A DNA stretch of 64,000 nt from the NCBI GenBank assembly GCA_029261195.1, contig JAJDBU010000075.1, positions 1 through 64,000 on the forward strand, written 5' to 3'. Positions 1-64,000 of the stretch are shown in pieces (the stretch's first letter is position 1; every line of letters begins with the position of its first letter). The DNA is from Nitrospirota bacterium (lineage in GTDB: Bacteria > Nitrospirota > Nitrospiria > SBBL01 > JAADHI01). The notes beneath the pieces are model-generated. The model was not told the DNA's origin and searched no databases. It saw only the letters and a list, made by a program, of their open reading frames with translations. The translations under genes and the position numbers were made by a program.

Positions 1-296
1 GTTACTTTTTCGATACATGGAGGCTCCTGGTGCACGCTTTTTAGGGGCTAAAGGTCTTTTTCTTTGCACTTGGAGCAGGATACTACAGATTAAAACCTTT
101 TAAAATCAAAAACTTATTGTTTTTTCAGCAAGCCCTATTTACTCCGGAACCGAGGTACAAAACAGGGAGATTCTATCATCTAATCTGACTCAGTTCTTGC
201 GAATTTTTATATTTACTTCTATATCGAGCGGTAATTATTGTGGATGCCTTTTTTTAACGCGGTCCTCTGAACGTCCGTAAGATGTAATGACCAGGG

Positions 297-2768
297 CTAG
301 TCGCCCTTTTTTTTGGGTGGGCGGAGCACATCCCCGTCAACATTGTATTTCTGGGATTCGCCGCGTGTGTGAAGTTCGATCCATTCGTTCGGCCTGACAC
401 GAAACATGAATCTCGGGCGCAGGCGTAGTACCAGGGCAGGCAGGAGGAAGACTGCTGAAAATGCGCTGGTCAACATCGCAATGGGCATCAAGATGCCTTC
501 GATGTGGAGGTAGTAGCCTGAGAAGGCAATCAGAAAGGTTCCGGCGGCAAAGGCGGTAGCGATGATAACAATCGCTCTGCCGGAGGTTTCCAATGTGATT
601 TTCACCACCCGGTCAATGTGCCGGTTCACAGAGAGTTCGTCCCTGAACCGGTAAAGAATGTAGATAGCGTAGTCGGCCCCCATGCCGACGGCCATTGCCG
701 AGGCGGCTGCGGTCGAGACGCCCAAAGGAATCCCGCTTAACCCCAGAAAACCGAAATTCCAGGCAACAGCGGTAATCAGCGGGATTAGAACAAAGAGACC
801 GGCAATAAAAGACTTGAAGATAAATGACGCCAGGATAAAGCAGATCCCGATCATCTGCGCAATGTTCAGAAGTTTACCGGAAATGATCACCTCGTTTAGG
901 GCCAGTGTTGCCGGTACGCTTCCGGCAACACGCAGTGTGACTCCGGGAGGGAAATCGGCTTTCTGAAATCGTCCGATTTCTTCAATGAGTTTAGCTGCCA
1001 ATTCCGTTTCATCTGATTTTAGGAAGGCGGTGATCACGGCATTTTGAAACGAAATATCCACCAGTTTTTTAAAGTCATCCGGATTACCTGAAACGGAATA
1101 GAGAAACAGAAACTGCGCCGCTTCTTCCCGGCTGGCAGGCACGGCTTCCTCCTCTGGGTCGTTCGCAAAAAAGGTTCTGCGCATCCGTTTCACTGTGTCA
1201 ACATAGGATTCAGTTCTGCCCACTTTCGGATCTCTCCGCAAATGGTCTTGCAGGTCCGAGATTGCGCGCATGACCTTAGGTTCTTTCAGCCCTCCCGGCT
1301 CAGGCGTTGTCACAAGGATGTTCAAGGTTGAGGTGCCGCCGAATTTTTCATTCAGAACAGCATCGTCTCGACTCAGAGCCGTCCGCTCAAAAAAAAGCCC
1401 GCGAAGGGAGTTTGCAAATTGGATACGACCCATAAAGATAAATGGCAGGATCAGCATCATGATTCCGACAATGATCACCTCTCTCCGTTTCGGCCCCAAG
1501 ATCCAATTTTCAAATATCGCCAGCAAGCGATCCGATCTGTGATGTTCAAGAACCGCTTCCAACTCTTCCCCGCTGGGTGGTGGAATGAGGGAACGCAGGG
1601 CGGGGATCAGGCTCATCTCCAGAATCAGGGCGCTTAGGATACCGAAGGCAGTCATTAATCCGAAGGAACGAAAGGTCGGCAGATCAAAGGTAATGAGTGA
1701 AGCGAAGCTCGCTGCCGCGACAAACCCGGCGGTAAGCACAACAGGAGCCATTTTTGAAGTGGCTTCGATTACGGCGGTTTTCTGGGCCGGTTCGGCCACA
1801 TCCATTCCGATGGAATATTCCAGCGCTTCATAAAAGCGCCGGAGGATTTGCACTGAGTGCCCGGCCGCCATTGCAACGATTAAAATAGGGGTTAAACCCA
1901 GGGTCCAGAGATCGAGTTTCATCCCGATGAAGCCCACAAGCCCCATTGCCCAGACCACACTCAAAAGGGCGGTCAGGGCAGGGATGAACATCCCCTGAAA
2001 GGTTTTGAAGGCGCGATAATGGATAAACATGATCAGGATAAAGGCAATCGGGAAAATCCAGGTGTTCATCAACTGCGTATCTTTTTCGAGAAAGGCCAAA
2101 GAAACCGGCAATCCTCCTAAATGAATCGAGGTATCGGCGTCGCTTTCTCTGAGTGCAATCCGGTGAAGGGCTTCGTAGAGTGCGAGGTCGTTTAAAGGCT
2201 CGCCAACAAGGGGTTCCCCGCTGATTTCGCGGCTTTTTTCAAATCCCCCTTCATTTTGAACATCGATAATAATCGCAGCAGCGCTCGCATCAGAGGAGAC
2301 CAGCGCACCGACATAAAGCGGGTTTGAAAAGACTCGTGTTTTCACACGCTCAGCCTCTTTTTGCGATGTTGGCACTTCCGGCATCAAAGCTTCGACATTA
2401 AAACCCTGATCATTAAAACGAAGGTGTTTGACCCGGCGTGAGGCGATACTGAGCACATTGTCGGAATAGATGCCGGGAATCCTTTTGATCTCTTGTGTGA
2501 TTCGATCAACCTTGTCGAGCAGTGGAGGGGTGAAGAGACTGCCGTGTTTTGAGACGACCCCCATGACGATCACCCTTCCACCACCAAAGAGCGCTTCGAT
2601 CTTGCTGTTGGTTTCGATATAGGGGTGTTCCTGAGGAAGAATCTGTTTCGGGTCGATCTCGGTTTCAATGGAGGGAATTTGCACAAAACAACTGAGGGTC
2701 ACGACCGTAATCAGTACCATGACCCCATAAGCATGTTTAACAATAAATTTAAAATAGCCCTGTTTCAC
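297..2768 (-). CDS. RND superfamily exporter, MMPL/HAE3-like
   Basis: 823 aa; two repeats of large periplasmic loop plus TM bundle; GMKLDLWTLGLTPILIVAMAAGHSVQ and MAVGMGADYAIYILYRFRDE motifs typical of MMPL/HAE3 proteins. Confidence 0.9.
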   Translation of the reverse strand: MKQGYFKFIVKHAYGVMVLITVVTLSCFVQIPSIETEIDPKQILPQEHPYIETNSKIEALFGGGRVIVMGVVSKHGSLFTPPLLDKVDRITQEIKRIPGIYSDNVLSIASRRVKHLRFNDQGFNVEALMPEVPTSQKEAERVKTRVFSNPLYVGALVSSDASAAAIIIDVQNEGGFEKSREISGEPLVGEPLNDLALYEALHRIALRESDADTSIHLGGLPVSLAFLEKDTQLMNTWIFPIAFILIMFIHYRAFKTFQGMFIPALTALLSVVWAMGLVGFIGMKLDLWTLGLTPILIVAMAAGHSVQILRRFYEALEYSIGMDVAEPAQKTAVIEATSKMAPVVLTAGFVAAASFASLITFDLPTFRSFGLMTAFGILSALILEMSLIPALRSLIPPPSGEELEAVLEHHRSDRLLAIFENWILGPKRREVIIVGIMMLILPFIFMGRIQFANSLRGLFFERTALSRDDAVLNEKFGGTSTLNILVTTPEPGGLKEPKVMRAISDLQDHLRRDPKVGRTESYVDTVKRMRRTFFANDPEEEAVPASREEAAQFLFLYSVSGNPDDFKKLVDISFQNAVITAFLKSDETELAAKLIEEIGRFQKADFPPGVTLRVAGSVPATLALNEVIISGKLLNIAQMIGICFILASFIFKSFIAGLFVLIPLITAVAWNFGFLGLSGIPLGVSTAAASAMAVGMGADYAIYILYRFRDELSVNRHIDRVVKITLETSGRAIVIIATAFAAGTFLIAFSGYYLHIEGILMPIAMLTSAFSAVFLLPALVLRLRPRFMFRVRPNEWIELHTRGESQKYNVDGDVLRPPKKKGD

Positions 2769-3018
2769 GGGCAGCAGGATATCACTTTATCGATACACCG
2801 GCAATCAGTGCTCTTGAAAATGCTTCGGCCGATACCTCATCTATCACCTTGTTTTTATTCCTGAAAAGAGATACAACATGAAATATCGCGTCTTTAGGCG
2901 CTGAGGAGATAAAAAGAAGATCAATCATTCCTTTAGAACTTCAGTCAACAATGGCGTCTAGATATTTGCCTTAGGGTACGGATGTAATCAAAATACGCCC
3001 TTCAGTTCATCATGTGGT

Positions 3019-3822
3019 ATGATTTCCCCTGAGAGAAGCAAGTCTATGATGTCTGATTCTAAAATCCGAAATAGCCCCGAAAACCACACAGCCTACGCGC
3101 TGGGAGTGAATCTCAGCGAAGCCATCCGCTTAATCTGCCATGCGGGGTATCCGGATCCACGATTAGAAGGGGAGTCCGGGGGAGAAGGGCAACTTTTGCA
3201 ACGCGTCATTGATGGATTGTGCACCCTGTCGATGCAAGACGGCTTAACGGGACTGAGCAACCTGCGATATTTTCAGATCGCAATAAAGCAGGAAATCCAC
3301 CGTGCGGAACGTGATGGCACAACTTGCGCCCTCCTGATGATCGACATCGACCACTTCAAATCAATCAATGATACTTACGGACATCCGGCAGGTGATGCTG
3401 CGCTCATCATCATTGCTGAACGGCTCAAAATGGGTCTTAGACCGGGAGACACCATTTCCCGTTACGGCGGAGAAGAATTTGCGATTATCCTTCCGAATTG
3501 CCCATTGAAATATGCCCTTCAAGTTGCAGAAAGACTCCGCTTATCTGTTTCAGAAGAAAAAGTCTCCGTTGCAGAGCAGAGCTTGATCTCCATCACCGTC
3601 AGCATTGGCGCCGCAGAATCCAGCGTGTCATCCCCTCTGGATTCTGAGGGACTCATCAAGTTGGCGGATGAATACCTGTACAAGGCCAAAACCCTTGGAC
3701 GAAACCGAAGCTATTCAGTGGCCCCGATCACATCTGCTGTCTCTGAATTAGAAAAAAGTGCGCTTTTCAATCAAAATAATCAGACAAAACGGAAAAAGAG
3801 AAAGAAAGATCCGTCGCTTTAG
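3019..3822 (+). CDS. GGDEF diguanylate cyclase (start may be 3046/3049)
   Basis: DGLTGLSNLRYF, DIDHFKSINDTYGH, RYGGEEFAIILP: intact GGEEF active site. Confidence 0.92.
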   Translation: MISPERSKSMMSDSKIRNSPENHTAYALGVNLSEAIRLICHAGYPDPRLEGESGGEGQLLQRVIDGLCTLSMQDGLTGLSNLRYFQIAIKQEIHRAERDGTTCALLMIDIDHFKSINDTYGHPAGDAALIIIAERLKMGLRPGDTISRYGGEEFAIILPNCPLKYALQVAERLRLSVSEEKVSVAEQSLISITVSIGAAESSVSSPLDSEGLIKLADEYLYKAKTLGRNRSYSVAPITSAVSELEKSALFNQNNQTKRKKRKKDPSL

Positions 3823-3890
3823 TGCCATAAGATTCTGCCCCCCTCTTCATTAAATTCTAACTGCCCGCTTCATTTTTACAGCCTAAGATC

Positions 3891-4256
3891 TCATTGATTT
3901 GTAGATGACGACTTCGCCTTGTCCATGTCTTTGCCAATTTTATAGGCGTCAAATATGCCAAAAGTCCAAATGAGCATGATCAGCATTGTGGCAAAGTTCG
4001 TGAGTAAAAAATCTTCAGTACTGAAGTTTTTTGTCACCAAGACGGAAACCTCATCGAAGTTGAGCAGTTCACTCTCTTTTGGGATTTCTCTAAAGATGAT
4101 CTGTGCTTGCTTGATCGCTTGGGTCGCAATGACCACCAAACAACAAAGCGTGCTCATAATCAAGAACGCGCCCCGCCGATATCGCTTCAGGTAAAGGTGT
4201 CCCGCACCCGCACCCAGTACGCCCGACAAAAAAGCAGCTTTAAGCGCCTTCTTCAT
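3891..4256 (-). CDS. small membrane protein, hypothetical
   Basis: 121 aa with N-terminal GAGAGHLYLKRYRRGAFLI and two predicted TM segments. Confidence 0.6.
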   Translation of the reverse strand: MKKALKAAFLSGVLGAGAGHLYLKRYRRGAFLIMSTLCCLVVIATQAIKQAQIIFREIPKESELLNFDEVSVLVTKNFSTEDFLLTNFATMLIMLIWTFGIFDAYKIGKDMDKAKSSSTNQ

Positions 4257-4414
4257 AAGACAATCTGTGAAATGAAAGGGTTCATATTTTGGGCGCTACT
4301 TTCTCTAAATCCAAGAGCGTTAATAAATTTTCAGGTTCTGGTTGCGGTTTGAATATTACCACTAATGACCTCTTCTCTATTTTTTTGGAAATGATTCGAG
4401 CGCAAGTCTCAACT

Positions 4415-5890
4415 TTATTTAACCTGCACCCACTCAGGCAGTGTCCCCGCTTCGATATGAAACACGATACCCATCAATGTCATTGCCAAGAGGGTAGTCA
4501 GTAGAATGGAGACAATGTTGAGCCATATGCCGGCTTTGATCATTTGCGGGATGCGGATGTGACCACTGGCAAAAACAATGGCGTTGGGCGGTGTGGACAT
4601 GGGCAGCATGAATGCACAGGAAGCCGCCAGTGTTGCGGGAATGGTAAAGAGCAGGGGGTTTTCATTTAAGGCCAGACTCATTCCTCCGAGGACCGGCAGT
4701 AAGACCGAAATGAGGGCGACGTTGCTCATGAGTTCCGTCATCAAAAGGGCAACAGAAATCACGGCAATGAGCATCGTCAGTGTTCCGTAAACTGAGAGTG
4801 ATGAAAGTTCGGATCCAATGACCTCAACCAGGCCGCTCTGTCCCATCGCGGCGGCAATCGATAGGCCGCCACCAAAAAGAAGCAGGATGCCCCAGGGCAA
4901 TCGTTTCATGTCATCCCAGACTAATATTCTTTCTCCTCGCACCAAACCAGTCGGGAGAATAAAAAGGACAACTGCTGCAATGATGGCAATGCCGGTGTCA
5001 GTGATGGAAAAGGGCAACAGTTTTTTAAACATCCAAAAGGCGGCAGTACTAATGAAAACCGTCATCACGCGTTTTTCAGCCCTCGACATTTTCCCCAGTT
5101 TTTGCCATTCGGCTTCAATGACTTCATCTGCGTGTCTTATTTTTCCAAGGCCGTTCGGATAGATGCACCTTGTCAAAATAACCCAGCAAAGCAGCAATAA
5201 GATAACAGCAAAGGGTAGTCCGATTTGCATCCAGGAGGCGAAACTGATCGCGTAGTTATATTGCTCTTGAATAAAACCGGCGAAGACGGCGTTTGGCGGT
5301 GTTCCGATCAGGGTTGCCGTGCCGCCGATGTTTGCGGCATAGGCGATGCCTAACATTAAGGAGAGGGCAAAGTAACGCTCCCCTTCGTTTGAAGATGATC
5401 GAAGAGGGCCTTGATCTTTTAAAATGAGATCCAATACGGAACCGGCAATGGGCAGCATCATGACGGTCGTCGCTGTATTGCTCATCCACATACTTAAGAA
5501 TGCCGTGGCAATCATAAAACCGCCGATGATGCCGTTGGCGCTTGTCCCGGTCATTTTGAGTATGGCCAGGGAAATCCGTTTGTGAATCCCCCATTTTTCC
5601 AGGGCGAGCGCAAGGACAAACCCACCCATAAAAAGGAATACGATGTAGTGCCCATAGGACAGGCTTGTCTTTTTGATGGGCATGATATCAAGCAGGGGAA
5701 AAAGGATGATGGGGAGCAGTGACGTGACGGGAATCGGAATCGCTTCAGAAACCCACCAGGAAAGCATTAAAGCCACGACGGCGACAACACGCCATCCGAG
5801 ATCGCTGATGGCTGCAGGTGTCGGCATGACAAGGATGATCGCAAATGCGAAGAGGCCAATAAAAAGGCCGTAAAATTTTGAGTTGTTCAA
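4415..5890 (-). CDS. SLC13/DASS family sodium:dicarboxylate (or sulfate) symporter
   Basis: 491 aa polytopic; SNTATTVMMLPIAGSVL and MLPMSTPPNAIVFASGHIRIPQMIKAG motifs of DASS family. Confidence 0.92.
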   Translation of the reverse strand: MNNSKFYGLFIGLFAFAIILVMPTPAAISDLGWRVVAVVALMLSWWVSEAIPIPVTSLLPIILFPLLDIMPIKKTSLSYGHYIVFLFMGGFVLALALEKWGIHKRISLAILKMTGTSANGIIGGFMIATAFLSMWMSNTATTVMMLPIAGSVLDLILKDQGPLRSSSNEGERYFALSLMLGIAYAANIGGTATLIGTPPNAVFAGFIQEQYNYAISFASWMQIGLPFAVILLLLCWVILTRCIYPNGLGKIRHADEVIEAEWQKLGKMSRAEKRVMTVFISTAAFWMFKKLLPFSITDTGIAIIAAVVLFILPTGLVRGERILVWDDMKRLPWGILLLFGGGLSIAAAMGQSGLVEVIGSELSSLSVYGTLTMLIAVISVALLMTELMSNVALISVLLPVLGGMSLALNENPLLFTIPATLAASCAFMLPMSTPPNAIVFASGHIRIPQMIKAGIWLNIVSILLTTLLAMTLMGIVFHIEAGTLPEWVQVK

Positions 5891-6146
5891 TTTCCGCTGC
5901 TCTGCAATTTTCTATTCTCTGAAGGATTGTCAATCATAAATCATTTCACTTGAATTGTAATGATCGCAGGACATAAATCTTCAATTTCGTCTCGCTTTAC
6001 TCTTTTAAATTTCATGGTAAGCTTTGTGAATACAAATATGAAGGGACCTCTGATTAAGTCCCTTCCTAATGAGGCAATGCCCCTTCTTACTCTGTAAAAA
6101 ATCAAACTTTGTAAACCTAAAACAAAGAATAATGAGGAGTATGGTG

Positions 6147-7265
6147 ATGAAAAAAGGATACATCATATGTCTGTTTGCCGGACTTTGCCTAAGCTGGGCA
6201 AGCTCAGCAAAGGCCTTGGAGTTGTCTGCATTTGGCGATGTGACATTTAGCGATAGCAATAAGACCGGGGAACCCGGCGGTTTTTCACTGGGACAACTTG
6301 ATTTCTGGGCGACTCAGAAATTGGATCAGGACGGGCGATTCAAGGTCTTTTTTGAATTGGTCGTTGAGTCCCATGATGGCGGCTTTGTCATTGATCTGGA
6401 ACGATTGTGGGTTCAAGCCTCTATCAAATCCAACTGGGATATCCGTGCCGGAAGGTTTCATTCTTCTCTTGGTTATTGGAATCGAGTGTATCACCACGGA
6501 TCCCACATGCAGACCACTGTATTCCGCCCTCTCTTTCTGGATTTTGAGGATGGTTCAAGCGCAGTGCTTCCGTCTCACATTGTCGGGCTGATGGCCCTTG
6601 GTCATTTCGATACCTCTATCAGCGGTGTGACGATTGAGTTCCAGGCTGGAAACGGCGCACACCATAACGGGGAGGAGATCGATCCGAATAGCTCCGGTGA
6701 TAACGATGATGCAAAAGGTTTTGCCGCCCGGGCGCTCGTTTCCCCTCACGCGCTGGATGGTCTGGGCATAGGGTTCAGCTTCAATTACAACAAACTGCAA
6801 CAGACCCTGATTAACAAGGACGTCAATAAGGATGGGAATCTGGATGTCACGCCATTAAGCGCAGAGCGTGACTGGGTGGATCAAATGATTTACGAAGTGG
6901 ATTTAAGCTTTGTGGATGAACTGACGACGGGGATCGAATTGATCTCCGAATATTATGTGGTAGACAATGAAGACCCAGCAGGAAAATCCTATCAAACGAC
7001 ATTTTGGTATGTGCAGATCGGGAAGACATTTTTTGATTTTGTCACCCCCTATGCCCGATATGAGTCTTTTGAAGACCTCGATCCGAAAGATCCCTACTTT
7101 GTGACCCTGGGCACAAGCGAATACGCTCTCGGTCTCCTGGGCGCCCGGTTTGATTTTAACCTGATAATGGGAGCAGAGACTTCGATTAAAATTGAAGTGG
7201 GCGCTAAAGATGAGCCTGGCGGATCAAGCGAGTCCTATGCCCTTCAATGGACATTTGGATTTTAG
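6147..7265 (+). CDS. outer-membrane beta-barrel (porin-like) protein
   Basis: Signal peptide MKKGYIICLFAGLCLSWASSAKA, alternating amphipathic strands, C-terminal YALQWTFGF; GAGGAG SD upstream of ATG at 6147. Confidence 0.75.
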   Translation: MKKGYIICLFAGLCLSWASSAKALELSAFGDVTFSDSNKTGEPGGFSLGQLDFWATQKLDQDGRFKVFFELVVESHDGGFVIDLERLWVQASIKSNWDIRAGRFHSSLGYWNRVYHHGSHMQTTVFRPLFLDFEDGSSAVLPSHIVGLMALGHFDTSISGVTIEFQAGNGAHHNGEEIDPNSSGDNDDAKGFAARALVSPHALDGLGIGFSFNYNKLQQTLINKDVNKDGNLDVTPLSAERDWVDQMIYEVDLSFVDELTTGIELISEYYVVDNEDPAGKSYQTTFWYVQIGKTFFDFVTPYARYESFEDLDPKDPYFVTLGTSEYALGLLGARFDFNLIMGAETSIKIEVGAKDEPGGSSESYALQWTFGF

Positions 7266-7280
7266 AAGAGGGCGAAGTTC

Positions 7281-7721
7281 ATGAAAGTTTTATCCAAAAT
7301 AGTTGTTGTCCTGCCTCTGATATTTTTTTTGTCTCTACCTGGAATAGTTTCCGCAGGCGACATTGCGGTGATTGCAAACAGCAGTTTCCCGATAGACAAG
7401 GTGAACAGCGGCTATCTAAAAAAAGTGTATCTGGGGAAAAAAACAACTGAAGGCGGCATGAAGATTGTTCCCGTAGACTATCAAGACAATGGGCCTGTGA
7501 AACGGGATTTTATCGGGAAGCTCCTGTTTTCGACGGTCGGGAAATACCAGGCCTACTGGCTTAAACAGATTTTTCGGGAGGGGCTTACACCGCCCGCATC
7601 TGTCCAGAATGTTCAGAGGATGGTCAACAGAGTCAGAAAAACAAAAGGCGCAATCGGGTATCTATATGTTGTTGATCTGGAAAACAAACAAGGCATTAAG
7701 GTTTTATATTTGATGAGGTAA
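7281..7721 (+). CDS. small PstS-like phosphate ABC transporter substrate-binding protein
   Basis: Signal peptide; AVIANSSFPIDKVNSGYLKKVYLGKKT...VPVDYQDNGPVKRDF...YQAYWLKQIFREG...VRKTKGAIGYL pattern of short PstS-like proteins. Confidence 0.8.
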   Translation: MKVLSKIVVVLPLIFFLSLPGIVSAGDIAVIANSSFPIDKVNSGYLKKVYLGKKTTEGGMKIVPVDYQDNGPVKRDFIGKLLFSTVGKYQAYWLKQIFREGLTPPASVQNVQRMVNRVRKTKGAIGYLYVVDLENKQGIKVLYLMR

Positions 7722-7734
7722 TGGGTCTTCCTGT

Positions 7735-10554
7735 ATGCATCTGCACCAAGGAATAGAAAAACAAACCCGTCGCTGGTTTCTCTTCGTTTCACTTGTGCCT
7801 CTTTTTATCGTCGGGATCCTGGGGGTCCGCTATATGCGGGAGTCGCTCTGGGAGGACATGCAAGGTGAAATCGCCCGAAGTATTTCAGAACGGGAGAGTG
7901 GTCTCAAGAATCTGACTGCCGCCTACAGGAAGAGGCTGGACATCTTAGCAGCGAATCATCTGGTTCAAAATCTGCTCGACGACTACATGCACTTAGAGCC
8001 GGGGGATCGGCCTGAATTCCTGAAAAAAGATCAAGCCAACATAGGAATAGAGGTCCAGGAGTTTCTTGATATATCCGGTTTTATTGCAATACGTGTTTTC
8101 GGAAATGACGGCGTACTTTTATTAAGCCAGCAGACCCAAAATATAGATGCTGCTTTTTCTGAAAAGAGCGATTTCAGAGATGGGGGGCTTGGAGCTGGAA
8201 AGGATAAAACGCAGGTCAATTTCTTCCGTGGCGCCGAAGGACCGGCCTACATCAAGGTCAGCGGCCCGGTCTTTGAGCATTCAACCCAGCACCTTCGTTC
8301 GATTGGCCGCATTACCCTGGTCGCAACGATTAACGAAATCGAGGCCAGTTTATCAGCTTCCCCCTGGCCTATTTTTTTATTGAATCAGAAAAAAGAGGTG
8401 ATCACCCGCCTCCCTTCAACGATCAATGCGGATATTGTTCCTGAACATATTATTGACTTAGGGGTTGGGGGAAAGACGGGTATTGTTGAGCTTGAGTACC
8501 ATCTCATTGCCTATCGCCATCTTTCAGAGACGGGCGGGGCCTTAATGATCCTCTTTGAACGGGAAGAAGTTTTTGCGCCGATCACCCACCTGAACAACAC
8601 TTTTTTCCTCGGGTGTTTCATCACCGTATTTATTGTCCTTTTCCTCTCCTCTAAAGCCTCAAGAAATATCGTCAAACCCATCAACCGGCTCGTGGAAGGG
8701 GCCAAGTTGGTTGCGTCCGGCAATCTCGATTCCCGAGTAGATGTCCAATCCGGAGGTGAAATCGGATTGCTTGCCGAGCATTTTAATGAAATGGTTTGTA
8801 AAATCAAAGAACGCAGCAAGGATCTCACAGACTTTAAATATGCACTGGACCATGCGGCCATCGTGGCAGTGACAGATGAGAAAGGGATCATTCAGTATGC
8901 GAATGACGGCTTTTGCAAAACCTCAAAGTTCAGTCGCGAAGAACTCATCGGCGGGGACCATCGCCTTGTCAGTTCCGGAAAGCATTCTAAGGGATTTATT
9001 AGGAATATGTGGAAAACGCTTGAGAAGGGAGAGGTCTGGCGGGGGGATTATTATAACAAGGCAAAAGACGGATCATTCTATTGGGTGGACACGACGATTG
9101 TTCCATTTTTAAATGATAAGGGGAAACCCTACCAATATCTTGCGATCCGAAGCAACATCACCACACAAAAAGCGGCCGAAGAAAAAATCCGTCTTCTGGC
9201 TCATTACGATGAACTCACCCATCTTCCGAATCGGGCATTTTTTAATGACCGTCTTGATCAGGCGATTAAGCAGCGGACTTGGGGGAAAAAGCCTTTTGCT
9301 GTCATGTTTCTTGATCTTGATCGTTTCAAACTCATCAACGATACGCTCGGACATTCTGCGGGAGACCAACTTCTTCAAGAGGTTGCAAAGCGCCTGACAG
9401 GCTGTCTCCGTCCCGAAGATACGGTCGCCCGGATGGGTGGGGATGAATTTACGATTCTCCTGCCGATCATCGCAAAAGGAGAAGATGCCGTTCTTGTTGC
9501 TCAAAAGGTGGTCGCCGCGCTCAAAAAACCGATTAAAGTTGCGCAGCAGGAACTTCTTGTCAGCGTGAGCATTGGCATCAGTCTCTATCCTGAGCATGGG
9601 GAAGATGCCGAAACCCTCTTAAAAAATGCCGATGCCGCCATGTATCGCGCTAAAGAAAACGGGCGTGGACGTTATAACTTTTTTGCATCTGTCATCAATG
9701 CCGATGGAAACAGCAAAATTGATATGACGGCGGCCCTCTCATACGCCATTGAGCGCGAAGAACTTCTTTTGATTTATCAACCTCTCATTGATCTGAAACA
9801 GGGGAACATCATCGGGATGGAAGCGCTGATTCGTTGGAATCGAGGCGGAAGCCAACTGGTTTCACCCGCAAAATTCATCCCTCTGGCGGAGGAGACGGGT
9901 CTAATCCTCCCGATTGGTGATTGGGTACTGAAGACAGCGACCTCACAACTGAAATCCTGGCAGAATGCCGGTTTTAGAGGTCTGTGCCTTTCCGTGAATG
10001 TTGCCGCGCCACAATTCCAGGAGAGCGATTTTGTAGAAGGTCTGGAACAAATCATTAAAGAGGCATCTCTGGATGCAAAGACCTTGAAACTGGAAATGAC
10101 AGAATCGCTCCTCATGAAAAATCAGGAGACTGTTATTGCCAGATTGAAGGCCATCAAAAAGTTGGACGTCCTGCTTTCTATCGACGACTTCGGCACCGGC
10201 TACTCCTCTTTAAGTTATTTAAAGCGTTTTCCGGTCGATACGCTCAAAATCGATCAATCCTTCGTAAAAAATATTCCGGAAGACCCGGATGATGCTGCAA
10301 TCGCTGAAATGATCATCACTCTTGCCGCTCAGCTACGACTCGAAGTCGTTGCAGAAGGGATTGAGACGAAAGCTCAGCTCGATTTTTTGCAGTCTCGGGG
10401 CTGTCAGGTAGGGCAAGGATATCTCTTCAGTCGACCGATTCCGGCAGAAGAAATGACGGCGCTCCTGATTAGCGAGGCCAATGCTACATCGTTAAATGAC
10501 AACAAGTGGCTTGGGCCTAAGGAAGCTTTTAAATTTCATGGTTCCGGGATTTAG
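7735..10554 (+). CDS. membrane sensor with HAMP, PAS, GGDEF and EAL domains
   Basis: TM-periplasmic-TM-HAMP (NRLVEGAKLVASGNLDSRV), PAS, RMGGDEFTILL, MEALIRWNR, DDFGTGYSSLSYLKRFPVDTLKID, both catalytic motifs intact. Confidence 0.93.
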   Translation: MHLHQGIEKQTRRWFLFVSLVPLFIVGILGVRYMRESLWEDMQGEIARSISERESGLKNLTAAYRKRLDILAANHLVQNLLDDYMHLEPGDRPEFLKKDQANIGIEVQEFLDISGFIAIRVFGNDGVLLLSQQTQNIDAAFSEKSDFRDGGLGAGKDKTQVNFFRGAEGPAYIKVSGPVFEHSTQHLRSIGRITLVATINEIEASLSASPWPIFLLNQKKEVITRLPSTINADIVPEHIIDLGVGGKTGIVELEYHLIAYRHLSETGGALMILFEREEVFAPITHLNNTFFLGCFITVFIVLFLSSKASRNIVKPINRLVEGAKLVASGNLDSRVDVQSGGEIGLLAEHFNEMVCKIKERSKDLTDFKYALDHAAIVAVTDEKGIIQYANDGFCKTSKFSREELIGGDHRLVSSGKHSKGFIRNMWKTLEKGEVWRGDYYNKAKDGSFYWVDTTIVPFLNDKGKPYQYLAIRSNITTQKAAEEKIRLLAHYDELTHLPNRAFFNDRLDQAIKQRTWGKKPFAVMFLDLDRFKLINDTLGHSAGDQLLQEVAKRLTGCLRPEDTVARMGGDEFTILLPIIAKGEDAVLVAQKVVAALKKPIKVAQQELLVSVSIGISLYPEHGEDAETLLKNADAAMYRAKENGRGRYNFFASVINADGNSKIDMTAALSYAIEREELLLIYQPLIDLKQGNIIGMEALIRWNRGGSQLVSPAKFIPLAEETGLILPIGDWVLKTATSQLKSWQNAGFRGLCLSVNVAAPQFQESDFVEGLEQIIKEASLDAKTLKLEMTESLLMKNQETVIARLKAIKKLDVLLSIDDFGTGYSSLSYLKRFPVDTLKIDQSFVKNIPEDPDDAAIAEMIITLAAQLRLEVVAEGIETKAQLDFLQSRGCQVGQGYLFSRPIPAEEMTALLISEANATSLNDNKWLGPKEAFKFHGSGI

Positions 10555-10631
10555 TCTTTCATCAAAGCTTCCTTCACTGAAACACTGTCCACCCTTCACA
10601 ACTCAAATGTCTGCCCTGTCTTTCCTTGGCA

Positions 10632-10657
10632 ATACTTTACGGACGTAAAGTATTTTT
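10632..10657 (+). terminator. Rho-independent terminator downstream of GGDEF-EAL gene
   Basis: ATACTTTAC-GGAC-GTAAAGTATTTTT perfect stem with T-run. Confidence 0.75.
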
Positions 10658-10769
10658 GATCCAAAAACAGGCTTTGCATTGTCTGATTGGAACAGTGAGT
10701 GCTAGGATGCCATCCTTCTACCGGGTGATTCATTTGAGTGATTCATTGCTCTGAACAGGGAGAAAGCAT

Positions 10770-12473
10770 TTGCTCAATAATTCGAGTGCGACTGACCACA
10801 CCAGCCTTCGCAAACGCAGCCTACTGATTTTTCGGCTTGCGCTGTCGATTACTTCAGGCTATTTCGTTTATTTTCTTTGTTCTTTTTTTATTTCAAAAGA
10901 GAGAGGCCGTCTGTGGAAAAACCGGCTTCACCGAAAAAATGCCCTAAAATTCAAAAACACCACACTGGCTTTAAAAGGTCTCTTGATCAAGGTCGGGCAG
11001 TTTATGAGTGCCCGCGTTGATATTCTGCCCGAAGCCTACACCGACGTCCTTTCCCTCCTACAAGATCAAGTCCCCCCTGCGGACTTCGATGAGATCAAGT
11101 CCCGCCTGACCAAGGAACTCGGTGCGCCACCAGAGGCTGTTTTTGAGACCTTTGATGTTGTTCCGATCGCATCGGCCTCTCTGGGTCAGGTGCATCGGGC
11201 GACTTTAAGAAGGACAAGCTTACTCGCCTCAGAGCCTGGCTCGTCTGAGCAGAAAACATCCGACAATGAATCGTTTGAGTTTTTATCTGTTGCAGTCAAG
11301 GTGCAATACCCCGGTATCGAAGCCATAGTCAAAACCGACCTGGAAGCGATCCGACTGATCGTTTCAGTCCTTCAGAGGTTTTTTAGGAATATTCGCTTTG
11401 ATGTCCTGATGGATGAGTTTTCCCGCATTGTTCAGCAGGAACTCAATTACATTATGGAGGGTCGGCAGGCAGAGCAGTTCCATCAAAACTTTGAGTCGGA
11501 TGAGCGCATTGTTGTGCCAAAGGTGATTTGGAGCCATACGACCTCCCGTGTCCTGACCCTTGAATTTGTCGATGGCATTAAAATCAGTCTCATTGATCAG
11601 ATTGAAAAGGCCGGTATCGACAAGGGAGAGGTCGCGACCCTGCTGGTCGAGTCCTACATGAAACAGATTCTTAAACACCGCTTTTTTCATGGGGACCCCC
11701 ACCCCGGCAATCTTTTTGTACAAAAGGGGCCTCGCCTGGTTTTTGTCGATTTCGGCCTGATGCAAAGCATCAACATCAAGATGCACCAGGGGATGCAGCG
11801 GATGATCATCGCTATTATTGATCGGGATATTCCCGCAATTTCCGGAGCCCTGCTTGATCTGGGTTTTATTTCTCGGACAGAAAAGATGGAAGGTATCGAA
11901 AAGACGGTCTGTTTTTTTATGGACCGCTATCGTGATCTTCCGCCGCGCTCCTATCAGGAAATCACGATTTCCCAAATTGCCGAGGATTTTTCAATCCTCT
12001 TTAAGATCTATCCCGGACTTCAGATCCCCAATCATTTTATTCTGGTTGGACGAACGGCGGGTATGCTCAACGGTCTCTGTTCACAGCTCGCCCCTGACTT
12101 GAATATCATTGAATTAGCGAAACCCCACGCCAAACGCTTTGTTTCTTCTGCTGACTGGAGCACGGAGTTTTTTACAAAAGGAAAAGAACTTGTCACGACC
12201 CTCCTTGCCCTTCCCGGAACCCTGAAAGACTTCCTCGATTATGCAAACAGCGGACAATTCAGAACACTGATGCACTCCGAAGATCTCTCGGACATTCTCA
12301 GTAAAATCTACGCCCTGGCTTATCGGACGATTCTGACGATCTGGGTCCTAGGCATGGCGCTTCTCTACCGGGAGAGGGTTGACGAAGCGATGAGCTTGAT
12401 TTCATTGGGCCTTGGCACTTTGATTGTCATCCCCTCACTTGTCCTGATAAGTTCTTTTCTTCGCCGGAGGTAA
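10770..12473 (+). CDS. ABC1/AarF/UbiB family protein kinase-like
   Basis: KVGQFMSARVDILPEAYTDVLSLLQDQVPP, VAVKVQYPGIE, FFHGDPHPGNLF, FVDFGLM, C-terminal TM pair. Confidence 0.93.
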   Translation: MLNNSSATDHTSLRKRSLLIFRLALSITSGYFVYFLCSFFISKERGRLWKNRLHRKNALKFKNTTLALKGLLIKVGQFMSARVDILPEAYTDVLSLLQDQVPPADFDEIKSRLTKELGAPPEAVFETFDVVPIASASLGQVHRATLRRTSLLASEPGSSEQKTSDNESFEFLSVAVKVQYPGIEAIVKTDLEAIRLIVSVLQRFFRNIRFDVLMDEFSRIVQQELNYIMEGRQAEQFHQNFESDERIVVPKVIWSHTTSRVLTLEFVDGIKISLIDQIEKAGIDKGEVATLLVESYMKQILKHRFFHGDPHPGNLFVQKGPRLVFVDFGLMQSINIKMHQGMQRMIIAIIDRDIPAISGALLDLGFISRTEKMEGIEKTVCFFMDRYRDLPPRSYQEITISQIAEDFSILFKIYPGLQIPNHFILVGRTAGMLNGLCSQLAPDLNIIELAKPHAKRFVSSADWSTEFFTKGKELVTTLLALPGTLKDFLDYANSGQFRTLMHSEDLSDILSKIYALAYRTILTIWVLGMALLYRERVDEAMSLISLGLGTLIVIPSLVLISSFLRRR

Positions 12474-12489
12474 GGCTGGAGTTCAAAAC

Positions 12490-13875
12490 ATGAAAAAACC
12501 AAATTTTATTCAACAGTTCAAGCACGCATTGATTTTATTTTTCCTGCTCTTTCTCGCGACTGCATGTCCGTCTTCGTCCGATAAAACACTCGACGAGGCA
12601 CAGGAAGCCCTCGACGACGGCCAATATACTCGTGCCCTCACCCTGGCCGACTCTATCCTTCAAAACGCGCCCGACAGCTTTGAGGCCAGCCGCATCAAGG
12701 CGCTTACTCATGTCGCACAGGCAGAGGGTGACAAAGCCCTCAATACCTATGATCTTGTTGAAACAAAACACCCTGAGAAATCGCAGACGCTCCTCAAGGA
12801 GGTTGCCATTGCAATGGTGAAGCTGTCCTTAAAAGACGAAAATTTTTTCGTTCGTAGCGCAGGGATCAAGGCGCTTGGGGAAATGGGAGATCAGCACTTG
12901 ATTCCTTTGATTATTCCCGGCCTCAGAGATTCGGCCATGTTTGTACGCTTTTTCGCTGTGGAGTCCCTGGGACAACTCGGCGGCTCAGAGGCCTTGAAGC
13001 TGATTATGGCCGCGGGGAAGGATCGTGAAGGCATGGTACGAACGGCAGCGGTGAAGGCACTCAATGACATGGGTACAGCAAAACAGGAAGGGCTTCAGTT
13101 AGGAAACCTGCTTGCTACTTTTACGGGCGATGCAGATCCCGCCGTAAGACTCTTTGCATTAGCCGCAATGTCGAAACTGGGTGACGAACAGGCCTTTCTG
13201 GCGCTTTTAAAGGGGATCAAGGACTTGGCCGATGATGACAAGATGGTCGGGGTAGTCGCCCTCGGACGCAGCAAGAACCCTCTTTCTGCAAAGCTTTTGA
13301 CCCGATACCTTGAGGAGCCTGATCAAATGTTGCGCATGGTTGCCGCAGAGGCCATGGGCGAATTTTCTTCGCCTCTGTTTTATGAGCCGCTCAAAAAAGC
13401 GCTTCGAGATCAGGATTCTGCCGTTCGAGGCGCAGCGGCCACATCGCTCGGGAAATTAGGGAATCGGGCCATCATTCCCGAATTGGAAGATTTGAGCAAA
13501 GATGCCATTCCCACTGTCCGCGTTTCTGCAGCCGAAGGCTTGAAACGTCTAGGCATCGGAAGACCGGAGCTTTATGAAGCGGCGCTTAAAGACCCGGACT
13601 ACGGGGTTCGACATTTTGCAATCGGCTCGCTCCGAAAAACCTGGGGTAAAAAGGCCATGCCGATGCTCGTCTCCGCAGCGAAAGACAGCACCCAGCGTGT
13701 CCGTTTGACGGCCATTCGGGCGATTGGCGCTCTGGGTGAGATGGAGAGTTTGCCTCTGTTAAAGGCGGCGCTGAAAGATCCCGACCAGGCAGTCAGAACC
13801 TATGCGGCAGGCAATGTTGCACGTCTAATCAATATCGCCGCTGGAATGCAGATGAAAGAGATGAAGAACGAATAA
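12490..13875 (+). CDS. HEAT-repeat lipoprotein with N-terminal TPR-like region
   Basis: Lipobox LATAC, TPR-like helices, then many repeats of ~31 aa (VRxxAxxALGxLG). Confidence 0.85.
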   Translation: MKKPNFIQQFKHALILFFLLFLATACPSSSDKTLDEAQEALDDGQYTRALTLADSILQNAPDSFEASRIKALTHVAQAEGDKALNTYDLVETKHPEKSQTLLKEVAIAMVKLSLKDENFFVRSAGIKALGEMGDQHLIPLIIPGLRDSAMFVRFFAVESLGQLGGSEALKLIMAAGKDREGMVRTAAVKALNDMGTAKQEGLQLGNLLATFTGDADPAVRLFALAAMSKLGDEQAFLALLKGIKDLADDDKMVGVVALGRSKNPLSAKLLTRYLEEPDQMLRMVAAEAMGEFSSPLFYEPLKKALRDQDSAVRGAAATSLGKLGNRAIIPELEDLSKDAIPTVRVSAAEGLKRLGIGRPELYEAALKDPDYGVRHFAIGSLRKTWGKKAMPMLVSAAKDSTQRVRLTAIRAIGALGEMESLPLLKAALKDPDQAVRTYAAGNVARLINIAAGMQMKEMKNE

Positions 13876-13896
13876 GACCTTTCGTAGGCCGCGAGT

Positions 13897-14055
13897 TTAT
13901 CTTTTGAGTGGTCGTTTCAAGAAGCAAAGAAAGGGGTGGTCCTTTTCCGCTTGATGGATGATCTGAACCAGTTCCCAGCCTTCATTTCCAAGAAAGTTGA
14001 GCTGATTGTCAATCTGAACCCCTGCGAGCTGTTCCGCTTTGTATTCCCATTTCAT
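13897..14055 (-). CDS. DUF4177-like small protein, 52 aa (absent from supplied ORF track)
   Basis: Manual translation MKWEYKAEQLAGVQIDNQLNFLGNEGWELVQIIHQAEKDHPFLCFLKRPLKR; KWEYK...LNxLGxxGWELV...FLKRP pattern of DUF4177; purine-rich GGAAGGG upstream of ATG. Confidence 0.75.
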   Translation of the reverse strand: MKWEYKAEQLAGVQIDNQLNFLGNEGWELVQIIHQAEKDHPFLCFLKRPLKR

Positions 14056-14194
14056 TGACTATCCCTTCCAGGTGTAATGCCGAGTCAGACTTAATCAGAG
14101 CTTTCTCGCAAACTCTACTTAAGTGACTACCCCTCAAGCCTGAGTATTCTATCTGGTTTTCTTTCTTTTTTGTATTATTTTACGGTCAGGAAGA

Positions 14195-14584
14195 TTACGG
14201 CAACTCGCATATTTCTTCGAGTTCTTTGAGGTAGTTTTTTTCAAGGGTAAGCAGATAGGCATAGACCCCAGGATGCTGTACTGCCATGTCAGGAAATACG
14301 AGGCCAAAGGCGTATTTTTCTCCCTTATTAATTTCTGTTGACCAGCAGATTTCCCCCCTTAGCCGGGCCTCAAAGACCTCATGGTCCGCTGAGGTCAATT
14401 TTAAATCGACCAGGAGACGATCTCCCTTTTGGCAGGGGCAATTGATGTAACCACCGAGGCCCGTCGTTGAGAGGTCTCGAATCAATATCTTTGCGGTAAG
14501 CTGGTTTTCCTGATGGGTGACATGGGCGATTGAAACAATTGGAATTCTTAATGATTTTCTACGATTATCCATCTTTTTACACAC
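14195..14584 (-). CDS. PilZ domain protein (likely start MDNRRKSLRIPI at 14572)
   Basis: RRKSLRIP (RxxxR) ... LIRDLSTTGLGGYI (DxSxxG-like) motif. Confidence 0.8.
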   Translation of the reverse strand: MCKKMDNRRKSLRIPIVSIAHVTHQENQLTAKILIRDLSTTGLGGYINCPCQKGDRLLVDLKLTSADHEVFEARLRGEICWSTEINKGEKYAFGLVFPDMAVQHPGVYAYLLTLEKNYLKELEEICELP

Positions 14585-14686
14585 TGATTAGCGAGGTCAT
14601 TTAGTAATGATCGAATATCCTTGTTTTTTATTATATCAGGTTCTAAAAGATGTGCAGCTCGCTTCAGAGCAGTCGAAGCGGTGGTT

Positions 14687-15190
14687 TTAGCGCGCTTCGA
14701 CCTGTTGATCCGTGTCGTCCTTTTTCTCAAAAAAAAGATGCAGCATCATGATCGAAACACCGATGGTAATGGCAGAATCCGCCACATTAAAGGCAGGCCA
14801 ATGATGTTGGCCGATGTAGAAATCCAAAAAATCGACAACCTCGCCAAGTCGGACACGGTCAATCATGTTTCCAATGGCTCCGCCAAAAAGCAGGGAGAGG
14901 GCAATGAGAGAGTAGGTATCGCTGGCAGGGGTTTGACGAAAAAATACAATGAGAATGCTCAGAGCGATGATCGAAACCATCCCGAAAAAAATGGCCCGAA
15001 AGGTTTCACTCTGGTCGGCCATAAAGCCAAAAGCAGCCCCGGGGTTTAAGATGTAAGTTAAGGAGAAAAAGCCTTCCATCACGATGATGGATTCATGAAG
15101 ATCAAATATATTCTGTACGATGATTTTGGTGATTTGATCAAGAATGATGGTGCTGCCGCCGATCAGAAGGAGGTAAAGATATTTACCCAT
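14687..15190 (-). CDS. lspA: lipoprotein signal peptidase II
   Basis: ILNPGAAFG, GGAIGNMIDRVRLGEVVDFLDFY, FNVADSAITIG motifs. Confidence 0.95.
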   Translation of the reverse strand: MGKYLYLLLIGGSTIILDQITKIIVQNIFDLHESIIVMEGFFSLTYILNPGAAFGFMADQSETFRAIFFGMVSIIALSILIVFFRQTPASDTYSLIALSLLFGGAIGNMIDRVRLGEVVDFLDFYIGQHHWPAFNVADSAITIGVSIMMLHLFFEKKDDTDQQVEAR

Positions 15191-18050
15191 CCACGCCCTC
15201 AAGACACATTACTTCGGAACATCGACGACAGAGGGTCGGATGGACTTCATCTGAGCCGACATCAATCTGGTAAACCCAGCAGCGTTCACACTTGTTTCCG
15301 TCTGCCAGTACAACCTGAATCGACAAGCCGAGTTCTTCATTCTGTTCGGAAAAGGCCCAGGTCTCAGGCGTCTCATTTGCTTCTATCCGTGTTGTTTTAT
15401 CCCCTTGCTTCAGTTCAACCTGAGAAACAATAAAGAGGGCGGGCAAAAATTTTTCATAGTCTTTGAGCAGGGGATAGAGGGTTGTTGTCGCCGACAAGAC
15501 AACACGGGCTTCGAGTGAATTGCCGATCTTGCGTTCCTTTCGCGCGGTCTCCGAAACCCGGGCAACCGCTTCTCGTACCTGGATGAGCTTTTCCCAGCGT
15601 TCGCTGCGTGCCGGATCGGCAGACTGGATCTTCGGAAAATTCGCCAAATGAACACTCGACTCATTCTTAAAGTCTTCCGGGAGATGTCCCCAGATTTCTT
15701 CGGCGGTAAACGAAAGAATCGGGGCCATCAGACGAACGATGCTGGAAAGAATCGTCCGCATCACCTCTTGCGCTGCCCGTCGCTCGGGCGCATTTTTAGC
15801 CGCTGTGTAAAGACGGTCTTTCAGGATGTCTAAATAAAAGGATGAGAGATCAACGGTGCAAAAATTGGTCAAGGCCTGAACAACCAGATGAAAGGACGAA
15901 TCCGCATAGGCCTCTTGTACTTTTTGATTTAAGAGGTGAAGACGATCCAGCGCCCAGCGATCAATGTCGAGAAAATCGGTACCGAGAGAGGGAGCCTTTT
16001 CTGTGGAATAGTCGGACAGATTGCCAATGAGAAAACGACAGGTGTTCCGGATTTTTCGATAGGACTCAATCAACTGTGTCAACAGATCTTGCGAAATGCG
16101 GACGTCCTCGCGAAAGTCACAGGCAGCCACCCAGAGTCGCAGAATATCTGCGCCATGCCGCTTAATGACCTCCTGCGGGGCAACCACGTTGCCGACCGAC
16201 TTTGACATTTTGTGGCCCGAGCCATCGACAACAAAACCGTGGGTTAAAACCGACTTGTAGGGTACTTTTCCATCCGTCATGAGCGAGGCCAGCATCGTAC
16301 TGTGGAACCATCCTCGATGCTGATCTGAGCCTTCCAGATAAAGATCGGCAGGCCACGACAAGCCGGGCCGTGCTTTTAGTACCGCCGCATGGCTTACGCC
16401 GGACTCAAACCAAACATCCAGAATGTCCTGTTCCTGTTTGAAATTCGAGCCGCCACATTTCGGGCAGAATGTTCCCTGAGGCAACAGCGCTTCGGCAGAG
16501 GATTCAAACCAGAGGTCACTTCCTCCCTCTTCGGCCATTCGGTCTGCAACATAGGTGATGATCTTTTCGGAGGTGAAGGTCTCTTCGCAATCGAGGCAGG
16601 AAAACGCGACAATCGGTACGCCCCAGACCCGCTGGCGGGAAATACACCAGTCAGGACGGTTTTTAATCATGCCCAGAATCCGTTCTTTTCCCCATTTTGG
16701 AATCCATTCGACATCATGCTCAATGGTTTCGAGCGCCCGCTCCCGCAGACGGTTTTCAGCCATTGAGATAAACCATTGCTCGGTCGCCCGAAAGATCACC
16801 GGTCGCTTGCAGCGCCAACAGTGGGGATAGGAGTGGTCGATCTCTCCGACATAGAGCAATGCGCCTTGGGCCTTTAGGGTTTCAATGATCATCGGATTAG
16901 CATCGAAGACCTTTTGACCCGAAAACTGCTCAGCCTCTTCAGTGAAACGGCCTCGATTATCGACAGGGGCGTAGACATCAAGCTGATATTTCAGGCCGAC
17001 TTCATAATCTTCCTGTCCATGACCGGGAGCCGTGTGAACACAGCCCGTGCCCTGTTCCAGGGTCACATGATCCCCTAAAATCACGGGCACATCGCGGTCA
17101 AGCCAGGGATGCCGACAGATCACGCCTTCAAGGTCGCTCCCGCTCAAGGATGGACCCACGACTTCATAGGATTCTGAATCCAGTCCGAGCGTCTTCATGC
17201 TTTGAACAACAAGGTCTTCAGCGATAATCAGTTCACCCGATGGGGTAAGAACACGGCGGTAAATAAATTTGGGATGGAGCGAAATCGCCTGATTGGCAAC
17301 AAGTGTCCAAGGGGTCGTGGTCCAGATTACGAAGGACGTGCCCTTGTCCGGGTCGGAAGTAAATTCCCCCTTCGACTCTTTTGTATCTTGAACTTTAAAC
17401 TTCACATAAATCGAAGGCGAAGTCCGGTCGGCATATTCAACTTCGGCCTCAGCCAGTGCGGTTTCATCAAAGGCGCACCACAATACGGGCTTCTTCCCTT
17501 TATAGACCCCACCCGTGGCGAAAACCTTTGCAAATTCACGCACAATCGCCGCTTCATAGTCGGCGGTCAAGGTCAGATAGGGATGGTCCCAATCCCCGTT
17601 GACCCCGAGTCGTTTGAATTCTTCCTTCTGGATTTCAACAAAGCGATGGGCATATTCTCGGCATTTTTTACGGATTTCATTAAGCGACATTTCCCGTTTT
17701 TTCGAACCGAGTTTTTTTAGAACCTGATGCTCAATCGGAAGACCGTGACAATCCCAGCCCGGAACATAGGGCGCATTGTAGCCACTCATTGTCTTTGATT
17801 TAACAATGATGTCTTTTAAAATTTTATTGAGGGCATGACCGATGTGGATGTGACCGTTAGCATAGGGCGGGCCATCGTGCAGAATGTATTTGCCCTCCGG
17901 CGCAGGCTTTTTTTGCAGCTTGTCGTAGAGTGCTGCCTCGTCCCAGTCCGCAAGCTGTTTCAGCTCTTTTTCGGCAAGGTTCGCCCGCATGGGGAAACGG
18001 GTTTCGGGCAGATTCAAACTTTCTTTATAGATTGATTTTTTTTTCATCAT
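15183..18050 (-). CDS. ileS: isoleucyl-tRNA synthetase
   Basis: HDGPPYANGHIHIGHALNK (HIGH), KMSKSVGN (KMSKS), C-terminal zinc-binding CERCW...CRRC. Confidence 0.97.
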   Translation of the reverse strand: MMKKKSIYKESLNLPETRFPMRANLAEKELKQLADWDEAALYDKLQKKPAPEGKYILHDGPPYANGHIHIGHALNKILKDIIVKSKTMSGYNAPYVPGWDCHGLPIEHQVLKKLGSKKREMSLNEIRKKCREYAHRFVEIQKEEFKRLGVNGDWDHPYLTLTADYEAAIVREFAKVFATGGVYKGKKPVLWCAFDETALAEAEVEYADRTSPSIYVKFKVQDTKESKGEFTSDPDKGTSFVIWTTTPWTLVANQAISLHPKFIYRRVLTPSGELIIAEDLVVQSMKTLGLDSESYEVVGPSLSGSDLEGVICRHPWLDRDVPVILGDHVTLEQGTGCVHTAPGHGQEDYEVGLKYQLDVYAPVDNRGRFTEEAEQFSGQKVFDANPMIIETLKAQGALLYVGEIDHSYPHCWRCKRPVIFRATEQWFISMAENRLRERALETIEHDVEWIPKWGKERILGMIKNRPDWCISRQRVWGVPIVAFSCLDCEETFTSEKIITYVADRMAEEGGSDLWFESSAEALLPQGTFCPKCGGSNFKQEQDILDVWFESGVSHAAVLKARPGLSWPADLYLEGSDQHRGWFHSTMLASLMTDGKVPYKSVLTHGFVVDGSGHKMSKSVGNVVAPQEVIKRHGADILRLWVAACDFREDVRISQDLLTQLIESYRKIRNTCRFLIGNLSDYSTEKAPSLGTDFLDIDRWALDRLHLLNQKVQEAYADSSFHLVVQALTNFCTVDLSSFYLDILKDRLYTAAKNAPERRAAQEVMRTILSSIVRLMAPILSFTAEEIWGHLPEDFKNESSVHLANFPKIQSADPARSERWEKLIQVREAVARVSETARKERKIGNSLEARVVLSATTTLYPLLKDYEKFLPALFIVSQVELKQGDKTTRIEANETPETWAFSEQNEELGLSIQVVLADGNKCERCWVYQIDVGSDEVHPTLCRRCSEVMCLEGVDG

Positions 18051-18280
18051 TAGGCGGGGGGGATAGTAGCACCGGCCTTAAAAAATTGTCAACGATTGAG
18101 ACGAACTGCGCCTACATTATTCCGCCCAATCGAGATAAGGCCATCCTCCACAGTGGTTTCAAAGCGGCCGAAGCGCTCCCGAAACCTGCGGATCAGCTGC
18201 AAAAAATATTTATCCTGATGGCGTGCCCAGACCGGGCACGATTTTTCGCTCTACAAGCAAGATACCATCCACGAATACTA

Positions 18281-18320
18281 AAAAAAAATGCCATACCCCT
18301 CTTCTTAAAGGGTACGGCAT
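18281..18320 (-). terminator. Rho-independent terminator downstream of citrate synthase gene
   Basis: On minus strand ATGCCGTACCC-loop-GGGTATGGCAT followed by T-run. Confidence 0.7.
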
Positions 18321-18394
18321 CATCGCCAATGCACGGCAACTACAGCACTGTAAGTTGCCGTCACAAAATTGTACCTTCATTCAAGGAATGAGGG

Positions 18395-19531
18395 TCAAGC
18401 CTTTCGATCTTCAATCGGAAGATAGCCCACGCCGTGGTCTCCCTCATAGATTGCTGTCGGTCGGAAGATATGGTTATCTTTCACCTGCTCGATCCAGTGA
18501 GCCAACCATCCGGAAACGCGGGACATTGCGAAAATTGGAGTAAAAAAGTCCGTTTCGATGCCCATCTTTTGATAAAGAATACCCGAATAGAAATCAACAT
18601 TGGCATAGACCTTCTTTTTAGCAAGAAATTCTTCTCCAACACGCTCAACCTCGACAGCAACCTCATAAAGGGGAGAGGTGCCGAGATGGGCGAACAGTCG
18701 TTTCGCTAATCTTTGCAAAATGATCGCCCTGGGATCTTTCACCTTATAAACCCGATGACCGAGTCCCATAATGCGTTCATTCGCCGCAACCTTTGCTTCA
18801 ATATGAGGGCGAACCTTGTCAACAGTTCCGATCTCCTCAAGCATTCTGAGTACTTTTTCGTTTGCGCCACCGTGCAAGGGCCCCATCAGGGTACCGACCG
18901 CAGATGAGACCACCGCGTAAGGATTGGAAAGTGTCGAGGCCGTGACCAATCCACTGAAGGTCGAGGCATTCATCGTGTGCTCTGCGTGAAGAATGAGGCA
19001 GGTATCAAAGATCTCGGCCATCACCTTGTCGGGTACCTTTTCGGTCAGCATGTAGAGGAAGTTCTCGGTATGCGACAAGTCATCCCTCGGCTGTACATTG
19101 TCATCTCCCCGTCTGAGACGGGCATAGGCGGCAACAATCGTGGGGAGTTTAGCGAGGAGACGAACGGAGGAGATATAGCGGGTTTCCTCATCCTGAACAT
19201 CCTTGTCGGGGTAGAACATGCCCAGGGCCGCAACGGCGGCCTGAAGGGCATCCATCGGGTGACCCGATTCGGGCAGACATTTAATCAAATCGGTAATACG
19301 GTACTTGATGCGTCGGTGAAACCTGAGATCCTGATCAAATTTTTCCAGTTGTGATGCCGTCGGCAGTTTTCCAAACAGAAGGAGGTAGGCTGTTTCAATA
19401 AAGCAGCTTTTCTCTGCCAGGGTTTCAATATGAATACCGCGATATTCGAGTAGTCCCTTCGTGCCGTCCAGGTAACTCACCTTAGACCGCGCCGCAGGAA
19501 CGCCCGCCAAACCAGGTAAAAACTCAGCCAT
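18395..19531 (-). CDS. gltA: citrate synthase
   Basis: MAEFLPGLAGVPAARSKVSYLDGTKGLLEYRG..., LHAEHTMNASTF, GPLHGGANEKV, MGLGHRVYKVKDPRA; AGGAGG SD just upstream of the 19531 ATG. Confidence 0.95.
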   Translation of the reverse strand: MAEFLPGLAGVPAARSKVSYLDGTKGLLEYRGIHIETLAEKSCFIETAYLLLFGKLPTASQLEKFDQDLRFHRRIKYRITDLIKCLPESGHPMDALQAAVAALGMFYPDKDVQDEETRYISSVRLLAKLPTIVAAYARLRRGDDNVQPRDDLSHTENFLYMLTEKVPDKVMAEIFDTCLILHAEHTMNASTFSGLVTASTLSNPYAVVSSAVGTLMGPLHGGANEKVLRMLEEIGTVDKVRPHIEAKVAANERIMGLGHRVYKVKDPRAIILQRLAKRLFAHLGTSPLYEVAVEVERVGEEFLAKKKVYANVDFYSGILYQKMGIETDFFTPIFAMSRVSGWLAHWIEQVKDNHIFRPTAIYEGDHGVGYLPIEDRKA

Positions 19532-19706
19532 CTTCGTATCCTCCTTAGAAAACATATTCAGGTAATGAATATAGAGTTTAGCCGAATTCGGCATAGAGGA
19601 CAAGAAGACTGATATAGGTCTTCCAGAATGCAAGTCTATTTTGTATGTCAACCGATTTCCATCTCATCCGTTATAGTCGCTAGAAGTCAAAATAAATAAG
19701 GAGGAT

Positions 19707-19982
19707 TTGAAAATGAAAAAGGTTTTGTTGCTTGGAATAATGACAATGGTGTTGATAACGGGTCGAGAAGTGATGGCGGAAAGCGAAGTGATGAGCGGGG
19801 ATGCCAGCGGAAATATTCAGAGGCGGCAAACTCAGATCACAGCTGGGCATGATGACGCTACCGACAGAAAAATTGTAAAACGCCATGGAAAAATTCGACG
19901 CCATGTTCGAGATCATCGAAAACACCGCCGCTTGCATCATCGGCGGCATCACAACGCCCGGGTTCATATTCTCGTAGGGTAA
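19707..19982 (+). CDS. small putative secreted protein with His/Arg-rich C-terminus
   Basis: Signal-peptide-like N-terminus MKMKKVLLLGIMTMVLITG; GGAGG upstream; basic His-rich tail. Other frames are partly open, so uncertain. Confidence 0.4.
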   Translation: MKMKKVLLLGIMTMVLITGREVMAESEVMSGDASGNIQRRQTQITAGHDDATDRKIVKRHGKIRRHVRDHRKHRRLHHRRHHNARVHILVG

Positions 19983-20041
19983 GTTGCGGGTCATTTTTTT
20001 GCGGGCTATACTCAACGGGAATTAGATGGATATGTTAAACG

Positions 20042-20596
20042 GTGTTGGACAAGAAACAATCCGGGGAACTCAATCAGTTTTTGGCAGGGGTCGAAGGCAG
20101 AGCTTTTGTGATCGCCCGGATCGCGACACGCGACGCCGAGGCAGCGCTGGATCTGGTTCAGGATGCGATGTTCAAACTGGCTCAAAAGTATGGAGATCGG
20201 GATGAGTCGGAATGGGCTCCGTTGTTTCACAGAATCCTCCAACATTGCATCCGGGACTGGCAGCGCAGGACATGGGTTAGGAACAAATGGCGCACTTGGT
20301 TTCCATCCAATCGGGACAAGGAAGGATCGGAGGAGAAAGATCCGATTGAGGCGGTTCCGGACATCCGTGCCCGGAGTCCGCTTAATCACTTGGCCGACAA
20401 GGGCACAAGGGCTGCGCTGGAAATCGCTCTCCACTCTCTACCCTTGCGCCAGCGCCAAACCTTCCTATTGCGCGCTTGGGAAGGCTATAATGTGGCGGAA
20501 ACAGCAGGGATTATGGGCTGTTCGGCAGGGAGTGTGAAGACCCATTACTCCCGGGCGGTTCGAGCCTTGCGTATCAAAATGAGGGCATATCAATAA
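20042..20596 (+). CDS. RNA polymerase ECF-type sigma-70 factor
   Basis: ALDLVQDAMFKLAQKY region 2 and LPLRQRQTFLLRAWEGYNVAETAGIMGCSAGSVKTHYSRAVRALR region 4. Confidence 0.92.
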   Translation: MLDKKQSGELNQFLAGVEGRAFVIARIATRDAEAALDLVQDAMFKLAQKYGDRDESEWAPLFHRILQHCIRDWQRRTWVRNKWRTWFPSNRDKEGSEEKDPIEAVPDIRARSPLNHLADKGTRAALEIALHSLPLRQRQTFLLRAWEGYNVAETAGIMGCSAGSVKTHYSRAVRALRIKMRAYQ

Positions 20597-20997
20597 TGAA
20601 TAGAGAGGACAAAGAGACGGTTTTTATTGCTGACGCAAAGGCGGACCTGGATGAAGCCCTTCGAACGCTTGATCCTGCTATCGCTTCCCGTCTGCGCATG
20701 GCGCGCCATCGCGCACTTGATGCAGCAGCGGAGAAACAGCGGGTACCGTGGCTACTGCCTGCTGTTGGTTTTGCATCTGCCTCCCTCGGTGTTCTGGCCC
20801 TCTTTTTCCTGCTTCAAGCCCCCGAACAGAAGCAGCTTGTTTCGCGAAACACTTCGAAGGGTAGGTCGGAAAGTCGTTCTGGAAGTCTTGCGGGGAGTGT
20901 GGAAGACCTTGAACTACTCGCGTCATCAGAGGCGATAGAATTTTATGAGGATCTCGAATTTTACGGCTGGCTGGCGGAAGGAAATCGTGCAGGTTAG
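20596..20997 (+). CDS. DUF3619-like membrane protein (possible anti-sigma partner)
   Basis: LDPAIASRLRMARHRALDAA plus one TM segment; ATGA-type coupling to sigma factor gene. Confidence 0.75.
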   Translation: MNREDKETVFIADAKADLDEALRTLDPAIASRLRMARHRALDAAAEKQRVPWLLPAVGFASASLGVLALFFLLQAPEQKQLVSRNTSKGRSESRSGSLAGSVEDLELLASSEAIEFYEDLEFYGWLAEGNRAG

Positions 20998-21322
20998 AAT
21001 TTTTTCTGGAATCACTTCTTTATTGATTGGGATATTTTTCGTGTTAATTAGCGTACACGCCGGGGCTCAGGGGGAGGACGAAATCACATCTGCCGATATC
21101 GCCCTGCTGGAATTCCTGGGGGACTGGGGGACGGAAGAGGGGGAATGGATCGACCCCTTGTTATTTGATGATGAAGCGTCCGGTGTCGAACCCGTGACTA
21201 CAGAGGGATCTATCGCAGACGGAATGGGTGCAGACGGACTGGGTGAAGACGATGTTTGGAAGGATGAGGAAATGAATCGGGGAAAGGCTCAAAACCCTAA
21301 GGAAGAGGAGGAAAGGAAATGA
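20986..21322 (+). CDS. small acidic exported protein in sigma/DUF3619/DUF3106 operon (GTG start proposed; track start 20945)
   Basis: VRIFSGITSLLIGIFFVLISVHAGAQ signal peptide then acidic D/E-rich mature part; lies between DUF3619-like and DUF3106-like genes. Confidence 0.6.
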
Positions 21323-21921
21323 TTAAGGGAAGGCTTGTATCCGTCCTCAGCATTTTGATTGCTCTTCTTCTGCCGATAGTGCTTCCAATGGCCGTATTTT
21401 CCGCACCGCCTGGAATTTCATGGAGTGAACTGAGTCAGGCCCAGCAGCTTATTCTTCAGCCCTTTAAGGCTAAGTGGGACCAACTTTCTCAAGGCCGGCA
21501 GAAGCGATTGATGAAGGGTGCGAAACTTTGGGAGAAGATGACACCCGCAATGCGGAAAAAGGCGAGAGTGCGTCTTAAAGAATGGGATCAACTGCCAACA
21601 ACGAAAAAAGATCGGATTCGTTTTCGTTTTAAACAATTTAAGAATCTCTCAGAAAAACAGAGGGTCAAGCTACTGCGTGAAAGACGGCTTTTTAAGGATC
21701 TGCCCCCTCAAATGCGTCAAAACTTACGCAGGGAATGGGAAGGATTGAGTCCGGAAAGAAGACAAAAAATCCGTCATGATCTCGGTCTTAAAAACGCCCG
21801 GGATCATGATCGGCTTGAGCGCAGCAATCTCGGGCGCGAACGTCTGCATGACCGACTCGAAGGCCAAAACCAGATTGAGAGACGTCTTCGTCAGAGAAGA
21901 GACCGCCATCAGCGGCCTTGA
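21319..21921 (+). CDS. DUF3106-like exported protein
   Basis: Signal peptide; repeats of xxWxxLSxxQRxRLxxxAxxWxxMTPxxRxxA type. Confidence 0.8.
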   Translation: MIKGRLVSVLSILIALLLPIVLPMAVFSAPPGISWSELSQAQQLILQPFKAKWDQLSQGRQKRLMKGAKLWEKMTPAMRKKARVRLKEWDQLPTTKKDRIRFRFKQFKNLSEKQRVKLLRERRLFKDLPPQMRQNLRREWEGLSPERRQKIRHDLGLKNARDHDRLERSNLGRERLHDRLEGQNQIERRLRQRRDRHQRP

Positions 21922-21930
21922 GAAAGTGGA

Positions 21931-22452
21931 TTAACTGATTCCTGCACCGGATTGGGTGACAGTGAATTGGACGCGCATCCCTTCGTGGTAGTGGGACTCC
22001 TTTTCATTTGCATCCCAGATATTGCAGAGCAGCACATAGTTGCCAGGCGTCAATTCAAATGAAACGGTTTGCGGGGCAGCACCGACGGATATCCCCTCAA
22101 TCTCTCCAATCAGGGTTAATCCGATTCCCCTTTCGTCTACCCCTTCAGAATCGGAAGGCAACGCGTCGGGGGCTAGATCTGTTTTAAAAACAACAAACTC
22201 ATGCCGATCAACCGGACCCTTGTTCCTGACGGAAAAACTGATCTGTCCTGCCTGAATAGATGTTCTATCCGGCACAACCGACCACTCTGATAGAACAATG
22301 TTGATGACCTTCGGACTGGAGGCAATATCGGATGTTGATAAAGGGCCATTTTCGCTAGCAGTACTACTTGAACAGGGTAGAAACAGCAATGCTCCAAATA
22401 CAAGGGCGAAAAAAAATCGCCCTGTTTTTTGTGATTGTTTTCCAGGGTACAT
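21931..22452 (-). CDS. cupredoxin-like lipoprotein
   Basis: Start MYPGKQSQ with AAGGAGA SD; lipobox FLPC; SEWSVVPDRTSIQAGQISFSVRNKGPVDRHEFVV...PGNYVLLCNIWDANEKESHYHEGMR cupredoxin-type pattern. Confidence 0.8.
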   Translation of the reverse strand: MYPGKQSQKTGRFFFALVFGALLFLPCSSSTASENGPLSTSDIASSPKVINIVLSEWSVVPDRTSIQAGQISFSVRNKGPVDRHEFVVFKTDLAPDALPSDSEGVDERGIGLTLIGEIEGISVGAAPQTVSFELTPGNYVLLCNIWDANEKESHYHEGMRVQFTVTQSGAGIS

Positions 22453-22504
22453 ACTTTTTGTCTCCTTCAAGTCATTGGCGACAGACACGGCAGATTAATA
22501 ATAT

Positions 22505-22519
22505 TGATAATCACTATCA
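22505..22519. promoter_or_regulatory. Fur-box-like 7-1-7 palindrome upstream of cupredoxin-like gene
   Basis: TGATAATCACTATCA versus 7-1-7 consensus TGATAATNATTATCA (one mismatch). Confidence 0.6.
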
Positions 22520-22576
22520 ATATATGAACCATACAGAGACGCTGATGCCCTGTCAACTCCCCCAGGAATAACATGT

Positions 22577-22618
22577 AAAAAGGGCAGTGTTGGCATTTGT
22601 CAATGTTGCCTTTTTTTT
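22577..22618. terminator. Rho-independent terminator downstream of xseA (T-runs on both sides)
   Basis: AAAAGGGCAGTGTTG-gcatttgt-CAATGTTGCCTTTTTTTT hairpin with G-U pairs. Confidence 0.65.
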
Positions 22619-22650
22619 GAATTATCTTTGTTTGGATTTTACGCGAAGTC

Positions 22651-24030
22651 TTAATTGCAGACTATTTTGTCTTCAAGCCGACAGTTTAGCTTGCCGCGCT
22701 GTAGCGTAATTTGTAGGCGGTCATTCTTTGAAAGGTCCCCTGGATCGCGAACAACACGCAGACTGGGAAGTAAGCGGGTAATGCTGTAGCCTCGCCCCAG
22801 AATATTCAAAGGGCTTAAGAGATGAAGCTGCTCCATCGTCGCCTGTAAACGGTCCTTTTTTCGTTCAATATCGCGCATCACTTCTTGTATGAGTTTCATG
22901 TTCAGGTTCTCGTGCTTTCTTCTTAATTCACTTAAACGACTGAGCGGGCTTAAATGGTTTAGAGCCAGCTCAGTTGTTTTGAACCGGTTTTTTCGAGCTT
23001 CAATGACTCGGGTTATTGCCTGATTCAGTCGGAGCGCAAGGTGATCGACTTGTTCTGCTCGAAATTGAAGCTGCCGTCGAGGCGGTGCAAGAAGACGTAA
23101 GGCAAGGTCGATGCGGTCTCTTTGTGCGCTCAGAATCATTTTCATGCGATCAAGCAAGGCTTCTCGCAAAATAAGTACTTTTTCTATTGAGTCCATGCCG
23201 GATTTCACCACCAAGCTTGCAGCAATCGAAGGGGTTGGAGCGCGGAGGTCTGCGACATAGTCGGAAATTGTTGAGTCAGTCTCATGTCCGACAGCAGAGA
23301 TCACAGGGATAAGAGACCTGGAAATAGCAAGTGCAAGCGCTTCTTCATTAAATGGGGCGAGATCCTCAAATGATCCTCCTCCCCGTGCCAGGATCAGGAG
23401 ATCGAGCGTATTGCCATGCGTCTGCAGGCTGTAGCTGTTTAGTTGCTCAATGGCATGTACAATCTCAGTTGCGGCATTTCTGCCCTGCACTGTTACCGGA
23501 TAAATCAGGATGCGGCACGGAAATCGGCTCTCTCGCATGACCTGCAATATATCTTGGATCGCCGCCCCGCTTGGGGAAGTGATGATCCCGATTCTAGAGG
23601 CTTGGCTTGGCATCGTTCTTTTCCGATCAGCATGAAACAGCCCTGCGTTTTCCAGTTTTTGTTTTAATGCCTCAAAGGCAGCCAGGAGCGCCCCTGCCCC
23701 CATAGGCTCAATGTAGTCACAAATGAGTTGATATTCGCCTCTGGGTTCATAAAGGCTGAGGTGAGCACGGATGAGTACCGATGCCCCCTCTTTTGGAATA
23801 AATCGCAAAAATCTCATGTGAGATTTAAAGATGATGCCCCTGATCTTGGCATCAGTGTCTTTTAAAGTGAAATAAAGATGACCCGATCGCGGCATTCTGG
23901 GGTCAGAAATCTCTCCTTCGACCCAGAAGTCTGAAAATGAAGCTTCGAGTAGACCACGGATCTCGCTTGTTAATTCGTGGACCCTTAGAATTCTTCGTTT
24001 TGGACTAAGGGCCGCAAACAAATCCGGCAT
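22651..24030 (-). CDS. xseA: exodeoxyribonuclease VII large subunit
   Basis: FWVEGEISDPRMPRSGHLYFTLKD, RIGIITSPSGAAIQDI, ARGGGSFEDLAPFNEEALALAI, VISAVGHETDSTISDYVAD. Confidence 0.96.
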   Translation of the reverse strand: MPDLFAALSPKRRILRVHELTSEIRGLLEASFSDFWVEGEISDPRMPRSGHLYFTLKDTDAKIRGIIFKSHMRFLRFIPKEGASVLIRAHLSLYEPRGEYQLICDYIEPMGAGALLAAFEALKQKLENAGLFHADRKRTMPSQASRIGIITSPSGAAIQDILQVMRESRFPCRILIYPVTVQGRNAATEIVHAIEQLNSYSLQTHGNTLDLLILARGGGSFEDLAPFNEEALALAISRSLIPVISAVGHETDSTISDYVADLRAPTPSIAASLVVKSGMDSIEKVLILREALLDRMKMILSAQRDRIDLALRLLAPPRRQLQFRAEQVDHLALRLNQAITRVIEARKNRFKTTELALNHLSPLSRLSELRRKHENLNMKLIQEVMRDIERKKDRLQATMEQLHLLSPLNILGRGYSITRLLPSLRVVRDPGDLSKNDRLQITLQRGKLNCRLEDKIVCN

Positions 24031-24165
24031 CTAAAGCTCCCAAGTGTAAAGCGAGATCACCATAAATAGCAGTTGGCGCTTAAGTTAATAAACATAATTT
24101 GAAAAAGGGATTAGACGTAAAAAGGGAAGCCTGACAACCAAAACAGGTGAAAATATTTAAAAAAA

Positions 24166-24341
24166 GTCCCTACCTTGCCGTAGAGTAGATCAGCTCAAAC
24201 CCGGGTTACCAGGTGGACGCCGAGATGGAAGCATTAGGCTTTTCCGTCGTACGGGGAACATGCACACAACCCCCTTGGACTCAGCACCCTTGCTCTTATT
24301 GTTAGGTTTGGAGACTACCAACCTACGCACAAAGCAGGGAC
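24166..24341 (-). ncRNA. ssrS: 6S RNA
   Basis: About 176 nt directly downstream of zapA (conserved zapA-ssrS synteny). 5' GUCCCUGCUUUG..CGUAG pairs with 3' CUACG..CAAGGUAGGGAC to form the closing stem; 3' part AAGCCUAAU...CCACCUGGUAACCCGGGUUUGAG resembles E. coli 6S; U-tract follows. Confidence 0.85.
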
Positions 24342-24348
24342 AATATTT

Positions 24349-24376
24349 TCTATAAATCGAGACTATCAGAGTCCAA
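24349..24376 (-). promoter_or_regulatory. sigma70-type promoter of the 6S RNA gene
   Basis: Minus strand TTGGAC-16 nt-TATAGA, about 7 nt before the predicted 5' end of the 6S RNA. Confidence 0.55.
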
Positions 24377-24407
24377 ATAAAATTTCAAGTATCACCCGGA
24401 AAGGGAA

Positions 24408-24704
24408 CTATGTTGGCAAAGGATCATCGAATTCTTCTTCGATGCTTTCGATGATGCGCTGTGTTTTTTTCTCCGCAGCCCCATCCTGTTTCTTTTGTTT
24501 TTCCTGTAGCTGTAATAATTCGTCTGCAATATTAATTGCAGCAAGAACGACTAGCTTTGAGAAGGGGCTTCCCTCTGAGTGCTGAGAAATCTCGTGTATT
24601 TTTTTATCGACTATTGCCGCAAGTTGCTGCACATAGTCTTGATCAGCTTCCCCGCGAAGGGTATAGCGACGTCCGAAGACCTCAATATGGAGTTGTTTGT
24701 TCAG
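24408..24704 (-). CDS. zapA: cell division protein ZapA (non-ATG start; track start 24782)
   Basis: NKQLHIEVFGRRYTLRGEADQDYVQQLAAIVDKKIHEI...KLVVLAAINIADELLQLQ; homologous part begins after a CTG codon preceded by AGGAG. Confidence 0.85.
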   Translation of the reverse strand: MNKQLHIEVFGRRYTLRGEADQDYVQQLAAIVDKKIHEISQHSEGSPFSKLVVLAAINIADELLQLQEKQKKQDGAAEKKTQRIIESIEEEFDDPLPT

Positions 24705-24957
24705 GGGCTTGCTCCTGTTGCTCAATGACAGAGTCGTTAAGATCCTCACCCAGGTGGTTAAGAGTACCCAGGATTTTTTCAACCCGGCCGCGTACCTCCG
24801 CCCGTTCTTGCTGTAAGTGAAGAAAAGATTCTGCTTGTTCGCTCAGTTGAGCCTCCAATGCCCGTTTTTCACCCTTAAGATCTTTAAGCTGTTGAATCAA
24901 TTCATGAACACGTTTTTCCAGTAGGTCCAAATCTTCCAATGAATATTCCTCCATCAT
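24682..24957 (-). CDS. zapB: ZapB-like coiled-coil cell division protein
   Basis: 91 aa coiled coil MMEEYSLEDLDLLEKRVHELIQQLKDLKGEKRALEAQLSEQ directly upstream of zapA. Confidence 0.7.
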   Translation of the reverse strand: MMEEYSLEDLDLLEKRVHELIQQLKDLKGEKRALEAQLSEQAESFLHLQQERAEVRGRVEKILGTLNHLGEDLNDSVIEQQEQAPEQTTPY

Positions 24958-25080
24958 TTGTTGTGTTTGTGGCTTATTCCTGAAACACGAAAAAAATAAA
25001 CTAACGCTTCATCCAATATTTGTCAAACAGTAAGAATGTCCTCAACTTCGCTTTAAATGAACGGGACTAAAACTGTATTT

Positions 25081-26349
25081 TTATTTTTGTGCCACCTCTT
25101 TTTTTATCTCATGCTGCGATTTAAAATAAGCACCCAGGCCCTCCTTTGCGGCCTGAGCCGCAACGATACGCCACAAGGGATCATTCACAACCATTGCAGC
25201 AACGACAATTTCAGGGTCTTCCAGTGGAGCCATCCCGACAAACCAGCTATACCGCCCACGCGGATTTTTACCTCTTAAAGATCCAGTCTTCCCTCCAATT
25301 TTGATCTTGCGAAGGCTCCGATCAAGTTTCCGCCGACGAAAGATGTTTTGGACCGTTCCTTTTTTAACTGTAAGTCCCATCATTTCTCGAAGGATTGCTG
25401 CCGTTTCTCGTGAGACAACCGTATTCAGGGGTTTTGGTACACATTCATAGATTTTTTTACCAGCCGAGTTCTTCACAAAATCTACCATGCAGGGGGCCAT
25501 CATCACCCCCTTATTCGCAATTGCAGAACCAAGCAGAGCAGCATGAAGTGGTGACAAACCGACCGCACCGAAGCCGGCGGCTGTTTTCGCAAGCGAGCTT
25601 TCAGTCTCATCCATTTCTATTCGGCTGACTTCTACTGGAAGTTCAAAGGGAATGGGACGGTTGAAATGAAAATTCATGCCAAATGAAATCAGAGTCGAGG
25701 TGTCAAGCCAGCGAGTCGCAACCTTTGCGAAGATTACATTATTAGACTGAGCAAAGGCATCGGACAGACTCATCTTCAATTTATCTTTCCTTGGGTTATC
25801 ACGCCAATAGGCTGGCTTAAGGCGATTAAAATTGCCTCGATAAGGAATGCTTGTATCGGGTGCAATCCCTTTTTTCTCGACGACCGCAGCAGCAGTGACC
25901 ACTTTAAAAAGTGATGCAGCAGGGTAGGTGGCTCGCAGGAACAAATCTTTCACGCCCGGTTCCCGGCTTGAATGATCGACCAAGGCAAGGACCTTTCCTG
26001 TTTTGGGGGCAATGGCAACAAAGGCGCCGTAGGGCACATCGTATTTTTCAAAATAGGACTTGACTGAATGTTGGACGGTCGTATTCAGGGTGTAAGACGC
26101 AGTGACTCCATTTTCGAATCGAGAGACATACCGTTCCCCTTCAATCTGATCTAATGTCGGGGAAAAGTCCTGAAATCGGAGTGCACCTTCGTGCAGATAA
26201 AGGGGAGTGTCATTGAAAGGATCCAAGTTAAATGCGCCTGAAACCCAGGTCCCGATAGACAGGAGGAACAAGGCCCCTAAGAAAAAGATTGCGGCCTTGT
26301 CTGTCCGACGCCTTTTATTATCCCGACGAAAGCGGTTTTTTCTTTTCAC
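25081..26349 (-). CDS. small penicillin-binding transpeptidase with single TM anchor
   Basis: SLFK (ASLFKVV), SNN (FAQSNNVIF) and KTG (GGKTGSLRG) motifs intact; only ~100 aa between TM and transpeptidase domain. Confidence 0.88.
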   Translation of the reverse strand: MKRKNRFRRDNKRRRTDKAAIFFLGALFLLSIGTWVSGAFNLDPFNDTPLYLHEGALRFQDFSPTLDQIEGERYVSRFENGVTASYTLNTTVQHSVKSYFEKYDVPYGAFVAIAPKTGKVLALVDHSSREPGVKDLFLRATYPAASLFKVVTAAAVVEKKGIAPDTSIPYRGNFNRLKPAYWRDNPRKDKLKMSLSDAFAQSNNVIFAKVATRWLDTSTLISFGMNFHFNRPIPFELPVEVSRIEMDETESSLAKTAAGFGAVGLSPLHAALLGSAIANKGVMMAPCMVDFVKNSAGKKIYECVPKPLNTVVSRETAAILREMMGLTVKKGTVQNIFRRRKLDRSLRKIKIGGKTGSLRGKNPRGRYSWFVGMAPLEDPEIVVAAMVVNDPLWRIVAAQAAKEGLGAYFKSQHEIKKEVAQK

Positions 26350-26651
26350 CGGTTTAAAAATTCCAAGTCCAGAATCTTTGTCATCACTGCGGGATCCAGC
26401 GATTTAAACCACAGCCATTTATCTTTTGACCGAAGCCCACGAACAAAAGCGATCTGTGATTTTGGAGTTTTGAAGAAGCAGGATAGCAGCTTAATACAGA
26501 CCTCATTTGCCGCTCCTTTTACCGGAGAAGCCCTTACTTTGATACGGAGAACTCCCCCAAAAACACCGGAAAAACAATTTTTCTGGGCCTTGGTCTGTAC
26601 TTTGATATGTAAGAGCGCGCCTTTTTTGTAATGGCGAAGATCCCATACCAC
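26346..26651 (-). CDS. yggU: DUF167/YggU family protein
   Basis: LHIKVQTKAQKNCFSGVFGGVLRIKVRASPVKGAANEVCIKLLS. Confidence 0.9.
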   Translation of the reverse strand: MVWDLRHYKKGALLHIKVQTKAQKNCFSGVFGGVLRIKVRASPVKGAANEVCIKLLSCFFKTPKSQIAFVRGLRSKDKWLWFKSLDPAVMTKILDLEFLNR

Positions 26652-26657
26652 TCTTAA

Positions 26658-27230
26658 TCATCCATCTTCTGCTTCCGAAGGCGCAGGACCTTCAAATGGC
26701 TTTTCTATAACGGGTTTTCCTGTAGAACTCTCCTCTTGCCCGGACGACGAGCCGGGAAGGAGACTCCCCTTCCCGGCCTCATCATGATCCGAGGACCACT
26801 CCATCTCCCTCGCCAGGCTCTGGATCAGAGTGCGGATTTTTTCGACAAAAACCCCTTTACGCCGCTTAAGGCCCATGATTTCTCCCTTAAGTTGCGATTC
26901 CTGCTTGATGGCCTCATTGGTGATCTCTTCGGCGCGGATCTCAGCATGTCGAATGATCAGTTCCCCCTCTTTCTGGGCGTTGGCCTTTACATTTTCCATG
27001 GCCCTTTGTGTCATGACCAGGGTTTCAGTCATCGCACCCTCGGCTTTTTCTAATTCGGTGATCATTTTAGCCTGTTTCTCTAACTTTTCTTTGTCATCTG
27101 CACTTTCTTTAACCAAGCGCTCAAGGTCGTCGGAAAGGGTTTCAATAAAATCATCCACTTCTGAGCAGGAATATCCCCGAAGCGATTTTTCAAAGGTGAT
27201 CTGACGAATTTCAAGTGGTGTTAATTTCAT
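26658..27230 (-). CDS. divIVA: DivIVA-domain protein
   Basis: MKLTPLEIRQITFEKSLRGYSCSEVDDFIETLSDDLERL then coiled coil. Confidence 0.93.
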   Translation of the reverse strand: MKLTPLEIRQITFEKSLRGYSCSEVDDFIETLSDDLERLVKESADDKEKLEKQAKMITELEKAEGAMTETLVMTQRAMENVKANAQKEGELIIRHAEIRAEEITNEAIKQESQLKGEIMGLKRRKGVFVEKIRTLIQSLAREMEWSSDHDEAGKGSLLPGSSSGQEESSTGKPVIEKPFEGPAPSEAEDG

Positions 27231-27261
27231 GATTAACCTCCTGGACTTAGGTTTCCGCTCC

Positions 27262-27564
27262 CTAGCGAAGCTGATGCGATAGAGAGATGAGTGAACCCAC
27301 TACAAAACTCTGCAGAAAAATAATCGCAAGAATCAGGATCATGGGTGAGAGGTCCATTCCACCCAGATAATGCCCTGTTTTTTGTCGAATCGGGTAGAGT
27401 AGAGGCTCAGTAATTTTATAGAGAAACTGGACGATGGGATTATAGGGGTCAGGGTTAACCCATGAAAGCACTGCCCGAGCAATAACGATATACATATAAA
27501 ATCCAAGAACCATGTCGAGTATGGTTGCTACGGCCGAAATGAAATTTCCTGCAACGAACATCAA
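27262..27564 (-). CDS. yggT: YggT family membrane protein
   Basis: VIARAVLSWVNPDPYNPIVQFLYKITEPLLYPIRQ. Confidence 0.92.
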   Translation of the reverse strand: MMFVAGNFISAVATILDMVLGFYMYIVIARAVLSWVNPDPYNPIVQFLYKITEPLLYPIRQKTGHYLGGMDLSPMILILAIIFLQSFVVGSLISLSHQLR

Positions 27565-27618
27565 TCGCCTCCTGAGCGGATAAAATCTACATCAATATTG
27601 ATCATATAAGATAGAGCA

Positions 27619-28446
27619 CTAAGCCTTTCCGAGTGCAATTGAGCGTAAGGTCGCTGCTTCGACAGCGGCAATAAATGCGGCACGTGTATTCCTCGCTTCG
27701 AGTTCAGACAGTCCGGCAATCGTTGTCCCCGCAGGAGAGGCGACCTTGTCTTTTAAACGGGCCGGGTGTTCCCCTGTATGAAGCAGCATCTGCGCTGCGC
27801 CCATCACGGTCTGGGCAGCCAATGAAAGCGCGACATCGCGGGGCAGGCCCTGCTTAACTCCGCCATCCGACATCGCTTCGATCATGAGAAATACAAAGGC
27901 AGGACCACTGCCGGAAAGGCCGGTCACCGCATCTAAAAATCGCTCCTCCAATACAGCTGTTGTCCCAATCGAGGCAAAAATAGAGCACACCTCGGAGAGG
28001 AGTTTCTCGTCGACTCCCTTTCCGGGCGTCAGTACCGTTGCGCCCGATTGCACCTGGGCGGGGGCATTCGGCATGGCTCGAATAATCCGGGCTTCCCGTG
28101 TCAAACCGGATGCAAGACGGGACAGGGGAATCCCTGCGGCAATGGAAACAACAACTTTTTCTCCAACCTCGGATTTAATCTCCGCTAAGAGTGGATCAAT
28201 CACCAGGGGTTTGACTCCGAGAATAATGAGTTCTGCGCAACGAACCGCCTCACGGTTCGAGCGGGTTGTTTTGACGCCATAATGTTCATGAAGAAACTGC
28301 AAGCGCTTCTTAGAGGTATCTGAAGCGAGCAAGGCATTTGCCGAAAAAAGTCCTGCCTCAAGCACGCCTTTGATGATCGCCTCAGTCATATTGCCGGAGC
28401 CCAAAAAGGCAATTTTAGTGTCTGTTTTGTTTGTTTTTCGCGTCAT
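27619..28446 (-). CDS. proC: pyrroline-5-carboxylate reductase
   Basis: IAFLGSGNMTEAIIKGVL, ILGVKP, RAMPNAPAQVQSGAT, LSGSGPAFVFLMIEAMSDGGVKQGLPRD. Confidence 0.95.
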   Translation of the reverse strand: MTRKTNKTDTKIAFLGSGNMTEAIIKGVLEAGLFSANALLASDTSKKRLQFLHEHYGVKTTRSNREAVRCAELIILGVKPLVIDPLLAEIKSEVGEKVVVSIAAGIPLSRLASGLTREARIIRAMPNAPAQVQSGATVLTPGKGVDEKLLSEVCSIFASIGTTAVLEERFLDAVTGLSGSGPAFVFLMIEAMSDGGVKQGLPRDVALSLAAQTVMGAAQMLLHTGEHPARLKDKVASPAGTTIAGLSELEARNTRAAFIAAVEAATLRSIALGKA

Positions 28447-29122
28447 GTTCTCGTTGTCCAAATAGTGCCGTGCCGATGCGTATCCAGCTTGCCCCTTCTT
28501 CAATTGCAATCTCAAAATCTGAAGACATGCCCATTGAAAAGCGATTGAGCCCCAGACCGTTTCCAAGTAAGCGCAATCGCGAGAAATAGGGCCGTGCGTC
28601 TTCCGGATGATCCGTTTTCGGCGGCAGGGTCATCAAACCCAGGAGTTCCAAGTGTCGCAGCTCCCGTATCGCCGCGACCAATGCGGGTGTCGCATCCGGT
28701 GTCGCTCCGTGTTTGCTCAACTCGCCACCGATATTGACCTCAATCAGCACAGACTGTTGTATAGCTCGACGACCCGCCTCCTTGTCGATTTTTTCGGCCA
28801 ATTGAAGAGAATCGACAGAATGAATCAAGTCAAAAAGCCCGACTGCTTTTTTCACTTTGTTGGTCTGAAGGGGACCGATGAGGTGCAAGGCGTCAATTTC
28901 CTTAATAAAACCTGATGTTTCGAATTTGGCAATACCCTCCTGAACCCTGTTTTCTCCGAAAACTGAAACCCCTGCGCACGCTGCAGCCTTGATTTCTTCA
29001 AGCCCGATTCGCTTTGAAGCGGCAACAAGCGTAATTTCCGAAGCTTTTCTGCCGGAGCGCTTCGCGGCATTCTGAATCAGCGCTGTAATTTTGTCAAAAG
29101 AGTCCAATCTGTTGTTCATCAT
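28415..29122 (-). CDS. yggS: YggS family PLP-binding homeostasis protein
   Basis: LVAASKRIGLEEIKAA, FGENRVQE, HLIGPLQTNKVKKA, LMTLPP, LNRFSMGMSSDFEIAIEEGASWIRIGTALFG. Confidence 0.95.
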   Translation of the reverse strand: MMNNRLDSFDKITALIQNAAKRSGRKASEITLVAASKRIGLEEIKAAACAGVSVFGENRVQEGIAKFETSGFIKEIDALHLIGPLQTNKVKKAVGLFDLIHSVDSLQLAEKIDKEAGRRAIQQSVLIEVNIGGELSKHGATPDATPALVAAIRELRHLELLGLMTLPPKTDHPEDARPYFSRLRLLGNGLGLNRFSMGMSSDFEIAIEEGASWIRIGTALFGQREHDAKNKQNRH

Positions 29123-29169
29123 TTCGGGAACTTGTCACCTAAAAAACCGGTCCTTTTCTGAACAGATTG

Positions 29170-29904
29170 TCATCGTAACATAATGCCGCTGAGCATGTTT
29201 CCCAGCTTTTTTTTGTCCCGTCGGAAAGAATAATAACGCTCTGGCAGGCAGGAGGTGCATAGACCTGCCACTGTGATCTGTTCAGGTGGTAATCCGACGG
29301 AGATCAATTGCATCCGGTTGAGCTTCGGCAGATCACAGCTCCAGCGATTGGTCTCGGACTTTCGCCCGAACTTTCGCCCGAACTTTCGAATGACATCCAC
29401 CTTGTGCGGAGTCTTTTCTTCAATGGCGCTCAACACATCTTCTCCGACCTCAAAGCAGCAGGGACCGATTGAAGGCCCGATCCCGGCAAGGATGTCTTTC
29501 GCTTCACTGCCGAAATCCGATACCATTCTGGTGACGCCCTGTGCAGCGATATTCAGGACGGAACCTCGCCATCCGGCATGGAGAGCGGCAATGATTTTCC
29601 GCTTCGGATCAAAGAGAAGGACCGGCACACAGTCCGCCGTCGCAACAGCAATGAAACAAGCGTTGCGATCTGTGACAAGACCATCTCCTTCCAGTTCACC
29701 CTGAGCAAGACCCTCTTGAACAAGGCCGTGGCCGTCATCCCTCAGACAAAGGATCTTATCTCCGTGGACCTGGGTGGCCGTAATCGGTCCTTCCCCATGT
29801 TCAAGGCCCTCACCTTTAAATTCTCGGTCACCAAAAAGATGAAATTGGGCCGGATGCTTAAAGAGAGAAAACGACCCGGTACCCGAGTCCAGACTCAGGG
29901 GCAT
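29170..29904 (-). CDS. pgeF: peptidoglycan editing factor PgeF/YfiH (laccase-domain)
   Basis: ATQVHG, ATADCVPVLLFD, AALHAGWRGS, GIGPSIGPCCFEVG; ATG overlaps the ftsZ stop codon as TGATG. Confidence 0.92.
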   Translation of the reverse strand: MPLSLDSGTGSFSLFKHPAQFHLFGDREFKGEGLEHGEGPITATQVHGDKILCLRDDGHGLVQEGLAQGELEGDGLVTDRNACFIAVATADCVPVLLFDPKRKIIAALHAGWRGSVLNIAAQGVTRMVSDFGSEAKDILAGIGPSIGPCCFEVGEDVLSAIEEKTPHKVDVIRKFGRKFGRKSETNRWSCDLPKLNRMQLISVGLPPEQITVAGLCTSCLPERYYSFRRDKKKLGNMLSGIMLR

Positions 29905-31079
29905 CAGTCCGCTTGATTTCGAATAAAGGTCGGAATATCCCACTCGTCTTCCGAAAAGAGGGATCGGTTCTGGCGAATGCCCTTCAGCTCACCCCTGACT
30001 TCCTCTCTGAGTTCTTCCCGCACAACTTCCCGGACTTTAATCCCGGATTGAGACCCGTTCGTAGCTGGATGCGTCGGAACAAGCACTTCTTTTTCGGGAG
30101 AAGTCATCATCTCAATCTCTTCAAAACCCGTGGCAATTACGGTGACTCTGACCTCATCCCCCATTTGCTCTGAAATAACCGAGCCAAAGATGATGTTTGC
30201 ATCGGGATCGACCACCTTCTGGATAATCGATGAAGCGTCGTTCACCTCATGAAGAGAGAGATCCGATCCGCCGGTCACGTTCAGAAGCACACCACGCGCA
30301 CCTTCAATCGAACTTTCCTCCAAAAGCGGACTCGAAATGGCAATCTGAGCCGCTTCAACCGCTCGGTTTTCTCCACTCGCTACACCCATGCCCATCACTG
30401 ATCGTCCCATGTGAGACATCACCGCTCGAACATCTGCAAAGTCAACATTCATCAAACCCGGTGTCGTAATCAGAGAGGAGATGCCATCGACCGCCTGTCT
30501 GAGGACATCATCCACGACCAGGAAGGCATCTGTCAGAGGGGTGCCTTTTTCGACGACACTTAAAAGCCGCTGATTCGGGATGATGATGACGGAGTGACAA
30601 CCTTTTTTCAGTTCTCGAATCCCCTCTTCCGCCTGTCTCATCCGTTTCGGTCCCTCAAAATCGAAAGGTTTTGTCACGACGCCGACAGTCAATATCCCCA
30701 TCTCTTTGGCGATATTGGCGATGACCGGTGCCGCCCCGGTTCCCGTCCCCCCGCCCATACCGGCAGTCACAAAAAGCATGTCGGTTTCAGACAACATTTC
30801 GCGAATCAGGTCGATCGTCTCCAAAGCCGACTCTCGACCGATTTGAGGCCGTCCTCCCGCGCCCAAACCTCGCGTCAGCTTTGTCCCAAGCTGAATCATA
30901 CGTTGAGATTTCGCCATATTAAGGGCCTGACTGTCGGTATTGGCCGTAACAAAATCGACCCCTTCGACATCACGGTTGATCATGTTATTGATCGCATTTG
31001 AGCCCCCGCCTCCAACACCGATAACCTTAATCCGCGCCGCTTTCTGGTTCTGTGTCTCTTCATCAAATAAAAACATCAC
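29904..31079 (-). CDS. ftsZ: cell division GTPase FtsZ
   Basis: IKVIGVGGGGSNAINNMI, TAGMGGGTGTGAAPVIA, C-terminal DEWDIPTFIRNQAD. Confidence 0.98.
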   Translation of the reverse strand: MMFLFDEETQNQKAARIKVIGVGGGGSNAINNMINRDVEGVDFVTANTDSQALNMAKSQRMIQLGTKLTRGLGAGGRPQIGRESALETIDLIREMLSETDMLFVTAGMGGGTGTGAAPVIANIAKEMGILTVGVVTKPFDFEGPKRMRQAEEGIRELKKGCHSVIIIPNQRLLSVVEKGTPLTDAFLVVDDVLRQAVDGISSLITTPGLMNVDFADVRAVMSHMGRSVMGMGVASGENRAVEAAQIAISSPLLEESSIEGARGVLLNVTGGSDLSLHEVNDASSIIQKVVDPDANIIFGSVISEQMGDEVRVTVIATGFEEIEMMTSPEKEVLVPTHPATNGSQSGIKVREVVREELREEVRGELKGIRQNRSLFSEDEWDIPTFIRNQAD

Positions 31080-31167
31080 CCCTCCTTTTTTTGTGGTACA
31101 CCCGAATCCTGATGGTTCCGTAATAGAGTTGTCATTCCCCTGAAAACGGGAATGACAACTCTTTAAT

Positions 31168-32388
31168 TTAAAAAAAACCTTTTGCCCAGGTTTTCATACG
31201 AAAAAACATCTGTCTCTTCCCATTTCTTCTCACCTCTTCCTTCTTTCGATTTCTGAAAGCATAGAGGGTCAGACCCACGCCGGTTGCAAAGGCGGGGGCG
31301 TTGACAACATCAACCAGACCGCCAATCCCTTCGGGCTTGCCAACGCGCACCGGCAAGCCAAGAACCCGTTCGGCAAGTTCCGCCATTCCCCTCAGCGAGG
31401 AAGTGCCGCCCGTGATCACCATACCGGAGGCGATCTTGTCCTCATCTTTCATATTTTCGATCTCTCGTGCGACGAGCGAAAAAAGTTCCTCCGCGCGCGG
31501 TTCGATAATTTCGGCCAGGAGCTGGACGGAGAGTTTTCTGGGTGGGCGTCCGCCGACACTGGGCACATCGATCTCTTCATCCTCTTTCACCATCTCGATC
31601 AATGCGCAACCGTGGGAAATTTTAATCTTTTCGGCATCCTCCCGGGGCGTTCTGAGGCCAATGGCGATGTCGTTGGTAAAATGCCCTCCTCCGATCGGCA
31701 GCACCGCTGTATGCCGAATGCCACCGTCCACAAAAGTGGCAATGTCAGTCGTACCGCCTCCGATATCAACGACCGCCACTCCAAGTTCCTTTTCTTCCGG
31801 GGTCAGGATGGCCTCGCTGGAGGCCAAGGGCTGGAGGATCATTTCCTCCATGTCGAGACCCGCTCGTTGAATGCTTTTTACAATATTCTGGGCCGCCGTC
31901 ACCGCGCCGGTAATGATATGGACCAGGACCTCCAGCCGAACACCCGACATGCCAAGCGGGGCTTTGATGCCGTCCTGGCTATCGACAATAAATTCCTGTG
32001 GCAGGACATGAAGGATTTCACGATCGAGCGGGATGGCCTGAGCCCTTGCGGCATCCAGGACACGGTCGATATCCATCTGCGTGACTTCCTGATCTTTGAC
32101 GGCAATGACACCCCGGCTGTTAAATCCCTTGATATGTCCGCCGGCGATACCCGTGTACACCAGGCCGATGTCGATCCCTGCCATCAATTCGGCTTCTTCT
32201 ACCGAGCGTTTGATCGCGTTGACCGTACTTTCGATATTGACGACCATGCCCTTTTTGAGCCCATGCGATGGATGTGTTCCGATCCCGATGATATCGAGCC
32301 GTTTATCATCAATCACTTCCGCCACAATCGTGCAGATTTTTGTCGTACCCACATCGAGTCCAACCAGAATATCTTCATGTTTTGACAT
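31168..32388 (-). CDS. ftsA: cell division protein FtsA
   Basis: ILVGLDVGTTKICTIVAE, VVDIGGGTTDIATF, VITGGTSSLRGMAELAERVLGLPVRVG, C-terminal amphipathic helix. Confidence 0.97.
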   Translation of the reverse strand: MSKHEDILVGLDVGTTKICTIVAEVIDDKRLDIIGIGTHPSHGLKKGMVVNIESTVNAIKRSVEEAELMAGIDIGLVYTGIAGGHIKGFNSRGVIAVKDQEVTQMDIDRVLDAARAQAIPLDREILHVLPQEFIVDSQDGIKAPLGMSGVRLEVLVHIITGAVTAAQNIVKSIQRAGLDMEEMILQPLASSEAILTPEEKELGVAVVDIGGGTTDIATFVDGGIRHTAVLPIGGGHFTNDIAIGLRTPREDAEKIKISHGCALIEMVKEDEEIDVPSVGGRPPRKLSVQLLAEIIEPRAEELFSLVAREIENMKDEDKIASGMVITGGTSSLRGMAELAERVLGLPVRVGKPEGIGGLVDVVNAPAFATGVGLTLYAFRNRKKEEVRRNGKRQMFFRMKTWAKGFF

Positions 32389-32401
32389 CGCGTACTCCTT
32401 T

Positions 32402-33277
32402 TTAGAAATAAGTCGTATCGGACGATTTTCCTGATACAAACGGTCTCCGAAAAGCACCGCCTTTTACAATGACCTGACCGGGAAACCGAAGATCGATTTC
32501 CCATTTCAAGAGGCCTCGTGCCTTGAGATCCTCTTCAATCGCCAAGAAACGCGCCCAACGTTCACTGAAGTGCGTTCCACCAAAATGAAGCAGGCCGAGC
32601 TGGCCCTCTCCCCCTCCGGTAAAATAAACGAGCAGATCTTCCGGGTCAGAAAGGTCAATAAACAGGTCTAGACGATTTCCCAAAACAGACCCTAAGGCCA
32701 GGGCTTTCGCATAAGCCTCTTCCTTGAAATGGAGCAGGCGAGGCAGACCGTCCAGAAGGTTTTTTTTCGGATTAAGCCCCGTCTGCAGCACCTTTGCTTC
32801 GGAATCGATGATGACGACGGTGACGGACTCCTGGGTGATTTTTTCCGTATTGTCATCCACTTCAAACCTCGCCGCTGCCGGCTGGGTTTCTTCCAGAATA
32901 ATCAACAAGCGATTCGGGAAATCTTTTTTGACCGTGGCGGCTTTGATCCGTGGGTTTTCCAGAAGACGACGATGGACCGCTTCAATGTCAACCTTAAAGA
33001 TGTTCTGTCCAACAACAGGGTCAAGGCCCTTCATGATCTCATCCTCCCGGAGAGACTGAATGCCGACCCACTTAATTTTTTCGACCTGAAAGACTTCGGA
33101 GGTCGAAATCTTTTCAAGGGCAGTTACAATGGCAAAGAGTCCGCAACCGAACAAGAAGGAAACCCCTATGATCTGAAACGAACCGGACAAGCCGCTTCTC
33201 GCCATTTTTGCTTTTTTATCCATGGTTTTTTTCTGAGAGTTCCTTTTTAGGTTCTGCTTTTTTTGCACCTTTTTCAC
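32402..33277 (-). CDS. ftsQ: cell division protein FtsQ
   Basis: Single TM, POTRA (VEKIKWVGIQSLREDEIMKGL), ENPRIKAATVKKDFPNRLLIILEETQPAA. Confidence 0.92.
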   Translation of the reverse strand: MKKVQKKQNLKRNSQKKTMDKKAKMARSGLSGSFQIIGVSFLFGCGLFAIVTALEKISTSEVFQVEKIKWVGIQSLREDEIMKGLDPVVGQNIFKVDIEAVHRRLLENPRIKAATVKKDFPNRLLIILEETQPAAARFEVDDNTEKITQESVTVVIIDSEAKVLQTGLNPKKNLLDGLPRLLHFKEEAYAKALALGSVLGNRLDLFIDLSDPEDLLVYFTGGGEGQLGLLHFGGTHFSERWARFLAIEEDLKARGLLKWEIDLRFPGQVIVKGGAFRRPFVSGKSSDTTYF

Positions 33278-33284
33278 TTGCGCT

Positions 33285-34208
33285 CTATTTTCCCAGGGAA
33301 GCAGTTTCTAATATCTGTTCAATTAAATGATCGAATGAAATCCCGAGCCCTGCGGCAATTTCAGGCATCAAGCTGGTTTCCGTCATGCCCGGCAGGGCAT
33401 TGACCTCCAGAAGATAGGGCCGGTCTTCTCGATCAATCAATAGATCAACACGGCTGTATCCACTACAACCCAGCACTTGATGGGCCTTTAAAGCCAATTT
33501 AAGTACTTCTTTTTCGAAATCTTTGCTCAGTGGTGCCGGAAAAACATGTTTCGACATGCCACTGACGTATTTCGCCGAATAGTCGTAAAAGCGGCCTTTA
33601 GGCCTGATTTCGATTGCACCCAGGGCCTTCTCACTTAAAATGCCGACATGAACCTCTTTCCCGTCGATATAGTGTTCAATGATGATCCGGGGGCCGTATT
33701 GAACGGCCACATCCAGGGCCGCATGAAAAGCCTTTTCTTCCTCAACAATGGCGACGCCCACGCTGGAGCCTTCCGAAACCGGCTTCACGACGACCGGCGT
33801 TTCAAAAGGCAGTTGTTTTAAGGTGAAGGCCCCTGCATCTTCTGACTTCAATATAAAGGCGGGTGGCATTGGAAGCTGATGGGCATAAAAAAGGTCGCGC
33901 GATAGAATCTTATTCATGCTAAGCGCACACGCCGAAACACCCGAGCCGGTGTAGGGAATCTGCATGATTTCCAGTAGACCCTGAATCGTCCCGTCTTCTC
34001 CATAACGGCCATGCAAAGCGATGAAAGCAATGTCGATCTTCCCGGATTTCAAGGCAAAGGGAAGGTCTTGATCGACAAGAATTTTCTTCACGCAATAGCC
34101 AAGACGATTAAGCGCCGCCGCGACGGCCTCTCCTGTCTTGAGGGAGACTTCTTTTTCCACCGAGAGTCCACCCATCAAAACGCCGATGTTTTTATTTTTG
34201 GCCGACAA
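33285..34208 (-). CDS. ddl: D-alanine--D-alanine ligase
   Basis: GVLMGGLSVEKEVSLKTG, HGRYGEDGTIQGLLE, YLLEVNALPGMTETSLMPEIA. Confidence 0.96.
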   Translation of the reverse strand: MSAKNKNIGVLMGGLSVEKEVSLKTGEAVAAALNRLGYCVKKILVDQDLPFALKSGKIDIAFIALHGRYGEDGTIQGLLEIMQIPYTGSGVSACALSMNKILSRDLFYAHQLPMPPAFILKSEDAGAFTLKQLPFETPVVVKPVSEGSSVGVAIVEEEKAFHAALDVAVQYGPRIIIEHYIDGKEVHVGILSEKALGAIEIRPKGRFYDYSAKYVSGMSKHVFPAPLSKDFEKEVLKLALKAHQVLGCSGYSRVDLLIDREDRPYLLEVNALPGMTETSLMPEIAAGLGISFDHLIEQILETASLGK

Positions 34209-35109
34209 TTTTCACCTCCGGCTCTAATTCAACGCCGAAACGCTCAGCGACCGTATGCTGCATTTTTTCAATCAGGGCGATAAAATCACTGGCCTTTGCG
34301 CCACCCTTGTTGATGACAAAATTGGCGTGCTGGCTTGAGATTTCGGCCCCACCGATACGATGCCCTTTCAAGCCTGCTTTTTCGACAAGATCTCCCGCAA
34401 AGCCATTGGCTGGATTTTTAAAAACCGACCCGCAATTTGAGAGATTAACCGGCTGGCGATCCCGTCGTTTTTTCAAGATCGACTTAATCTTCTCTTCGAT
34501 CTCGGCCTTTGGCCTCGGAGTCAAACGAAAGGCGACAGCTAAAATAATACCTCGCGGAAGCTTCGTGCCGCGATAGGTAAAACCGACCTCCTGAACCGGA
34601 ATTTCAGAAATTTCCCCCGTCTCATTCACAAGCGTGACGCTGATGACGGCCTCCGAGGTTTCCGCGCCGGGAACACCAGCATTCATCGCAACCGCCCCGC
34701 CGACCGAACCTGGAATACCGGCAGCAAATTCAAGACCGCCGAGATCGTTTTCCATTGCGAAGGTTGCGACTTTTGGGTAGGACGCGCCACCCTCCGCCAT
34801 CAGGAAATCAAAACCGACGGCCTCTATTTTGTTAAGTTGACGCAAATTAAAAACAATCCCGCCGATGCCGCCGTCTTTAATCAAAAGGTTACTGCCTCCG
34901 CCAAGGACAAAATAGGGCAGATGATGTTTTGAAATCTGCTCCAGCAGAAAGACAAGCTCCGTCACATTTGAAGGAAAGACCATGACATTGCCCGGACCGC
35001 CGACCTTGAGTGTGGTATAGGGTGCGAGCGGCTCATCCCAACGAAGATCGCCCTGAAACCCCTTGAGTACCTCCCGATAGAAGGCCGTATCACAAATCTC
35101 TTCAGTCAT
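34192..35109 (-). CDS. murB: UDP-N-acetylmuramate dehydrogenase
   Basis: LGGGSNLLIKDGGIGG, LEFAAGIPGSVGGAVAMNAG, GSVFKNPANGFAGDLVEKAGLKG. Confidence 0.96.
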   Translation of the reverse strand: MTEEICDTAFYREVLKGFQGDLRWDEPLAPYTTLKVGGPGNVMVFPSNVTELVFLLEQISKHHLPYFVLGGGSNLLIKDGGIGGIVFNLRQLNKIEAVGFDFLMAEGGASYPKVATFAMENDLGGLEFAAGIPGSVGGAVAMNAGVPGAETSEAVISVTLVNETGEISEIPVQEVGFTYRGTKLPRGIILAVAFRLTPRPKAEIEEKIKSILKKRRDRQPVNLSNCGSVFKNPANGFAGDLVEKAGLKGHRIGGAEISSQHANFVINKGGAKASDFIALIEKMQHTVAERFGVELEPEVKIVGQK

Positions 35110-36482
35110 TTTGACCCCGAATGCTCCGACAAAAAGGCCTCACCAACCTTCCAGATATCCCCGGCCCCGAGTGTCAAAATCATTAGTCCTGGCTGAGCGA
35201 TTTTTTTAAGCTGCGCCACAATCTCATCTCGGTCATCGATAAAAAGGCTTGTCCCCTTATGATGGGCACAGACCGCTTTATAGAGACCTTCTCCAGTGAT
35301 CCCTGCAATCGGCGCTTCACCCGCCGGATAAATCTCCGTCAAGATCAAGTGATCGACCCCTTCAAATGAAGTGGCCAAGTCATCAAGGCAGTCACGGGTT
35401 CGTGTATATCGATGCGGTTGAAAGACCACGGCCAGGTCACTCCCCCAACCGGCCTTCGCGGCTGCAATCGCGGCGCGGATTTCGGTGGGATGGTGGGCAT
35501 AGTCATCAACAAGCAAAACGCCATCTCGTTCTCCGAGGTTCTGAAAACGCCTTTCCACCCCCCGATAGGCCGCAATGCCTTCCTGAATGATCGTCGTTGG
35601 CAGATCCAGTTCAAGCCCGACGGCGATGGCGGCGAGGGCGTTTAAGACATTGTGATGGCCCGGTGCAGGCAGAGAAAATCGACCGAGCCTCTTCCCTTCG
35701 TAGCTGACGTTAAAATGGCTTTCCCAGGCCTCGTAAACGATCTGCTCAGCACGAAGCTGCACTGACTCGACTGTGCCGTATCGGAGCAGGCGTTTTTCGG
35801 TGCGATGAATCATATTGGTCAGAAGCGGATCATCCCCACAGAGAATGACCAGGCCGTAGAAGGGCACCTTGTTCATAAAATCAAGAAAGGTCGATTCGAT
35901 GGCTTCAAAGGTTTTGTAATAATCCAGGTGCTCATGATCCAATCCCGTAACGACTGCAATCGTCGGCGTCAACTTCAAAAAGGAGCCGTCACTCTCGTCG
36001 GCTTCGGCAACCAGAAAATCGCCTTCTCCTTTTTGAGCATGACCCCCGAAGCTGTTGACCTTGCCGCCGATAACTGCCGTCGGGTCAAGCCCTCCATGCG
36101 CCAGAACCGTTGCTACCATCGTTGTCGTCGTCGTTTTACCATGTGCTCCCGCCACGGCAATGCCGTAGCGAAGCCGCATCAGTTCGGCAAGCATTTCAGC
36201 CCGGGGGATGACCGGAATTTTCTGCTCTTTTGCAGCAAGCACCTCAACATTGTCGGGACGAATGGCGGAAGAGATCACAACTACCTCTGCCCCCTTGATA
36301 AAACGGGCATCGTGTCCGAGATAGATCTTTCCGCCACTTGCATTCAGACGCTCCGTCCGCTCAGATACTGATTGATCGGAGCCTGAGACAAGGAACCCGA
36401 GGTTCAGCAAAATTTCTGCAATCCCACTCATACCGGCACCGCCGATGCCGACAAAATGGATATGTTGTACCTTACGAAACAT
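35106..36482 (-). CDS. murC: UDP-N-acetylmuramate--L-alanine ligase
   Basis: HFVGIGGAGMSGIAEILLNLGF, AGAHGKTTTTTMVATVL, DDYAHHPTEIRA. Confidence 0.97.
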   Translation of the reverse strand: MFRKVQHIHFVGIGGAGMSGIAEILLNLGFLVSGSDQSVSERTERLNASGGKIYLGHDARFIKGAEVVVISSAIRPDNVEVLAAKEQKIPVIPRAEMLAELMRLRYGIAVAGAHGKTTTTTMVATVLAHGGLDPTAVIGGKVNSFGGHAQKGEGDFLVAEADESDGSFLKLTPTIAVVTGLDHEHLDYYKTFEAIESTFLDFMNKVPFYGLVILCGDDPLLTNMIHRTEKRLLRYGTVESVQLRAEQIVYEAWESHFNVSYEGKRLGRFSLPAPGHHNVLNALAAIAVGLELDLPTTIIQEGIAAYRGVERRFQNLGERDGVLLVDDYAHHPTEIRAAIAAAKAGWGSDLAVVFQPHRYTRTRDCLDDLATSFEGVDHLILTEIYPAGEAPIAGITGEGLYKAVCAHHKGTSLFIDDRDEIVAQLKKIAQPGLMILTLGAGDIWKVGEAFLSEHSGSK

Positions 36483-36491
36483 ATCTTACCG

Positions 36492-37583
36492 TCAACTGTT
36501 TTCCACTAATTCCAAACAAGCAACTACAATATCTTCCGCCGCTTTTTTATTCCCCTGCCGACTTGCCGCTTTTTCCATCAGCTTCAGCTGGTCTGCATCG
36601 AAAAGGTATTTATCGATTAGCTCCGCAAGCTTCGGCCCACTCAGTTCCCGATCACGCAACATCGTTGAGGCACCCGCTTTGACAAAGGCCAAGGCGTTTT
36701 CTTCCTGATGCCCCCCTGCATGGGGAAAAGGAATCAGAATCGACCCTTTTTTCGCGATTGCGAGTTCTGAGAGCGTAGCCGCACCTGCACGGCTAACGAC
36801 AAGATCGGCTGCTGCATAAGCCCCCGCCATGTCGTCGATGAAGTCCGTGACATCGGCTTCATAGTGTTCTGTGTCGTAGACTGACTGCACCTTTTCAAGG
36901 TCACGCTTCCCGGTCTGATGAATAATAAAGGGAATAAGTTTCAAGTCTTTGAGTAAAGGGAGGGCAGACATCATCGCCTGATTGATGGAGTGCGCCCCCT
37001 GGCTCCCCCCGAGTATGAGTAGCGTTGGCGACTTTCTTCCTGTTACACCCGGTTTTTTCGTCCCGATTTCGGGTCGAACCGGCACGCCGAGCCGATTGAT
37101 CCGATTGCTGGAAAGTCTTGTTTGTGAGGCCGTAAAGGCGGTCACCACCATATGGCAGAAGGGGGCAACCAAACGATTAGAAAGTCCCGGCACGACATTC
37201 GGCTCCAGGATTACCCGTTTAATGCGAAGCAGAATCGCCGCTAAAAGAACCGGACCGGCGGAATAACCGCCGACCCCGATCACAAGCTGGGGAGAAAATC
37301 GCCTCAGGATCCGCATCGATTCAATGAGCCCTTTCGGCACGGCCAGCAGGGATGCAACCCGTCCGCCTAAACCCTTTCCGATAAAACCTTTTGACGAAAT
37401 TGCTTCAAAACAGTAGCCTTTTTTGAGCAGAGGGTTTTCTCCGATACCCCCTGCTGTCCCGACAAAAAGGACTTTCGCTTCTGAGCGGAACCTCATAAAG
37501 GTCTCCGCCAAGGCAATACCGGGATAGAGATGCCCTCCTGTACCGCCTCCGGCAATCACGACTCTCATGAAAGCCCCTCCCAC
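36492..37583 (-). CDS. murG: undecaprenyl-PP-MurNAc-pentapeptide GlcNAc transferase
   Basis: IAGGGTGGHLYPGIALAE, ILGGSQGAHSIN, VSRAGAATLSELA. Confidence 0.96.
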   Translation of the reverse strand: MGGAFMRVVIAGGGTGGHLYPGIALAETFMRFRSEAKVLFVGTAGGIGENPLLKKGYCFEAISSKGFIGKGLGGRVASLLAVPKGLIESMRILRRFSPQLVIGVGGYSAGPVLLAAILLRIKRVILEPNVVPGLSNRLVAPFCHMVVTAFTASQTRLSSNRINRLGVPVRPEIGTKKPGVTGRKSPTLLILGGSQGAHSINQAMMSALPLLKDLKLIPFIIHQTGKRDLEKVQSVYDTEHYEADVTDFIDDMAGAYAAADLVVSRAGAATLSELAIAKKGSILIPFPHAGGHQEENALAFVKAGASTMLRDRELSGPKLAELIDKYLFDADQLKLMEKAASRQGNKKAAEDIVVACLELVENS

Positions 37584-38785
37584 AATGGACTGAAGCCCTT
37601 CCGCTCATTAATATTCCGTGAAATATTGTAAAGAAAAGCGACAGCGACAGAATTGGCTAAAAGAGAAGAACCTCCGTAACTAAGAAACGGCAGAGGTAAT
37701 CCCTTGGTCGGCAACAGGCCTGTGACAACGCCCATATTTAAGAGGGCCGGAAGCGTGATCAACAAGGTCATGCCGATGGCGAGCATTCTTTGAAATGGCG
37801 TCTCGACCATCAGGGAGATTCGTAGTCCGCGCCACAAAATAAGCACAAAGAGCGTCAGGACCAGGGTCGTGCCGAGCAATCCAAAAGACTCTCCAATCAC
37901 GGCAAAGATGAAATCCGTATGGGGTTCCGGGAGAAAAAACAGGATCTGTTTGCCCTCTGCCAGTCCCGTTCCGCTGAGGCCGCCACTGCCGAGAGCGATT
38001 TGAGATTGAATCATCTGAAGACCGCTGCCATAGCGGTCTTCCCAGGGATTCATGAAAGCTGTGATACGCTTGAGGCGATAAGGAGAAGAAACGACCCAGT
38101 AATAGGCCACTGGAAGTGTGAAGCCTAACAGGATCACGACCTGCGTCATGGGAATGCCCCCTAAAAAGAGGAGGATGAGGGAGATGCTCAGTATCACAAT
38201 CGTTGTACCGAAATCGGGCTCAATCAGGATCAATACAGCAAGCGAAGCCATGACGATCAGGGGCGGTACAGCACCATCAACGAAACGCCCGAGGCGCAGG
38301 TCTTTTTTTGCGATATAGTGAGCCAGATAGATCACGGCAAACAGTTTCGCAATTTCGGAGGGTTGAAAAGAGACCGGTCCAAGTGCAATCCAACGACGGG
38401 AACCATTGACCTCTGCGCCAAAAATCAGGACAGAAGCCATCAAAACAAAAATAGAGACCGTCATGGGAAAAATCCACTCCCGAAGACGATCGGTCTCAAG
38501 GCGAGAGACCATCATAAATGCAGCGAAACCCAGGAGACTCCACTGAAGCTGTTTTTTGATAAAGTAAAAGGAATCGTCATAGCTCCGCTCAGCGAGAATA
38601 CTGCTTGCCGTGTAGACCATCACAAGACCGATCAGGCTGAGTATCACGATCAGTGCAAGCAAGGTCCAATCTCCAGAGCGGCGAGGTGTCCGTCTCGTTT
38701 TATCCCGCTGACGCCGGGCCGTTCCCGGACCAAAGGGAAGCGTAATCTGCATCGTATTTGCGGACCGTCTTCTGCGTCTCGGCAT
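37565..38785 (-). CDS. ftsW: SEDS family peptidoglycan polymerase FtsW
   Basis: FQPSEIAKLFAVIYLA, LIEPDFGTTIVI, FAVIGESFGLLG, LPFLSYGGSSLLAN. Confidence 0.96.
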   Translation of the reverse strand: MPRRRRRSANTMQITLPFGPGTARRQRDKTRRTPRRSGDWTLLALIVILSLIGLVMVYTASSILAERSYDDSFYFIKKQLQWSLLGFAAFMMVSRLETDRLREWIFPMTVSIFVLMASVLIFGAEVNGSRRWIALGPVSFQPSEIAKLFAVIYLAHYIAKKDLRLGRFVDGAVPPLIVMASLAVLILIEPDFGTTIVILSISLILLFLGGIPMTQVVILLGFTLPVAYYWVVSSPYRLKRITAFMNPWEDRYGSGLQMIQSQIALGSGGLSGTGLAEGKQILFFLPEPHTDFIFAVIGESFGLLGTTLVLTLFVLILWRGLRISLMVETPFQRMLAIGMTLLITLPALLNMGVVTGLLPTKGLPLPFLSYGGSSLLANSVAVAFLYNISRNINERKGFSPLWEGLS

Positions 38786-40116
38786 CAGGATAGCCCCATC
38801 ACTGCTTCTTTAAAAACATCACCGCGCTCTTGATAATCACCAAAGAGATCAAAGCTGGCGCAACCGGGAGAAAGCAGGACGGTCTCTCCCGGTTGTGCTG
38901 CCGCTGCTGCCGCGTTGACCGCTGCTTCCATCGAATCGGCTTTCTCAATGGCCCGATGGTCGGAGAAAATTCTCGCCATCTTCTCCTGTGTTTCACCGAT
39001 AAGAATCAGACGTTTGGCTCGTTCTCCGACAACTTTCTTTAACGACTCAAAATCACCCGCTTTGTCTCGTCCCCCGGCAATCAAAATCACCGGCTGTTTT
39101 AAGCCTTCAAGGGCCCGCTTCACCGCCGCGACATTGGTGCCCTTGGAATCATTCAGGTACTGCACACCCCGGTATTCACGCACAAACTCCATGCGGTGCG
39201 GCAGTCCCTTAAAATGCCTCAGAGTCTCTGCGATGGCTTCAATTGAACAACCGGCTAAAAGCGTTACCGCGCAGGCTGCCAGAATGTTTTCAGGATGACA
39301 GGCCGGCGTCACATGGAGATCATCAAGATGACAGATAGCCTCCGGCTCTCCCCAGAGGCTAGAGATAATTTCTCCATCTTGAAGATAGACCCCCCGTTCA
39401 ACAACCTGGACTTGGCTAAAATAGACAGGCTGGGCATTGTGTTTCGGCGGAAGCGAAAGCGGATCGTCCAGGTTAAGGATGGCATGATCAGACTGGCTTT
39501 GGTTTTCAAATATGCGCCATTTGGCTTTCTTGTAGGTCTCATACTCCTTATATCGGTCAAGGTGGTCGGCGCTGATATTAAGCAAAATCGCAAGACGTGG
39601 ATGAAAACGGGTAATCGTTTCAAGCTGGAAGGAACTGAGTTCGGCAACAATAAAATCCCAGGAGGAGGAAACGGCCTCTGAAAGGGGTAGCCCAAGGTTC
39701 CCTCCGACAAAGGTCTGCCAGCCCCAGCCCTTCAGGATTTCTCCGACAAGGGTCGTGGTTGTGCTTTTCCCATTCGTCCCCGTGATCCCAATGATTGGAG
39801 CCTTAAGCAGAGAGGCCGCAAGTTCCACTTCGCTTATTAGCGGGATTCCCAGACTTTCAAGGCGGTCGGTCGGAATCCGATTCCGCGGCACACCCGGACT
39901 CAAGACAATCAGGTCGGCGGAAGTCAGATCTTCCTCATGCCAATTTCCAAGATTAAATTGAATAGAAGCTGGGAGGTCTGGAGGAATGGTCTGTGGTTTG
40001 TCATCAATGATGAGCGGAAGCGCACCCTGTTTTGACAGCAGTCTTGCCGCTGCCAGGCCGCTTCTGCCCATGCCAACGACCGTTACCCGTAAGCCTTTGA
40101 ATAAGAGTTCGTTCAT
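38785..40116 (-). CDS. murD: UDP-N-acetylmuramoylalanine--D-glutamate ligase
   Basis: VVGMGRSGLAAARLL, GITGTNGKSTTTTLVGEIL, LNDSKGTNVAAVKRAL. Confidence 0.96.
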   Translation of the reverse strand: MNELLFKGLRVTVVGMGRSGLAAARLLSKQGALPLIIDDKPQTIPPDLPASIQFNLGNWHEEDLTSADLIVLSPGVPRNRIPTDRLESLGIPLISEVELAASLLKAPIIGITGTNGKSTTTTLVGEILKGWGWQTFVGGNLGLPLSEAVSSSWDFIVAELSSFQLETITRFHPRLAILLNISADHLDRYKEYETYKKAKWRIFENQSQSDHAILNLDDPLSLPPKHNAQPVYFSQVQVVERGVYLQDGEIISSLWGEPEAICHLDDLHVTPACHPENILAACAVTLLAGCSIEAIAETLRHFKGLPHRMEFVREYRGVQYLNDSKGTNVAAVKRALEGLKQPVILIAGGRDKAGDFESLKKVVGERAKRLILIGETQEKMARIFSDHRAIEKADSMEAAVNAAAAAAQPGETVLLSPGCASFDLFGDYQERGDVFKEAVMGLS

Positions 40117-40135
40117 ACTGATTTCCTGATTTTCC

Positions 40136-41212
40136 TCACCGCAATTTCAAAGTACTTAAACCCACCAAACCCAGAATAATGGCGATGATCCAGAAGCGAA
40201 CGACGATCTTCGGTTCCTTCCATCCCTTCAATTCAAAATGATGATGGATCGGGGCCATCAGGAAAACCCGTTTTCCACGCGACTTGAAGGAGGCCACCTG
40301 AAAAATGACGGAAAGGGCTTCGACGACGAAGATGCCGCCGACAAGCGCCAGCAAAAGTTCATGTTTGGTAATGACCGCGACCGTGCCCAGCGCACCTCCC
40401 AGGGGCAGTGAACCGATATCTCCCATGAAAATGGTCGCCGGATAGGTATTGAACCAGAGAAAGCCAAGAGAGGCGCCTAAAATTGCTCCGCAAAAAACGG
40501 CCAACTCCCCCGCTCCCTTAATGTTCGGGATGAGCAGGTAGTCGGAAAAATTGCTATGCCCCGTGACATAGGCGACGATCATGTAGGCGACCGCCGTCAC
40601 CATGATCGGCCCGATGGCAAGGCCGTCGAGGCCGTCAGTCAGATTGACGGCGTTTGAGGCGCCGACGATGACGAGGATGGCAAAGGGAATGTAGAGGATG
40701 CCGAGGTCAGGCTGAATATCCTTAAAAAAGGGGACAGAGAGGACGGTTGAATAGGCGGAAGAGCTGTAGAGTCCCAGGGCGGTAATCAGGGCGATGGTGA
40801 TTTGCAGGCCGAATTTATAGCGTGCCAGAAGTCCTTTTGGATCTTTTCTCACACATTTCAGATAGTCATCCCAGAATCCGATTAGCCCAAAACCCGTTGT
40901 CGCAAAGAGGACAAGCCAAATGTAACCATTCGTCATGTCGGCCCAGAGCAGGGTGGAAACAAGGATGGCAATCAGAATCAAAAGTCCACCCATTGTGGGT
41001 GTCCCCGATTTGTGCTGATGTGATTCAGGCCCATCGGCCCGAATCATTTGACCCACCTGAAGACCTCTTAAAATTTCAGTGACTTTCGGCCCGATCAGAA
41101 AGGACATCAGAAGGGCAGTCACGATGGCATAAATCGTCCTGAAGGTAATGTACCTGAAGACATTCAGGAAGGAATAACTCTCATGCAATGGATAGATCAG
41201 GTTGTAGAACAC
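40136..41212 (-). CDS. mraY: phospho-MurNAc-pentapeptide transferase
   Basis: [65 protein letters not shown]. Confidence 0.97.
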
Positions 41213-41225
41213 GGATTTCAGTCCT

Positions 41226-42620
41226 TTAAAAATCTTCTAATAACTGTTCCAGGTGCATGCCCCGAGAGGCCTTCATCAGGAGAATGTCTCCCGCTGTGAC
41301 AAGATTTGCAAGTGATTCCGACACTTCAGCCATGTCACAGGCCACGACAATGGCCGCCATCGGCATTCCTCCACTCTGTGCCCCTTCCGCAGTTTCTTCT
41401 GCCGAGGGACCGACGGCAATCAGGCGGTCAACTCCGAGTAGGGCGGCTTTCCGTCCAATCTCGAAATGGGCTGCCTTGGTCGATGACCCCAGTTCAAGCA
41501 TTTCGCCAAGGAGGGCAATACGACTCCCCCGGCTTGGCATATTTGCAAGCAAGTCGAGGGCTGCACACATCGAATCGGGGTTTGCGTTGTAGGCATCAAA
41601 CAGGATCGTCACCCCATTTTTTTTCATGATCTCCGTTCTCTGCGGAAGCGGCTTGCTTTGCTGTAGACCTTCCGAAATTTCCTGTAAGCCCACACCCAGA
41701 GCCGAAGCGACCGCCGCCGCTGCGAGTCCATTCTGAACCTGATGTAAACCGGGCAAGGCGAGACTGACCCCGGAAACTTCATCATCAGTTCGGTTTCGAC
41801 AAAGTGTGAAACTTGTTTTTCCATCTGTCTGAACAATTTCCCGGGCAGTGACATCGGTATCTGAATCCAGCCCGAAGGTCCAGGTTTTCGGTAGTCGGTT
41901 TTCCCAGGAACTAAGGTAGGGATCGTCCCGATTGATTACGGCCAGCCCTTCTTCTGCGACATGCTCAAAAAGAACGCCTTTTTCTAAGGCGACTCCTTCC
42001 AGACTTCCGAGGCCTTCGAGATGGGCCGATCCGATATTGGTAATCAGTCCAAGCGTAGGACAGGCGATGTCACAAAGCAGGGCCATTTCACCTAAGCCGC
42101 CGATCCCCATTTCAAGCACCGCTGCCGTGTGGTCTTCTCTCAGGCGAAGCAGGGAAAGGGGAAGGCCGATGTGATTGTTTAGATTGCCTTCGTTTTTCAA
42201 AACATTGCCACTCTGTGCCAAAATTGCGGCGATCATTTCCTTTGTTGTTGTTTTCCCATTACTCCCCGTCACACCAATTAAAGGGAGGTCGAAACGTTTA
42301 CGATGCCACCGCGCCAGCTTTTGCATCGCCCGAAGCGGATCATCGACCAGAACAAAAAACCGATCTTTTTTATGGGAAGACCAGAGACTTCGTCTCTGGT
42401 CAAGGGCCGAACGGGAAACGAGCGCGCCCGCTCCTCCAGCCTGGAAAACCTGCTCCACATAGTCATGCCCGTCAAAATTCGGGCCGGACAGGGCGATAAA
42501 AAGGTGGTCCTTGTTGATCGTGCGGCTGTCGATCGAAAAGTCCTCGAATCGATTACTCGCGGGTCGCCTTCCAAAAAATTGTCCTTGTGTGCCCTGTAAA
42601 AGATCATCAATCGTCCACAT
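41226..42620 (-). CDS. murF: UDP-MurNAc-tripeptide--D-Ala-D-Ala ligase
   Basis: [48 protein letters not shown]. Confidence 0.95.
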
Positions 42621-42640
42621 GTGCTTTTACATCCACCACC

Positions 42641-44179
42641 TTACTTCTCAAATCGTTCCTTTAAGGCCTCCCGCGCCACTTTCCGATCATCAAAAGGGAA
42701 GCGCTGTGAACCGATCTGCTGGTCCGTCTCATGCCCTTTTCCCGCGATCACGACAACATCATCCGGTTCGGCCATTTGAATCGCCCGCTTGATGGCCGCT
42801 CCGCGATCAGGAATAATTTCATAATCGACCCTCTGCTCGGCAAAACTCGCTTCCTTGTGATGGAAGCCGGTTTCAATTTCTCTAATAATCGCAAGCGGTG
42901 ATTCGCTTCTCGGGTTATCGGATGTCAGAATCACCTTTTGACTCAGGGCGGCTGCGGCTTCGGCCATCTTGGGGCGCTTTCCACGGTCGCGGTCTCCGCC
43001 GCAACCGAAAAGGGTAATGATGCGTCTTGGTCCAAGCTCTGCGACCGCTTGAAGCAGTCTGAACAGGGCGTCAGACGTATGCGCATAATCGACAATTACA
43101 GTGAAATCCTGCCCCATATCGATTTTTTCAAAACGACCCGGGACGCCCTGCATTGCCGCAATACCAGAGGCGATTTTTTCTCCGGAGAGACCGAGGCTTA
43201 AGCCGACACCAATGGCCGCCAACACGTTATAGACATTGTATCGGCCAATGAGGGGCGATTTGACTTCGATCTCTCCAATCGGTGTAGCAACCGTCATGAC
43301 AATGCCGTTTAAATCGAAGACAAATTGTTTCGGGAAAATATCTGCCGCATTTTCGGTTCCATTCGCTTCGATGCCGTAGGACCAGGTCGCTTGAGTCAAT
43401 TCCGCCAAAAGGCGTTTGCCCCAGGGATCATCCTGATTGATCAGGCATCGACCCTTCGTCAAGGCGCAGAGTTGTTTTTTAGTTTGGTAATAGGCTTCCA
43501 TTGAATGATGATAGTCGAGGTGCTCTTCCGTTAAATTGGTAAAAACCATCGTTTCAAAATTGCACCCGGCAACACGGCCCTGATCGAGGGCATGAGATGA
43601 AACCTCCATCGCAACATGGCTTGCCCCGGCCTCTCGCATTTTGGCAAAGAGCTCATGCAGATCAAGCAGACCGGGGGTTGTATGTGTCGCCGGTATTTCA
43701 TTATCGCCGATGCGGTAAGTGATGGTACTCAAACGTCCGCTTTTCAAACTACAGGCATGAAGCAGGCTGTCGATCAGATAACAAGTCGTCGTCTTGCCGT
43801 TAGTCCCCGTAATGCCAATCAAGTGAAGATCGTTTGCGGGGTGTTCAAAAAAAGAGGGGGCAAGATGAGCGAGCGCTGCTTTCGAATCATCGACTTGAAT
43901 AAAGCTCGCCTCAGTCTCTCCAAGCAAGTGTTTATCCACCGGCTCTTCTGTAACAATGGCGACTGCTCCCCGTTCTATCGCGTCTCCAATAAAATGATGA
44001 CCATCCACTTTTGTTCCCTTCATCGCGACGAAAAGTCCGCCGGGGAGAACAGACCTTGAGTCCACTGCAATTGCCTTGATGTTCAAATCAATATTTAGAT
44101 CATTCAGGCTGCGCCCCATAATCCGGATATTCATTTTTTTTTCATTTTGGAACAATTTCATCCAATGACCTAAATTCAC
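42641..44179 (-). CDS. murE: UDP-MurNAc-L-Ala-D-Glu--meso-DAP ligase
   Basis: GITGTNGKTTTCYLIDSLL, VDYAHTSDALFRLLQ, TSDNPRSESPLAII (DNPR motif suggests meso-DAP). Confidence 0.96.
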   Translation of the reverse strand: MNLGHWMKLFQNEKKMNIRIMGRSLNDLNIDLNIKAIAVDSRSVLPGGLFVAMKGTKVDGHHFIGDAIERGAVAIVTEEPVDKHLLGETEASFIQVDDSKAALAHLAPSFFEHPANDLHLIGITGTNGKTTTCYLIDSLLHACSLKSGRLSTITYRIGDNEIPATHTTPGLLDLHELFAKMREAGASHVAMEVSSHALDQGRVAGCNFETMVFTNLTEEHLDYHHSMEAYYQTKKQLCALTKGRCLINQDDPWGKRLLAELTQATWSYGIEANGTENAADIFPKQFVFDLNGIVMTVATPIGEIEVKSPLIGRYNVYNVLAAIGVGLSLGLSGEKIASGIAAMQGVPGRFEKIDMGQDFTVIVDYAHTSDALFRLLQAVAELGPRRIITLFGCGGDRDRGKRPKMAEAAAALSQKVILTSDNPRSESPLAIIREIETGFHHKEASFAEQRVDYEIIPDRGAAIKRAIQMAEPDDVVVIAGKGHETDQQIGSQRFPFDDRKVAREALKERFEK

Positions 44180-46026
44180 CAGCGTGGGCCGATCAAGGGA
44201 ACAATGCGGCCTGAGGTCCCACCGCTTCTGTCCGCAATCTGAACCAGTGTCGACCGCCTTTTGGCTGTTTGAATGGACTCCTGCGGATGAGTCGGTTCCT
44301 GAGGACGATTCCCCTGAGGGACGACTTTTAAATAGTGCAAGACCTCTTCGGCGATCTTTGAAAAAACGGGTGCCGCAATTTGCCCGCCCCAGGCGATCCC
44401 CTGCGGTTCATCAACCACAACCAGGATGGTGACGACGGGATCTTCCGCCGGGACAAAACCGACAAAAGAACTGACCGAGCGCTCTTTTGAATAACGGCCC
44501 AGGGCTCGATCAAACTTTTGAGCCGTCCCTGTTTTTCCGGCAACAGCGTAGCCTGCAACCGCTGCTCGGCGACCCGTGCCCTTCTCGGCGACAACCTCTT
44601 TCAGAATTTCGGCCATCGTTTCCGTCGTAGCTTCAGAAAGTACACGGCGTTTGATTTTCGACCGACTTCCCTCTCCCTTCACGGATTTACCCGGCTCTTT
44701 CACAATTTGCGGCGTCATCAGCCAGCCACCGTTTGCAATCACAGAGACAGCAGTGACCATTTGCAAAGGCGTAACGCCAATTTCCTGTCCGATGGCGATT
44801 GAGGCGAGTGAACGGCCTGACCACTGTTTGCGATCTTGCAGCAAACCCCCTAATTCTCCACCGAGGTCAATGCCCAATCGTTTCCCGAAACCAAAGGATT
44901 CGGCGTATCTTGACAGCCGGTCCGGTCCGAGGATTTCTGCAACCTTGATTGTCCCGATATTGCTTGATTTGGCAATGACTTGTCGAAAGGGCACAATGCC
45001 GACGGCATCATGGTCGTGAATCGTCGTTCCTTTCACACGATAAGTCCCGTTTTCACAGTCAATCAGATCGTCCGGGTCAACGAGATTTTCCTCTATTGCC
45101 GCCGCTGCAGTGATGATCTTGAAGGTTGAGCCTGGCTCATAAAAATCGGTAATGGCCCGATTTCTCCACTGATCAGGGCGTGATGAGCTCACCTTGTTCG
45201 GATCAAATTCAGGACGTACCGCCATCGACAAAATCTCTCCGCTCCAGGGGTCCATCACAATCACCGTCCCACCAAGGGCATCACTCTCTTTAACGATCCG
45301 GTCTAGCTCCCGCTCACTGATATGCTGAATCACCTCGTCAACCGTCAGCGTGAGCGCCCTGCCGGGTGTTGATCGGGCATAGTCGAAATCCTTCGGAAAC
45401 ACAGACTGCCCAAGGGCATCTCGCTCCATTACGACAAATCCAGCCTTTCCCCGAAGGCTTTTGTCATGCCTGAGTTCGATCCCTTCCAGACCCTTGTTAT
45501 CGAGACCTGCAAAACCAATCAGGTGACCGAAGCGAGAATTCCGGGGGTAAACCCTTTTGCTCTCTCGGATAAAACCAATCCCTTCGAACTGTTTCTTTTC
45601 GATTCGCTCACTCATTTCGAGGCTGACCTTTCGCTTGAGCCAGACAAAATCCTTCTTTTTCAGCAATTTTTCATGGAGCTGTTTTTTTTGGACTTTTAAA
45701 ATCGGGGCCAATTGCCCTGCGAGTTTACGAGGGTTTTTTATCTTGGAAGGGATGGCATAGATTGAAGGTCGCTCAATGTTCATAGCGAGAATCTTTCCGT
45801 TTCGGTCATAGATGGTACCCCGTTCCGCCTCAAGCTTGACGTGCTTTTCCTGGGACTGCTCGGCTCGAGCCACCCATAAGTCATGCTCCAGCCCCTGAAT
45901 AAAAACAAGACGTGTCAGAACAAGCGCAAACCCGATCATCATTAAAGTAAAGATTGTATAAAACCGTGATCGCTTCAATTGATCGTCTGATTTTTTAGGC
46001 ATTCTGCGTCCTCCTACCTGTTTCAT
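44176..46026 (-). CDS. ftsI: septal peptidoglycan transpeptidase FtsI (PBP3)
   Basis: YEPGSTFKIITAAAA (STFK), SSN, AGKTGTAQKFD (KTG); dimerisation domain present. Confidence 0.95.
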   Translation of the reverse strand: MKQVGGRRMPKKSDDQLKRSRFYTIFTLMMIGFALVLTRLVFIQGLEHDLWVARAEQSQEKHVKLEAERGTIYDRNGKILAMNIERPSIYAIPSKIKNPRKLAGQLAPILKVQKKQLHEKLLKKKDFVWLKRKVSLEMSERIEKKQFEGIGFIRESKRVYPRNSRFGHLIGFAGLDNKGLEGIELRHDKSLRGKAGFVVMERDALGQSVFPKDFDYARSTPGRALTLTVDEVIQHISERELDRIVKESDALGGTVIVMDPWSGEILSMAVRPEFDPNKVSSSRPDQWRNRAITDFYEPGSTFKIITAAAAIEENLVDPDDLIDCENGTYRVKGTTIHDHDAVGIVPFRQVIAKSSNIGTIKVAEILGPDRLSRYAESFGFGKRLGIDLGGELGGLLQDRKQWSGRSLASIAIGQEIGVTPLQMVTAVSVIANGGWLMTPQIVKEPGKSVKGEGSRSKIKRRVLSEATTETMAEILKEVVAEKGTGRRAAVAGYAVAGKTGTAQKFDRALGRYSKERSVSSFVGFVPAEDPVVTILVVVDEPQGIAWGGQIAAPVFSKIAEEVLHYLKVVPQGNRPQEPTHPQESIQTAKRRSTLVQIADRSGGTSGRIVPLIGPRW

Positions 46027-46304
46027 GGATCGGTCTTTTCTAGTGAAACATAGACTCGCTGCTCAGGTGTCGGCAGTCTCATCCGGATCTCTTCAAGGGC
46101 AAGCTGCTCAATCCGTTCAATGCTGCTGAGGCGTGAAATTTCTGCAAGCAGATCTTTTTGACGTCGAAGCAATACAGTGCGTTCTTTTTGAAGACTTTCA
46201 GTCTCGTATCCGAGGTGAATCATGCCGTTACGTTGCCAAACGGCGAGAAAAGCAACGAGCAGCATCGGTGTGATCAGCAAAACAACAAGCAGTAGACGAG
46301 GCAT
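46023..46304 (-). CDS. ftsL: FtsL-like division protein (track start 46394)
   Basis: Short bitopic coiled-coil protein between rsmH and ftsI. Confidence 0.75.
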   Translation of the reverse strand: MPRLLLVVLLITPMLLVAFLAVWQRNGMIHLGYETESLQKERTVLLRRQKDLLAEISRLSSIERIEQLALEEIRMRLPTPEQRVYVSLEKTDP

Positions 46305-46317
46305 CTGCACTTCCTTT

Positions 46318-47250
46318 TCAGGCGGCCCGCTCCAGGGCACGCAACTTGGCGCTTCTGGCGCGTCGATTCCGTAAACATTCGTCCGGACCGGCAATCAACG
46401 GTTTTTTGTAAAGATTGATATATTGTTTTTCACCCGGTTCCGGATATTTTTTTGCCCAGGACTTGAAGCACTGCTTGACCTTTCGATCCTCCAGACTATG
46501 AAAGGAAATAACAACCAGTCTTCCACCGACTCCCAAAAGCGAAATTGCAGCTTCGAGACCAGTAGAAATCTGTTCCAATTCATCGTTGACTGCTATGCGC
46601 AGGGCCTGAAAGGTGCGTGTCGCCGGGTGTGTGCGGCCATGTCGGAATCGGGCTGGAACCGCATGCCAAATAATGTTCTCCAGTTCCTCCGTCCGCAGAA
46701 TCTCCCCTTTGTCGCTCCGATGTTGCACAATGCTAGAAGCAATCCTCCCTGCCCATCTTTCTTCACCGAAGTCTTGGATCATGGTTTTGATCTCCGATTC
46801 CTTGAGCTGATTGATGAGGTCGCTGGCAGGTGAGCCCGATTGCCGATCCATACGCATGTCGAGGGGGCCGGGGCTCTGAAATGAAAATCCCCGTTCAGCT
46901 GTGTCAAGTTGAAAGGAGGAAATGCCAAAATCGAAGAGAATGCCGTCAAGATCAGTCTGATTCAAATCGCCAACAATTTGGAGGAGATCTTGGAAGCTGC
47001 CTTTTCTGGAAATGAATCTGTCCGACTGATCCCCGATCCGGTTCTTCGCAATCTGGAGGGCCTCTCCATCCCGATCAATCCCGATCAAGCTTGAAGACGG
47101 GCTCGTCGCATTAAGAATGGCCTTTGCGTGGCCTCCGAGTCCAAGTGTGCAATCGACGTAACGCTTTTTTGCACCCGCATTGCAACCCAGCGCGGACAAG
47201 ACCTCATGAAGCATAACCGGCTGGTGTTTTTTAGTGTCTGCTTCCGGCAT
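46318..47250 (-). CDS. rsmH: 16S rRNA (cytosine1402-N4)-methyltransferase
   Basis: HQPVMLHEVLSAL, VDCTLGLGGHAKAIL, FDFGISSFQLD, RGFSFQSPGPLDMRMD, VISFHSLEDRKVKQCF. Confidence 0.97.
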   Translation of the reverse strand: MPEADTKKHQPVMLHEVLSALGCNAGAKKRYVDCTLGLGGHAKAILNATSPSSSLIGIDRDGEALQIAKNRIGDQSDRFISRKGSFQDLLQIVGDLNQTDLDGILFDFGISSFQLDTAERGFSFQSPGPLDMRMDRQSGSPASDLINQLKESEIKTMIQDFGEERWAGRIASSIVQHRSDKGEILRTEELENIIWHAVPARFRHGRTHPATRTFQALRIAVNDELEQISTGLEAAISLLGVGGRLVVISFHSLEDRKVKQCFKSWAKKYPEPGEKQYINLYKKPLIAGPDECLRNRRARSAKLRALERAA

Positions 47251-47279
47251 GATAGAAGTCCGCTCCTGTTGCATCGCGC

Positions 47280-47723
47280 CTACATCCCCAAACCGGCCAT
47301 TGCCTCCTGGAGGTCTTCAGGATTGGCGATTGTTTCAGCATCCTCTTCAAGCCATCGCTCGCGGTTCCAGATCTCGATCTTGTTCTCGATCCCCACTAGA
47401 TAGGTTTCTCCTTCCAGAGCGGCGAACTCACGGTGCGCGGGCGGGATGAGAACTCTGCCCTGTTTGTCAAGGTTACAGGGCATGGCTCGCGAATAGAGGA
47501 AACGGTAGAATTTCTTAACCATTTTGTTCATTGTCGGGAGATTTTTTGCTTTTTCTGTGACAAGAGTCCACTCTTGAGTTGTGTAGAGGGCAAGACAGCC
47601 ATCAAGATTGCTCGTAAGAATAAGGCCGTGGTCTGCGGTCCCGTTGATCACGTCACGAAAGGGAGCGGGAATGCTTAATCGACCCTTTGCATCGATATTA
47701 TGCTGGAAGGTGCCCATGAACAT
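47280..47723 (-). CDS. mraZ: MraZ transcriptional regulator
   Basis: MGTFQHNIDAKGRLSIPAPFRDVI ... FLYSRAMPCNLDKQGRVLIPPAHREFAAL; AbrB-like double motif. Confidence 0.96.
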   Translation of the reverse strand: MFMGTFQHNIDAKGRLSIPAPFRDVINGTADHGLILTSNLDGCLALYTTQEWTLVTEKAKNLPTMNKMVKKFYRFLYSRAMPCNLDKQGRVLIPPAHREFAALEGETYLVGIENKIEIWNRERWLEEDAETIANPEDLQEAMAGLGM

Positions 47724-47731
47724 CTACTTCA

Positions 47732-47767
47732 ACCCATTTTAACCCACTTGGGCCCATATAGACCCAC
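47732..47767 (-). promoter_or_regulatory. MraZ operator: four TGGG boxes at exact 10-bp spacing
   Basis: Minus strand GTGGGTctatATGGGCccaaGTGGGTtaaaATGGGT, directly upstream of the mraZ ATG. Confidence 0.85.
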
Positions 47768-47776
47768 TTCATGTAA

Positions 47777-47803
47777 ATTATAGACTCTTTTCGTCATTGT
47801 CAA
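47777..47803 (-). promoter_or_regulatory. sigma70-type promoter of the dcw cluster
   Basis: Minus strand TTGACA-15 nt-TATAAT upstream of the MraZ boxes. Confidence 0.65.
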
Positions 47804-48028
47804 GAAGAAAACGGGAATTAAAAAACCGAATCATTCGGCAGTTTTTATAAAAATCCATATACAGTATGCTCACTCTAAAATAAAGGAGGAGAAGAGGGCG
47901 GATGTAAAGTCTTAAACTTGTTTCTGTGGTGTGAGCAGAAGAAAAAACGAAAGAAATGAGGGGAGGGGCTAAGCGACTGTCGTCTCCTTTACTCAGATCA
48001 GTTGATAGCCCGTAAGGGATCAATAAAT

Positions 48029-48055
48029 AATGCCCCGCCTCTAGCAGCGGGGCAT
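48029..48055 (-). terminator. terminator-like hairpin downstream of mutS
   Basis: AATGCCCCGC-ctctagca-GCGGGGCATT, minus-strand tail ATTTATT is only moderately T-rich. Confidence 0.5.
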
Positions 48056-48135
48056 TATCGCTTTTGAAAAAAGTTTGGTGAAACCGTAGTCAGAATCCTT
48101 GAGGAAGGCCTCAAAGGGATGGGATTAGACCTTAG

Positions 48136-50862
48136 TTAAGACAACTGGGACTTCGCCTGCTCGCTAAGATCGGCCAAGAGTTGCAGACCTTCCATCGGGG
48201 TCATTTGATTTGCATTGACCTTTTGTAAAGCAGCAATGACCGGATGGATGTCCAATGAAGCGGGCATTTCCTCAGTACACTCTATCGCCTCCAACTCCGA
48301 CTCCGAAAACGAGAAGAGATCGGCTTGTTCTTCAAATTTCTTTCCGGAGGTTCCGGTCAAATGGGTGTAAAGCGGTGATCCGGTGGCATTTTTTTCAAGG
48401 GCTTTTAAGACGGCTTTTGAGCGTTTGATGATGGAGGGAGGAAGCCCCGCTAGACGTCCGACCTGGATGCCGTAACTTTTGTCGGAACCTCCGGCAACCA
48501 TCTTCCTCAAAAAAACAATCTCCTCTCCCCACTCCCGAACCAGCACATGATAGTTTTTAATGCCTTCATAAACGACGGAAAGGCCGGTCAGTTCGTGGTA
48601 GTGGGTCGCAAAGAGGGTGCGGGCGCCAAGTGTGTTGTGGACGTATTCGGCAATGGCCCAGGCAATGCTGAGGCCGTCGAATGTACTTGTTCCCCGTCCA
48701 ATCTCGTCGAGCAGGATCAGACTTTTTGAAGTTGCATGTCTGAGAATTTGAGACATTTCGGTCATTTCGACCATGAAGGTAGACATGCCTTCACTGAGGG
48801 CATCCTGTGCACCAACCCGAGTGAAGATCTGATCGACGACTCCGATGCTTGCCTTTCGTGCCGGAACATAGCTCCCCATCTGGGCCATGAGTACAATGAG
48901 GGCGACCTGCCGCATATAGGTTGATTTTCCCGCCATGTTCGGGCCGGTTAAAATGAGCAATTGCTCCCCTGGCGGGGCAATGACGGCATCGTTCGGAATG
49001 AAGCTGTGCTGAATCCCCTGTCCCGTCTGCTGCTCCAGCACGGGGTGACGGCCTTCGATAATCCGGATTTTCAAGTCGTCATTGACCTGGGGTCGGCAGT
49101 AGTTGTTGCAGTGTGCAACCTCTGCAAGGGCTGCAAGTACGTCAAGGTGGGCGATCTTTTTTGCCATGGCCTGGATACGAGCGGTTTCCTGGGCGAGGTC
49201 GTAACGAATCTCCTCAAAGGCACGGTTTTCGAGTGCGGCAATGGCTTCTTTTGCCCCGCTTAATTTGATTTCCAGTTCGTTCAGTTCCGGAGTCATAAAG
49301 CGTTCGGCTCGGGTGAGGGTTTGTTTTCGGATGTAGTTCTCCGGTACCTTTTTGAGCTGGGTGTCACTCACCTCAATGTAGTAGCCAAAGACCCGGTTAT
49401 AACGGACCTTGAGGGATTCGATGCCCGTGCGCTGCCGTTCCTTTTGCTCGATTTCAGTCAGCATTGAGCGGCCTTCTTTCTGGAAGTGCCGGAGTTCATC
49501 AAGTTCTTTTAAATAACCTGTCTTGATCACCCCGCCGTCCTTAATGGCAAAAGGCGGTTCGGGTACGATGGCCGCGTCGATCATGCGATAGACAGATTCC
49601 AAATTGTCCCAGGTGGTGAGTAGGGTGGCGAGCAAGGGCGGGTGCCGGGTATCCCCTGTTTGCTGTTCCATCGTCGCATCTTCTGTATCAAACAAAGCTT
49701 TGTAAATTTCGGGAAGCAGGGCGACAGAGTCTTTAAGTGCGATGAGTTCACGGGGCTGCGTCGCTTTCAGGCTGATCCGCCCGATCAGGCGTTCGAGATC
49801 GCTGACCTTTTTTAGACGGCTTTGCACTGCGCTGCGCAGTCTGAGCGTGTTGTAGAAAAAGGCGACTCCAGACTGTCGTTCTTCAATCGACTTGGGTAGG
49901 AGCAAGGGCCTTAAAATCCATTCTTTCAGGAGGCGTCCTCCCATGGCAGTGACCGTAAGATCCAGCAGATGGAAAAGCGTTTGCCCTTTTTGATCTCGGG
50001 AAAAGGGCACTAAGTCAAGATGTCGCAGGGCGAGCGGATGGATTCGTAGGGTATCGCCTGCGGCGATGGGCCGGAGGGTGGAAATATTACCGAGAGCGGT
50101 TTTCTGCTTATCCTGAATGTGTTCAAGCAGGGCGCCGGCAGTGATCAGAGAAACGCATCCCCCGCCCAATGATGCGACGGTTTGCAGATTAAAATGCTTT
50201 TTTAAGACTTCTTCTGCCTCGTCCTGAGCGAAAAAAGCAGCGGGAATAAAACGGATGACGCTCTGCTCTGAAAGGGCCCTGAGCTCTGCTTGGCGCTCCT
50301 GATAACGTGAGGAGATCAGGATTTCCTTGGGGGCGATTTTAATCAATTCTCCTTCAATCTCAACCCAGGGCGCGTCGGTAGCGAGTAGGCGAAAATCTCC
50401 GGTCGATAAGTCCAGGCAGGCGAGACCGATTTGTTTGGCATCTTCAATCTGCTTCCCCTTGTCCCAAAGGAGGGCGGCCAGATAGTTATTCTCTTTAGCG
50501 TTGAGCAGTTCCGGATCGATAACCGTTCCGGGAGTGATGACCCGGACGACCTCTCGCCGAACGATGCCTTTTGCAGTGGCCGGGTCTTCGACTTGTTCAC
50601 AGATGGCGACGGATTCTCCGGCCCGGATCAGCTTTGCGATATAGCCCGATGCGGAATGGTGGGGAAAGCCGCAGAGGGGAATGGCATCTTTTTTATTTTT
50701 GTTCCGGGAGGTGAGGGTGATCTGTAAAATCGAAGAGGCCTTGACCGCATCGTCAAAAAACATCTCATAAAAATCGCCGACACGGAAAAAGAGAATGGCA
50801 TCGGGATGTTGCTGCTTGACCTCAAGAAACTGCTTCATGAGAGGAGAAGTTGTTTGTGTCAT
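48136..50862 (-). CDS. mutS: DNA mismatch repair protein MutS
   Basis: LFFRVGDFYEMFFDDA mismatch-binding FYE motif, ILTGPNMAGKSTYMRQVALIVLMAQMGSYVPA, LLDEIGRGTSTFDGLSIAWA. Confidence 0.97.
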   Translation of the reverse strand: MTQTTSPLMKQFLEVKQQHPDAILFFRVGDFYEMFFDDAVKASSILQITLTSRNKNKKDAIPLCGFPHHSASGYIAKLIRAGESVAICEQVEDPATAKGIVRREVVRVITPGTVIDPELLNAKENNYLAALLWDKGKQIEDAKQIGLACLDLSTGDFRLLATDAPWVEIEGELIKIAPKEILISSRYQERQAELRALSEQSVIRFIPAAFFAQDEAEEVLKKHFNLQTVASLGGGCVSLITAGALLEHIQDKQKTALGNISTLRPIAAGDTLRIHPLALRHLDLVPFSRDQKGQTLFHLLDLTVTAMGGRLLKEWILRPLLLPKSIEERQSGVAFFYNTLRLRSAVQSRLKKVSDLERLIGRISLKATQPRELIALKDSVALLPEIYKALFDTEDATMEQQTGDTRHPPLLATLLTTWDNLESVYRMIDAAIVPEPPFAIKDGGVIKTGYLKELDELRHFQKEGRSMLTEIEQKERQRTGIESLKVRYNRVFGYYIEVSDTQLKKVPENYIRKQTLTRAERFMTPELNELEIKLSGAKEAIAALENRAFEEIRYDLAQETARIQAMAKKIAHLDVLAALAEVAHCNNYCRPQVNDDLKIRIIEGRHPVLEQQTGQGIQHSFIPNDAVIAPPGEQLLILTGPNMAGKSTYMRQVALIVLMAQMGSYVPARKASIGVVDQIFTRVGAQDALSEGMSTFMVEMTEMSQILRHATSKSLILLDEIGRGTSTFDGLSIAWAIAEYVHNTLGARTLFATHYHELTGLSVVYEGIKNYHVLVREWGEEIVFLRKMVAGGSDKSYGIQVGRLAGLPPSIIKRSKAVLKALEKNATGSPLYTHLTGTSGKKFEEQADLFSFSESELEAIECTEEMPASLDIHPVIAALQKVNANQMTPMEGLQLLADLSEQAKSQLS

Positions 50863-51313
50863 TTGGTCTTCAACCTATATTAAGTTGCAGGAATGTAGCG
50901 AAAATGCAGGAGAAAAGGCAAGGCGGTTATTTCATGACTTAGATGCCTGATCAGACCTAGCTTTAAGGTGTTTGCTGTTGGTTTTTATGTCACTAAAAAT
51001 AAGTGTGGCAGCGTCCACCAAAATCACTGCGAAACAAAAGAGGCGGCTCACATGTGGCATCAAAGAAGAAAGCCGTAGCTCCGTACTCCATGAATAATGC
51101 CAGGTATTTGAATCATCCTGGTTTTTACAAGCTGAAAAAATACCGAATATCCTCCGATCTCCAATTCCTCTCGCCGATCTTGGGCTCGCTTTCTACATTG
51201 ACATTATTCCTCTCCTTTCATAATATTCCTGCAACTGAGTCTGAAGAACTCTAAAATTTCTTTAGAATTTTCAGAAAATAAATCAACAACACGATAGATA
51301 GAAGGAGATTGCG

Positions 51314-53290
51314 ATGGCCGGTAAGGAGATCAAAGTGGCCGGAGAAGAGAATATTACCTCCGTACTTCACGAGGATAGGTTATTTAAACCCAGTGAAGCC
51401 TTTAGCTCGCAGGCCCACGTCAAAAGCCGTCAGGACTACGACCGACTCTACCGAAAGGCTGAAAAAGACCCGGAAGGTTTCTGGGGGGAACTGGCCAAAG
51501 ACCTACACTGGTTTAAGCCCTGGGAAAAAGTATTGCAATGGAAAGCCCCTTTTGCGAAATGGTTTGTCGGTGGAAGTATCAATGTCTCTTATAACTGCCT
51601 TGATCGACACCTGAAAACTTGGCGAAAGAACAAGGCTGCAATTATTTGGGAGAGTGAGCAGGGAGAATCCAGGACGCTGACTTTTCAAACACTTCATCGG
51701 GAGGTCTGCAAATTTGCGAATGTACTAAAAGATCAAGGCCTTAAAAAAGGGGACCGTGTGGTCATTTATATGCCGATGATCCCTGAACTTTCAATTGCCA
51801 TGCTGGCCTGCGCCCGAATCGGTGCAACACATTCGATCATCTTTGGCGGTTTTTCTGCAAGCGCCATAAAAGACCGCATCAATGATGCCGAGGCAAAGCT
51901 GGTCGTCACGGCAGATGGCGGGTTTCGCAAAGGCAGTGTCGTTACACTGAAAGACAAAGTAGACGAAGCCCTTAAAGAGACACCCAGCGTTGAAAGAATG
52001 ATCGTGGTGCAGAGGACACAGAGTCCGGTTACGATGCAGGAAAACCGCGATTTCTGGTGGCACGATTTGATGTCTACCGCCTCAGCAGACTGCAAGGCCA
52101 CACCACTAAATTCAGAGCATCCCCTTTTTATTCTCTATACCAGCGGAACCACTGGTAAACCGAAGGGTGTCGTTCACACGACGGCGGGTTATCTGCTCGG
52201 AACGACCGTCACATCAAAATGGATTTTTGATCTCAAAGACACCGACACCTATTGGTGTACTGCCGACATCGGCTGGATCACCGGCCATTCCTACATCATC
52301 TACGGGATCCTGTCCAACGGGGTGACCAGCCTCATGTATGAAGGGGTGCCGACCTATCCCCATCCCGGGCGATTCTGGGAAATTGTTGAGAAATATCGAG
52401 TCAATATCTTTTACACTGCCCCGACGGCCATCCGTGCCTTAACAAAATTTGGCGAAAAATGGCCGAAGAAGTATGATCTCTCAAGCCTCCGCCTACTTGG
52501 AACAGTGGGCGAACCGATCAATCCGGAGGCCTGGATGTGGTATCACCGGGTCATCGGAAAAGAACAGTGTCCGATTGTCGATACCTGGTGGCAGACAGAG
52601 ACCGGAGGTATTATGATCACGCCGCTTCCCGGAGCGATTCCGACCAAGCCAGGCTCCGCAACTCTCCCCTTCCCGGGTATTGCAATTGATGTTGTGAATC
52701 GTGAAGGCAAGCCCGTCCCTGCCGATGTCGGGGGTTACCTGGTGGTCAAACGGCCCTGGCCCTCTATGATCAGGACGGTCTGGAGAAATCCAGACCGATA
52801 TAAACTGACCTACTGGTCCGACATCCCCGGTGTCTACTTCACGGGAGACGGGGCCCGGCGAGATAAAGACGGATACGTCTGGGTGATGGGACGGGTTGAT
52901 GACGTTATCAATGTTTCCGGCCACCGTCTTGGCACAATGGAAGTTGAGTCAGCCCTGGTTTCTCACTCGAAAGTTGCGGAAGCCGCCGTTGTGGGGCGGC
53001 CGGATGAAATCAAGGGAACTGGCATCGCGGCCTTTGTGACCCTAGAAGGGGGGCAGAAACCGACAGAGGCATTCAAGAAGACGCTGAAAGCCCATGTCTC
53101 CAAAGAGATTGGCGCGATTGCACGACCGGACGATATCCGATTTACCGACTTCCTTCCGAAGACGCGTAGCGGAAAGATCATGCGTCGCCTGCTCCGAGAT
53201 ATCGCCGCTGGACGAGAAAGTGTCGGCGATATAACAACCTTGGAAGATTATACCGTTTTAGCAAAACTGCGACAGGAAGACGATGCTTGA
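51314..53290 (+). CDS. acs: acetyl-CoA synthetase
   Basis: [92 protein letters not shown]. Confidence 0.97.
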
Positions 53291-53335
53291 TTCAAGTCCA
53301 AAATTCAAGGTGTCTTAAATTTTTGGGGAATTATC

Positions 53336-53821
53336 ATGAAACAGTGGTCTAAAATCAGTCTTTTTGTTGTCCTTCTTTTCGTCTTTTTTTCCACGGGATG
53401 CCAAGCGATTCGTTCTCGGAATATCGAGGTACAGGCCAAGCAAACCGAATTAATCGCCGACATTCGTGAGAATCCGAGCCAGCACAAAGGAAAAACGGTG
53501 ATTATGGAAGGCAAGATCCTCAGTATCGCTTATCGGGAATGGCAGACCGAAGTTGAATTCGCTGAGCTTCCTCTCGACTTAGGCTTTTCCCCTGACTTGG
53601 GGATGCAATCCAGGAAAAGTTATTATGTCCTTTTTCCTGAGCGTCTCGACAGGTCACGCTATCGCAGAGGAAAGATCGTCACGGTTGCGGCAAGTGTGAT
53701 CGGAGCGAAAGAAAAGGAGGGAAACAACTACCCTCTTTTTGTTGTTGAGGAGGCTCATATATTGAATCGGCTTCATGAGGTCCGCTTTCCGCACTATGGT
53801 GCAATGCTCTCTCGTCCCTGA
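53336..53821 (+). CDS. Slp-like outer-membrane lipoprotein
   Basis: Lipobox [45 protein letters not shown]...[12 protein letters not shown]. Confidence 0.75.
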
Positions 53822-53841
53822 TTTGATTGTATCGCTTATTT

Positions 53842-53918
53842 GCCCCCGTAGCTCAGATGGATAGAGCAACGGTTTCCTAAATCGTGTGCCGGGTGTTCGA
53901 ATCACCCCGGGGGCACCA
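53842..53918 (+). tRNA. tRNA-Arg (anticodon CCT)
   Basis: GCCCCCG acceptor pairs with CGGGGGC, anticodon loop TTCCTAA, T-loop GTTCGAATC, encoded CCA. Confidence 0.93.
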
Positions 53919-53929
53919 CTACTGGAAAT

Positions 53930-53954
53930 AAAGTACGCCGTATGTGTACTTTTT
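53930..53954 (+). terminator. terminator-like hairpin after tRNA-Arg(CCT)
   Basis: AAAGTAC-loop-GTACTTTTT. Confidence 0.55.
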
Positions 53955-54069
53955 ATGTCGGACAGCCCCTAGATTCCATTGCTTTGTTATGATATAAAAA
54001 GCCGCCCTTAATGAAAACGGTTCATTGAGGTGGTCTATTTTAGTGTTTATATTCGTTAAGGTAGCTTAA

Positions 54070-54162
<93 letters not shown>

Positions 54163-54191
54163 AGCCGTCTAAGTATTGTAAGAGGAAATTG

Positions 54192-54737
54192 ATGAAAAAG
54201 ATTTCAGGCATAGTAATTGTGTTTTCGCTCATCGTTCTTATTTCATGTAACAAGAGCGATACCAAACTCACTGCTGAGGTTCCGGAGAACCTCCCAATTC
54301 CAACCCCGGTTGAACAGACCGAATCTCCGACTCCCCCACCTTTACGGGGCGGAGCCCACAATGACATTCCGGATTTGAGCGGTGCGATGGTTGTGGTGCC
54401 CGATATGGTAAAAGGGAAATGGCAGAGCGTTACCTTGATGCTTGAGGATAAAAAAAGCCATGCGATTACAGAGCACATCGTAAGCCTGGGTGAGGAGTGG
54501 ACCGTGCCGAACTCGGAGATTAAAGTGAAAGTCGGGACTTTTTTTCCTGATCTTATTATCCAGGGAAAGGTCTTCACCTCAGTCAGCAATGAGCTAAAAA
54601 ACCCGGCAATCCATGTTACGATAAACGAAAAAGGTTCAGAGCTTTTCAAAGGTTGGCTTTTTTCACTCTTTCCAATGATGCACCCCTTCCAACATGATCG
54701 TTTTGCAATCACGTTAAAAGATGTTACGCCTTCATAA
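54192..54737 (+). CDS. DUF2155-like lipoprotein
   Basis: Lipobox LISC; VVPDMVKGKWQSVTLMLEDK...EWTVPNSEIKVKVGTFFPDLI...NPAIHVTINEKGSELFKGWLFSLFPMMHPFQHDRFAITL. Confidence 0.8.
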   Translation: MKKISGIVIVFSLIVLISCNKSDTKLTAEVPENLPIPTPVEQTESPTPPPLRGGAHNDIPDLSGAMVVVPDMVKGKWQSVTLMLEDKKSHAITEHIVSLGEEWTVPNSEIKVKVGTFFPDLIIQGKVFTSVSNELKNPAIHVTINEKGSELFKGWLFSLFPMMHPFQHDRFAITLKDVTPS

Positions 54738-54742
54738 AAAAT

Positions 54743-54819
54743 GCGCCCATAGCTCAGCTGGATAGAGTACTTGACTACGAATCAAGGGGTCGGGAGTTCG
54801 AATCTCTCTGGGCGCACCA
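54743..54819 (+). tRNA. tRNA-Arg (anticodon ACG)
   Basis: GCGCCCA acceptor pairs with TGGGCGC, anticodon loop CTACGAA, GTTCGAATC, encoded CCA. Confidence 0.93.
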
Positions 54820-54856
54820 ACTTTTTCAATGAGTTACGAGGATATTTAGGTTTGAA

Positions 54857-55615
54857 TTAGGCTTGAAAACTTGCTACTTTGCCCGTTACTTTGCCCGTCG
54901 CTGAATGTAGAGCACCAATCTTCTCCGCTGCGGTTTTTAAGTCTGACTCGGAGACAACGTTATATCGGTCAAAAACAGATCGAGTTTTATGCCCTGAAAT
55001 GCTCATGGCCACCTTTTCAGGTATCCCAGCCCGGACCATGTTTCGAACCGCTGTCCTTCTGAAATCATGGAAAAGCCTTCCTTCAAGGCCGATGTGCTTG
55101 AGGGCCGTCTTCCATGATTTCTTGAAGCTCTGTAACCGTTCTCCCTCTCTTTGACAAACCCATGGACAATTGGGATAGTTACTGTTTCTGATATCTTTGG
55201 CCATCATGAGAATTTGTAGAAGCTCACCAGTTAGGAATATCATTCTGGGAGTTTTGTTTTTAGTTTGCTCGGGGGAGAGGAAGATTTTACCTTCAAATAA
55301 ATCGACTTGATCCCAACGGAGATTGAGAATTTCGCCTGCTCGCATTCCTGTATAATATGCAATGGTAGATGGTACCTTGGCATAATCCGGGAGAGCTCCT
55401 CTTAGGGCAAGAAATTCATCATGCTCAAAGTATCCCGTCCGAATATTATTCTCATTAAGCATCTTGATATAGGGAACATGTGCTACTTTTCCAGCTTGTA
55501 CTCCGAGATTCAACATCCTTTTTAGGGCAGAGAGTTCGCGGTTGAGAGATGCGTTTGACACGGTTCGTCCTGCCTCCTCAACTTGTTTTATCCGAAAAGC
55601 CAAATATGCTCGCAC
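54857..55615 (-). pseudogene. tyrosine-type (phage-like) integrase lacking its N-terminus
   Basis: TGMRAGEILNLRW (R), FHDFRRTAVRNMVRAG (HxxR), GHKTRSVFDRYNV (Y); reading frame upstream runs into IS3 sequence near 55630, N-terminal part missing. Confidence 0.85.
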
Positions 55616-55626
55616 TTTATCAACCC

Positions 55627-56223
55627 CTATCTCTTGAGCATCTTCAGAAAATCATGGCTGCAATACTGGCTTCCCCGATCTGAATGAAAAATCAAACCAG
55701 GGGCTGGATGACGGTGCCAGATGCCCATCTGTAAGGCATCCATAACCAATTGCTTGTTTATCCGATTGCTCATGGACCAACCCACGATTTTCCGATGAAA
55801 TAAATCCAGAACAACGGCAAGATACAACCAGCCTTCGGAGGTCCACACATAGGTGATGTCTGAAACCCAAACCCGATCAGGTGCAGCAACTTTAAAATTA
55901 CGCTCGAGTAAGTTCTCGGCAATCGGCAGATTGTGTTTACTGTCTGTTGTTACCTTGAACTTCTTTCTTCTTCGAACAGAAACCCCAGCCAAATTCATCA
56001 GCGTTCGTGCTCTATAGCGACCGCAGCGAGTGCCATTTGCTTCGATTTCTTCTGAAATACGCCGAGTACCATAACTTTCTCTTGATTCCCTAGACGCTCT
56101 TTTTACTATTGGGATGAGATTCTCGTTCTCTATCTGCCGAGTCGATTTCTCTCGTTTCCGCCATGAATAATAACCACTTTGGCTTACACGCATCACCTGA
56201 CATAACAGGACAATTGTATACAC
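55627..56223 (-). pseudogene. IS3-family transposase OrfB, C-terminally truncated
   Basis: HTH_21 and rve core ([45 protein letters not shown]), the final E-containing region is absent. Confidence 0.88.
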
Positions 56224-56609
56224 CTTCTTCTCGGTATCAATAAATTGATATCTCAGTCCGTTTCTTTCGCGAAGAAGGTTGCCGCCTTTTTTAATATTTC
56301 GCGCTCCAGCTTCAAGCGCTTATTTTCCTTTCGGAGATGTCTTAATTCGGTCTGTATATTCACCATGCTGACTGACCCTGAATTACCATCTCTATTCATT
56401 TCCCGCTTCCAACGGCCCAGAAGATTAGGATTGATGCCCAAATTCCGTGCTGCTTCTGATATCGCATAGCCTTGTTCCAATACCAGCTTTACTGCTGCTT
56501 CTTTGAATTCTTTTGTGTGATTCCTTCTTTGCTTATTTCCCATCGAACACCTCCTCTATGATTGATAATTCAATCTTAAGAATGTGTCCACTAAAACCCT
56601 ACCACCTCA
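55630..56609 (-). mobile_element. IS3-family element copy A, 5' part only (IRL, orfA, truncated orfB)
   Basis: orfA 56253..56543, orfB 55627..56223 ends at [18 protein letters not shown]; terminal sequence TGAGGTGGTAGGGTTTTAGTGGACA at 56609. Confidence 0.85.
56253..56543 (-). CDS. IS3-family transposase OrfA
   Basis: RRNHTKEFKEAAVKLVLEQGYAISEAARNLGINPNLLGRWKRE, leucine zipper REILKKAATFFAKE. Confidence 0.9.
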   Translation of the reverse strand: MGNKQRRNHTKEFKEAAVKLVLEQGYAISEAARNLGINPNLLGRWKREMNRDGNSGSVSMVNIQTELRHLRKENKRLKLEREILKKAATFFAKETD

Positions 56610-56815
56610 TCATTTAGCGGTAGAGGGGTGTCCGTTAGCTTAGACCACATGCTATATCTTGCGTTTTGGTGCCGAAACCGCTCCAACAGGTTGCTTGGAC
56701 GGTATCGGATGCTACATAGTGCGGCGTTCTGAATAGATTTGTGATAACTTTATTGACCGGCGTTTTTTTGGTATCTTTGGTGGATGGTAGTAGGTTATGA
56801 ACTACAACTAACACT

Positions 56816-57133
56816 TTATCCTGCGTGAATATTCAGCTTTTGCGGCATGAGATTATACCCCATTGCTTGCATAATAGAATTGATATTGTCAAAGCGTGGA
56901 TTTCCCTTTGATGAAAGAGCTTTTTGCAATCCTTGACGGGTTATTCCTACTTTGTCGGCAATCAAGGATACGCCTTTGACACGTGCAATAACACGTAGCT
57001 GAGAAAGTAGTGCGGCATTGTCTCCGTCCTTGGCGTATTCAGCAAAGCTCTCCGTAAGAAAATCGTCAATTTCTTCTGGATGTTTGGTGAAATATTCTTC
57101 TGTGTACTCATCAAGTGTTCTGTATTTACGCAT
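56816..57133 (-). CDS. HigA-like/COG3636 addiction-module antitoxin
   Basis: FLTESFAEYAKDGDNAALLSQLRVIARVKGVSLIADKVGITRQGLQKALSSKGNPRFDNINSIMQAMGYNL, HTH. Confidence 0.88.
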   Translation of the reverse strand: MRKYRTLDEYTEEYFTKHPEEIDDFLTESFAEYAKDGDNAALLSQLRVIARVKGVSLIADKVGITRQGLQKALSSKGNPRFDNINSIMQAMGYNLMPQKLNIHAG

Positions 57134-57464
57134 GACTTAAATACTCCTTCCAATAGACTTTCGCCCGTTCAATGTCCTTTTCCTGTGTTGATTTATCACC
57201 GTCGCAAAGAAGAACAACAATTGTGTCTCCATCTTCTCCGAAATACACACGGTACCCTGAATCAAATGCAAGACGTAACTCAAAAACTCCGTTCTTGAGG
57301 GATTTATAGTCACCGTAATTTCCACTTTGAATGCGAGCTAAACGTTGTAATATACGTCGCTGTGTCTTCGGATCACGGAAACTCTCGATCCATTCTATAC
57401 ATGGCTCTTTTCCAGTATTGTCTTGATAAAAGATGGTCTGTTTTTCTTTAATGATCCTTGCCAT
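57126..57464 (-). CDS. RelE/ParE-superfamily (HigB, COG3657-like) toxin
   Basis: EWIESFRDPKTQRRILQRLARIQSGNYGDYKSLKNGVFELRLAFDSGYRVYFGEDGDTIVVLLCDGDKSTQEKDIERAKVYW. Confidence 0.9.
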   Translation of the reverse strand: MARIIKEKQTIFYQDNTGKEPCIEWIESFRDPKTQRRILQRLARIQSGNYGDYKSLKNGVFELRLAFDSGYRVYFGEDGDTIVVLLCDGDKSTQEKDIERAKVYWKEYLSHA

Positions 57465-57480
57465 ATTTGACCTAATCTAT

Positions 57481-57496
57481 TGATATGATCATATCA
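57481..57496. promoter_or_regulatory. perfect 16-bp palindrome, putative TA operator
   Basis: TGATATGATCATATCA, 17 bp upstream of the toxin ATG and just downstream of a TATAAT box (57503..57508, minus strand). Confidence 0.7.
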
Positions 57497-57611
57497 TGGC
57501 TAATTATAGTTGGCAATTGATGATTTCATAGACCATATTCTAAACGAAAAACAGGCGTTTCCCGGGTAATCCCCCCGAAATTAACAGGGGTTTAGAGTAG
57601 ATTTTTCATTC

Positions 57612-57944
57612 AGATCGTGGCAGCCAATATTGTAGTCATGATTTCCTAGATCTGCTGAAAACCCACAAAAACCTCAGTAGTATGAGTCGCAAAGGAAATT
57701 GTTGGGAGCGTCAACGCCGTGGCAGAAAGTTTCTTCGGGAGTTTGAAAACTGAGCGGGTGTATATTACAAAATACAGCACCCGAGAAGAAGCAAGAAGAG
57801 GTGTTGTCGATTACATCGAAATGTTTTATAACAGCAAACGGCCTCACTCTTACTTGGGTTATTTGAGTCCAATGGCGTTTGAAAAAAAATGGTATTTAAA
57901 AAAAACGGCCTAAGAAAACTGTCCATTTTTCCCAGACCAGGTCA
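57612..57944 (+). mobile_element. IS3-family element copy B, 3' part only (orfB C-terminus plus IRR), frameshifted
   Basis: [34 protein letters not shown] then +4 nt frameshift, [54 protein letters not shown]; end TGACCTGGTCTGGGAAAAATGGACAGT. Confidence 0.85.
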
Positions 57945-57946
57945 CA

Positions 57947-58034
57947 AAAGGGAGGATAGTAGAGGGAAAGCGTTTGGCTAGATCGAAACCAAGAATAGAT
58001 GTTGCACCAAAGAGTAGAATAGAAGCATTCACGG
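57947..58034 (-). pseudogene. 5' remnant of an NAD(P)-dependent epimerase/dehydratase-like gene
   Basis: Manual translation from GTG: MNASILLFGATSILGFDLAKRFPSTILPF then runs into the IS3 terminal repeat. Confidence 0.5.
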
Positions 58035-58070
58035 GAGACTTATAGCCTTCGGATGAGATCCAAAGCGCAA

Positions 58071-58113
58071 AAAAAATCCCCGTCGGAATTGTTCTCCGGC
58101 GGGGATTTTTAAA
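58071..58113. terminator. Rho-independent terminator downstream of cold-shock gene
   Basis: AAAATCCCCGTCGG-loop-CCGGCGGGGATTTTT, T-runs on both strands. Confidence 0.8.
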
Positions 58114-58129
58114 TCAATAAATTCCTTTG

Positions 58130-58333
58130 TTAGGAAGTTTTAGTGACGTTAACGGCCTGCGGGCCTTTCTGGCCTTGTGTGATTTCAAACTCGACTTCAT
58201 CACCCTCATCAAGGGATTTGTAGCCGTCACCAGCAATGGCTGAAAAGTGAACGAAGACATCGTCTCCGTTCTCTGGGGTGATAAATCCAAAACCTTTACT
58301 GCTGTTAAACCATTTTACTGTTCCTGTACTCAC
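58130..58333 (-). CDS. cold-shock domain protein (CspA family)
   Basis: [33 protein letters not shown]. Confidence 0.97.
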
Positions 58334-58736
58334 TGTTTATGTCTCCTGAATATGTTATCAGCGCTTAAGCTGACGAAATGTCCAAAGTCATCTAAACTAA
58401 CAAGAAAGAGTGAGTGCAACTTACTTTTTCTGTCCTCTTTAATACTCTGGATCATGGGAAGTATCGCACAACAGCAATTAAAGGTCAACACGTGACAATC
58501 CGCCGATTCCAAAGTATTTTTGACGATGCTTATTTGCCTTCTCCTAAAGGATCTGCCCTTCGTTTTCTGTTAAAGTGCCATAATATAAAACAGATCAAGA
58601 AACCGGAGAAGAACTTAGGAAAAAATCGGCAAAAAAACAGAACGAAAGGAAGGCCTACAGATGCCTCCTCTCGAAAAACGAATATTGCACTTAAAACGGA
58701 CAGCGTGCTAAAATTCTCTTAATTATTCAGCGTCTT

Positions 58737-59051
58737 ATGGAGGGGAACATGTCGACCGAATCTCTAGCTTCTGCAAAAGCCGAACAAGAGGCCACACAGG
58801 AAATTCCACCTGTCAACTTTAGTTCTTTCATCCTGTCTTTGGCGACATCAGCACTCATCCATATCGGGGAACAGGCCAATCCGGCAACAGGAATAAAACA
58901 GGTCGATCTTCCGAATGCCAGACAGGTCATTGACCTCTTGGTGCTACTCAAAGAAAAGACTGCGGGCAATCTGAATCAGGAAGAAGGCAATTTGATTTCG
59001 CAACTGCTCTATACCTTGAGAATGAAAATCATCGCCTTAGAAAAGAAATAG
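58737..59051 (+). CDS. DUF1844 family protein (ATG likely 58749)
   Basis: NFSSFILSLATSALIHIGEQANPATGIKQVDLPNARQVIDLLVLLKEKTAGNLNQEEGNLISQLLYTLRMKI. Confidence 0.88.
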   Translation: MEGNMSTESLASAKAEQEATQEIPPVNFSSFILSLATSALIHIGEQANPATGIKQVDLPNARQVIDLLVLLKEKTAGNLNQEEGNLISQLLYTLRMKIIALEKK

Positions 59052-59110
59052 AGACGGAAGTCCAGTCATTCAGCCCTGACAATCATCGTTTCTCCGTGGT
59101 ATAAAACCCC

Positions 59111-62100
59111 ATGTTTGCAAAAAAGTGGGTTCTCTCTGCCTTCATCATTTGTTCTCTCCTTGTCGGCCTTTCCCAGGTTTTTCTTCAGAGTCAATTTGTT
59201 TCAGATAAAATTAAGGGCACAGTCGAGAACAGACTTAAGAAAATTTTAAAAAAAGAAGTGTCGATCGGCCATGTCAGAATCAGTCTTGTTTCAAGTGTTC
59301 TAATTGTTGAAGAGATTGCAATTCACTCCGATTCGACACGACTCTTGCCATTATTCTTTGCAAAAAAGATCCATATTTCCTTCAGTCCCGTCTCTTTTTT
59401 TAAAGAGACGCTCTTTATCAGAAAAATCACGATCGATGACCCTGTATTCTCTTTGAACGCCCAGAATAATTTACAAGGCAATCTAAATACGATGCCGGAC
59501 CTTTCAGGGCCAACAGTCTCACCCTCTCTGGATAAAAACCAAAAACCCTTATCTGTGCCTGTCATGATTCGTTCCATCCGCCTGAAGTCCGGTTCGCTCA
59601 GTTACAAAGGGGGTCAAATGGTGAAAGAGATTTCACTTTTAAATATCAATGGAGAGATCCGTCCAAACTTTGCTATGAGCCATTTTGAGATCGACCTGGT
59701 CGGAAAGGGAGGACATTACGTTCTGGAAGGGATATCGGGAAAGCTTTCGCGGCTTGAAGGTAAAATGTCGATCCAGCCTGAAAAGATCGTTATAAAGCGG
59801 GTGTTGCTTGCTTCAAGTCATGGCAAAATGCTGACAAGCGGTGAAGTCAGGTTAAAAGAAAAAGACCCTTTCGACCTCCAAATTGATCTAGGCTTACCCC
59901 TTGAAAACCTCGACTTCAACAAAATTGTCCGTGGGGACACTTCGATTTTTCATGAAAAACATCTCTCCGGAAACATCCGCTTCATGGGGAAACTTCGCGG
60001 TGACTACCCTGATTTTTCTATTGAAGGAAAGTCGAAGCTGACGAACTTTCAGGTCGGAGATGAAGCAGTCGCTTCTGCTGAGGCCGAGCTTCTTTATCAG
60101 GACGGGGCCATTTCAATCCCTTCGTTTTCGGGAAATATTTTTTCCGGGGCCTTTTCCGGAGTCGCCGAGATCAATATCAAGACAATGTTCGCAAGCACGG
60201 AGGGGAAAGGCAGAAGACCTCTGTTTGTCGTCGCACTGAGCGTAAAGGATCTCCCGCTTTACCCGGTTACGCAGCTGGCCTCAAAAAAGGGAGAGAAAAC
60301 AGCACTCGCCCTACGCGGCATTGCTGCATCTGGTGAGCTTGTGGTGTCAGATATGGGCATCAAAGAGAGACAATTACAGGGTTCAGGTCAGCTTTCATTG
60401 ACACGACAGGCACGTTTTTCACCGACGCTTACAAAAACAGCATCCCCTCTTGTGCGATTGGGCCGTCTTTTTATGAAGGGAGGGCTTCAGTGGGACCTCG
60501 CTAAAGGACACTTGGACTTCTCCCGGGGAAAGCTTTTTTTTCCGGACACCGAAATGCGTTTCGATGGAACCTGGCAGGACTCAGAAGGCCTCACCCTGAA
60601 TGCCGCCCTGAACAGCACTGAAATCCGGACAGTTGCGGAGGCTTTTCATTTTCCTTTAAGTGGTCGGTCTCATGTGAGCGGGGTCTTCAAGGGAGCGCCC
60701 ACAGGGCTGTCCTCCAAAAAAGAACCTTTGCCCGAATTTAAAGGAACAATCAAGCTTCAGAACTGGACGATTTTGAATCAGCCTTTTGCCAAATTGAGTG
60801 CCCATGTTGAGGTCAGGGGAAAGCAGATCCATTTCAAACAAGGCTTGCTCAAAGGTCGATCCAGCGCTTTAAATGGCGATCAGTGGCTGCCGCCTTCTGA
60901 GATTCTCTTTGGAGGTGAACTTCATCTCGACAAGCTGAAATCACCCTATTTTAACTTTCAGACACGCCTGAAGGCAGGTAATGCCCAAGAGGTCTTCGGG
61001 TTTTTTGACTTAAAAATCCCTCTTTACACACTTGCAAGTGGTCGATTAACAATTAATGGACGACCAAAAGACTTCAGTGTAAAAGGAATTTTAAGTTTGT
61101 CGGAGGGCTGGCTCTATGGCGAGCATTTTGACCAGGGGAGCGTCGACCTGACCGTGACTCAGGAAAAGGTACTCCTTCGTGACGCGATTTTTCAGCGAGG
61201 AAAAAGTCGGCTGACAGGAGAAGGCGAGATCGGATACGAACAACACTTCTCGCTCTCGCTCAAAGGCCATAAACTGCGCCTTGAAGAAACAGACTTCCTG
61301 AACCAGCATTTTCCCGATCTTCAGGGAAAGATTGAGTTGAGCGTGGAAGGGGGAGGGCAATTCAAGAAACCCGCTCTACAGTTTCGTGCCCAATTTGAGA
61401 CTCTTCGCTATCATAAGATCAATATGCTCAAAGGCAGCATCCGGGCCGACTGGATCGGTCCGAAAGTGGATTTTAATGCGGCATTCCCGGAAAGACATCT
61501 TTCAATTGTCGGCAGTGTCCATTTGACTCAGGACTATCCATTCGCTTTCCATAGCCGATTTTTAGGTCTGAAAATCGATCATCTATTAAAAGATCGACTT
61601 ACGGAGCCACTCAAAGATATCGCCCTTTTGGCCACCGGGGAATTGACCGGAAAGGGAGAACTTACTCATCTTGATGCACTGAGCTTTTCGGCACAGTTTT
61701 CCGATTTGGCCGCCGATTTCGGAAATTATCAGCTTAAGAATAACGGTCCCCTGAGCCTTGTGGCAAAAGACGGAGTACTCTTGTTCGATCAGGCTTCTTT
61801 TATAGGGCAGAATACTGCACTCACCCTGAACGGCAGTTTAAGCCTGCTAAAACGCTGGGATCTCTTTGTTAAAGGGGAAGCCGATCTTGCCCTGCTGTCT
61901 TACTTTTCCAAAACAATTTCTTCGGGCAGCGGAAAGGCTATCCTCGATCTGAGTGTAACGGACACATGGGAAGCGCCGCGCCTCCGGGGACAGCTGACCC
62001 TGAACTCAGGGAAGGTTCGGATGGCACGCTTGGCTCAGTCGATAGGCATCAATTCCTTGTCCGTCCTTTTCAATGAGCAACAGCTTATTCTTGAAAACAT

Positions 62101-63178
62101 GGAGGGTCAACTCGGAGGGGGACGTTTTCAGCTTGTTGGAAAGGCAAAGATGGCAGGTTTTGCTTTCAGTGCTTTCGGACTCTTCTTAAGCCTTGACCAG
62201 ACACGTGTAATGCTGGCTCCTAATCTCCCTGCCACCCTTTCGGGAGAACTTTTTTTCCAGGGTCAGGAAAAGCAGCAAGTTCTCAAGGGTGATTTGCACT
62301 TATTACGACTGGTCTATGACAAGCAGATTAACCTGAAAACGCTGGTCGGAGATCTCCGTGAAACCGGTGGGGATGTGCTTCCTTCGGAAGATGACCGACT
62401 CGGACAAACCGCGCTTAACATCCATTTCCTGGGAGACCAGGGTCTACGCATTGAAAACAATGTGGCGAAAGCCCCTTTAGGTATTGATCTGTTATTAAAA
62501 GGGACCATCGGGAATCCGATTTTGGTCGGTCGTGTTGATGTGCCGAAAGGAGAGGTCTTTTTTCTAAAAAACACCTTCCGTGTGCTTTCCGGTTCGGTCG
62601 ATTTTTTTAATCCGAAAAAAATCGATCCGACCTTCAATATGGAGGCAAGCACCGAGGTGCGCAATGTCATCACCGATCGAAATTACAAAATTGACTTGAG
62701 TCTATCGGGAACGGTTTCACAGGTCACGCTCAGATTCAATTCTTTCCCGGACCTTCCGGAAGATGACATCCTTGCGCTGCTGGCGATTGGAAAAACCTCT
62801 GCCGATCTTGATCAAGTCAAAGGGGGGGCAGGCACGGAGGCCGGTAATATTGCAGTCGGCGAGTTTTTATCGGAATCGGTTAACGAAATCAGCGGTGTTG
62901 TGGGTGATCCCCTGGAAGAACTGACCGGCGCCCGCTTAAAAGTAGATCCCTATATCAGCGGTACGGATTCCAGGACAACGACAGGAACACGTCTGACCGC
63001 AGAGAAACGACTACTAAAAGATCAACTGCTCGTCATCTATTCCACAACACTTGATCCGAATGAAGAAGATCTGATCAAGATGGTTTATGAGGTCAGCAGG
63101 AACGTCTCATTAATCGGAAACAGAGACGACAGTGGACAGATAGGGGGGGACCTCCGATTCCGATTCGAATTTCGTTAA
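59111..63178 (+). CDS. TamB/DUF490 family translocation and assembly module protein
   Basis: 1355 aa, N-terminal TM, AsmA-like/beta-helical body, C-terminal FNSFPDLPEDDILALLAIGKT...GGDLRFRFEFR. Confidence 0.92.
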   Translation: MFAKKWVLSAFIICSLLVGLSQVFLQSQFVSDKIKGTVENRLKKILKKEVSIGHVRISLVSSVLIVEEIAIHSDSTRLLPLFFAKKIHISFSPVSFFKETLFIRKITIDDPVFSLNAQNNLQGNLNTMPDLSGPTVSPSLDKNQKPLSVPVMIRSIRLKSGSLSYKGGQMVKEISLLNINGEIRPNFAMSHFEIDLVGKGGHYVLEGISGKLSRLEGKMSIQPEKIVIKRVLLASSHGKMLTSGEVRLKEKDPFDLQIDLGLPLENLDFNKIVRGDTSIFHEKHLSGNIRFMGKLRGDYPDFSIEGKSKLTNFQVGDEAVASAEAELLYQDGAISIPSFSGNIFSGAFSGVAEINIKTMFASTEGKGRRPLFVVALSVKDLPLYPVTQLASKKGEKTALALRGIAASGELVVSDMGIKERQLQGSGQLSLTRQARFSPTLTKTASPLVRLGRLFMKGGLQWDLAKGHLDFSRGKLFFPDTEMRFDGTWQDSEGLTLNAALNSTEIRTVAEAFHFPLSGRSHVSGVFKGAPTGLSSKKEPLPEFKGTIKLQNWTILNQPFAKLSAHVEVRGKQIHFKQGLLKGRSSALNGDQWLPPSEILFGGELHLDKLKSPYFNFQTRLKAGNAQEVFGFFDLKIPLYTLASGRLTINGRPKDFSVKGILSLSEGWLYGEHFDQGSVDLTVTQEKVLLRDAIFQRGKSRLTGEGEIGYEQHFSLSLKGHKLRLEETDFLNQHFPDLQGKIELSVEGGGQFKKPALQFRAQFETLRYHKINMLKGSIRADWIGPKVDFNAAFPERHLSIVGSVHLTQDYPFAFHSRFLGLKIDHLLKDRLTEPLKDIALLATGELTGKGELTHLDALSFSAQFSDLAADFGNYQLKNNGPLSLVAKDGVLLFDQASFIGQNTALTLNGSLSLLKRWDLFVKGEADLALLSYFSKTISSGSGKAILDLSVTDTWEAPRLRGQLTLNSGKVRMARLAQSIGINSLSVLFNEQQLILENMEGQLGGGRFQLVGKAKMAGFAFSAFGLFLSLDQTRVMLAPNLPATLSGELFFQGQEKQQVLKGDLHLLRLVYDKQINLKTLVGDLRETGGDVLPSEDDRLGQTALNIHFLGDQGLRIENNVAKAPLGIDLLLKGTIGNPILVGRVDVPKGEVFFLKNTFRVLSGSVDFFNPKKIDPTFNMEASTEVRNVITDRNYKIDLSLSGTVSQVTLRFNSFPDLPEDDILALLAIGKTSADLDQVKGGAGTEAGNIAVGEFLSESVNEISGVVGDPLEELTGARLKVDPYISGTDSRTTTGTRLTAEKRLLKDQLLVIYSTTLDPNEEDLIKMVYEVSRNVSLIGNRDDSGQIGGDLRFRFEFR

Positions 63179-64000
63179 TACGAGTTGCACTGCGAAGTAC
63201 CCTAACAGGGCTTCTCTGTCTTGGTTTTCTCATCTCTGATCTTTGTAAGGGGGCGGTTTTCGCTGTTGGCCCAGTGTCGAATTCCGATTCTGCTTCTGTG
63301 GCGGCGAAGGAGAAAAAAAACCGGGAAGGGGTGATGATCAAAGAGATCCTCTTTAATCAGAGACGCCCCTTTTCAGAGGAGAGACTGCAAGGACTTATCG
63401 GCTTCAAGTCAGGTGACCTTTTTCAGCCACGCTTAATCAGAAAAGCGGTGTCACAGCTTTATGAGACTGGCCAATTTAAAGAGGTCTGGGTCCTTGTCGA
63501 GTCCATTGATGAAAAACGCCTCCGACTGCGATTTCGCTGGCTCGAAAGCCGAAGGCTATCATCCGTCCAGATTTCGGGGAATCGCCACCTGAGCGATAAA
63601 AAGATTTTAAATGCCCTGGGATTATCGCCCGGAGACCGCTTCAGCGAAACAGCCTGGAATCGAGGCCTGGAGAATATCGCATCACTGTATCGTGAACTCG
63701 GATATTTTATCGCAAAAACAGCGTCGCACTTGCGGTCTTCTTCTGATGACAGACAGGGCGTGAATGCTTCCCTTGGGATTCGTGAAGGCACACGTGCCAG
63801 GATTCGCAAAATTTCTTTTCTGGGGGGAAATATTTTTTCCGATTGGAGGCTGCGCTTTAGAATCTACTCAAACAAGGGGGAGTTTTACGATGGCAAACGT
63901 TTAAAGGACGATCTTGAGATTCTGGAAAATTTCTACACAAAAAAAGGTTATGTCAAGGCGATCATCGGCCCGGTCCTTATCGACTATGACGAAGAGATGA
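63157..64000 (+). CDS. BamA/TamA (Omp85)-like outer-membrane protein, N-terminal POTRA part; runs off window; start codon unresolved
   Basis: Manual translation in frame 1 mod 3: ...VALRSTLTGLLCLGFLISDLCKGAVFA...MIKEILFNQRRPFSEERLQGLIGFKSGDLFQPRLIRKAVSQLYETGQFKEVWV...SSVQISGNRHLSDKKILNALGLSPGDRF: consecutive POTRA repeats. Confidence 0.8.
   Translation, partial: MPIRISLIRVALRSTLTGLLCLGFLISDLCKGAVFAVGPVSNSDSASVAAKEKKNREGVMIKEILFNQRRPFSEERLQGLIGFKSGDLFQPRLIRKAVSQLYETGQFKEVWVLVESIDEKRLRLRFRWLESRRLSSVQISGNRHLSDKKILNALGLSPGDRFSETAWNRGLENIASLYRELGYFIAKTASHLRSSSDDRQGVNASLGIREGTRARIRKISFLGGNIFSDWRLRFRIYSNKGEFYDGKRLKDDLEILENFYTKKGYVKAIIGPVLIDYDEEM

Follow-up and report, generated by a model that had tools for sequence, protein, structure and literature searches.

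The window (the whole stretch analysed: 64,000 nt, positions 1–64,000 of contig JAJDBU010000075.1 from a Nitrospirota bacterium) carries zapB, zapA and a 6S RNA gene (ssrS), adjacent in that order on the minus strand and followed by xseA. The zapB gene (24682–24957, minus strand; PF06005, 32.9 bits with a cut-off of 31.5) overlaps the 5′ end of zapA (24408–24719, minus strand; PF05164, E 1e-19), for which the start codon is approximate. The 6S RNA gene occupies 24163–24343, and xseA, encoding the exonuclease VII large subunit, lies at 22651–24030 on the same strand (PF02601, E 4e-93). Pfam matches to both neighbours support the position between zapA and xseA proposed in an earlier sequence-only reading of this DNA.

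A search of the minus strand with the Rfam 6S covariance model (RF00013) returned a significant match of 181 nt at 24343–24163, spanning the full model (positions 1–187 of 187) and scoring 89.3 bits where the gathering score is 46.4 (E 2e-16); the boundaries of the gene are taken from this match. The sequence-only reading had called a 6S RNA of about 176 nt within 24166–24376; the identity holds, whereas the length is revised to 181 nt and that interval takes in the promoter proposed with it. A clade-specific covariance model gave 171.4 bits, the window sequence being itself a member of that model. No second 6S RNA was found in the window's genome (99% complete), either with Rfam or with the clade model at E values up to 10. 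From the family match and the covariation described below, the minus-strand feature is almost certainly the single 6S RNA gene of this bacterium, which belongs to the class Nitrospiria, near Ca. Manganitrophaceae/Troglogloeales.

The closing stems reported from the sequence (GUCCCU/AGGGAC, GCUUUG/CAAGGU and CGUAG/CUACG) are all present on the minus strand and close a rod-like RNA, in which the closing stem, large central bubble and terminal stem of RF00013 are supported by covariation. Within the window RNA, 44 of the 49 mapped model pairs are standard and five are non-standard. The window sequence and those of 21 Nitrospirota relatives were aligned in MAFFT and the Rfam structure was projected from the window sequence; the alignment was built from sequence alone, its 22 members having been found by covariance model. 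Two-sided changes occurred in 30/49 pairs (shuffle mean 17.9) and in 91 cells (35 in shuffles), 83.7% of paired cells could pair (shuffled mean 75.9%) and the covariation score was 0.300 (shuffled mean 0.168). Paired cells, two-sided pairs and covariation score were each reached by none of 500 shuffles, and sliding the 3′ partners by 1–3 columns lowered pairing to 41–54%. Directly 3′ of the closing stem, sequence inspection and a terminator scan locate the predicted U-tract as seven T at 24165–24159 (minus strand), the single terminator-like site in 23900–25100 and probably the point of intrinsic termination or the 3′ end of the 6S RNA. This T tract would also suit a reading of the stem as a mere terminator or a fortuitous fold in the zapA 3′ region, to which we give next to no probability: a chance structure is excluded by the covariance-model score together with the covariation, and not by the folding energy of the single window sequence, whose minimum-free-energy excess is modest (z = −2.3).

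Upstream of the RNA, the conserved element is a promoter at 24388–24360 on the minus strand (TTGAAATTTTATTTGGACTCTGATAGTCT), with a −35 box TTGAAA (24388–24383), a 17-bp spacer ending in TGA, and a −10 box TAGTCT (24365–24360) preceded by an extended −10 TG. Of 30 6S loci, 27 have the pattern TTG-N17-TGnTAnnnT upstream at the fixed 17-bp spacing, where shuffles average 0.085; close relatives are among these loci, so the 27 are not independent events, and the pattern covers seven or more families in the class. Three loci lack it (L012, L043 and L054), of which the congener L043 retains a degraded form only, and the promoter is therefore conserved without being invariant. A generic promoter scan of the 6S region found no promoter, having missed this one because its −10 box is TAGTCT. 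Genome-wide, the TTGAA form of the motif has five matches as against two for a reversed control, and the stricter TTGAAWTTT form has a single match, the 6S promoter itself. The motif was also considered as a mark of other stable RNAs or of a regulon; given only five matches against two in the control, no regulon is claimed. Besides the 6S promoter, the window has one more match, at the end of an integrase gene that adjoins a tRNA.

Two other accounts of how the RNA is made bear on this promoter. The sequence-only reading had placed it at TTGGAC-16-TATAGA, which is indeed present at 24376–24349 (minus strand) and would start a transcript right at the modelled 5′ end of the 6S RNA. Upstream of the 6S genes of relatives, however, this sequence occurs at chance level: allowing up to four mismatches, it is found at 6/30 loci, and shuffles give 6.05. 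It also overlaps the conserved element TTGAAA-17-TAGTCT, which begins 12 bp further upstream. We reject it as the main promoter and regard it as unlikely to be a functional one in the window species.

The second account derives most of the 6S RNA by processing from a long dcw-zapB-zapA-6S transcript. In its favour, the genes from ftsZ to xseA share one strand in the window, and the gap of 64 nt between zapA and the 6S RNA gene holds no terminator that we could find. The description of the locus as the tail of an extended dcw cluster applies to the window and to the one congener sampled (L043, with proC-yggT-divIVA-transpeptidase upstream of zapB), but not to the five other zapB-zapA-6S loci of the same family in which the attachment was checked with Pfam: in these loci, which belong to other genera, zapB is preceded by a divergent panE/apbA (L044, L046, L048 and L050) or by an unrelated gene (L053). 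Attachment to dcw is thus specific to the window's genus as sampled, so that a regulatory meaning of the link is unsupported by conservation. Against processing as the main source stand the dedicated promoter pattern, kept at fixed spacing in several families where zapB-zapA lie away from dcw, and two Spirochaetota-type loci (L061 and L064) in which the 6S RNA gene is opposite in strand to zapA. We consider such an origin quite improbable; transcription of the 6S RNA from its own conserved promoter is the preferred reading, with co-transcription from dcw possible in the window and not a conserved design.

With the conserved promoter in use, the −10 box ends 16 nt ahead of the modelled RNA, and its position implies a 5′ leader of about 10 nt. 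The corresponding distance is 16–17 nt in most of the family and lies anywhere between about 4 and about 45 nt across the class, which suggests either that 5′ leaders are trimmed or that the RNAs differ in their 5′ ends. A parallel, given here as background only, would be the short leader reported for E. coli 6S RNA and its processing.

The window ZapA protein has its named relatives in Nitrospirota MAGs, Ca. Manganitrophus and Ca. Troglogloeales among them, which places the window in the class Nitrospiria. The arrangement zapB-zapA-6S is kept among relatives throughout the taxonomic order. Their usual order is zapB-zapA-6S-rarA-xseA, with rarA (MgsA) and then xseA following in 10 named loci, one of them that of the congener L043, where rarA sits exactly between the 6S RNA gene and xseA. 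A search for rarA (PF12002) gave no match at all in the window's genome, and the 6S RNA gene abuts xseA there because rarA is absent; a further genome (G008, locus L012) likewise has no rarA and likewise has its 6S RNA gene adjoining xseA. The adjacency of 6S and xseA is therefore secondary. Other families of the class have an RNase Y gene downstream of the 6S RNA gene.

Some loci outside this pattern were also seen. One Troglogloeales MAG has a tRNA gene in the place of the 6S RNA gene directly after zapA (L055:4313-4384, plus strand). In a Nitrospirae MAG, the conserved 6S promoter motif follows right after zapA (L059:4306-4334, plus strand); the sequence behind it gave no Rfam match, no clade-model match and no unusual fold, and possibly a diverged or a different RNA lies there. 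In two Leptospiraceae/Spirochaetia MAGs the 6S RNA gene adjoins zapA on the opposite strand (L061:4376-4558 and L064:4305-4482, both minus strand), so the neighbourhood is kept even though co-transcription is impossible.

Adjacency of zapA and ssrS, cited in the sequence-only reading as conserved in many proteobacteria, is described for beta- and gamma-Proteobacteria as part of a zapB-zapA-ssrS-(fau)-EVE unit (PMC7641849), and the window has zapB, zapA and 6S in identical order and orientation. Compared with E. coli ssrS and RF00013, the window RNA shares the full-length model match, closing stem, central bubble and apical stem, as well as its place immediately downstream of zapA in the same orientation; it differs in its divergent sequence and in what follows. 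Neither fau/ygfA nor an EVE-domain gene comes after the window 6S RNA gene, as one of them does downstream of E. coli ssrS; xseA is next, and rarA or the RNase Y gene in relatives. Linkage of rarA to 6S is known from lactic acid bacteria and B. subtilis (PMC8414754). There is a likeness to these Firmicute loci in that rarA directly adjoins 6S in the relatives of the window, but it lies upstream of 6S in lactic acid bacteria and downstream in the Nitrospirota relatives, and the window's genome has none. That zapA and rarA, both known 6S neighbours, occur together in Nitrospirota relatives is a small synteny point. To read zapB-zapA-6S-rarA-xseA as an old linkage that couples a brake on RNA polymerase with cell division and the rescue of replication forks, under an unusually constant extended −10 promoter, would be speculative, and we think it rather unlikely.

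Mimicry of an open promoter, binding of RNA polymerase and release driven by pRNA synthesis are established for the 6S RNAs of E. coli and B. subtilis (PMC8058203). By family membership, the window RNA most likely acts in the same way: a transcript starting near 24353 with a leader of about 10 nt would fold as an open-promoter mimic and would bind and repress the housekeeping sigma70-type RNA polymerase when growth slows. The polymerase would then read the 5′ side of the central bubble as a template (predicted at 24301–24314, minus strand, from alignment columns), and a short pRNA beginning near 24301 would release the 6S RNA. The predicted pRNA, with its first G opposite C24301, would begin GUUAGGUUUGG. 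The start column, chosen from the alignment near E. coli U44, holds C in 19/22 sequences, and GG falls at positions 4/5 or 5/6 of the predicted pRNA in 22/22, the start having been picked with this rule already in mind. GG at these positions is a feature reported for pRNAs (PMC8414754), and for a start near 24301 the column and the GG are supportive only. The window gene is an ordinary and unsurprising new representative of an established RNA family, and leaves the known function of 6S RNA unchanged; the literature searched yielded no dedicated 6S study for Nitrospirota, which gain a confidently annotated 6S RNA with a promoter and a likely pRNA site.

Further 6S-like RNAs were met in relatives. 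A same-family relative (G003) has a second, divergent 6S RNA away from zapA (L031:3487-3668, minus strand), scoring 114.8 bits with the clade model and 49 with Rfam. In two other families of the class, genomes carry a second 6S-like RNA of about 160 nt in addition to the main one (L032:2931-3090, L033:3150-3309, L035:3300-3458 on the minus strand, and also L034), with its own TTGACA-type promoter and weak Rfam scores of 30–45 bits. In the largest family of the class sample, probably Nitrospiraceae (L039–L042), the 6S RNA matches only the centre of the Rfam model (59–134), mostly just under the gathering score, and a closing stem of its own (GUGGGAGGAG/CUCCUCCCAC) can be seen in the sequence; standard annotation will consequently miss most 6S RNAs of this type.

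Elsewhere in the window, in a plus-strand run at 20042–21921, opposite in strand to the dcw-6S run, an ECF-like gene (sigma-70 region 4) is followed by two ORFs that resemble membrane proteins and by a DUF3106 protein. At 54743–56543, an integrase gene and ORFs of IS3-type transposases come after a tRNA gene (anticodon ACG), the integrase gene being convergent with it; the arrangement resembles that of an element integrated at the tRNA.
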